In this document: one piece after another, positions 1-35,590 of the stretch
How the letters are laid out: the number at the start of each line of letters is the position of its first letter
Numbering within the stretch: the stretch's first letter is position 1
From: Erysipelotrichaceae bacterium RD49
GTDB taxonomy: Bacteria > Bacillota_I > Bacilli_A > Erysipelotrichales > Erysipelotrichaceae
DNA: 35,590 bases
Reading direction: 5' to 3'
Assembly: GCA_015233825.1 (NCBI GenBank)
Contig: JADGIS010000007.1
Span: 1-35,590, forward strand
Program-made: the position numbers and the translations under genes
Notes under the pieces: generated by a model
What the model was told of the DNA's origin: nothing
Seen by the model: only the letters and a program-made list of their open reading frames with translations
Databases searched by the model: none

Positions 1-59
1 ATGCCACAAGCAATCTGATGCGTTATGTCTATTGGCGAATACAGTTGTTGGTCTGTCAT
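1..59 (-). CDS. N-terminal fragment of an unknown protein, cut by the window edge
   Basis: An ATG at 59-57 (minus) is preceded by a good ribosome binding site (AAAGGAGAAGAGC, SD core about 7 nt upstream). It opens a frame that runs off the left edge without a stop: MTDQQLYSPIDITHQIACG. I do not recognise the family from 19 residues. The gene lies downstream of the IscB relic on the same strand. The 219 bases between them hold nothing else I can name; a plus-strand frame there (18-200) has no ribosome binding site and is probably chance. Confidence 0.4.
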   Translation of the reverse strand, partial: MTDQQLYSPIDITHQIACG

Positions 60-278
60 GCTCTTCTCCTTTCGCTACAAAAAACAAACAGTGAAGAGCT
101 TAATCCTGACATCCTTATTGAATATTTGGCCGACCATTGTCAGATGATTCTAAAGCCAAATAACGTCTTCTTTATTCTCCAGCCTCAAAGGACTATTTAG
201 GGGTTCATGCAAGTCAGGGGCGACAATTTCTTTTACTACTTTTAAGCAAAAGCTCATCTGTAACTAAAGAGAACGTGC

Positions 279-1629
279 TCAAAGTTCTTCACGCGCAACA
301 TTATAGTAAAAGCAGAAGGTTACGTCATCAGGCTCCCAATTTTCATCATTAGGGGTCGCGGCCAGTGGTGCTATTTCTTTTAAGGATCCATTCGCTCTTT
401 TGATCAGCACCAATTTTCTCATAGAAACAGCACGATGGATCCTTTGTCCTGATCAAGTTTTCAAAACAAAATATCCGCTTTTTCTGCGTCCAGTCATCAA
501 GCACTCCTGTCCTTCGAATTTGACCTTGTCAAAGAGGCAGAAGCCGCCAACCATATGGTCGGTTTGATTGCTTTTCCGTTTGTGTCCTTTGATGAAATTG
601 AATTGATGAATCTGGCGGTTATGCCTTCTGATCTTCTTGAGATACAGGCATGTTTCTAATGGCTTTGCATTGAGATTTCATGCAATACAATACGCATCGT
701 TGTAATGCTCTTTAACAAGACCAAGTTCAATTCGTTTGTTCTTGGTCAGGTAGCCATAGGTATTGACGACTTCAAGATCAGGGTTAGCTTGTTTTAATCG
801 TTCCAGCAGCGTCCAGCGCATGATGCCCATGAAAGCAGTATCTCGATACGGCTGAGTCCGCTTAGGCAGCTTGAAGTCTTCTGGACCTTTGGTCTGGCCT
901 GATTTGATCTTGTCATGGTATTCGTGATGGCCTGTTTCACAAAGCGTAATCAGGTTGGAAGGCGAGTCGCCGCCAGTCTTTCGGCTTTCAATGTGATGAA
1001 CATTCAGAATCGGATCTTTTTTCTTGCCATGGCAGTGCTGGCATTCGTGGTTGTCTCGAAATAAAACATACGCACGAACATTCCAGAATCCTTTTTGATC
1101 GCCATTTTGGTACCCAGTTCCGGAAATCACTGGATTTTTTAATTTCTGCGTATCAAAAGAAGCTGTTTCCACAACGATCCTGGTTATAGGAAGAATCTTT
1201 TGGACTTCTTCAATGCAATAAAGATGAGTACCAATCTTGTGTTTAACAGAGGGAGCAAGCCAGCCTTTGTGTTTGGTACGAACTCGGTTATTGAAGCGGG
1301 GCGCTCTGTATCTTGTCTTGCGGTTTCTTCTTGTATGGCGTGCTTCTCTTCGAGTAGAGATATTTTCTGTTACATCTGTACGAATTTGAACGTCCCAAGC
1401 AAGAAGCTCTTTGTCTTTGGTTGAAGCACTTAGACCAATATGTTTAGAACCGCCATCCACTCCAAGAGTGATGGGCTGGGTATATCTTGTTGAATCGTAT
1501 AAAAGCTTGATGATAAATGGATTTTTCTTTACCACCTTGGCTTTTCTTGTCATTTAAAAGATGACGAACCTTGCCATGCCTTTGGGTAGGCATTAAAGGT
1601 CTGCCGTCCATATCGAATCCATCAACCAT
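279..1629 (-). pseudogene. iscB: Degenerate IscB (RuvC/HNH RNA-guided nuclease of ISC transposons)
   Basis: IscB is the omega-RNA-guided nuclease ancestral to Cas9. Start ATG at 1629 has GAGGA 7 nt upstream. The PLMP domain (FDMDGRPLMPTQRHGKVRHLLN) is in one frame; the rest is in another. The switch is at an AAGAAAAGCC run near 1541-1550; removing one A would restore a normal NDKKAKVVKKNPF joint. Then follow RuvC-I (LGVDGGSKHIGLSA), an Arg-rich bridge helix (RREARHTRRNRKTRYR), RuvC-II (IVVETASFD), HNH (CQHC, HHIESRKTGGD, LCETG) and RuvC-III (EHYNDAYCIA). In-frame TGA at 678-680 replaces an expected Gly codon; beyond it the frame still encodes the C-terminal region (KKIRRHNRQIH, GRRKSGYFVL), with a second TGA at 453-455 and the end at 279-281. 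The fourth zinc Cys of HNH is Gly. Total length (about 450 codons plus 1 nt) fits an intact IscB, so this is recent decay. No transposase is visible. Confidence 0.85.
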
Positions 1630-1916
1630 ATTCTTGTCCTCGAAAGAGGAATGCATCTTGGAAGCTGAAAAAGCCTTCCAGAGAAGTGTGTGAAGCATCA
1701 GCCTTCGCCAATGTTATAAGAGGTTTGTTGACCTGCACACTGCACCTGACCTCAGTACTGTTTCATACAGATCCGCAGAGTCCGGAATTAGGCTGTATGT
1801 TCCAGAGTGCCTATTTCAACTTGTTTAAGGCTGATTCTCAAATCACGGAGTCAATTAAGACTCAGGCTAGTCAATCAAGCTTGAAAAAGATGCATAAAAG
1901 CTTCTTATTTCAAGCC
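1630..1916 (-). ncRNA. Candidate omega RNA (HEARO-like) upstream of iscB
   Basis: In ISC elements the guide-scaffold RNA lies directly 5' of iscB. Read on the minus strand this gap has nested complementarity: tttcaagc 1908-1915 with gcttgaaa 1879-1886; gactc 1859-1863 with gagtc 1848-1852; ctgtatg 1793-1799 with catacag 1764-1770 enclosing cgga/tccg (1783-1786, 1772-1775); acct/aggt (1731-1734, 1721-1724); and an imperfect stem at 1659-1680. No coding frame fits. Position and structure support an omega RNA; I did not align it to the HEARO model, so the boundaries are rough. The guide would come from sequence near 1920-1960, at the end of the glycosyltransferase gene. Confidence 0.5.
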
Positions 1917-1964
1917 CCATCCAGAATTACGTAGTGATTTGGGTGGGGTCATTGACGGGCTACA

Positions 1965-2945
1965 TTACGAGATGTGAAGGGCTTTGAGACCTTTTCGTTT
2001 CTGAATGCCTTTGGCTTTGCGCTTGGACAAGCCTTGGATCAGCTGGAGGCGCCATTTGATCTGGTCACCAAAAGAGCTTGGTTTCAGGCTGCTGGCATTA
2101 TCCTGATGGCGGCGGTAATCGATCAAAACCTCATCGATAAATTCAACTTCTCCCATCCGGAGCGCCTGCATCCCGATAAACTGGTCGTGCATCGGAATCG
2201 GATATGGAAAGGGCAGGCTGGCGTCCACCACCGGCTTGCGCACGGCCATGCAGCAGCCGATAAAGGAATTGCGGACTAAATTGTTGAACAAGCCGTTTTT
2301 CGATCCATGGGCTTTCATATAGGAAGGTTCGACGGTCTGCAGATCATCCGAGCAGATCTGCGCGTCATGAACCAAAGCCATCAATTGGGGCTTTTTAGCA
2401 AAAGCATGCCGGATCACATCCAGCTTATCCCCTTTCCAGCGGTCATCCTGGTCGGAAAAGACGATGATAGGGTTATGGGCAAACCCCAGGGCATGTTCAA
2501 AGTTGGCGATCAGTCCTTTGCCAGGTCCAGGGACCAGCACAATCTTGAGATCGACGTTTTCACTTTGAATGTTTTGAATGATCTGCTGGGTCGCATCCGT
2601 TGAGGGATCCAAGGAAATGACCAGCTCATCCTGGTGCTCCATCTGGCAGACGATGCTCATCAGCTGTTCACGGATATATCGCTGGCCATTGTAAGCAGCC
2701 ATAACAACCGAAACAGCGGGCAGATCTTCCGGCTCGCTTGCTTCATGGGCATGAGCGCTGAGCAGTGAACACTTATCGACAGGATCGATCGCATCGGCCA
2801 TGGAAAGATGGCTGGCCGGGTCGGTGACTTTTTGGATAAGCGCACCTGGATCAAAACTGGCCCGCTCCTTTTGAACGTCCGGCTTGGCTGCAAAAAAGCC
2901 TGGAGCCATCGACCGACAATGGGCAGAGATTGGTTTAACACTCAT
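1965..2945 (-). CDS. Family 2 glycosyltransferase with an N-terminal extension
   Basis: GT-A fold glycosyltransferase of 326 residues, probably adding a sugar to a surface glycan at the inner face of the membrane. The domain begins near residue 77 (VSVVMAAYNGQRYIREQL), the nucleotide-sugar/metal site is FSDQDDRW near 164-170, and the acceptor-side PMHDQF follows near 250, as in rhamnosyltransferase-like GT2 enzymes. About 76 residues precede the domain and match nothing I know. Start ATG at 2945 is chosen because GAGGTG lies 7-8 nt upstream; a TTG at 2966 is possible but poorer. It overlaps the end of the upstream glycosyltransferase by 11 bp, so the two are translationally coupled. The stop sits just before the IscB element. 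Donor and acceptor cannot be read from sequence. Confidence 0.85.
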   Translation of the reverse strand: MSVKPISAHCRSMAPGFFAAKPDVQKERASFDPGALIQKVTDPASHLSMADAIDPVDKCSLLSAHAHEASEPEDLPAVSVVMAAYNGQRYIREQLMSIVCQMEHQDELVISLDPSTDATQQIIQNIQSENVDLKIVLVPGPGKGLIANFEHALGFAHNPIIVFSDQDDRWKGDKLDVIRHAFAKKPQLMALVHDAQICSDDLQTVEPSYMKAHGSKNGLFNNLVRNSFIGCCMAVRKPVVDASLPFPYPIPMHDQFIGMQALRMGEVEFIDEVLIDYRRHQDNASSLKPSSFGDQIKWRLQLIQGLSKRKAKGIQKRKGLKALHIS

Positions 2946-3927
2946 TTTTGGCACCTCGACTTTCAAGGATCGTCTTCAGATCCATCCCCAGCGTCAGCTT
3001 AAAGCCGCTTGGCATCGAAAGAAAAAACAACGGCATCAATCCAAGTGGGTTGTGGTTTTCAAAGGCTTTGGCCCGCCTGGTGTAGACGCGGACCGTTTTC
3101 CGGATGGTTCGCATCTGTACCTGGGAAGCTTGAAACCGTCCGGCCAGCGTTTCTAAGGCTTCTTTTTGATGGGCTTCCTGGATCGCCGCTTTCTTGCGCG
3201 CTTCATACTTGTTTCGCCTCGAGAGGCCTAACGTATTGGCTTCATGCTGGCGATAGCCAATGAGGGGCAGATCCAGATAGCCAAGCTGGCCGCTTAACGA
3301 CCCGATCACGCTGATTGCCCAGTCGTGGGGCAGATCCAGATCTTTGGCCTTGTTTAAATACAGGTCTTTTATTTCTTTTTTGAAAGCAAGCGTACAGCCA
3401 GGGGCAAAATTATAGGCCGTCAAGTCTTCCAGGCCCATCGGCGTAAAGCCGCCATGCACCACCGGCTTGCGGATCAGGTTGTGGTTGCCCCGGCGGGTAG
3501 AGACTTTATCGGCAATCTGGTTATCCTGGCCGTCAATCAGATCAAAGCTGCAAGCCAGAACCTGGAGATTGGGACGCAGGTCAAACTGCTGGGTCATGAT
3601 CTGGACTTTATCGGGGTACCACAAGTCATCATGATCGCACAAAAAGATCAAATCCCCAGTGGCAGCCTGTAAAGCGTCCTGAAAGGTCGCTACAAAGCCC
3701 TGGTTGGCAGCATGCTCGACCACTTTCCAATGCGATAAATGGTGGGTCTCAATATAGGCTTTGAGCCGCTTGAGGGTATCGTTGGTGGAAGCATCATCGA
3801 CGATGATCACCTCATCGAAAGGGAGCGTCTGGTTTTGCAGACTGTCCAGCTGTTTTTCCAGATATTCGTTAGAATTCCATGTCGTCAGCGCACAGCTGAT
3901 GGTGAATCGGTTTGGCATTATTTTCAT
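2935..3927 (-). CDS. Family 2 glycosyltransferase
   Basis: GT-A glycosyltransferase of about 330 residues. It shows ISCALTTWNSNEYLEKQL at the start of the fold, VDDASTNDT near 43-51, the DXD-type CDHDDLW near 97-103 and LPHDWAI in the acceptor half. The last 60 residues are basic (RTIRKTVRVYTRRAK) and may lie on the membrane. The start is uncertain: GGGAGGAA precedes ATG 3927 closely and ATG 3918 at 11 nt; both are plausible. Its 3' end overlaps the next GT2 gene. It is separated from the GT-B gene upstream by a terminator, so it probably has its own promoter in 3930-4370, which I could not identify. Confidence 0.85.
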   Translation of the reverse strand: MKIMPNRFTISCALTTWNSNEYLEKQLDSLQNQTLPFDEVIIVDDASTNDTLKRLKAYIETHHLSHWKVVEHAANQGFVATFQDALQAATGDLIFLCDHDDLWYPDKVQIMTQQFDLRPNLQVLACSFDLIDGQDNQIADKVSTRRGNHNLIRKPVVHGGFTPMGLEDLTAYNFAPGCTLAFKKEIKDLYLNKAKDLDLPHDWAISVIGSLSGQLGYLDLPLIGYRQHEANTLGLSRRNKYEARKKAAIQEAHQKEALETLAGRFQASQVQMRTIRKTVRVYTRRAKAFENHNPLGLMPLFFLSMPSGFKLTLGMDLKTILESRGAKNEC

Positions 3928-3948
3928 TTCCTCCCTTCCTCGCATCAA

Positions 3949-4370
3949 TTTTCATTCCAGCCTGGCGGATGGCTGATTCGATTATCCTGTTTTCGGCGGC
4001 CTGTTCTTGGCTGCATGCATTGAGCTTGGTCTGCAGCCCAAATTGAATCTGCGCGATGGAAAGTTCTTCAAGGCTTACTTTTATTTACTGGACGAAGTCT
4101 TGTTTTCGACCTTTTTTTGCCTGAACTCGTTGTAAACTCCCCTCATCCGGCCATTTTTCAAACGGTCCAATCCTGTCCAGCTGGCCAAAGTCAATTTTTC
4201 GGGGACTGCAGGCAACCGCCTGCCGGCTTTTGCCAAGCTTTCCACCAAAGATTTGTTCAGGCCGAAAATCTGGCCACTCTGGCTGCCATAAGCTCTGATC
4301 TAATCCTATCAAGATTCAATTTTGCCTTTTAGAGACTTGTAAAAATCTAAGCCTTAAATGTTAAACCAAT
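3949..4370. other. Intergenic, no gene seen
   Basis: About 420 bases between a glycosyltransferase start and the terminator of the next one. Short open frames on both strands lack ribosome binding sites and recognisable content. It probably carries the promoter of the two GT2 genes. Confidence 0.5.
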
Positions 4371-4399
4371 TTTAAAAGAAGCCGGTTGGCTACCGGCTT
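4371..4399 (-). terminator. Rho-independent terminator of the GT-B gene
   Basis: Perfect 8-bp stem aagccggt (4379-4386) / accggctt (4392-4399) with a 5-nt loop, followed on the minus strand by CTTTTAAA. The TAG stop codon of the glycosyltransferase (4390-4392) lies inside the hairpin. Confidence 0.8.
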
Positions 4400-5535
4400 G
4401 TCAGAATCTCATTTAAATGGTTTTCAAACGCCTGGATTGAAAGCGTTTGTTCAAATAGTGCTCTCGCATTGGCGCGCAGGACCAGGTTTTCAGGCCCCAT
4501 CGTCTTTAAAACTTGGTCAACCGTCTTGTCCAGATGATCACGGTCTATATTGATCCCGCATCTTGCAGTTTCAATCCAGTCATGCAGATCGCCCTGCAAA
4601 GAATTGAGCACCGGCAGCCCGGCTTTGAGATAATCGAGCGATTTCATCGACAGGCCGATGACGACTTCCTGCTTCATGAAGTTCAAGCCAAAGTGGCAGG
4701 CGTCGAAAATATCCTGCTTGGTCTGCGGATCATAAACCAGGCCATGATCGATGACATTCACGACCTGGCCTAAGCGCTCTATCATTTCCGCTTTCTTTTC
4801 CCCATTGGCAATGACATGCAGGTCCACGGGAATTTTTTGGGAAAGCCCGGTCATGAAGGCTTCGATGGCATCCAGGTCAATGATGTTGTTGACGGATCCA
4901 AGATAACAGAAGGAAAGCCGGTCTGGTGGAAGATTCAAAGCCGAGTGCGTTTGGGCCTCCGCAATCGTCCAATACAATACGTCCGGCTGAATTCCCGTCT
5001 GGCTTGCAATGCGTTTGGCAAACAAGCCACACTCCGCAAAAACATGGTCCGCGGCAGGCAGGTGGGCATTGCGCAGATGCTTCCAGATCCAGGCTGGCGG
5101 CGTTTTTTCGAAATGAGCGACCGGCAAGGATTCCGGCCACAAGTCAATCAGGTCAAAATAGAGCTGCACATCGGGATGGTCCTTTTTATAGTGATCCATC
5201 TCTTTGGCAATCGTATTGGCCGGCACCAGCGCATGAATGCGCCCAGGCTTCCAGGCTTCCAGATACTTGCGGCATGCTTTTGCAAATTCAGCATGGCCGA
5301 CTAAGCGCTGCCAGGAAAGATTTTTGTGATAGGGCCGGTGATGCAGGTATTCAATTCCATCTTTGCGCTCTTTGGATGGAATGAGGGCTTTATGGCGATG
5401 CGAAAAATCCGGTGTCAAAATGAGCACTTCATCTCCCCTGGCCTCATAAAAAGCTTTGAGCTGTAAGCCACGGGAGAGATAGACGTCACTGATACACAGG
5501 ATCGCAGTTTTGATCGGGCTTCTTTGAGTTGTCAT
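4390..5535 (-). CDS. GT-B glycosyltransferase (family 4-like)
   Basis: Protein of 381 residues with a two-domain GT-B layout. The N-terminal Rossmann half starts KTAILCISDVYLSRGLQLKAF and includes FDLIDLWPESLP near 128-139. The C-terminal half contains RLSFCYLGSVNNIIDLDAIE and the donor-site region QEVVIGLSMKSLDYLKAGLP, which resembles the E-x7-E area of GT4 enzymes (KSLDYLKAGLPVL). It probably transfers a sugar in assembly of a surface polysaccharide or glycolipid. ATG 5535 has AAGGA about 10 nt upstream, overlapping the stop of the small membrane peptide, so the two are coupled. The GT-B fold call is firm; the substrate is unknown. Confidence 0.8.
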   Translation of the reverse strand: MTTQRSPIKTAILCISDVYLSRGLQLKAFYEARGDEVLILTPDFSHRHKALIPSKERKDGIEYLHHRPYHKNLSWQRLVGHAEFAKACRKYLEAWKPGRIHALVPANTIAKEMDHYKKDHPDVQLYFDLIDLWPESLPVAHFEKTPPAWIWKHLRNAHLPAADHVFAECGLFAKRIASQTGIQPDVLYWTIAEAQTHSALNLPPDRLSFCYLGSVNNIIDLDAIEAFMTGLSQKIPVDLHVIANGEKKAEMIERLGQVVNVIDHGLVYDPQTKQDIFDACHFGLNFMKQEVVIGLSMKSLDYLKAGLPVLNSLQGDLHDWIETARCGINIDRDHLDKTVDQVLKTMGPENLVLRANARALFEQTLSIQAFENHLNEILTSR

Positions 5536-5542
5536 AGGCAGC

Positions 5543-5647
5543 TTATCCTTTCAAGTAGACCAAAATGCCGACTAGAAAACTGATCAGGATAAACAGCGAA
5601 ATCCATAAGAAGTATTTTAATTTGCTTAAAAAGGCCTTTTTTGTCAT
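5543..5647 (-). CDS. 34-residue single-pass membrane peptide, probably leaderless
   Basis: Reads MTKKAFLSKLKYFLWISLFI then a hydrophobic LISFLVGILVYLKG: a basic N-terminus and one transmembrane helix. The start at 5647 is the first ATG after a strong promoter (-10 at 5658-5663), leaving about 3 nt of leader. Upstream ATGs at 5659 and 5668 overlap or precede the -10 box. Its TAA stop lies within the ribosome binding region of the glycosyltransferase 8 nt downstream, which suggests translational coupling. It could be a small partner of the glycosyltransferase or only a coupling leader peptide. No known family. Confidence 0.5.
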   Translation of the reverse strand: MTKKAFLSKLKYFLWISLFILISFLVGILVYLKG

Positions 5648-5657
5648 ATCAAACTTC

Positions 5658-5686
5658 ATTATAGGCATCAGCCGGCGCTTTTCCAA
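5658..5686 (-). promoter_or_regulatory. Sigma-A promoter of the membrane peptide / GT-B operon
   Basis: On the minus strand, -35 TTGGAA (5681-5686), 17-nt spacer, perfect -10 TATAAT (5658-5663). The predicted start near 5651 is only a few bases before ATG 5647. Confidence 0.65.
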
Positions 5687-5728
5687 ACTCAGGCCGTCCT
5701 GCAGGGCAGAGGAAATCTTCCTGCCATT

Positions 5729-5774
5729 AAAAAACAAGGAGAAAGTACCGCATGCAAACGGTTTTTTCTCCTTG
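5729..5774 (-). terminator. Terminator of the C39 peptidase gene
   Basis: Inverted repeat caaggagaaa (5735-5744) / tttctccttg (5765-5774) with an inner ccg/cgg pairing; on the minus strand it is followed by TTTTTT. Confidence 0.85.
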
Positions 5775-5836
5775 ATTACAAAACCAGCTGCTTAAAAAGC
5801 ATTTGAGTTGAAGCTGGAAATGGCCATCTGTTTGCT

Positions 5837-6877
5837 TTATTTCCAATACGCCCAGACGATGGCCGTTTCGGGCAGCACATCCTCATAGCTCCACAACTGC
5901 TTGGTGCGGGAGATGTTGTTGGGATCATGAATGACTAACTGCCCATTTTCTTCGCCTGCCGCGACCATGAAGTGGCCGACCTGGGTAAATTTGCCGGGAA
6001 CCATATTGAAGATCAGTTTTTTGCCTTCTTTTAATGCCTGCGAGATCGATTCCTGGTCAACCGGAATGGTCTCGACGTTGACACCATAGTTATAGGCCGC
6101 TGAATTGAGCAGCTCATGGGCACTGCCCGCCCCGCTGACATAAAAGCCATTGTTCTCGGCGTACGTTTTGAGGGCATATGGCGTGAGGCTTGGATCCTGG
6201 TTAAGGTAGCTCAAGACCATGCTCAAGCTGGTCGGGGCGCAGCCCGCATAATACATCGTGCTGTCTCCATAGGGTAAATAGCCCCAGTCCAGCGACCATT
6301 GATATAAGGTTGGAACCTCATTGAGCGACTCGCTTAATTCAGCCGGCGCGTTTTGTTCATACTGGGCCCGCTCAGGATAGGCTTTAACGAATTCATAGCG
6401 TTCCGGGTTGTTGAGATAGAACAGCAGGATATCGTTGTCGTACTGGCCGATATGATCCAGAAAATATTTGGCTTGCAGTGCATCCGTATTGTTCGTTTCA
6501 CTGATATTGCCAGCACTGTCCGTCGAATAGCCTTGCAGGGCACTGGCTTTGAGCGCATCCAGCGTTTCCTGGGCAATGTCACCGCTTGGTGCCATCGTTT
6601 GAATGGTGCTGATTTCATTTTGCAGCTGTTGCTGGTGCTGGACGGACTGCTCATAGGCAATGCTTTCCTGCCTGGCAATTTCCGCTTTCTGTTTGGGGAT
6701 AAAGTAAAACTGCTGGAGCAGGAAAGTGATCAAAGCGATCACGAAAAGCAAAACCACCAGTCCGCCGCCAAAGACAAGCATCAAGCGGCGGCGTCTTTTT
6801 TGGGCCAGACGGCGCTTTCTTGCCTGGCGCTGGGCCGGGGTTAGAGGTCTTCTTGGGGGTTGAGTAGAATTTGCCAT
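5837..6877 (-). CDS. Membrane-anchored C39-family (papain-like) cysteine peptidase
   Basis: 346 residues. A basic N-terminus (residues 9-31, many Arg/Lys) is followed by one transmembrane helix (about 33-58), which puts the rest outside the cell. A coiled-coil-prone linker (60-95) leads to a peptidase_C39_2-like domain (about 185-346) with catalytic Cys213 in AGCAPTSLSMVLSYL, His302 in VGHFMVAAG and Asp318/Asn320 in IHDPNN. It probably cuts or modifies an extracellular peptide or wall protein; the substrate is unknown. Start ATG has AGGAGG 7 nt upstream. It lies downstream of the LytR-CpsA-Psr gene with its own terminator. A paralogue at 16078-17172 keeps the architecture but has lost the catalytic residues. 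Confidence 0.85.
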   Translation of the reverse strand: MANSTQPPRRPLTPAQRQARKRRLAQKRRRRLMLVFGGGLVVLLFVIALITFLLQQFYFIPKQKAEIARQESIAYEQSVQHQQQLQNEISTIQTMAPSGDIAQETLDALKASALQGYSTDSAGNISETNNTDALQAKYFLDHIGQYDNDILLFYLNNPERYEFVKAYPERAQYEQNAPAELSESLNEVPTLYQWSLDWGYLPYGDSTMYYAGCAPTSLSMVLSYLNQDPSLTPYALKTYAENNGFYVSGAGSAHELLNSAAYNYGVNVETIPVDQESISQALKEGKKLIFNMVPGKFTQVGHFMVAAGEENGQLVIHDPNNISRTKQLWSYEDVLPETAIVWAYWK

Positions 6878-6976
6878 TGCGTTTCCTCCTGTTGTTTTCT
6901 ATTGTTGTCTATTGTTTTTACTTGTTTTAGATTCATTTCTTTTTGTTTTCTTGTCTATCGATTGGATTTCGACATT

Positions 6977-6999
6977 AAAAAAGGGGAAACGAATTCCCC
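6977..6999 (-). terminator. Terminator downstream of the LytR-CpsA-Psr gene
   Basis: Stem ggggaa (6983-6988) / ttcccc (6994-6999), followed on the minus strand by TTTTTT. The stem is short (6 bp), but the U run is clear. Confidence 0.65.
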
Positions 7000-7135
7000 T
7001 GTAGTGTATCAATTGAATGGTGATATTTTCTTAAAATCTCAAGATTCTTTTCTGAATGTCGGGGTTTTGGTTTTCAAAACGCTCCTCTTTCAAAAATCAT
7101 CATGGCTGATCGCACTGCCCATGAGAGTCTGGCAG

Positions 7136-9139
7136 CTAGTAACCATACGATGAATCAGAACCATTGGGCAGGGTCAGCTGGCCATACGGGTCTTCATAAG
7201 ACTGCTGTTGCGAATATGGATCGTATTCCGAATAGCCGCCACCTCCGTTGGGATCGTAGACACCTGGTGTATACGGATCATATACAGAATCCATCTGGCC
7301 ATAGGGATCGGCTGCATCCGGCTGTGAAATCGCATCGCCGTTTGGATCATACAGATCACTGTGATCGACTTCATTGTCGATATAGTCATGGTTGACATTG
7401 GTTTCATATTCGGAAGTCTGGGCAGGCTGATCGGCTGAAGTTAAATCGATCGTCTGACCGGCTTCCACTTCATGAATCAAGCGGGCGGCATCCTGAATTT
7501 CCGATTCATACAGCATGGTGACCGACAGATTCTGGCCGGCGGAGGGCGACCATTGTTCCACAGGCTCGCCAACCAGGGCATACGATTGGAAGTTCCAGCG
7601 CGGGAATCTTGAAATTTCCAAGGTCAGCAGCGACTTGATCTCATTGGCACTCAGATTTGTATCAAACGCTGTCGATAAAGCCTTCATGACTTCCGGATAG
7701 CGGGTAACCATCGCGGGCGACAGCAAGGCTTTCAGCAGCGCTTTTAAAACCGTCGACTGGTTGCGGATGCGCTGCATATCGCCATCCACATACGCATGAC
7801 GTTCCCGGGCAAAGGCCAATGCGCGTTCGCCATCGAGATGGTTTGTTCCGGCGTGGACCCCTTCAGTGCCATTGGCATAGAAAGTTTCCACTTCCTGTCC
7901 TGGCTCGACTTCCACATCAATGCCGCCCACCGCATCGACAATATTGATCAAGGAGGAGAAATTGACGCGGACATAGTAGTTGATTGTAATGCCAAAGGCA
8001 TCTTCAATCGTGCTTTCTGTGGTGCCAATGCCAAATAAACCCGTATGGGTCAGCTTATCTTCCATCCCCGAAACCATCTCACATGCCGTCGGATTTTTTT
8101 TGCACGATACCGGCAAATACGCATCACGGGGAATGTTGATCATCAAGACCTGCGCGGTTTTCGGATTGACCGTCACCAGCATATTGACGTCCGAACGGGA
8201 GTTCGTTCCGATCGTTCCATAGCTGTCGTTGCCTGAAACAAAGACGGTGAATGGATCCGTCATGATGTTGGCCACTGGATCGGCCCGGTTGATCGAAGAA
8301 GGATCACGGTCCGTATAATACAAATAGGAATCCACCACGTTGGTAAACGTCGTCAAGGCATTGTACTTGTTATAGTCGTTGGCCTGCTCATACAGCGCAT
8401 CGTGAGCGACCTCCGGAAAAGCAATGGCATCGACCTGGCCGTTGTATAGGGCATCAACCAGCTCATACATATTATCAAAGTTGACAATCTGCGGGGCAGC
8501 TCCTTCATTTTGCAGCTGCGTCAGCATGCCGGTGGTGCCTGTCATATCGACAGCCGAAGCGGTACCCAGCGTAGTCGATCCGTTCAGGTTGCCGGGAGCC
8601 TGAACCGCTGATTCTTTCATCGCATACACCGTCACAGAATTGACCTGCTTATCGGTGAGGTTGGTGACCTGTTCAAACATAGCATCCGTGCTTTGCAGCA
8701 TGCGGCCGCCCCAGAAGCAGCCAAGGCCAATCACACACACCAGACCGCCCACGATAAATTTGGTAAAAGGCCTTCGGGTGTAGACCAGCCAGATCATGCT
8801 CAGCAACGTCGTCAACACAACAAGGATGCCGCAAAGAAGGAGCAGCAGCTGTCCTGGCAGAATATTGATCCGGATCAGCTGGTAGACAAACCAGACCACC
8901 CCGGCAACCGCTGCCAGCCAAAGCAGCCAGGAAATCGGCCCGGCGCGTCGTTTTCGATTTCGTTTCTTATTATTATGATTAGAGCCTGCAGGTCGCCTTC
9001 CCTGACTGGAAGGACGGCTTGAAGCAGAATAGGCATTCATTCCGGCAGCGCGTGAACGATTTGCGGCTGCCCCATTCGAGTAAGAAGGCGAAGAGCCAGA
9101 CCTGGCATTTGGCCTTCTTGGTGTCTTTCCAGTAGCCAT
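7136..9139 (-). CDS. LytR-CpsA-Psr (LCP) family wall polymer transferase
   Basis: LCP proteins move undecaprenyl-linked glycopolymers onto peptidoglycan outside the membrane. From ATG 9139 (GGAGG 9 nt upstream) the protein has 667 residues: a basic, Ser/Asn-rich cytoplasmic tail (1-65), three membrane helices (about 70-90, 94-120, 127-144), an extracellular accessory region, then the LCP domain (about 295-540). The domain shows TNSRSDVNMLVTVNP, INIPRDAYLPV and FARERHAYVDGDMQRIRNQ, with the arginines that bind pyrophosphate. The last 70 residues are a low-complexity tail with repeated DPYGQ/YDPNG/YDPY units. Longer frames upstream (to 9373) lack a ribosome binding site. The promoter is at 9171-9199. 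It is longer than typical LCP proteins (about 300-500) because of its extra helices and tail. Confidence 0.92.
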   Translation of the reverse strand: MATGKTPRRPNARSGSSPSYSNGAAANRSRAAGMNAYSASSRPSSQGRRPAGSNHNNKKRNRKRRAGPISWLLWLAAVAGVVWFVYQLIRINILPGQLLLLLCGILVVLTTLLSMIWLVYTRRPFTKFIVGGLVCVIGLGCFWGGRMLQSTDAMFEQVTNLTDKQVNSVTVYAMKESAVQAPGNLNGSTTLGTASAVDMTGTTGMLTQLQNEGAAPQIVNFDNMYELVDALYNGQVDAIAFPEVAHDALYEQANDYNKYNALTTFTNVVDSYLYYTDRDPSSINRADPVANIMTDPFTVFVSGNDSYGTIGTNSRSDVNMLVTVNPKTAQVLMINIPRDAYLPVSCKKNPTACEMVSGMEDKLTHTGLFGIGTTESTIEDAFGITINYYVRVNFSSLINIVDAVGGIDVEVEPGQEVETFYANGTEGVHAGTNHLDGERALAFARERHAYVDGDMQRIRNQSTVLKALLKALLSPAMVTRYPEVMKALSTAFDTNLSANEIKSLLTLEISRFPRWNFQSYALVGEPVEQWSPSAGQNLSVTMLYESEIQDAARLIHEVEAGQTIDLTSADQPAQTSEYETNVNHDYIDNEVDHSDLYDPNGDAISQPDAADPYGQMDSVYDPYTPGVYDPNGGGGYSEYDPYSQQQSYEDPYGQLTLPNGSDSSYGY

Positions 9140-9170
9140 ACGTACGTACCTCCAAAGAAATCCATGCTTT

Positions 9171-9199
9171 ATGATAATGAACAGAAAGGCTAAAAGCAA
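9171..9199 (-). promoter_or_regulatory. Promoter of the LCP gene
   Basis: Minus strand: -35 TTGCTT (9194-9199), 17-nt spacer, -10 TATCAT (9171-9176), about 30 nt before ATG 9139. Confidence 0.55.
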
Positions 9200-9957
9200 C
9201 GACTTCAGGATTAGGCTATACGTGCCAAAATCCCGCCGATGAGCTCTAAACTTGATTTTTGTATCTCTATTTTGCTTTGACTGAACCAAATTGGGTTCAT
9301 TTTCTTTGCATTCTACGTTTTTAAAATTATAAACAAGCCAATCTCTTTCCGAAATTTCACATAAGATCTTCACTTCGCTTCAACAATTTTCTCTTTTCTT
9401 TGAATCAATCTGTCTGGATATGTAAACGCAGTCAGCTTTGAATCAAACACCTGTCTTTTTAAACGTCCTTCTTGAAAAGAGCCGGATAATTTGTTTTTCC
9501 TTCTTAAAAGCCCAAAGATTTTGTTTGAATTTTGCTTTCATTTTGCCGAGTTTTACGATCCAAATCTGCCCTAAAGATTCCTGAATTGATGCTTTGAAAT
9601 CCATCGTTTGCGTTATATCTTTTTTATTAAGTAAAGCTATCTAATCACTAACTTAAAATATCGTATTAGAGTAATAGATCGTTTTATTTTTTAATAAACA
9701 AACAAAAAAGCATTTTGCTGACCTTAATATCAAGATTAACATCTTTAATTGTTAAATTTTATTTTTTAATATTGATGGATATTTTCCAAACCTAGATCGA
9801 TGCGGCCGAAATTCGCTGCTTTTATCTTCTGTAATGCTTGGCTCTGATCTGCTTTCATACCGGCAAAAGAAGATGCAGTTGTATCCAGCCCTGTTCGGTT
9901 TGCATTCTTTTCAGTTGGCAATCTTGGTTCATCAACCATTTCTAGAAAGGTAAAAAT
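9200..9957. other. Long AT-rich intergenic region
   Basis: About 760 bases between two divergent genes, very AT-rich at 9590-9780 with runs of A and T, richer than the neighbouring coding DNA. A minus-strand frame (9766-9972) begins with TTG inside the next gene and lacks a ribosome binding site, so I treat it as chance. It must contain the promoter of the 9958 gene, but several AT-rich hexamers compete and I cannot choose. Confidence 0.5.
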
Positions 9958-10431
9958 ATGGAAAAATTCCAAACAGATGTATTCAACTCAACCGATTCAG
10001 ACTTAAAAAGTTCCCTGGCTCATCCCCTGAATGTTCAGGAATGTGAATCAGTTGCCATGGTCGAAACCGCTAAGGATAGACATGGAAACGATGTTTCAAA
10101 AAAGCATTTCGAGATCTACTTTCAGGCTGTGCAGGATATTACGCTTCAAATTTACGATTTTCTTAAGCATGGTTTTGAATACGGGCAGCCAGATCTGATT
10201 CTGACGTATTTTTTGATTTTCGACTCGAATGACGAACCGGATAGCTTTTTCGATCGCTGTCAAAAGCTCCATCAGAAAACCGATGAATCCTATCAAAGAA
10301 TTGGTGATCCAAAAAACCTGCTTTCTACGCTCTATCTGGTTTATTTTGCCAATTCTCAAGAAAAAAGGATGAAAAGTATCTTTGAAGCGCCTCAATACCT
10401 GGTCTCTGATGCGGATCCCACATCGTCCTAA
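9958..10431 (+). CDS. Unknown acidic protein, 157 residues
   Basis: ATG at 9958 with AAAGG 7 nt upstream. The protein has no signal peptide or membrane helix, an acidic start (FNSTDSDLKSSLAHPLNV) and a predicted helical body (HFEIYFQAVQDITLQIYDFL, FDRCQKLHQKTDESYQRI). I do not recognise a family. It stands alone between an AT-rich region and a hairpin-rich stretch that ends in the terminator shared with ftsZ, in a segment otherwise full of division and wall genes on the other strand. A transferred or lineage-specific gene is possible. Confidence 0.65.
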   Translation: MEKFQTDVFNSTDSDLKSSLAHPLNVQECESVAMVETAKDRHGNDVSKKHFEIYFQAVQDITLQIYDFLKHGFEYGQPDLILTYFLIFDSNDEPDSFFDRCQKLHQKTDESYQRIGDPKNLLSTLYLVYFANSQEKRMKSIFEAPQYLVSDADPTSS

Positions 10432-10439
10432 AACCGGTC

Positions 10440-10688
10440 AGTTCAGGCAGACATCAGCCCTTTCGGGTATGAGCCGGTGAACAGGCTCTGGGCTACTGAG
10501 ACGTGATTACATTTTTGAACAGGAAATGTCCGTTTTTGAACTTCGGTTCACACGACCACATCCGTTTCGGCTCCTGAAGCCCCGTCCAAATGGACCACTT
10601 TAAAGGTTCTTTTTAGGACAGATGCTGACGCATTTGTCCGTTTGGGCGGGGAGGTTCACAGCTTCATGAACAGGCTCAGCCTCCTCCA
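10440..10688 (+). other. Array of seven local hairpins, possible structured RNA
   Basis: No coding frame. Consecutive small stems: ccc/ggg 10458-10467; gagcc/ggctc 10471-10488; tgaac-TTCG-gttca 10537-10550 (UUCG tetraloop); ggct/agcc 10569-10581; gtcc-aaat-ggac 10584-10595; a 10-bp stem with TGAC loop 10616-10639 (one G-U); and gagg/cctc with ttca/tgaa 10651-10684. It is bounded by a strong terminator at 10689. It could be a 3' UTR or a stand-alone RNA; the strand is inferred from the upstream gene. Confidence 0.35.
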
Positions 10689-10741
10689 CTAAAAAACGGC
10701 TGCCCCGTGCAGAATAATCTGCTTGGGCAGCCGTTTTTTTT
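10689..10741. terminator. Bidirectional terminator between the hairpin array and ftsZ
   Basis: Stem AAAAAACGGCTGCCC / GGGCAGCCGTTTTTT with an inner gcaga/tctgc stem. T runs follow on both strands, so it can end ftsZ (minus) and the 9958 transcript (plus). Confidence 0.9.
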
Positions 10742-10779
10742 AACTTAATAACGAATATCCGGTTTCGTTCTGCTTCCAA

Positions 10780-11913
10780 TTAGTTGCGGTTCTGGAAGAA
10801 GAAGTTAGGGATGGAATCGTCACTGTCGGATTCCGTTACAGATGTAGAAACACCGCTTGGTCTTGGAGCGGAGACTTTTGGCTGGGTGAACAGGCCTGGA
10901 TTCGCTGTTGTCGTTCTGTTTTCAGCGGTTGTCTTTTTTGGAGCCGCTTTGCTGGCCTTTTTAGCTGTTGGCTGGTCATCTTCAAAGCCAGTTGCAATGA
11001 CCGTAACGATGATCGCATCGCCAAGCTGTTCGTTGATGGCAATACCAAAAATGTTGTCCAGATCGCCGCCGGCAGCATCCTGAATGACGGCAACTGCGTT
11101 CTGGGCATCATACAGGGAGACTTTGTCGCCGCCAGTGATGTTGATGATTGCGGATTTAGCTCCAGCAATATCGGATTCAAGCAATGGCGACTGAATGGCT
11201 TTTTCAGCAGCGGCAATGGCTCTGTCTTCACCTTCAGCCATACCAATACCGATCAAAGCGCGGCCCTGGTTTTGCATGATGGAACGAACGTCCGCAAAGT
11301 CAAGGTTAACGAGGGCTTCAACGGAGATCAGATCCGAGATGGTCTGAACACCCTGGCGCAATACGTTATCGGCAGCCTGGAATGCTTCTTCGATTGGTTT
11401 GCGGCCGATGACTTCCAGCAGGTTGTCATTGGAAACTACGATTAAGGAGTCTACATATTTTCTCAGCTCTTCAATGCCTTCTTCCGCATTTTTCGCACGG
11501 CGCTTGCCTTCAAAAGAGAATGGACGGGTAACGACCGCGATCGTCAAAGCGCCTTCTTCTTTCGCCAGTTTGGCTACAAGCGGAGCAGCACCAGTTCCGG
11601 TTCCACCGCCCATGCCCGCGGTAACGAAAACCATGTCAGCCCCTTTTACAGCATCGCGGATGTCGCTTTCGCTTTCTTCAGCGGCTTTGCGGCCGACATC
11701 TGGGTTGCCGCCGGCACCAAGGCCTTTGGTGGCATCGTTGCCTAAAACAATTTTGTTTTCTGCTGCGGAGCTTTTTAAAACCTGAACATCGGTGTTGGCT
11801 ACGTAGCATGTAATTCCCTGAACGTCATCATTGATCATGCGATTGACAGCGTTGCTTCCACCGCCGCCCACGCCAATGACACGGATATCTGCATTCTGAT
11901 TCATTTCTGGCAT
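10780..11913 (-). CDS. ftsZ: Cell division protein FtsZ
   Basis: Tubulin-like GTPase that forms the division ring at mid-cell. Length is 377 residues. GTP-binding [13 protein letters not shown] (14-26), the tubulin signature [12 protein letters not shown] (100-111) and the T7 synergy loop NLDFADVR (203-210) are intact. A Thr/Ala/Lys-rich linker (about 315-365) ends in [11 protein letters not shown], a divergent version of the conserved C-terminal peptide that binds FtsA and other partners. Start ATG has AGGAGGAG 8 nt upstream; the promoter is at 11993-12021. ftsA lies about 690 bp upstream instead of directly next to it. Confidence 0.97.
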
Positions 11914-11971
11914 ATTGGTTTCTCCTCCTGGTTTTTGTCTGGATTTGTGGTTTACAGTCTTCGAATCTTTT

Positions 11972-12021
11972 CAAGAACCTGCGGTTCTTGCGTCTATATA
12001 AATCTTACGAAAATCTGTCGA
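11972..12021 (-). promoter_or_regulatory. ftsZ promoter with a start-site hairpin
   Basis: Minus strand: -35 TCGACA (12016-12021), 17-nt spacer, -10 TATAGA (11993-11998). Right after the -10 is a perfect 8-bp inverted repeat caagaacc-tgc-ggttcttg (11972-11990) that covers the expected start site. It could be a 5' hairpin or an operator. Confidence 0.55.
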
Positions 12022-12604
12022 ATTTCAAGCTCATTTTGAGCCTATAAAGCTGTCTGATTGATCATCGATCCCTTTTCAAGCTGGAATTGAATTCTGTTTT
12101 CACAATTCTCTGCCTTGCATCTTTTCTCTTGCTTGATCGTCATGGCCCAAAGGCCATGAGCTGGCCACAGCACTCTGCCCTGACTTTGATGATCAAAAAA
12201 GTCATCTTTTGTCTGTCCCCGCAAACAAAACGATCCGCAAACAGATTGAGAACTCTGCTTTTGTGGGGACAGGCAAAAGGAAAAACAGAACGAAAGCAGG
12301 TTTGAGCGGCCTTTACCCGTCAGACTTGCCTGCGAACTCTTTTTGCTTTTACTTCGTTTTGACTGCTTCTCATTGACCGATACGCTCTGGATCTTTTCAA
12401 TCTTGATCAAGAGGCTTCCGTCGGTCTGGGCCTCCTTGGCTGCCACTTCAGCAGCCTTGAAACCCCTTCGTTTTCAGATCTTTCGATCCCTTTTAAGCAC
12501 GCCGCGCCGTCTTAAATTTTTAACCGGGCTTAGATCCCGCTCCATACAAAAGCACTTTTCCAAGCTCAGTTTTTTATCGTAAAACAAGCACAAACGGGAA
12601 ATGC
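12022..12604. other. Noncoding gap between ftsA and ftsZ
   Basis: About 580 bases with no believable gene. A minus-strand frame (12042-12446) has no ribosome binding site and a Ser/Lys-rich sequence unlike a folded protein. It holds a long inverted repeat (12206-12279) and a 7-bp hairpin catggcc-caaa-ggccatg near 12141-12158. Confidence 0.5.
12206..12279. repeat. Long imperfect inverted repeat
   Basis: Arms cttttgtctgtcccc (12206-12220) and ggggacaggcaaaag (12265-12279) pair over 15 bp with one mismatch (G-U on one strand). An inner acaaaa/ttttgt pairing follows. On the minus strand a T6 run follows five bases later, so it may end ftsA transcription despite the large loop. Confidence 0.6.
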
Positions 12605-13864
12605 TTATTCCTTGTTGGCAAGCATTGCCTTTTTCAGTTTGCGGGTAAAGCCGCCTTCGGCGTCTTTAGCATACCGGGTGATGGATTCGATGCTTTCTTC
12701 CAGTTCGTTGTTGTTGACCGAGGTTTGATCCCCCCGGTTATTGAACTGTTTGGAATCCATCCAGCCATAAATCATGCCCAGATCCGTCACAAACGCGCCA
12801 TTGCGGGCGCCGACAGTCGAAACGGAATAGACCGAAGCCGGGGCGTTGAACCCACTGCTGAAGTTTTTGAGCACCGGAATATTGGCTCCCTCGCCTGTGA
12901 TCAGATAACGGGCGGGCATGTTTTCAAGAATCTTGGCACAGCCGGCATTGATATCCGCAATCCAGCTGCGGATCCTGGGCAGGACCGCTTCCGCAAGCTG
13001 GCGGGAGGTAATTTCAACCCGCCTATCCTCTTGCTGTTCAATATAGATCACGACATCCTGCGTATCCATTTCCCGCGATTCAAACAAGTTTTCCAAAAGC
13101 CGCCATGCGGTCTGGTCCGAAAGGCCGTATTCTTCTTGAAGGTTTTGAATAAAGGAGTGGTAGCCCTTATCCAGAGTTGTGGTAAACGCAATTTTATTGT
13201 CTGTCAAAAAAGCCAAGGTGGTATACTCGGCTTCCAGATCAATTAAAATCACCGGCTTATCGGCCGACTGGCTTAAAGCACCAGTTTCCTTGGCTGCGCC
13301 ATAGACATCAAGCGCTAAATCCAGAATCTGCAGGCCCGCTTTTTCAACGGCTGCCGCATAGGAGTAGACAATCTCTTTATCGGCATAAAGCAGGTCAACT
13401 TCCATGTCAAATGCTTCAGTATCTTTACCAAGAGGAATTTTATCCTGACGGGTTCCATCAACGAAACATTCAATTCTGTTGACGTTTACAAGTTCTTCAT
13501 TTTCAAACTTCTGAGCACCCAGCGCACTTTTGAGTCCTTGCTGGATATGGAAACGGCGGACGGTATGGGTGCCGTCTTCAATTTCCACGTGGACTTTATT
13601 GTTAACCGGTCTGACGTTTCTAGCAGGAATTGCCAGAAGAACACGTTCGATTCGATAGCCCAAGGCGGTCTGCGCCTGGCGGACCACGGTTTCAATGGCA
13701 TCGGCCACTGCTTTTTCATCGGTAATCCGTCCATTGCGAATCCCCTTGTGCTCTGCACGTTCGACACGGAGAATATTGCTTCGATCATTAAAGATTTCTG
13801 ATACAACCAGACGAACCTCGTGATCCGAGATTTCCAGGGCTGCATAGACACTTTTTTTGGCCAT
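12605..13864 (-). CDS. ftsA: Divergent FtsA-like division protein
   Basis: FtsA is the actin-like membrane tether of FtsZ. Length is 419 residues, usual for FtsA. The order fits: N-terminal strand (VYAALEISDHEVRLVVSEI, 6-24), GIRNGRITD region, SHS2/1C domain (about 85-165), second actin half (about 205 on), LITGEGANIPVL (adenosine loop) and a C-terminal basic helix GFTRKLKKAMLANKE that probably inserts in the membrane. The phosphate-binding loops are eroded: phosphate-1 reads ALEISDHE instead of DIGTS-like, and phosphate-2 reads LIDLEAEYTTLA instead of DIGGGTTD-like. ATP use may be altered or lost. Start ATG has AAGGAG 7 nt upstream and a strong promoter just before. Position upstream of ftsZ supports the call. 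Confidence 0.85.
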   Translation of the reverse strand: MAKKSVYAALEISDHEVRLVVSEIFNDRSNILRVERAEHKGIRNGRITDEKAVADAIETVVRQAQTALGYRIERVLLAIPARNVRPVNNKVHVEIEDGTHTVRRFHIQQGLKSALGAQKFENEELVNVNRIECFVDGTRQDKIPLGKDTEAFDMEVDLLYADKEIVYSYAAAVEKAGLQILDLALDVYGAAKETGALSQSADKPVILIDLEAEYTTLAFLTDNKIAFTTTLDKGYHSFIQNLQEEYGLSDQTAWRLLENLFESREMDTQDVVIYIEQQEDRRVEITSRQLAEAVLPRIRSWIADINAGCAKILENMPARYLITGEGANIPVLKNFSSGFNAPASVYSVSTVGARNGAFVTDLGMIYGWMDSKQFNNRGDQTSVNNNELEESIESITRYAKDAEGGFTRKLKKAMLANKE

Positions 13865-13890
13865 GCTGAATCTCCTTTGCTCTGCCTATC

Positions 13891-13918
13891 ATTATAGCCT
13901 AATGGCGCATATTTTCAG
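13891..13918 (-). promoter_or_regulatory. ftsA promoter
   Basis: Minus strand: -35 CTGAAA (13913-13918), 16-nt spacer, perfect -10 TATAAT (13891-13896). Predicted start about 20 nt before the ATG at 13864. Confidence 0.65.
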
Positions 13919-14512
13919 TTCGTTTCTGTTGGAACCAAAGACGTTGGTCCAAATCAGGATCATACCATATTCGCCAGCAAAGAAAAGGACTGTCCTTTGG
14001 TCTGGCACTTTCTTCAACAAAACGGAAGATTTCACAAGCCGATGCCTGTTTAAACCCATAATTTGTGAAATATCCTTTATCTATCGTTTTGCTTGATTTC
14101 TTCCTTTGCATGCAGAACAGGCAGGCAGATTTCAGGCTTGCAGCCTTTGGCAGCTCCTGGCTTCCTTGATCTTTACCAGCCTTCAGACTGGGCTTTCTGC
14201 TTGGGATCAATCGGGTGAAGTGATCCTGGTGCTTGTCCTTTTTTGGTTCTGGCTTGAGGATGTGGCCTGGCTGCGCTCTTCACGGCACAGGCACGCTTCC
14301 CTTATTCGATCATACTATGACTACTTTCTATCTGATTCGGATTGGCCTCAATCCTTTGCAAAACGCAAAAAGTTCTCAGTATTTCTCTTTTGGACCGCAG
14401 CTTTCAAGCTGGATTGAGTGAATGATGTCACAGACAAATCCTGATGGTCTTACATTTTTCTTATTGATGGCAAACATCCCTGCAGATCTTGCCATCTGTC
14501 TGGCTGTCAATC
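13919..14512. other. Intergenic, no gene seen
   Basis: About 590 bases between ftsA and the terminator of the phosphodiesterase gene. Frames on both strands have no ribosome binding sites. The only structure is an 8-bp stem gatggcaa/ttgccatc (14466-14496) next to the terminator. Confidence 0.5.
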
Positions 14513-14552
14513 AAAAAGCAGACGTTTGAAACCTGTTGTTTCAAACGTCTGC
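14513..14552 (-). terminator. Terminator of the glycerophosphodiesterase gene
   Basis: Perfect 15-bp stem 14518-14532 / 14538-14552 with a 5-nt loop, followed on the minus strand by TTTTTG. It lies about 90 nt after the stop codon. Confidence 0.9.
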
Positions 14553-14643
14553 CTGGTTACCTGCTTTGAGTCTGCAGCCCGTTCTCTATTGGCCGCTGCT
14601 GATGATCGCTGCTGAATTTTGGTTTTTAAAAAGGCAAAGTCCG

Positions 14644-15663
14644 CTATTTGGAAACCATCTCTTTGTAGATGACGACAGCGCTGTCCAAGTCGGTGATGAC
14701 CCCATCCACCCCCTGGGCCAGGTATTCACGGACTTTATCCACAGAGTCGACGGTCCAGACCCAGATTTCCTTGCCTGTCGAATGAACGAGATCGATGACA
14801 TTCTGGTTGACCAGTTTCTGATCCAAAGCCAAAGAGTCAAGCCATTCCATCTGCAAGGCTTCATTCATTGTATTGCGGTCGTTGACCAGGTACTGAACAA
14901 ACATATTGGGCAGCTGCGCTCGTATGTTTTCCAGAACCTCGGGATAGAAGGACTGGACCTGGATATTTTCAGCCAGCTTGGGATGGCCGCGTACAACATC
15001 CAGAAACGGTTCAGGGTCCGGATTGTCGTCTTTCAGCTCAACCAGATAAATTATCTGGTCCCGATAACGTTCAACAACTTCCGAAAGCCGATGCAGCTTT
15101 TCACCGTTTTTCATCAAGATGCCATCGAGTTCAGCACTGGTGTGGTCGGTGATGTTCCAGTTGGATCCGGAAATACTCGATAAGTTGTTGTCATGGCTGA
15201 CATATAAAACCCCATCACTGCTCGCATGCACATCCAGCTCGATCTGCGGACATCCCGAAAGCAAAGCCAGATCATAAGAGGCATAGGAATTATCCAGGCT
15301 GTCTTTGACAAATCCCCGGTGGGCAAATACCGGAATGCGAAACAGCTGCTTGCTGGATTGGTTGAGCAGCCTTTCATTGGCCATTGCGATCATTTGCTCG
15401 GAAGTAAAGGTTCCATCCTGCAGCTGGGTATTGATGAGCCTTGGCAGGGCGAGCGTATGCATAAAAACAAGGCAGCACAAAACAGCCAGCACCCCGATCA
15501 ATGTTTTGCGAACCGCACGCAAAATGGCTTTGTGGCGTCTTCGCTTGCGTACGGCAGCGGCGCGTGCTTTTCGCTGCCTGCTGACTTCAGGGTCCTGAAT
15601 CTGGGTTGGATTAGAGCGCTCAGTTTGCGGCGCATGGTTTGAATTTGGATACCTTTGGGTCAT
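14644..15663 (-). CDS. Membrane-anchored glycerophosphodiester phosphodiesterase
   Basis: GDPD enzymes hydrolyse glycerophosphodiesters (from phospholipid or teichoic acid) to glycerol-3-phosphate and an alcohol. Length is 339 residues. A basic tail (30-53) precedes one membrane helix (about 54-75), placing the TIM-barrel domain (from about 110) outside. The signature is present: FAHRGF (His115, Arg116), IELDVHASSDG (Glu142, Asp144) and YVSHDNNL (His157), then VELKDDNPDP and VWTVDSVDKVREYLAQGVDG at the barrel end. There is no Shine-Dalgarno; a -10 box ends 9 nt before the ATG, so translation is probably leaderless. It is divergent from the inactive C39 paralogue. A role in teichoic acid or lipid turnover at the surface is inferred. 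Confidence 0.9.
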   Translation of the reverse strand: MTQRYPNSNHAPQTERSNPTQIQDPEVSRQRKARAAAVRKRRRHKAILRAVRKTLIGVLAVLCCLVFMHTLALPRLINTQLQDGTFTSEQMIAMANERLLNQSSKQLFRIPVFAHRGFVKDSLDNSYASYDLALLSGCPQIELDVHASSDGVLYVSHDNNLSSISGSNWNITDHTSAELDGILMKNGEKLHRLSEVVERYRDQIIYLVELKDDNPDPEPFLDVVRGHPKLAENIQVQSFYPEVLENIRAQLPNMFVQYLVNDRNTMNEALQMEWLDSLALDQKLVNQNVIDLVHSTGKEIWVWTVDSVDKVREYLAQGVDGVITDLDSAVVIYKEMVSK

Positions 15664-15672
15664 AGTTTTATT

Positions 15673-15700
15673 ATTCTAGCGAATCAGACACTAAGATCAA
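15673..15700 (-). promoter_or_regulatory. Promoter of the phosphodiesterase gene
   Basis: Minus strand: -35 TTGATC (15695-15700), 16-nt spacer, -10 TAGAAT (15673-15678), 9 nt before ATG 15663. This leaves 0-3 nt of leader. Confidence 0.5.
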
Positions 15701-16062
15701 GCTGTCCGGATTCTTGAAAGTGGGCGCTTACATTTCCTGCTGTTAGAACTTTATTATCTTTCGTTTCCCTGCAATTTACCTTACCAAAGATCAAGCATAA
15801 AATCTGGACCCTTGATTTCTTTTGCATCTTGTTCCTTTCGCATTCCATCTGATTGAGTTGATTTTGGAGCGGGGGGGGGATCCTTTTTCTGCTTTTACCG
15901 GCCTGGCACTGCCCTTTGGGAATGCTTGATGGGATCAATCGGTATTATTTTAAAATTAAGCAAGCCTCATCAAAAACCGTAGACTTTAATCCTCTTTTCT
16001 TCCTTTCCCTTGACCAAAGCCGGATCCCTTTTGGAAATCCAGACCGAAAAAGAATAGGGACA
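15701..16062. other. Divergent intergenic region with a nine-G run
   Basis: About 360 bases. It contains a run of nine G at 15871-15879. A minus-strand frame from ATG 15827 to 15684 (47 codons) has AAAGGA 5 nt upstream but no recognisable content and overlaps the phosphodiesterase promoter; I leave it out. Confidence 0.5.
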
Positions 16063-16071
16063 TGGTAGAAT
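16063..16071 (+). promoter_or_regulatory. Extended -10 promoter of the inactive peptidase paralogue
   Basis: TGGTAGAAT: TG extension and -10 TAGAAT (16066-16071), exactly 6 nt before ATG 16078. No clear -35. The transcript would begin at or next to the start codon. Confidence 0.5.
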
Positions 16072-16077
16072 ACTGGC

Positions 16078-17172
16078 ATGAAACAGGATAAACAAGTAAA
16101 CCAGACGCCAGAGAGCGCTGATGAAAAAAAAGATCTTTTCCGGGCTGACTGGAAAGATGACCTGGATGGGGACAGCCGCAAAAAGCTCTCCCGGGTCCAG
16201 CGAAACAAAAAACGAAATTTTTGGATCCCCTGTCTGGTGGTTGCCATCGCCTTAGGGGGGACGTCTCTTGGAGCTGCCTGGTATATGGGCCACAAAGAGT
16301 CGTCCAACCCGATTGTCCAGCTGCAAAAAGCAGAGCAGCAGCAATACAACGACTACGTTGCCTGGATTGATCATTTAACCAAGCCGGCCGATTGGGATGA
16401 TGAAACCTTTGAAGCTCTGAAAACCGCTGCCCTCAATGCCTACAACACTTCCGATTTGGAAGAACTCAATAAGGCAGTTCAAGGCGATGGGGCTGCTGCT
16501 GCCAAATTTGAAGGCCAGACTGAAGCCAAAGTGCAGGAAAGCATCAAGCAATACCAGGATCTGTTCAACAACTCGGCCAATTATCCAGCCCAGATCGTAG
16601 CCCTGGCCAAGGACCCGGGCATGGTGGCGTTTGTTTTGGAATACCCAAACCACATCAATGATGCAGGCACGGAGGTTGTGCTTGGCGATGTCACGCAGGT
16701 GATGCCCGACTTAAAAACCTTTGATCCGGCCTGGGGTTATGTTCCCTACAACGGTTCGATCATGGCCATCAGCGGGGCTGCCCCTACCATTATTGCGGAT
16801 GTCTTCAGCTATTGCCTGGATGATCCAACCCTGACCCCGCTTGTGGTAGCCAACTGGGCCAAAACAACTGGCTATGAGGCCGCTCCGGTCAGTGAAGCAG
16901 AGGATTCGATCTTCTCCGGTGCTGCTTTAACCTTCGGTGTCCCGATGCTGCCGCTGCCCATTTACAAAACCCAGATTTCCGATCAGGTCTCGCAAGGCTA
17001 CCCAACCATTCTCGTGACGGGATCGTATGAAAACCCGAAATACTACGCGTTAGATGGTATTGATGAGAACGGCCAGTGGATTGCGTATGATCCAACCACC
17101 TCCAATTCACCCATTGCTTTAGACCCTGACACCACCATCGATACCGTTTTGAAAGCTTACTCCTTCTGGTAA
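16078..17172 (+). CDS. Catalytically dead paralogue of the C39-family peptidase
   Basis: 364 residues with the same plan as the protein at 5837-6877: charged cytoplasmic tail, one membrane helix (about 48-70), helical linker, then the C39-like domain. WGYVPYNGSIM and DDPTLTPLVVANWAKTTGY match WGYLPYGDSTM and QDPSLTPYALKTYAENNGF of the active protein. The catalytic Cys is Ala234 (ISGAAPT against AGCAPT), the His is Tyr322 (KYYALDG against GHFMVAAG), and Asn320 becomes Thr340; Asp338 remains. The frame is intact, so it is probably a working pseudoenzyme that binds a substrate or partner without cleaving. There is no Shine-Dalgarno; a -10 box lies 6 nt upstream. A strong terminator follows. Confidence 0.8.
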   Translation: MKQDKQVNQTPESADEKKDLFRADWKDDLDGDSRKKLSRVQRNKKRNFWIPCLVVAIALGGTSLGAAWYMGHKESSNPIVQLQKAEQQQYNDYVAWIDHLTKPADWDDETFEALKTAALNAYNTSDLEELNKAVQGDGAAAAKFEGQTEAKVQESIKQYQDLFNNSANYPAQIVALAKDPGMVAFVLEYPNHINDAGTEVVLGDVTQVMPDLKTFDPAWGYVPYNGSIMAISGAAPTIIADVFSYCLDDPTLTPLVVANWAKTTGYEAAPVSEAEDSIFSGAALTFGVPMLPLPIYKTQISDQVSQGYPTILVTGSYENPKYYALDGIDENGQWIAYDPTTSNSPIALDPDTTIDTVLKAYSFW

Positions 17173-17222
17173 AGCGACCAAGCTGACCAAATACCAGACG
17201 TACCTGAAAATTTCGAAACTCC

Positions 17223-17248
17223 GCCGGCCCCTGGCCGGCTGTTTTTTT
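17223..17248 (+). terminator. Terminator of the inactive peptidase gene
   Basis: Stem gccggcc (17223-17229) / ggccggc (17233-17239), loop cct, then a run of seven T. Confidence 0.92.
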
Positions 17249-17316
17249 GCTCTTGCTCTCCAAAGCGAGCCCTGCTCCCTTCAAGCTGGCCGGTTGGGGC
17301 TTGCCAATCGAGCACG

Positions 17317-17375
17317 AAAAAAGCTGCTCCTCTCCACTCTCTTTGTTTTGCAAAAGAGGCGAGAGGAACAGCTTT
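17317..17375 (-). terminator. Terminator of the Ig-like lipoprotein gene
   Basis: Arms aaagctgctcctctc and gagaggaacagcttt pair over 15 positions with one mismatch. On the minus strand a T run (TTTTTTC) follows. Confidence 0.8.
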
Positions 17376-17449
17376 GGATGGGTGACTTGGCTGCTTTCAA
17401 GTTCAAGCCAGCCCAGCAAATCTCACTCGATCGCTATGACCGGGTTCTC

Positions 17450-18550
17450 TTATTGGGCAGGCTGCGGGTCGGCAGCTGCATCTGGATCATTGGTGCTTTG
17501 ATCGGGTTCCGTTGGCTGGGTTACGCCATGGTCAGGATCAACCGGGGCGTCAGGACCAGGAACAAGATCCTGGGTTCCAGTGGTCAAGAAGTAGACTTTG
17601 TTGCCGCAGTCATCGGTTCCTTCCAAATAGAAGAAATAGTTGTTTGGCGACTGCTTGTTCCAGTTGGTTCCGGCATTATACAAATCCGAGAACGTTCGGT
17701 AGACTGAAGTACCCGCTGGCTGATTGGAAATCGCACAGGCCGATGGGTTGGCCGGATTGGAAGGCGCCGGCGAATCGGTCGGCTGGTTATCAACAACTGG
17801 CAGATCAGGTTCTGTGGGCGTTGTGGAATCCGATGGATTGTTCGGAACTGTCGTGTAGTTTTGCTGCTGATCGCTGGTGCTTGTTGAAGCCGATGGATCC
17901 TCGGAGTCATCTTCGGATGGAACGAGTTCGTTGTCGAATTGATCCGTGGATTTGATCGGAGTATTGTTGCCAACGACATTGATCGTCACTTCTAAAGAGT
18001 TGGAGTTGCCTGATTTATCGGTTGCGATCAGGGTAACAGGATAGGTGCCGACCTTATCCACATCAAAGTCACCATCCACGCTCAGAGTTACGCTGTCTTT
18101 ATCCGTTGTCCGATAGACGCGTGAAAAATCAAAGTTTCGAGTTCCCTTTGGAATGGTCACAACTGCAGCCGGTGAAACGAATTCCGGCATGACGGTATCC
18201 TTCACCGAAAGGGTCACCGGATACTTCTGTCCTTTATAGTCCAAAGTCACTGTGTAGGTGCCCGTTTCGAGATAGTCTTTGTCTTTGCTGCTTACTGTTT
18301 GGGAAAACGAATTGTAGTTATATTTAGAATTGGTCATCAGATCGGAATCGACCGTGATTTCATCCAGAACAGACTGATCCGGCTGTTCTAGCATAAATTC
18401 TGATGCCTTTAAAGATACTGGTTCACCAAGCTCTACCGTCTTGGAGGAGACGACTTTCAGATCGCCTTTCGATCCGCCTGAGCAGCCAAATAAGCACTGG
18501 CTGAGCAGAACTGCTCCGGTCAGGCTGGAAAGCAATTTCTTCAGTTTCAT
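17450..18550 (-). CDS. Surface lipoprotein with bacterial Ig-like (DUF5011-type) domain
   Basis: 366 residues. The signal peptide MKLKKLLSSLTGAVLLSQC leads to a lipobox LFGC (Cys23), so it is lipid-anchored outside. Residues about 30-195 form two beta-rich Ig-like units; the second, MPEFVSPAAVVTIPKGT to VGTYPVTLIATDKSGNSNSLEV, is typical of DUF5011/HYR-type domains. A Ser/Thr/Pro/Asp spacer (about 200-265) leads to a short domain with two Cys (SACAISNQP, TDDCGNKVYFL) that may form a disulfide, and a Pro/Asp-rich tail. Start ATG has GAGG 7 nt upstream. Binding or structural role at the envelope; no enzyme motif. Confidence 0.85.
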   Translation of the reverse strand: MKLKKLLSSLTGAVLLSQCLFGCSGGSKGDLKVVSSKTVELGEPVSLKASEFMLEQPDQSVLDEITVDSDLMTNSKYNYNSFSQTVSSKDKDYLETGTYTVTLDYKGQKYPVTLSVKDTVMPEFVSPAAVVTIPKGTRNFDFSRVYRTTDKDSVTLSVDGDFDVDKVGTYPVTLIATDKSGNSNSLEVTINVVGNNTPIKSTDQFDNELVPSEDDSEDPSASTSTSDQQQNYTTVPNNPSDSTTPTEPDLPVVDNQPTDSPAPSNPANPSACAISNQPAGTSVYRTFSDLYNAGTNWNKQSPNNYFFYLEGTDDCGNKVYFLTTGTQDLVPGPDAPVDPDHGVTQPTEPDQSTNDPDAAADPQPAQ

Positions 18551-18582
18551 GGATTAACCTCGTTTCAAAAGTTCAAAGCAGT

Positions 18583-18610
18583 ATTGTACTCGTTTTTTCT
18601 TCTGAAGCAA
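18583..18610 (-). promoter_or_regulatory. Promoter of the Ig-like lipoprotein gene
   Basis: Minus strand: -35 TTGCTT (18605-18610), 16-nt spacer, -10 TACAAT (18583-18588), about 33 nt before the ATG. Confidence 0.5.
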
Positions 18611-18785
18611 AACACCTTAACAAACAGCGGTGCTTGAATCAGATAGAATCAGTTCCATCGTCTTCATCCTACACTAACATGGCAAGCCAAGCGATCTTCC
18701 AAAGTCGTAATCATTGACCCTGTTTTGCTTTTGCATGAAACTGGAATCAATGTAAATGGAAGTGGAGGGAGAAAAAACTTCGAGT

Positions 18786-19418
18786 ATGAATATTTACCTT
18801 GATCTGTTCTGGACCTTTTTCAAAATCGGCCTGTTCACCTTTGGTGGTGGTCTGGCCATGCTTCCAATGCTGGAAAAAGAAGTCGTCACCAATAAGCATT
18901 GGGCAACCTATGATGAATTGGTAGACTACTATGCAATTGGACAGTGTACACCAGGTATCATCGCTGTCAATACTGCCACATTTGTCGGGTATTCGCAAAA
19001 AAAGATCTCAGGAGCCATCGTCGCAACAGCTGGCATCGTTGCTCCATCGATTGTCATCATTATCTTAATTGCTTCGCTGCTGACCTCATTTGCAGACCAG
19101 CCCATCGTCCAGCATGCCCTGGCAGGCATTCGCATCGCCGTCTGCGTTCTGATCGCCCAAGCGGTCATTAAACTCTATAAAAAGGGCGTCAAAGATGGAT
19201 TCGGGATGATTCTGTTTGGCGTAATTCTGGTTTTGACTTATTTCAATCTTCTGCCTGTCTGGCTGGCGGTCGTCGCAGCAGCAGCAGCTGGCATTGCCTA
19301 TTGCCAGATTGTCCTGAAAAAGACCGGCAAAGATCCGGCAGCCAAAGGCCCGGATGGGGATATTGAAAAGCTGAAGCAAAAACAAACCACATCGGCAAGT
19401 CAAGGAGGCCAAGCATGA
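18786..19418 (+). CDS. CHR family (chromate) transporter, first half
   Basis: Short-chain CHR protein; such proteins come in pairs that act together as an anion/chromate exporter in the membrane. From MNIYLDLFW it has about 210 residues, with FKIGLFTFGGGLAMLPMLEK near 9-28 and QCTPGIIAVNTATFVGY near 53-69, the family motifs, and about five to six helices. The C-terminal tail is hydrophilic. The start at 18786 matches the usual family N-terminus; ATG 18756 in the same frame would add 10 charged residues. It overlaps the second gene by 4 bp (ATGA). Physiological substrate unknown. Confidence 0.88.
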   Translation: MNIYLDLFWTFFKIGLFTFGGGLAMLPMLEKEVVTNKHWATYDELVDYYAIGQCTPGIIAVNTATFVGYSQKKISGAIVATAGIVAPSIVIIILIASLLTSFADQPIVQHALAGIRIAVCVLIAQAVIKLYKKGVKDGFGMILFGVILVLTYFNLLPVWLAVVAAAAAGIAYCQIVLKKTGKDPAAKGPDGDIEKLKQKQTTSASQGGQA

Positions 19419-19984
19419 GTGGCGTTGAGCTGTACTGGCTTTTATTCTGGGAATTCTTCAAAACCGGCCTGTTTTCTGTAGGAGGCGGACTGGCAACGAT
19501 TCCATTTCTCTATGAAATGATGGAAAAGTATCACTGGTTTACCCAAAACGATCTTTTGAACATGATCGCCATCTCCGAATCCACTCCTGGACCGATTGGC
19601 GTCAATATGGCTACCTATGTCGGCTATCATGTCACCGGCGGCAGCATTTTGGGCTCACTGATTGCCACGATCGGCCTGGTGATGCCAAGCGTTATCATCA
19701 TCTGCGTGATTGCGAAAGTCTTAAAAACCTACCGTGATAATGAATATGTCCAGCAAGCTTTCTATGGACTGCGGCCGGCTACGTGCGGATTGATTTTATC
19801 GGCCGCGATCGGCGTATTTGGAAGCGTTTTATTTCCTAATAATGTTTTTGCTTTCAACAGCTCCTTTTGGATCAATCTCGGCTTGATGGCTTTGGCAGCC
19901 GCCTTTGTCTGGAAATTTAAAACTCTCCACCCCATCGCTTTGATCTGCATCTGCGCTGTAGTGGGCATTGTCCTTCAACTTTAA
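19415..19984 (+). CDS. CHR family (chromate) transporter, second half
   Basis: 189 residues, partner of the preceding CHR protein. FKTGLFSVGGGLATIPFLYE and ESTPGPIGVNMATYVGY repeat the family motifs. The ATG overlaps the upstream TGA and has AAGGAGG 6 nt before it, so the pair is co-translated. Opposite topology of the two halves is usual in this family and is inferred here. A terminator follows at 20097. Confidence 0.9.
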   Translation: MSGVELYWLLFWEFFKTGLFSVGGGLATIPFLYEMMEKYHWFTQNDLLNMIAISESTPGPIGVNMATYVGYHVTGGSILGSLIATIGLVMPSVIIICVIAKVLKTYRDNEYVQQAFYGLRPATCGLILSAAIGVFGSVLFPNNVFAFNSSFWINLGLMALAAAFVWKFKTLHPIALICICAVVGIVLQL

Positions 19985-20096
19985 AAAGATTCACCTTTCT
20001 TTTATTCTTTGCCTTATTTTGTAAGCGCATGAGAGATCCGGCCAAGTCCTGATTTTGGGGCTGCCCGGCTGGAATGAATATTTCTGAAAACGCCTG

Positions 20097-20150
20097 ACAG
20101 GCGAAAGACCTTCTTACAAGTCGAGATCTTTCGCCTGTTTTTATTTTTCT
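20097..20150 (+). terminator. Terminator of the CHR operon
   Basis: Perfect 12-bp stem acaggcgaaaga (20097-20108) / tctttcgcctgt (20127-20138), then a T-rich run (TTTTTATTTTTC). The opposite strand has no T run. Confidence 0.88.
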
Positions 20151-20152
20151 TT

Positions 20153-20599
20153 TTAGTCTTTGAGATGGGCACTGGCATTGGCAATTGCATCGGCCTGGGC
20201 TTCAAACAAGGCTAAAGCCTGACCAAGCGAAACATTGTCTAACCGATGCAGATAGCCCAGATCCACATTGGCTCCCAGCACGCTTAAATCAGCACACTGC
20301 ACGGCCACAAACAGCAGATCACTCTGGTTCACCCCATAAAAAACCGTACAGGGATCATCTGGCGAGCTTTGGGCAATCTGGCCTTTGATTTCCTCTAACA
20401 GATCATCTGCGGGCGCATAGAGCGCTGGATATTGGTTCAACGTATCCAAAACGATATTCCACTCTTCTTCGTCTGCCTGACTTGTTTTGATCATCTTTTC
20501 AATCTGGCCTGCGCTCAATCCGCTTTGATTGGCCAAATCCTGAACGTTAAAGCCGTTTTGTGAAAGTTTTTGTTCAATGAATTCACCTTTATTCTGCAT
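20153..20599 (-). CDS. Unknown protein with a possible N-terminal HTH
   Basis: 148 residues, acidic, no membrane segment. The first 40 residues (FIEQKLSQNGFNVQDLANQS then GLSAGQIEKMI) look like a helix-turn-helix of XRE type, but the match is weak. The remainder (VFYGVNQSDLLFVAVQCADL) is a mixed alpha/beta region I do not recognise. Start ATG has a weak AGG-rich site upstream. It stands alone, convergent with the CHR operon. It could be a small regulator; confidence in function is low. Confidence 0.7.
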   Translation of the reverse strand: MQNKGEFIEQKLSQNGFNVQDLANQSGLSAGQIEKMIKTSQADEEEWNIVLDTLNQYPALYAPADDLLEEIKGQIAQSSPDDPCTVFYGVNQSDLLFVAVQCADLSVLGANVDLGYLHRLDNVSLGQALALFEAQADAIANASAHLKD

Positions 20600-20739
20600 G
20601 CTGACCTACCCGCCTTCTAAATCTGCTCTCTGGCTTTGTTAAGGCCAGTCTAGCACCAAATCCAAGCGCCGCTTTTGGTAAAGCCTGAAACAGGCAAAGG
20701 GAAAACAGCGGCCTTTAGGCTGGATATAAAACGGAATAC

Positions 20740-20767
20740 AAAAACAGAGCCCGGTGCGGACTCTGTT
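20740..20767 (-). terminator. Terminator of the flavodiiron gene
   Basis: On the minus strand AACAGAGTCC-GCACC-GGGCTCTGTT pairs fully (one G-U) and is followed by TTTTG. Confidence 0.85.
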
Positions 20768-20808
20768 TATTTTTACTTTCAATTTATATTGATGAAATTT
20801 ACTTTAAG

Positions 20809-21975
20809 CTAGGCCGCAATCAGATTGTCAGCCAAAGTTTCCATTTCTGGAAGATCGGATTCTTTCATCATGGTCTTGATGGTGACAACCGGCTCAACAT
20901 AGGTCAGGCCCTGCTGTTTAGCCAGGATCTCTTTCATAGTCTTGGCAGCACTTGGCGCCCAGGAACCATTCTGGATGATACCGATGATGCGGTTTTTGAA
21001 GGCTTTATGGGTCAGGATGGTAAGCATTCTTTCCATAGGGGCAAATACGCCGGCATCATACGAGCAGGCAACCATCAGGATTTTTGGATAGACAAAGCAC
21101 TGGGCTACGGCTTCATGAACATCGCAGCGGGTTACGTCCATCAATTTGACAGTCTGGCCTTTGGCTTCAAGCATATCCTTCATCTTTTCAGCCACGACAT
21201 TGGTATGGCCATGAATCGAAGCCACGAGAATCAGAATGCCTTCTTTTTCTGGCTTATAGCTGGACCAGGTATCGTACAAGGAGATGTAATGGCCCAGATT
21301 CTCCGTCAGCAATGGTCCATGCAGGGCTGCGATCTTTTCGATATCCAAGCCAGCTGCTTTTTTCAAAAGGGCCTGCACTTGCGGGCCGTACTTGCCAACA
21401 ATGTTCAAATAGTAGCGGCGTGCTTCTTCATCCCAAGGTTCATCTGCATCACGGGTTCCGAATTTGCCAAAGCCGTCAGCTGCAAACAGGATTTTATCTT
21501 TGTCATCGTAGGTCACGATAACCTCTGGCCAGTGCACCATTGGAGCTGCCACAAAGTGCAGTTTGCGGTCTCCTAAATCCAGGATGTCGCCTTCTTTGAC
21601 AGCAATTTTATTCTTTTCATCAATCGGGTGAACCTGGAAATTTGGCATCATCTGCCAGGCTTTGGTAGAAGCGATCACCTTAACATTCGGATGCTTTTCT
21701 AACAGGGCATCGATGCTTCCGGAATGGTCTGGTTCAAGATGCTGGATCAGCAGATAATCGAGAGGCTTGCCATCCAGCACTTCTTCAACGTGGTCGAGCC
21801 ATTCGGCTGTTTTACGACGGTCCACCGTGTCAATCAGCACAGTTGGGCCGGCTTCACTTTTAATGAGGTAAGAATTGTAGGCCATTCCATTGGGGACCTT
21901 GTATTGACTTTCAAACAAGTCGATATCGTAATCGTCACAGCCTACGGAAAATACAGTATCAGATACTTTTTCCAT
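20809..21975 (-). CDS. fprA: Flavodiiron protein (class A, oxygen/NO reductase)
   Basis: Cytoplasmic detoxifying enzyme of anaerobes that reduces O2 to water or NO to N2O. Length is 388 residues, standard for the two-domain class. The metallo-beta-lactamase-like half carries diiron ligands His79-x-Glu81-x-Asp83 with His84 (QHLEPDHSG), His148 (MVHWPE), Asp167 (FAADGFGKF) and His219 (LHGPLL). The flavodoxin half begins near 245 with the FMN loop VASIHGHTNVVAEKM and continues to VACSYDAGVFAPMERML. Start ATG 21975 has AAAGGA 5 nt upstream; an in-frame codon at 22026 is not needed. Monocistronic, with a terminator and a probable promoter at 22025. The electron donor (rubredoxin) is not in the window. 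Confidence 0.95.
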   Translation of the reverse strand: MEKVSDTVFSVGCDDYDIDLFESQYKVPNGMAYNSYLIKSEAGPTVLIDTVDRRKTAEWLDHVEEVLDGKPLDYLLIQHLEPDHSGSIDALLEKHPNVKVIASTKAWQMMPNFQVHPIDEKNKIAVKEGDILDLGDRKLHFVAAPMVHWPEVIVTYDDKDKILFAADGFGKFGTRDADEPWDEEARRYYLNIVGKYGPQVQALLKKAAGLDIEKIAALHGPLLTENLGHYISLYDTWSSYKPEKEGILILVASIHGHTNVVAEKMKDMLEAKGQTVKLMDVTRCDVHEAVAQCFVYPKILMVACSYDAGVFAPMERMLTILTHKAFKNRIIGIIQNGSWAPSAAKTMKEILAKQQGLTYVEPVVTIKTMMKESDLPEMETLADNLIAA

Positions 21976-22024
21976 AATAATCCTTTCTTGAAGCAAAGAA
22001 GATTCTTTGCACTTTACAGGTATC

Positions 22025-22054
22025 ATTCTACCCTGAATCTATATATCCTCACAA
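22025..22054 (-). promoter_or_regulatory. Probable promoter of the flavodiiron gene
   Basis: Minus strand: -35 TTGTGA (22049-22054), 18-nt spacer, -10 TAGAAT (22025-22030), about 50 nt before the ATG. Confidence 0.45.
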
Positions 22055-22509
22055 ATCGAATTGAGATTTCCTCTATGGCTTGAAGATGAACTTCCTGCGT
22101 CCGTGCCGGGAGCCTGGCGTCGTTTGAAACGGTTTGTCCAGATCCTCGTTGCTGATTGGGCCCGTTCCCTCCCGTAAAAATCAGGGTTTGGCTCCTTTCA
22201 ACTTTCACGGCTGCCCATCATGGACCTTTTTGACTTTTTTCTTATTCGAAATCCAAGATATTTCTTCCAAAATTTCTCCGCAAGAAAACATAAATCTGCA
22301 CTCCGCTTAAAAATGAATCCGATTTCGTTTTCGGTTGGTTCAAACTAACTTTCGTTGAATTTTCCTGAAAGCCATCCTCACTGGACTCTATCCATGATCC
22401 ATTGAAAACTCGCCTGAAAACTCGCCATTTCAATGGGCCGGCGGGCTGGGCCTTCAGAACCTGAGTCCTCCTCCTTCTCTTGCCTTCCTGGTCTTCTCTT
22501 CTTTTTGAT
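22055..22509. other. Intergenic, no gene seen
   Basis: About 450 bases between the flavodiiron promoter and the end of the second K+ channel gene. Short frames on both strands have no ribosome binding site. No strong hairpin with a T run seen. Confidence 0.45.
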
Positions 22510-22956
22510 TCAGGCTTTATCTCTTTTCAACCCGGACAAAGTGGTTGCAGTCCGTTCTACTTGATGAGACAGCGACTGGATCTGCTCATCCGACAGTTCA
22601 TCGAGATGCTCCAGCTGATAGACCATGCTGGTCACCGACCCAGTGCCGTTTTCCTTGACTTTTTCAAACAGCCAGCTGGCACCAACACCCGTAATAAAGC
22701 CGATGGCCAGAATGCCATAAAGACCCAGCAGTACGGTAAGCAGTTTTCCTAAAAGGGAAGAAACAGTCAGATCGCCAAAGCCGATCGTGGTGACCACCAT
22801 AAAGCCAAGCCAGACCGCATCCGAGACGGTATTGATATTGGGATCGACCACCATGATCAACAACGAAAGGATCGTAAAGACAAAGATAAAAGAGACCAGA
22901 AAGTGGACGGTTTTGGTCTGCCGCAAAATAATCGCAAACAAATCAATATTTTTCAT
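22510..22956 (-). CDS. Two-helix potassium channel subunit (GFGD filter)
   Basis: 148 residues: helix 1 (about 17-37), pore helix and filter VVTTIGFGD (54-62), helix 2 (about 65-97), then a 50-residue charged, helical cytoplasmic tail. This is the Ion_trans_2 (KcsA-like) plan. The filter GFGD is one of the known natural variants of GYGD. There is no RCK or ligand domain. ATG overlaps the TGA of the preceding channel gene by 4 bp and has AGGAGG 7 nt upstream. Its tight coupling to a second channel gene suggests a mixed tetramer. Confidence 0.88.
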   Translation of the reverse strand: MKNIDLFAIILRQTKTVHFLVSFIFVFTILSLLIMVVDPNINTVSDAVWLGFMVVTTIGFGDLTVSSLLGKLLTVLLGLYGILAIGFITGVGASWLFEKVKENGTGSVTSMVYQLEHLDELSDEQIQSLSHQVERTATTLSGLKRDKA

Positions 22957-23372
22957 TTCGCAGCCTCCTGCTTGATCGTCCTAGCCAGCTGCTGCTTTTC
23001 TGTTTGCGACATCGAATTCAGCCGCCGCAGGTCGGAAAGATGGCCTTTGACAATCGCATCTCTTTTTTTCGACATCTTTTGCAAATAGTAAGACGCAATC
23101 AAGCCAGGAATATAGGCTTCAATGACTGCTCCATAGATTCCCAGCAAAATCGTAAAAAACCTGGCTGCAACCGTTGTCACCGTATAGTCACCCAATCCAA
23201 TCGTAGTCGCTACGCTGAATCCCATCCATAATGCATTGCCATAGGTGTCCAGTCCGGGGTCACACCACAGAATGATCAGGCAGTCGATGAAGTAGAAAAC
23301 CAAAAACGAAAGCAGCAGCTTATCGCCATGGGTCTGTTTCATCATCTGCCAATATTCTTTTAAAGTCTGCAT
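22953..23372 (-). CDS. Two-helix potassium channel subunit (GLGD filter)
   Basis: 139 residues with the same plan and the filter at the same residue numbers: VATTIGLGD (54-62). The usual aromatic Tyr/Phe is Leu, a rarer variant that could change selectivity or gating. Helices at about 18-38 and 68-97; the cytoplasmic tail is basic and helical. ATG 23372 has AGGAGG 8 nt upstream; the in-frame TTG two codons earlier is less likely. First gene of the pair. Confidence 0.87.
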   Translation of the reverse strand: MQTLKEYWQMMKQTHGDKLLLSFLVFYFIDCLIILWCDPGLDTYGNALWMGFSVATTIGLGDYTVTTVAARFFTILLGIYGAVIEAYIPGLIASYYLQKMSKKRDAIVKGHLSDLRRLNSMSQTEKQQLARTIKQEAAK

Positions 23373-23541
23373 CTGCAATTCCTCCTGTTGGTTTCATTGT
23401 ATCGTCACCTTGAAAACCAACTTTTCAGGATGACTGCTTGATCCAACCCAGATGACTGTTAAAGAAAAAGGCCTGCACATTGGCAGACCAAAAGAAGACC
23501 GGAAGCGAAAGCCTTCTTGTTTCTTCCTTTGAAATCCAGCT

Positions 23542-24237
23542 TTATGAATCCACCTGGGATTGGCTGGCAAGTTCGGAATCCGTTAACTGGCGGACCGAAT
23601 TGAGCTCCTCGTCTGAAACCTGGGTTTCAACCGATTCAATGATCCATTTCCCCTCCTGCAAGCGGATGGCAATCTGGTAGAAGACAGGCTCGACTTCTTT
23701 GTTTTTGATGTCATCTTTCAAGGTCACTAACAGCTCATTGACATAGCCGCCATAAAGCACTTTTTTCATTGCTTCTTCTCCTTGAAAAAGAGATCCGGCC
23801 GCATTGAGAAAATCATGGCCCAGATAGCTTAAAGCGGCCTTTCCTGCTGCCCCGGCAATCAGAGCCGCATTGATCTGGTCCATCGGCACTGCAACGCCTT
23901 GAACATTGATGATAATTTTATCTTCTTCATATTCTACTGATCGCACCGTGCAGTCTTTCATCGTCTTGACAAAGATCTGGGTCATCAGATCAGCACTGGC
24001 TTGCTCGCTTTCATTCAGGTCGCCATACTCCCGAAGCTGGCTGACCAGGGTTTGGTAAAAACTGGTTAAGGTCGACTCATCCGAAATTTCAATCGGGACA
24101 TTTTCTGAGACTTGATAATCAGAAGCAATCGAGTGAATCGTATCGGTCAGCCGCCAGAACATAAAGCCCGCAAACCCGCCAATCGCAATCAGGATCACAA
24201 GCAGCGTGATCGCCAGAGTTTTCCAAATATTTTTCAT
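23542..24237 (-). CDS. Unknown membrane-anchored extracytoplasmic protein
   Basis: 231 residues: one N-terminal helix (about 7-29) without a cleavage or lipobox motif, then an acidic domain probably outside the cell. Within it a short hydrophobic region (INAALIAGAAGKAALSYLG, about 125-145) interrupts two alpha/beta parts. The last third (ALRL-like YQIAIRLQEGKWIIESVETQ) resembles the end of NTF2-like or DUF4878-type lipoprotein domains, but this is only an impression. The leader is odd: -10 TACCAT with TG extension lies 6 nt before the ATG, and the only AGGAG is 1 nt from the ATG. It stands alone, downstream of the tRNA operon. Confidence 0.75.
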   Translation of the reverse strand: MKNIWKTLAITLLVILIAIGGFAGFMFWRLTDTIHSIASDYQVSENVPIEISDESTLTSFYQTLVSQLREYGDLNESEQASADLMTQIFVKTMKDCTVRSVEYEEDKIIINVQGVAVPMDQINAALIAGAAGKAALSYLGHDFLNAAGSLFQGEEAMKKVLYGGYVNELLVTLKDDIKNKEVEPVFYQIAIRLQEGKWIIESVETQVSDEELNSVRQLTDSELASQSQVDS

Positions 24238-24243
24238 GCTCCT

Positions 24244-24252
24244 ATGGTATCA
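24244..24252 (-). promoter_or_regulatory. Extended -10 promoter of the 23542-24237 gene
   Basis: Minus strand TGATACCAT: TG extension and -10 TACCAT (24244-24249), exactly 6 nt before ATG 24237. No good -35. Confidence 0.4.
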
Positions 24253-24358
24253 GACTGGTTCTTGACTCGATAGCCGTAAAACACAACCAATCATGAAACC
24301 GGGAGTATTCTTTAAAATCAATCATAGTTTTATGCAGGCGAAGCTTATCAAGCATCCT

Positions 24359-24380
24359 CTATAAAACTGCTATAAAACTG
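24359..24380. repeat. Tandem 11-bp repeat
   Basis: Two perfect adjacent copies of ctataaaactg (24359-24369, 24370-24380), just beyond the tRNA terminator. Confidence 0.7.
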
Positions 24381-24383
24381 CAT

Positions 24384-24411
24384 AAAAAAAGTGTGATCCA
24401 TTGGATCACAC
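24384..24411 (-). terminator. Terminator of the tRNA operon
   Basis: Stem gtgtgatcc (24391-24399) / ggatcacac (24403-24411), followed on the minus strand by seven T. Confidence 0.9.
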
Positions 24412-24424
24412 GATGATATTCATA

Positions 24425-24498
24425 TGGAGCAGGTGATGAGAATCGAACTCACGTAGTCAGCTTGGAAGGCTGAAGTTCTACCATTGAACTACACCTGC
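24425..24498 (-). tRNA. tRNA-Gly (anticodon TCC)
   Basis: Acceptor GCAGGTG/CACCTGC, discriminator T, encoded CCA (24425-24427), anticodon loop CTTCCAA, T arm GAGTTCGATTCTC. Reads GGA/GGG glycine codons. Last gene of a three-tRNA operon; 2 nt after tRNA-Tyr. Confidence 0.97.
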
Positions 24499-24500
24499 AG

Positions 24501-24584
24501 TGGTGGAGAGAGGCAGATTCGAACTGCCGAACCCGAAGGAACTGAGTTACAGTCAGCCGCGTTTAGCCACTTCGCTATCTCTCC
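24501..24584 (-). tRNA. tRNA-Tyr (anticodon GTA)
   Basis: Acceptor GGAGAGA pairs with TCTCTCC, discriminator A, CCA encoded. Anticodon stem-loop CTGACTGTAACTCAG; a long variable arm typical of bacterial tRNA-Tyr (class II), 84 nt in all. Confidence 0.97.
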
Positions 24585-24590
24585 AAATGA

Positions 24591-24666
24591 TGGTGGAGGC
24601 TAACGGGCTCGAACCGCTGACCCTCTGCTTGTAAGGCAGACGCTCTCCCAACTGAGCTAAGCCTCC
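24591..24666 (-). tRNA. tRNA-Val (anticodon TAC)
   Basis: Acceptor GGAGGCT/AGCCTCC, discriminator A, encoded CCA, anticodon stem-loop CTGCCTTACAAGCAG, T arm GCGGTTCGAGCCCGT. First gene of the operon, about 20 nt after the -10 box. Confidence 0.97.
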
Positions 24667-24685
24667 ATCACTTGACTGCCTGATC

Positions 24686-24714
24686 ATCATAACCGATTTC
24701 GTTTTCGAATGCAA
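24686..24714 (-). promoter_or_regulatory. Promoter of the tRNA operon
   Basis: Minus strand: -35 TTGCAT (24709-24714), 17-nt spacer, -10 TATGAT (24686-24691), about 20 nt before tRNA-Val. Confidence 0.7.
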
Positions 24715-24837
24715 CTCTTTTTTGAAGAATTTTTTCGAAGAAATCGACCAGATCTCAAGCGGAAATCCGTTCCTCTCACAAGCGGTGTGCCTTAAGCTCA
24801 TCCGTTTGAGAGGGGTTCGAACCTCACGAGCGATATA

Positions 24838-25059
24838 ATGCCTGATTTCCCTCCAAAGGTCAAGCGTTTTTCAAAAACTTTTTTCGCCTGTTTGCATGCT
24901 ATCATTGATGCGGCAAGACAAAGCACCAGAAATGATTCAGCCATCAAAGCGCATTGCGACCAGATTGACTATACCTTTCGGACATATAGCCTTTTGATTG
25001 AAAAGCGCTATGATGAAGGGCAGGATTTTGCCTTGCTGGCAAAGGATTGCTCCAATTGA
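24838..25059 (+). CDS. Doubtful small protein, 73 residues
   Basis: The frame MPDFPPKVKRFSKTFFACLH to ALLAKDCSN has ordinary amino-acid content with a helical middle (HAIIDAARQSTRN). However, its only ATG overlaps a TATAAT (24834-24839), so a transcript from that box would lack the start codon, and no ribosome binding site is present. No family recognised. It may instead be untranslated leader of the FemX-like gene. From 24715 to 25182 I see nothing else certain. Confidence 0.25.
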   Translation: MPDFPPKVKRFSKTFFACLHAIIDAARQSTRNDSAIKAHCDQIDYTFRTYSLLIEKRYDEGQDFALLAKDCSN

Positions 25060-25182
25060 TTCGAAAAGGGCATAAATCTTTCTTGATTTATAGAATTGAA
25101 TGTGGAATCCTGATTTGTCAGCCCAGAAAAATCTGGACCAGCAGATCCATCAAAACAGAAAAATGAAATGAGGAATACAGAT

Positions 25183-26523
25183 ATGGATATCGTTACTTTG
25201 ACTCCAGCGCAGTTGGAAGCGTTTTTGGAGTCTTCCAATATGGGGTATAACTTTATGCAGAGTGCCCCTTTTTATACGTATCAGCGTGCTCATGACGAAG
25301 TCGAGATTTATGGCGGCATGGAAGAGGGCAAGCTGCTCTATGCCATCCAGGTCATCTACCGTCCAGCCATGAAATTATTCAAATACGCTGTCAGCCTGCG
25401 CGAATGGACCGCCGCTTCCCCTGCTTTGCTTCAGGATGAAACCAGGCTGAAAGCATTTGTCGATGGTGTAGCCAGGACGATCAAGCAAAAAAAAGCCATT
25501 GTCTGGCTGGTTGAAAGCAACGTGGAATACCAGCAGCATGCAGCCAATGGCGACGTCGTCGAGGGGTTTAACAATGAGAGCTACCGCAACCTGCTCGAAC
25601 GTCTTGGTTTTGAAAAAGGCGATCTCTGGTGCGGCTATGACCAAGCCAGGCAATCTCGCTGGGTTTCCTGGATTGACCTGCAAAAAAACCTCCCCCAAGC
25701 CAGCCAGGGCTTTCCTATGGCTTTAGACAATGGACTGGAGGAATATACCTGGCCGGAGCTTTTAAAAGAAATGGCCGGCAATACGCGCCGCTCCTTCCAA
25801 AAAACAGATCTGCCTTATATTGTCACCGTCCGTAAAGATGGAACGGAAGACTTCGATCTGACCGACTTTGATGAACTGCTGGAATGCAGTGCTGAAAAGC
25901 ACCACTTTGGTGTCGGTTCCAAGGAACATCGAGCCGATATGCTCCGTGCGTTTCAAAACCGCGGCTATGTTTCCACTTCTTATCTGGATGTCGATGCCTA
26001 TGAGCGATACCTCAGCGAAAAGGAAGAAGAATTTACGCAAAAGGAAGCCGCTGCCCTGGAGGTGTGCGAAAAAATGCCGAACTCCAAAAAGAAGCGCAAT
26101 CAGCTGCTCGAAATTCAGGAGCAGAAAAATCACAATGAAAAAGAAATGGAGGCACTGGCCAAGCTCAAAGAGAGCGAGCCTCGCAAGCTGATTCCTCTGG
26201 CCTCAGGAATTTTTTTTGAAACTCCTTCCGAAATGGTCTACCTCTATGGCGGAAGCAATCCTGCTTTAGCCCGTTATATGGGTCCGTATGCCAACCAAAA
26301 AGAAATGATCCGCCTGGCTTTGGAACACGGCTTGCAGCGCTACAACTTCTGGGGTATCAGCGGCAATTTCAAACCCGAGGAAGAAGGGTATGGCGTCTTC
26401 TTCTTCAAGAAAAATCTTGGAGCTACCGTAGGCGAATACTGTGGTGAATTTGCGATGGTGCTCAACGGACTGGTCGGCAAGCTGTTTTTAGACCAGATCC
26501 GTCCTGGCCGCAAACTTGGATAA
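25183..26523 (+). CDS. FemX/MurM-type peptidoglycan bridge aminoacyltransferase
   Basis: FemABX enzymes add amino acids from aminoacyl-tRNA to the lysine side chain of lipid II, building the cross-bridge at the inner membrane face. Length is 446 residues, as in the family. Two GNAT-like subdomains are interrupted by an antiparallel coiled-coil arm (about 280-345: charged SEKEEEFTQKEAAALE and later KNHNEKEMEALAKLKESE), a FemA/MurM hallmark. The C-terminal signature is clear: LQRYNFWGISGNFKPEEEGY, then VFFFKKNLGATVGEYCGEF. ATG 25183 has GAGG 9 nt upstream; ATG 25168 lacks a site. A perfect 14-bp terminator follows. The amino acid added (Ala, Ser or Gly) cannot be read from sequence. Confidence 0.92.
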   Translation: MDIVTLTPAQLEAFLESSNMGYNFMQSAPFYTYQRAHDEVEIYGGMEEGKLLYAIQVIYRPAMKLFKYAVSLREWTAASPALLQDETRLKAFVDGVARTIKQKKAIVWLVESNVEYQQHAANGDVVEGFNNESYRNLLERLGFEKGDLWCGYDQARQSRWVSWIDLQKNLPQASQGFPMALDNGLEEYTWPELLKEMAGNTRRSFQKTDLPYIVTVRKDGTEDFDLTDFDELLECSAEKHHFGVGSKEHRADMLRAFQNRGYVSTSYLDVDAYERYLSEKEEEFTQKEAAALEVCEKMPNSKKKRNQLLEIQEQKNHNEKEMEALAKLKESEPRKLIPLASGIFFETPSEMVYLYGGSNPALARYMGPYANQKEMIRLALEHGLQRYNFWGISGNFKPEEEGYGVFFFKKNLGATVGEYCGEFAMVLNGLVGKLFLDQIRPGRKLG

Positions 26524-26682
26524 GCCAAGGATTCCCTGTACAGTCAGCAGCTGTCGATCCGTTAAATGCACAATTTTGTATTACTGAATTTATTCATTTA
26601 TTTCATACTCTTTAACAGTCTTTCGAAGCGGGTTTTATCCGTGGATTCGAACATTGAGCAATCAGAATTGAATCAAAAGCCG

Positions 26683-26724
26683 ACGCTGGATATGGAATTA
26701 TGTCCATATCCAGCGTCTTTTTTT
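26683..26724 (+). terminator. Terminator of the FemX-like gene
   Basis: Perfect 14-bp stem 26683-26696 / 26703-26716, loop attatg, then a run of seven T. A plus-strand frame across it (26566-26784) is therefore not a gene. The rest of the 26524-26948 gap is AT-rich and holds nothing else I can name. Confidence 0.93.
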
Positions 26725-26948
26725 CATAAAAAGCTTTCCATGATCGGCTGCGCAATTTATCGCTTCGCTCACAATGCGGTTTAGATGTATCCTAAACGAT
26801 TTATTATCGTATATGGTAAGCTTGATTTATGCATCAAACCAATAGCCGAAAGCCATTTATTTGAATGGTCGATATGTTTCGCCCTTTTTTTCGGCTTGTT
26901 TGTGGTAAGCCCGTTTTAAAAATCGTCAAAATGATTTATTCTAAAGCT

Positions 26949-28442
26949 ATGAAGAACCTTCATAGCGAAATCCGCCAGGAAATGGAACTTCTGCATTTTT
27001 CTAAGGCCCTGACCTTGCTGGATTCGATCCCGGAAGATGAAAAAAGTGCGGCAGACTGGTTTCATGCCGGTATTTGCCATAGCGCCGTCTATGCCTGGAA
27101 AAAGGCAGAACAAGAGTATAAGAAAGCGCTCGAGCTTTCGGATTCTCCTGCGTTCTCCAATAAAATCAGGCTGCGGCTGACCCATTCCCTTACCCAGACA
27201 GGCCGGCTGGATGAAGCCGCCTATTGGTACAATGAGGTTCTCGAGAACCCGATCAACGGTTCAGATGGCGACCGCCTCTTTTATGGCGCCCTGCTTGATT
27301 ATGAAAGGGGCGATCTAGACGGCGCACTGGATCTGGCCCTTCGTCTGGCTCGGGGTGAGGAAAAAGCGTCTACGGGAAGAGTCCGCTGTGAAGCCTGGCT
27401 GCTTTGCGGGGATTTGTATTCCGCAAAAGGAGACTTAAAACAGGCAGTCCGTTCCTATGGGGAATCCTTACGGCTTTTAGATTCCTGTCCGCAAAACTGG
27501 CGTATGCTTAGAAAAGCATTAATACTCAACAATCTTGCGGACGTCTATGAACAGTTTGAACACTGGGATCAAGCTGCTTCTGTCTATCAGGCAGCCTGGA
27601 AGTGCATGGAAGAAATCCGTGATGATCAGATTTTCGATCTGGATGGCTACAAGCTGGAAATTCTGATGTCCATGGCTAATTTTTTCGCACTTCAGGATGA
27701 ACTGGACAAAGCTGACAAAATTTTACGCAATGCCAAGCGGATTGCGCAAAAGATTGACTATCCGCTGCGGCTCTATTGGGAAAGCCGGATTGAATACATC
27801 GGCGGCCTTTGTGAGCTGTATTCAGAAAATCCGAAATACAATCCATTTATCAAGCTCTTTGATGCCTGGAAGCTTCAAAGCCGTTATTTATCGCTTTCCC
27901 CTGCTTCAACCAAAGAGTATTTGGCAAGAACCGCCTATTATGCGGCTTATTGTTATGATCCGGCGATCGCCAAAGCGGTCAGTCAAAGAGAGCTCTATGA
28001 GCAGGCCTTGGACGAATTTAAAAAATGCGTATTCAAAGATCCGAAGTTTTTCTTGTTTTGCATCGCATCCGTTCAAAATGAGCTGGCCAATTTAGAAGTC
28101 GAGCAGGATCCGCAAAAAGCTGCCGCCCTCTATGAGCAATCAGTTGCTGGATATCGGGCTTATTTAAAGCTTTGGCCAGAAGATTTACTGGCTCAAAGCT
28201 CGCTTTTGGCGGCGCTTCTCAATCTCTTTGGCGTTTACAGCGAACAAATGCTGCGCGAAAAAGGAATGGAGCTTTTGGATGTCTTTGAACACACCCTGAT
28301 CCCTTTGTACCAGGATGAAGAAACCAAAGCCGCCGCCAATGATGCTTTGGCAAGGCTTCTGGACGATGACCGGCTCTATGCCTTATTTGCCAAACGGCTG
28401 GAAAGTATTCATTCTCACATCAAAAGCCAGACGCCGGCTTGA
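26949..28442 (+). CDS. TPR-repeat protein of unknown role
   Basis: 497 residues from MKNLHSEIRQEMELLHFSKA. It is almost entirely alpha-helical pairs with TPR-like spacing, such as ADWFHAGICHSAVYAWKKAE (about 35-54), ALILNNLADVYEQFEHWDQA (about 196-215) and later FFLFCIASVQNELANLEVE. No catalytic domain, signal peptide or DNA-binding motif. TPR arrays bind peptides or partner proteins. The start is uncertain: a longer frame opens at 26865. ATG 26949 has no Shine-Dalgarno, and a weak -10 (TATTCT, 26937-26942) lies 6 nt upstream with TTTTAA 17 nt further. It is followed closely by the NADAR gene after a terminator, so the two may be linked in function but are separate transcripts. Confidence 0.8.
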   Translation: MKNLHSEIRQEMELLHFSKALTLLDSIPEDEKSAADWFHAGICHSAVYAWKKAEQEYKKALELSDSPAFSNKIRLRLTHSLTQTGRLDEAAYWYNEVLENPINGSDGDRLFYGALLDYERGDLDGALDLALRLARGEEKASTGRVRCEAWLLCGDLYSAKGDLKQAVRSYGESLRLLDSCPQNWRMLRKALILNNLADVYEQFEHWDQAASVYQAAWKCMEEIRDDQIFDLDGYKLEILMSMANFFALQDELDKADKILRNAKRIAQKIDYPLRLYWESRIEYIGGLCELYSENPKYNPFIKLFDAWKLQSRYLSLSPASTKEYLARTAYYAAYCYDPAIAKAVSQRELYEQALDEFKKCVFKDPKFFLFCIASVQNELANLEVEQDPQKAAALYEQSVAGYRAYLKLWPEDLLAQSSLLAALLNLFGVYSEQMLREKGMELLDVFEHTLIPLYQDEETKAAANDALARLLDDDRLYALFAKRLESIHSHIKSQTPA

Positions 28443-28455
28443 GTCTGGCTTTTTT
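28422..28455 (+). terminator. Terminator of the TPR gene
   Basis: Stem aaaagccagac (28422-28432) / gtctggctttt (28443-28453) with following T run. The TGA stop (28440-28442) is inside the loop. Confidence 0.88.
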
Positions 28456-28500
28456 GGATGCCGATTCAAGCGCAAAAGAAGATTGTTTTGTATCTCGAAC

Positions 28501-28506
28501 TATAAT
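28501..28506 (+). promoter_or_regulatory. -10 box of the NADAR gene
   Basis: Perfect TATAAT exactly 6 nt before ATG 28513; the -35 is weak. The transcript should start at the start codon. Confidence 0.55.
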
Positions 28507-28512
28507 AGAGAC

Positions 28513-29394
28513 ATGAGTACTCGTCCTGTATATCTGCCAAAGCTGACCAAGCCCTTTTATTCCGTTGAAAACTATGAATTCGATTGGACTTCGGGTCAGG
28601 CTGCAGCTCAAAAAAAGAAAAACTCCGCCACTTTGCAGGAACTGTGGCAAGAAAAGCATCCGGATGGGAAGATTTTGGAAGTTTCAACCAAGTCTGATAA
28701 CGAAACCGGCGTCAAGCTTTCTCCCTTCAACCTGACCAAGCGGCTGGCTTCCCTGCGCAAGGAATTTCCCGTTGAAAATATTTACCAGGCCTCTAAAACT
28801 TTCCGCCACGGCGGCCCTTATTACGATCTGCTTGGGGGGGCGCCCAACAAAGCCCTGGCCGATCCAAGACTTCTGGATTCAGGCGACCTGGTTGCCTTTA
28901 CGCTAGAAAAAGAACAGTATCCGGTCAATCCAAGCTTTCTGTTTTATCAGTGGCTCTATTTAAGCGCGCTGCTGGAAAATCCCGGTTTAGCCGCCAAAGT
29001 CAAACAGACCGATGCCTTTTGTGATATTGAATTCAATCCCGCCAAAGGCACCAACAACCAGGCAATGGCGTGTGCGGTGTTCAATTCCCTGGCCAAACTC
29101 AATCTGCTTGAAGAAGCCCGAACCTTTGAAGGATTCAAGAAAATCATGATGGCCCAGGATATCACGGAGATCAAAGAGCAGTCACAAAAAAAGGAAGCGC
29201 CTTTGCAGCTCAATGAACTGCGTTCGGATAAGCGCCGCCAGTCTTTTGCGGTGGGCAGTTTCGTCTCGCATCCAACCATTGGCGTTGGCGAAGTCATTCG
29301 CAAAACACCCGCCAGCTATATCATCCGCTTTAAAGTCTCGGGTCCTAAAACTCTTTCCAAGGATTTTGTCGAGTTCAACTGCAAGAAAGCTTAA
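28513..29394 (+). CDS. NADAR-family protein (DarT1-type antitoxin-like) with C-terminal small domain
   Basis: NADAR enzymes remove ADP-ribose from guanine in DNA and serve as antitoxins to DarT1. The 293-residue protein matches the DUF6977/DarT1-associated NADAR group as I know it: N-terminal RPVYLPK, then KILEVSTKSDNETGVKLSPFNL (the SK/SFNL region), FPVENIYQASKTFRHGGPYY (Glu88, Gln92, Lys95), DPRLLDSGDLVAF, FYQWLYLSALLENPGLA and FCDIEFNPAKGTNNQAMA. Residues 245-293 (FAVGSFVSHPTIGVGEVIRK, then IIRFKVSGPKTLSKDFVEF) add a small beta domain like the C-terminal tudor-like domain of UvrD/PcrA. No DarT is present on either side. There is no Shine-Dalgarno; TATAAT lies 6 nt before the ATG. The family call is firm; activity is inferred. 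Confidence 0.85.
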   Translation: MSTRPVYLPKLTKPFYSVENYEFDWTSGQAAAQKKKNSATLQELWQEKHPDGKILEVSTKSDNETGVKLSPFNLTKRLASLRKEFPVENIYQASKTFRHGGPYYDLLGGAPNKALADPRLLDSGDLVAFTLEKEQYPVNPSFLFYQWLYLSALLENPGLAAKVKQTDAFCDIEFNPAKGTNNQAMACAVFNSLAKLNLLEEARTFEGFKKIMMAQDITEIKEQSQKKEAPLQLNELRSDKRRQSFAVGSFVSHPTIGVGEVIRKTPASYIIRFKVSGPKTLSKDFVEFNCKKA

Positions 29395-29400
29395 GCATAG

Positions 29401-29450
29401 CCAAAAAACCAGCCGGATTTCCAAAATGGAAGCCTGGCTGGTTTTTTTGG
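29401..29450. terminator. Bidirectional terminator after the NADAR gene
   Basis: Arms ccaaaaaaccagcc (29401-29414) and ggctggtttttttgg (29436-29450), with an inner stem. T-rich on both strands. Confidence 0.88.
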
Positions 29451-29474
29451 CCGCAAACAGTATTGAACAAACCC

Positions 29475-29504
29475 AAAAGGCCGCCGATTGATACAATCAG
29501 CGGC
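29475..29504 (-). terminator. Probable lysS terminator
   Basis: gccgc/gcggc (29480-29484, 29500-29504) and gattg/caatc (29486-29490, 29494-29498) with one mismatch; on the minus strand followed by CTTTT. Confidence 0.65.
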
Positions 29505-29561
29505 TGAATGGATGGATTTAAAAATCAAAACAATGGAAGATTCGTGCGGCAGACTCTTGGC

Positions 29562-31148
29562 TTAAGCTTCTTTGACTTCTTCAACAACGACTTCTTCAAC
29601 AGTTTCCGGCTTGTTTTTCTTATCCTTTTTGTCTTTCTTTTCTGAGACAAGCGGCTTCATGGTCGGGAATAGGAGAACTTCACGAATCGAAGACTGATCC
29701 GTCAAAAGCATCACGAAACGGTCTACCCCAAGTCCTACACCACCAGTTGGAGGCATGCCGTATTCAAGAGCTTCGACATAGTCGATGTCCATATCATTGG
29801 CTTCATCATCGCCCAGTTCACGCAATTCAAGCTGCTTGACAAAGCGTTCTTTCTGGTCGATTGGATCGTTTAATTCTGAGAAGGCATTGGCATATTCATG
29901 ACCTTTGATAAACAGTTCATAACGGTCAGTGAAGCGCGGATCTTCGGCATTTTTCTTGGCCAGTGGTGAAATCTCGATTGGATAGTGGTAAACGAATGTC
30001 GGCTGTTCGATCGTTTCTTCCACGTATTTTTCAAAGAAAAGATCCAAAATATGGCCGACGGAGTTGTGTTTCTTTTCCAGTTCGATGTCATGTTCTTTGG
30101 CGAGTTGAACCGCTTCATCAAAATCAGTGATCTTTTCAAAATCGATGCCGGTCTTTTCAAAGACGGCCTCGCTCATTTTCACGCGCTTAAACGGCTTGGA
30201 CAGATCAATTTCGGTTCCCTGATAAGTAATGGTCTGGGTGCCTAAAACCTCTTGGGCAACCGAGCGGAACAGACCTTCAATCAAGTCCATCATGCCTTGC
30301 AGATCCGAGTACGCTACATAGGCTTCAAAGGTTGTAAATTCTGGGTTATGGGTCTGGTCCATCCCTTCGTTGCGGAATAGTCTTCCGATTTCATAGACGC
30401 CTTCCATGCCGCCGACAATCAAGCGCTTGAGGTTCAATTCAGTGGCAATGCGCAGATACATATCGATATCTAAAGTATTGTGGTGAGTGACAAAGGGCTT
30501 GGCAGCCGCGCCACCAAGAATGGTGTTTAATACAGGGGTTTCGACTTCGATCAAGCCCTGGCCATCTAAATAATGCTGGATCGCCCGGATAATGCGAGGC
30601 CTGGTCACCGCAATGCGGCGGGCATCATCGTTCATAATCAAGTCGACGTAACGGCGGCGGAAGCGTTCTTCCACATCTGTCAAGCCATGATATTTTTCCG
30701 GCAGCGGGCGGAGCGCCTTGGTTAAGTGGGTATATTCTTTAGCACGAACAGCCAGGTCACCGTGGTCGGTTTTCATCAAGACACCTTCGATGCCGACGAT
30801 ATCCCCTAAATCGCTTTTCTTATACAGTTCGTATTGGTCATCGCCAACGGTATCCTTGCGCACGTAAATCTGGATCTGGCCATCCAGATCCTGGATGTGC
30901 ATGAATCCAGCTTTTCCCATGCGGCGCTTGGTCATGATGCGCCCGGCAACTTTGACGGGAATCTGAAGTTCTTCTAATTCTTCTTTGGTTTTATCCTGGT
31001 AAACCGGCACAATGTCGCCGGTTTTATGGGTACGGTGGTATGCATGGCCAAATGGATCAACACCCATGGCCTGCAGATCCTGCATCTTCTGGCGTCTGAC
31101 TTTTTCCTGCTCTGTCAGCTTCACGCCGCCAGTATTTTTCTGACTCAT
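29562..31148 (-). CDS. lysS: Lysyl-tRNA synthetase, class II
   Basis: Charges tRNA-Lys in the cytoplasm. Length is 528 residues. The N-terminal OB fold (about 55-150, [20 protein letters not shown]) precedes the class II catalytic core: motif 1 [21 protein letters not shown], motif 2 [20 protein letters not shown], motif 3 [18 protein letters not shown] Lys/Glu-rich tail of about 28 residues ([14 protein letters not shown] and [11 protein letters not shown]) extends past the usual end. ATG 31148 has AAGGGG 8 nt upstream. Its promoter has a perfect -35; I see no T-box leader. Confidence 0.97.
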
Positions 31149-31244
31149 TTCGGGTCCCCTTTCTGTGTGCGTAAAACAACCAGATGCGAATCTGCTGATC
31201 TTATGCAGAATTCACAATCTGGCTGGAATTGACTTATCTGTTTT

Positions 31245-31273
31245 ACATTAAGAAGTTTTGGTTCATCTGTCAA
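31245..31273 (-). promoter_or_regulatory. lysS promoter
   Basis: Minus strand: perfect -35 TTGACA (31268-31273), 17-nt spacer, weak -10 TAATGT (31245-31250). Leader about 90 nt. Confidence 0.5.
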
Positions 31274-31322
31274 ATCTGGCCCAAATCTGTGGCAAAAACC
31301 AGAACTTTCCTTCCTTACAGAC

Positions 31323-31958
31323 TCATTTTGGCTGGATTGAAACCGATGCTTTTTGGGCCAGAGTCCAGACGGCATCAATCTCGTCCTTTGAAATCGGTCC
31401 TTGCCGAAGGATCACCGGCTCATCTTTGGTGCAGTCGATAATGGTCGAGGCCTGCAGATCGTGGCAGCTTCCATCCAAAATACCGTCTACATCCGGAAGC
31501 ATATCGATCGCTTCCTGTTTGGTCAAGGCAGCCGGTTCTCCTGAAATGTTGGCCGACGTGACCATGAGTGGTACATCCAGCTGGTCCATTACGTTTAACA
31601 ACACCGGCGCGTTGGGAATGCGGACAGCTGCGGTTTCTTTGCCATTGGTCCACGCTCGGTCCACACCTTCTTTTAACGGCATGACCAAAGTCAGGGCGCC
31701 GGGTAAAAAGGCATCCGCCAGCACCTGCGCCATGTCATTGACTTCCACGATGCTTTCAATCGCTTCCAGACGGGAAACCATCATCGGCACCGGCTTGGTT
31801 TCCGGGCGTCTTTTGATCTGTTTGAGCCGTTTTAAAGACTCTTCATTTCCGTAGATCGTTCCAACCCCGTACACTGTATCGGTTGGAAAGGCCAGAATCT
31901 GGCCCTCTTTTAAAGCTTTGGCCATTTCTGTAATCTGGTCTGCCTGATATTCTTTCAT
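31323..31958 (-). CDS. tsaC: L-threonylcarbamoyladenylate synthase (TsaC/Sua5/YwlC)
   Basis: Makes threonylcarbamoyl-AMP for the t6A modification at position 37 of ANN-decoding tRNAs. Length is 211 residues: a single YrdC-like domain, like TsaC, without the extra C-terminal Sua5 domain. Motifs: FPTDTVYGVG (about 24-33), KRRPETKPVPMMV, PGALTLVMPL, AAVRIPNAP and VTSANISGEPA. Start ATG 31958 has AAGGAGG 8 nt upstream; a longer frame to 32003 is not needed. It lies upstream of lysS and divergent from mnmE, another tRNA-modification gene. Confidence 0.93.
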   Translation of the reverse strand: MKEYQADQITEMAKALKEGQILAFPTDTVYGVGTIYGNEESLKRLKQIKRRPETKPVPMMVSRLEAIESIVEVNDMAQVLADAFLPGALTLVMPLKEGVDRAWTNGKETAAVRIPNAPVLLNVMDQLDVPLMVTSANISGEPAALTKQEAIDMLPDVDGILDGSCHDLQASTIIDCTKDEPVILRQGPISKDEIDAVWTLAQKASVSIQPK

Positions 31959-32173
31959 AGCTTGAGCCTCCTTAATAAACTTCAAATTGCATGGATTGTT
32001 CATTCAAGTCACTTCGTTTTTCCTGTTTGGTTCTTAACGCTTTCAGACTCTAACAGTCAAACTTATGCTACGCCTCTTTATACATTCTTTGGTGGATAAT
32101 ATAAATGGTAATTTATAGGTGAAGAATAGTATAAACTCTATATTTAATACAGTTTCCTATTTGAGAAAACGCC

Positions 32174-32203
32174 AACTGGAATCTTTCTCCAGTTTAGAAA
32201 GGA
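32174..32203 (+). promoter_or_regulatory. Hairpin and ribosome binding site before mnmE
   Basis: Perfect stem aactgga (32174-32180) / tccagtt (32188-32194) with loop atctttc, followed by the site agaaagga (32196-32203) 5 nt before ATG 32209. The loop cttTC is complementary to gaaag of the ribosome binding site, so it could mask it. Confidence 0.35.
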
Positions 32204-32208
32204 TCCCC

Positions 32209-33555
32209 ATGTTTGATGATACCATTGCAGCGATCGCCACTCCCCTTGCACAGTCTGCGATTTCGATTATCCGGCTTTCCGGACCGGATTCGATTGCGAT
32301 TGCTGATTCTGTTTTCAGCCGTGATCTGACCAAAGCGGCCAGCCATACGATCAATTATGGCTATATTATTGATGGAAAGGACACAGTTGATGAAGTGCTG
32401 GTCAGTGTCTTTAAAGCTCCCAAATCGTATACCGCCGAAGACTGCGTTGAAATCAATGCTCACGGCGGACCACTCGTTACCCGCGAGATTTTAAAGCTGG
32501 TCTTAGCTCATGGCGCCCGCCTGGCCAGGCCGGGCGAGTTTACCCAGCGGGCCTTTTTAAACGGCCGGATTGATCTGTCTCAGGCTGAAGCCGTTGAAGA
32601 TATGATCGAAGCTTCGACCGATCCCTCGCGCAAGCAGGCGATTTATTCGATCCGCGGCCAGATCAAGACTTTACTGGAGCCGCTGATCGATGATTTGATG
32701 GATTTGATTGCCAATATTGAAGTCAATATCGATTATCCCGAATATGAAGATGCCGAACAACTGACGGCCGAAACCCTCCTTCCCCGCTCTGCCGGACTTT
32801 TAGCCCGCATGGATGAACTGCTCAAGCGCTCCAAGCAGGGCGTAATGGTCCAGGATGGCATTCAGACGGTAATCGTCGGCAAACCCAATGTCGGCAAAAG
32901 TTCGCTGTTGAATGCTTTGCTTGATGAAGAAAAAGCCATTGTCACCGAGATTGCTGGTACAACCCGCGATTTGGTCGAAGGCCGAGTTCGCATCGGCGCG
33001 TTCACCCTCAACCTCGTGGACACCGCGGGCATTCGGGACAGTGCAGACCGCATTGAACAGATCGGTATCGATAAAAGCAAGCAGTCCCTTGAGCAGGCTG
33101 ACCTGGTCCTGCTGGTGCTGGATGGATCCAGGCCGCTGGAGAAAGAAGATGATGACTTGTTAGAGCAGACCGCAAAGCGCAAGCGGATTGTCTTGATCAA
33201 CAAGAGCGATCTGCCTGCCGCATTTGATCCCAAAGAAAGCGGCCTCGAAAATGCAGTCGTCATCTCTGCAAAACAAAACGATATGGAAAAGCTGGAAAAC
33301 ACTCTGGAGGCCTATTTTGATGGCGATTCAATGGTCTGGAAGCCAAGGCTTTCCAACGAAAGACAAATCGGGCTGCTCGAGCAGGCCCGCAGCGATCTGC
33401 TTCGAGCCAAACAGGCGATGGAAATGGGTATTGAGCCGGATTTGATTGAAATCGACCTGGAAGCCAGCCATAACCATCTCAAAGAGATCCTGGGAGAAGT
33501 CCATCGGGAGGATTTGCTGGATACTTTGTTTACCAATTTCTGCCTGGGTAAGTAA
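32209..33555 (+). CDS. mnmE: tRNA modification GTPase MnmE
   Basis: With MnmG (not in the window) it installs the 5-carboxymethylaminomethyl group on wobble uridine of tRNA. Length is 448 residues, standard. The N-terminal folate-binding domain starts DDTIAAIATPLAQSAISIIR and holds the conserved RPGEFTQRAFLNGRIDLSQA. The inserted G domain starts near 220 with VIVGKPNVGKSSLLNALL (P-loop), then GTTRD, DTAGIRD and NKSD. It ends in the essential C-terminal FCLGK. ATG 32209 has AAAGGA upstream; the longer frame to 32119 has no site. Confidence 0.97.
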   Translation: MFDDTIAAIATPLAQSAISIIRLSGPDSIAIADSVFSRDLTKAASHTINYGYIIDGKDTVDEVLVSVFKAPKSYTAEDCVEINAHGGPLVTREILKLVLAHGARLARPGEFTQRAFLNGRIDLSQAEAVEDMIEASTDPSRKQAIYSIRGQIKTLLEPLIDDLMDLIANIEVNIDYPEYEDAEQLTAETLLPRSAGLLARMDELLKRSKQGVMVQDGIQTVIVGKPNVGKSSLLNALLDEEKAIVTEIAGTTRDLVEGRVRIGAFTLNLVDTAGIRDSADRIEQIGIDKSKQSLEQADLVLLVLDGSRPLEKEDDDLLEQTAKRKRIVLINKSDLPAAFDPKESGLENAVVISAKQNDMEKLENTLEAYFDGDSMVWKPRLSNERQIGLLEQARSDLLRAKQAMEMGIEPDLIEIDLEASHNHLKEILGEVHREDLLDTLFTNFCLGK

Positions 33556-33650
33556 GCCATTTCCTCAGCCTTTTGACGATACAATCTAGGTAAGCTATCG
33601 TGTATGGAAATTTTAGATCCAATCGTCGTCATAGAAAGTCAGGAATTTGT

Positions 33651-34163
33651 ATGAATCTTCAAACCTTATCCAGCGGCATTCTGGCCAGCGAATCCTATAT
33701 GTCTTCCAATACGAAATTTCTTCATGAGCTGACCATGGATGTTGCCTCCTGGTCGATGTATATTCTTGAACTGCTTTCGATTTTCATCATCGTCTTTACG
33801 ACTTTGGTTGCCTTCTTCAAGCTGTTCCGGCATGAACGATATGCGAAAGTTTACCTGCTTCACGGCCAGTCTCTCGGTCTTTCCTTTAAGCTGGGGGCCG
33901 AAATTTTACGGACCGTGACTGCGACCAGCCTGCTTGAGATCTTCGAAGTTTTACTGTTGATTTTAATCAAGGCTTGTATGGTTGCCCTGATCGAACGTGA
34001 GCTTCGTTCTGTCGATGAAGAAGACTTCGCCCATCCCGAAAACCCCGAACGAACGCTGCCTAAGCAGCATCTGGGTGTGAAAACCGAGCGCCGTACCAAG
34101 AAGGCTGCCCAAAGCAGCCAATCGGCTGAAAGCCCCAAAACGGATCACGGCTTGTTTGAGTAA
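33651..34163 (+). CDS. DUF1622-type membrane protein
   Basis: 170 residues: helices at about 35-60 and 93-116, with LLHGQSLGLSFKLGAEILRT between them, the pattern of DUF1622 proteins, and IERELRS after the second helix. The hydrophilic, basic tail (about 130-170) is extra. Function is unknown for the family. ATG 33651 has AGGA 6 nt upstream. It lies 95 bp after mnmE with no terminator between, so they may be one transcript. Confidence 0.8.
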   Translation: MNLQTLSSGILASESYMSSNTKFLHELTMDVASWSMYILELLSIFIIVFTTLVAFFKLFRHERYAKVYLLHGQSLGLSFKLGAEILRTVTATSLLEIFEVLLLILIKACMVALIERELRSVDEEDFAHPENPERTLPKQHLGVKTERRTKKAAQSSQSAESPKTDHGLFE

Positions 34164-34200
34164 TTGGCATTCACTTTTCAAAAGAACCATCTACAAAGGC

Positions 34201-34251
34201 AAAAAGGGCAGAAACCTGATTGCATTCGCAAAACAGGATTCTGCCCTTTTT
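34201..34251. terminator. Bidirectional terminator
   Basis: Arms aaaaagggcagaa and ttctgcccttttt with inner cctg/cagg. Ends the mnmE/DUF1622 transcript and, on the other strand, the lipoprotein transcript. Confidence 0.9.
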
Positions 34252-34312
34252 GATGTTTTCTTGTCAGATATGTAAAGCGTCTTGATTTTGTCTTTTGACT
34301 CCCTCAGGCCGT

Positions 34313-35107
34313 TTACAGACCTGGATCTGCTGGTGTTTCCTGCGGAATTCCCTGCTCCCCTGCTCCGGCATCTGTAGATGGATCGGTCTGGCCTTCTCCA
34401 ATCTGGTCCTCTGGGCCGGCCGATGGATCTTCCTCAGCTCCATCGGGTCCAATGTATACAGGTTCGATATAAACCGGTTCTTGAATCGATGGATCTTGTG
34501 AAGGATCGACAGGGGCAGTGGAATCTTCCACAGAGGGTTCTTCGTTTTCTGCAATTTCAGTATCATCAACTGAAGGCTGCTCTTCTGGGGCAGCGGCAGC
34601 ACTGGAATCTGTTTTTGAATCTTGCGCTTGATCCGGCTTGACTTGATCGTCTTTGGTCTTGATAACCAGCGCATCCCCATCCAGTTCTAAATCCGCCGCA
34701 GCACCAATAGTAGCTGCAGGAAAACCGTCAAGCTGGTACATCTTCTCTTCATTCCCATTTTTAACCGTAATAGTCAAAGTTAAATTATCAATCTTCTGGT
34801 CTTCTGGAGCAATGTACAGATCCGCCGGCTTGGACTGCGGCCACATCTGGTTATTCGCCAGCAGATTGACTTCTGTTTGCGTCGAACCACTTGGCTGCAA
34901 AACGGCTTTGACAATCGGATACCCAGTCTTATTGGTCAAAACCACTTTCTTGCTGGAAGCTGACTGAGTCCCCAAAGTCAGTCTGGATTGTGTCTGTTGG
35001 GTTGTATTGGAAGTAGAGTTCTGTTCTGGCTTGTTAGCGCCTTGGCAGCCAGCCAATACGCCTGCGGCAAGCATCGCCGCCAGAATCAGAGATCTGGATT
35101 TTATCAT
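34313..35107 (-). CDS. Lipoprotein of unknown function with acidic Pro-rich tail
   Basis: 264 residues. Signal peptide MIKSRSLILAAMLAAGV with lipobox LAGC (Cys21). A folded part (about 50-155) begins KKVVLTNKTGYPIVKAVLQP and has beta-strand character (LTLTITVKNGNEEKMYQLD). The last 110 residues are Asp/Glu/Pro/Ser-rich with the repeat EPVYIEPVYIGP and are probably disordered, reaching into the wall. ATG 35107 has AGGAGG 7 nt upstream. It shares only style, not sequence, with the Ig-like lipoprotein at 17450. No enzyme motif. Confidence 0.83.
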   Translation of the reverse strand: MIKSRSLILAAMLAAGVLAGCQGANKPEQNSTSNTTQQTQSRLTLGTQSASSKKVVLTNKTGYPIVKAVLQPSGSTQTEVNLLANNQMWPQSKPADLYIAPEDQKIDNLTLTITVKNGNEEKMYQLDGFPAATIGAAADLELDGDALVIKTKDDQVKPDQAQDSKTDSSAAAAPEEQPSVDDTEIAENEEPSVEDSTAPVDPSQDPSIQEPVYIEPVYIGPDGAEEDPSAGPEDQIGEGQTDPSTDAGAGEQGIPQETPADPGL

Positions 35108-35590
35108 GAATCTTCCTCCTAAGAACGAGCAGAGTTTTTCGTTGCATCCTGGTTCTGCATCGATCTTTATCAGGATATCGAAACAAGTTCCTTCAAAATT
35201 AAGCTTTGAATTTTTGCATGTCCCGACTCGTGAGGATTGTAACATCTTGATTGGAAATAGAAACTTTCACTTTGTTTCGTTTTATTCGAAGCGGTTACAT
35301 ATTGAATGAGGTATTTCCAAGATTTCCAGCCAGAAAGCCTGAAATCGACGAATTTCAGTTTTTCTTTGTTATTTAGTATATGCTGATTAAACCATATTTA
35401 CTTTATCTATCGGATAATTCATATTTTTTTGGTGATAAGGTGTAAGAATAAAACCGGTTTTTGGTGAACTACTCGGTCATTGAATGGCCGAGCATCTAAA
35501 GAAAAGCAGAAACTCGTACCATGAAAACCGCTATATTGGAAAGACAAACCGTTTAATCCGATATGGAAATCAACAGTATTGTTCTCCTCT
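35108..35590. other. Right-edge noncoding region with hairpin and palindrome
   Basis: About 480 bases with no gene on either strand. It is AT-rich at 35350-35440. It then has a perfect 10-bp palindrome aaaccggttt (35451-35460) and a 9-bp stem ctcggtcat/atggccgag (35472-35480, 35484-35492, one G-U) with no T run after it. This could be the leader of a gene beyond the edge or the end of a mobile element; I cannot tell which. Confidence 0.4.

Follow-up and report, generated by a model that had tools for sequence, protein, structure and literature searches.

The NADAR antitoxin associated with the toxin DarT1 (DarG1; BC4488 subfamily; Pfam family PF22397; PDB entry 8BAT) hydrolyzes guanine-linked ADP-ribose. 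In the E. coli C7 NADAR, residues E88, K95, and D171 are needed for this hydrolysis, while K115 is essential for rescue from DarT1, dispensable for catalysis, and conserved in DarT1-associated NADARs (PMC11543638). K115 is a marker of antitoxin function, not of membership in the NADAR domain family. Stand-alone NADARs are already known, and bacterial NADARs have been described mostly as single domains (PMC11125620, PMC11543638). In E. coli, stand-alone NADARs include the LexA-controlled YbiA and a NADAR of the rpsU-dnaG-rpoD operon (PMC11125620). A second point of comparison is the C-terminal Tudor domain of the PcrA and UvrD helicases (PF21196; 7EGT, 7EGS, 9DQS, 6YI2). The mutation of PcrA K727 abolishes the binding of RNA polymerase (RNAP), and the helicase-interaction motif is [VIL]DxxTGE[VIL][VILT] (PMC8318588). 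Among the UvrD structures, 7EGS has been solved with an RNAP lobe and 7EGT with UvrB. The limited literature searched yielded no report of a fusion between a NADAR and a Tudor domain of the PcrA/UvrD type.

We analyzed a stretch of 35,590 nucleotides (the window) from contig JADGIS010000007.1 of Erysipelotrichaceae bacterium RD49, in which one gene combines the two domain types. The coordinates and strand of its open reading frame have been verified, and we will use the term “NADAR-Tudor protein” for its product. The gene and its parts are as follows.

28513–29394, + strand: NADAR-Tudor protein gene (P0001), 293 residues, stop codon included.
28513–29148, + strand: NADAR domain, residues 1–212, assigned by PF22397 and by sequence and fold to 8BAT.
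28774–28776, 28795–28797, and 29023–29025, + strand: codons of E88, K95, and D171 in the residue map.
28855–28857, + strand: codon of L115, which replaces the conserved lysine in the residue map.
29149–29241, + strand: variable linker, residues 213–243, poorly conserved and of low model confidence (pLDDT about 44–57).
29242–29391, + strand: PcrA/UvrD-like Tudor tail, residues 244–293, from profile, PDB, Foldseek, and hhalign comparisons.
29347–29349, + strand: codon of K279, which aligns with PcrA K727.

By its sequence, residues 1–212 form an unmistakable NADAR domain of the DarT1 clade, as the original prediction had claimed. Residues 3–212 match PF22397 over profile positions 2–212 of 212 (E = 1e-71; 241 bits against a cut-off of 27), and the Geobacter lovleyi NADAR 8BAT is the sole PDB match in a sequence search with the full protein (E = 2e-37). 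The structure prediction proposed for this part agrees: the AlphaFold2 model of the 293-residue protein has a mean pLDDT of 83.5, with values above 90 across most of residues 1–212, and it matches 8BAT in Foldseek with E = 6.7e-21 and a TMt of 0.92. The residues on which the predicted activity depends, E88, K95, and the subfamily aspartate D171, are all retained, while K115 is replaced with leucine. The residue mapping is based on motif spacing and on alignment to DarT1-associated NADARs; the numbering of the key positions coincides with that of E. coli C7 NADAR. The window protein probably strips ADP-ribose from guanines in DNA. It shares with DarG1 the full-length domain, the three catalytic residues, and ~37% identity. 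On the other hand, it differs from DarG1 by the lack of a DarT1 partner in the genome, the loss of K115, the additional linker and Tudor tail, and the chromosomal location of this type of gene, which is kept near lysS in several genera. PADLOC, NCBIfam, and phage records gave no match for the window protein.

The resemblance of residues 244–293 to the C-terminal Tudor domain of PcrA/UvrD appears real but moderate. The evidence for it is good, not airtight, because single searches of the tail stay below threshold. In Pfam, the tail has no match and does not reach the PF21196 cut-off; the PcrA-type tails of the same genomes likewise fall below it. When the tails are compared with these PcrA-type tails by hhalign, the match has a probability of 89% (P = 2e-6, 44 columns). 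The best single match of the tail profile, at 14.1 bits, is a PcrA-like tail encoded in the genome of the window; about 1,800 shuffles reach 7.2 at most. With a profile of six tails, the top PDB match is 7EGT, a UvrD C-terminal domain (E = 0.015), and an earlier profile of four tails also matched, with weak E-values, the RNAP-binding domains of CarD and TRCF. The first 14 Foldseek matches of the tail include four UvrD Tudor chains (7EGT, 7EGS, 9DQS, and 6YI2), with E above 1, and a CdnL domain. The structural check of the tail therefore places UvrD Tudors among the top matches, none of them individually significant, and the model confidence of the tail is low to moderate (block pLDDT 44–77). 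With these qualifications, the PcrA-like end of the original prediction has held up.

The tail shares with the PcrA/UvrD Tudor the pattern F..G..V.HP..G.G.V...F...G.K, the equivalent of the lysine K727, and a C-terminal position on a flexible linker. In the alignment with T. thermophilus UvrD, K279 is matched by a lysine, and it is located six residues before the aromatic residue of the C-terminal motif, the same distance as PcrA K727 (the PcrA C-terminus was taken from a primer listed in PMC8318588). The position is occupied by lysine or arginine in six of six tails. Unlike the helicase domain, the tail is fused to a NADAR and shows a predicted helix after the third strand. None of about 40 DarT1-associated and virus-contig NADARs from plasmids and viruses has such a tail.

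Tailed NADARs were identified in seven genomes from four genera of one family: G000, G001, G002, and G004 of the window's genus, the Ileibacterium sp. MAG G031, G565, and G541. A search of genome contigs with the single window protein recovered the Ileibacterium MAG only. In four copies compared from two genera, the NADAR part shows a pN of 0.22–0.39 against a pS of about 0.7–0.8, values that are saturated yet below neutrality. The fusion is under purifying selection, and the conservation of the gene in four genera, together with a pN far below pS in the copies compared, excludes chance. In a tree of family members, the tailed rows need one change, which corresponds to a single origin of the tail; the support is weak (73/59) and G541 forms a long branch. 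Frameshifts in the G001 copy were considered as decay and dropped, because the adjoining genes in that assembly are also broken.

The explanation we prefer, to which we give an even chance of being right, is that domestication has turned a former antitoxin into a guanine de-ADP-ribosylase that docks to complexes of transcription or excision repair. A NADAR antitoxin of the DarT1 clade would have lost its toxin and gained a Tudor domain of the PcrA/UvrD type, and the fusion would have become fixed near lysS in the chromosome of a lineage within the Erysipelotrichaceae. The NADAR domain would hydrolyze ADP-ribose off DNA guanine, while the tail, on its flexible linker, would dock to the helicase-interaction motif of RNAP beta or UvrB. 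Docking would place the hydrolase at stalled complexes of transcription or excision repair, where the lesion would be removed by direct reversal. Guanine ADP-ribosylation would presumably have a physiological source. The computed basis of this explanation consists of the NADAR identity, the catalytic residues, the Tudor similarity, the fusion conserved under purifying selection, and the result that no DarT was detected. ADP-ribosylated DNA is also a substrate of nucleotide excision repair (PMC7003065). Against it count that no guanine ADP-ribosyltransferase is known in the window's genome, that the tail is below the Pfam thresholds with a pLDDT of 44–77, and that E88 is replaced with serine in G004 and the catalytic residues are lost in G541.

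The E. coli stand-alone NADARs resemble the window protein in lacking a DarT partner and in occurring in housekeeping, repair, or transcription contexts. They differ in that they belong to other subtypes, are single-domain proteins, and are linked to transcription or repair by their operons only, with no fused docking domain. Activity is already known for NADARs outside DarT1 operons. A NADAR with a docking domain of the PcrA/UvrD type leads to the testable hypothesis of a coupling between guanine de-ADP-ribosylation and either transcription or nucleotide excision repair. If true, it would be an example of an antitoxin turned into a housekeeping repair factor, and would point to DNA ADP-ribosylation in bacteria that have no DarT. 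The complete form of this proposal, in which an antitoxin-derived hydrolase is coupled to transcription or excision repair through the docking domain and deals with a steady source of ADP-ribosylated guanine in a gut bacterium that has no DarT, is more tentative, and we regard it as possible, leaning toward doubt.

Neither PF14487 nor a DarT1 profile built from 11 plasmid DarT1s detected a DarT in the window, as the original prediction had noted, or anywhere in the genome (98.99% complete). The profile detected DarT1 in the positive controls W01 and G423, and also in G625, which belongs to the same bacterial family as the window. The six other tailed genomes also gave no DarT by PF14487 and the DarT1 profile (G565 and G541 by the profile only). 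Since a darT1 gene is present neither beside the NADAR gene nor elsewhere in the genome, the locus does not qualify as a DarTG1 system. The original prediction needs correction on the orphan state, which is not what is new here: PF22397 occurs in 16 of 273 genomes of the family and a clear DarT1 only in G625, so that 15 of the 16 have no clear DarT and orphan NADARs of the DarT1 clade are common. Therefore, the tail, not the orphan state, is the special feature.

Among the rival explanations, the serious ones are that the protein counters incoming DarT1 and that it acts as a sensor. In the first, it is a stand-alone antitoxin against DarT1 or a similar guanine ADP-ribosyltransferase from plasmids, phages, or competitors, and the tail merely targets DNA-bound machines. 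In its favor, plasmids and viral contigs carry DarT1-NADAR pairs, rescue from DarT1 by non-cognate NADARs has been described (PMC11543638), and K115 is retained in G002, G004, G031, and G565. However, the window copy has L115 at the position essential for rescue, G004 carries E88S, all catalytic residues are gone in G541, and NADARs outside DarT1 contexts are poor at countering DarT1 (PMC11125620). The anti-toxin role suggested earlier is thus weakened for the window copy, and as an explanation we consider it rather unlikely.

Several other arrangements were noted among DarT1 and orphan NADAR loci. An IS3 transposase has disrupted the DarT1 gene of a Deinococcus plasmid (L027, 3–1019 and 2214–2495), whose NADAR is intact. 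DarT-like genes are located on either side of a NADAR in L032 (1516–2592 and 3305–3979), and a virus-contig NADAR is fused to a DUF5677 domain (521 aa) with DarT1 adjoining (L049, 5001–6563). In G481, an orphan tailless NADAR is directly followed by a sigma-70-like gene (L086, 1495–2148 and 2145–3443), which recalls the NADAR of the E. coli rpsU-dnaG-rpoD operon. G452 contains tandem duplicate orphan NADARs and then a radical-SAM-like gene (L089, 742–1404 and 1420–2127), and G459 has a single NADAR with the same downstream neighbor.

The second serious rival holds that the protein is a binder or sensor and not mainly an enzyme: the NADAR domain binds ADP-ribose or a related nucleotide, the Tudor tail signals to the transcription or repair machinery, and catalysis is optional or fading. 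This explanation draws on the degenerate copies. In G004, E88 is replaced with serine and the tail is 72% identical to the window tail, against 48% for the NADAR part. The G541 copy has E88T and K95A, lacks D171, and keeps a tail 45% identical to that of the window, with a relative of the TPR protein described below elsewhere in the genome. A purely enzymatic role is therefore weakened: catalysis is not always what selection keeps, and the tail outlasts it in at least one lineage. At the same time, the catalytic residues are kept in five of the seven tailed genomes, and the bin of the relocated, long-branch G541 copy has 10% contamination; this copy may represent an isolated decay. We see the sensor role as improbable, in spite of these copies. 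The notion that the tail is generally more conserved than the NADAR part was also rejected, as it is true only for pairs involving G004.

The surroundings of the gene contain the following features; the original prediction had mentioned neither the linkage of the TPR gene nor the promoter signature of a leaderless mRNA.

26865–28442, + strand: upstream gene of a TPR-repeat protein, 525 aa, whose true start may be internal.
28426–28455, + strand: terminator-like hairpin with T-run, which overlaps the TPR stop codon and separates the TPR gene from the NADAR gene.
28501–28506, + strand: TATAAT -10-like box ending exactly 6 nt 5' of the ATG, a leaderless-mRNA signature.
29409–29448, + strand: inverted repeat followed by a T-run just 3' of the NADAR-Tudor stop codon, terminator-like by eye.
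29562–31148, - strand: lysS, the convergent chromosomal neighbor, near the tailed NADAR also in G031, G565, and G002.

The lysS gene directly adjoins the tailed NADAR in the window and in G565, and the same neighborhood is found in G031 and G002. A relative of the TPR protein is present in six of the seven tailed genomes (adjacent upstream in five, unlinked in G541, absent from G565), and about 60 other genomes searched gave no strong match. A single strict operon of the TPR and NADAR genes was rejected in view of the NADAR gene's own -10 box and of the hairpin that separates the two genes in the window, with a similar one in G001; in G002, there is a 4-bp overlap of the two genes. A one-for-one replacement of the toxin by the TPR protein is an idea weakened by G565 and G541. 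In a further explanation, the substrate of the NADAR is a small molecule, or ADP-ribose linked to protein or RNA; the TPR protein would serve as its scaffold, and the tail would bind that machinery. The distribution of the TPR gene favors it, and NADARs have been proposed to process soluble ADP-ribose derivatives in phages (PMC9503650). However, the domain has D171, falls in the DNA-directed DarT1 clade, and is not YbiA-like, and G565 has a tailed NADAR with no TPR protein, which leaves this explanation very improbable. Also in G002, a gene about 5 kb from the NADAR-Tudor gene (L010, 988–2142, - strand) encodes a macro-domain protein with a weak helix-turn-helix match.

The 6-nt spacing between a TATAAT-like hexamer and the ATG is found in all seven tailed copies (the window, L010, L009, L011, L012, L085, and L091) from four genera. 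The hexamer matches at 4 to 6 of 6 positions in these copies, while at least 4 matches at that place occur in 2.8% of 2,691 background ATGs. The tailed NADAR genes have no good Shine-Dalgarno sequence, whereas many window genes have AGGAGG-type sites. Therefore, a leaderless NADAR-Tudor transcript is indicated and the assigned start codon is supported. That the gene is a role-less remnant of a degraded DarTG1 module, as the missing DarT partner, the lost K115, and the degenerate copies in G004 and G541 might suggest, is highly unlikely given the intact reading frame, the purifying selection between copies of two genera, the acquired tail conserved in four genera, the promoter spacing kept in 7/7 copies, and the place kept near lysS.

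Two other features of the window have been noted. The gene at 16078 (+ strand) shows the same spacing of the -10 box to the ATG. At the other end of the window, a HEARO (OMEGA) RNA (1692–1956, - strand; 93.7 bits) is located 5' of a gene (678–1553, - strand) for a 290-aa RRXRR and HNH (IscB-like) protein, which is apparently short for IscB.
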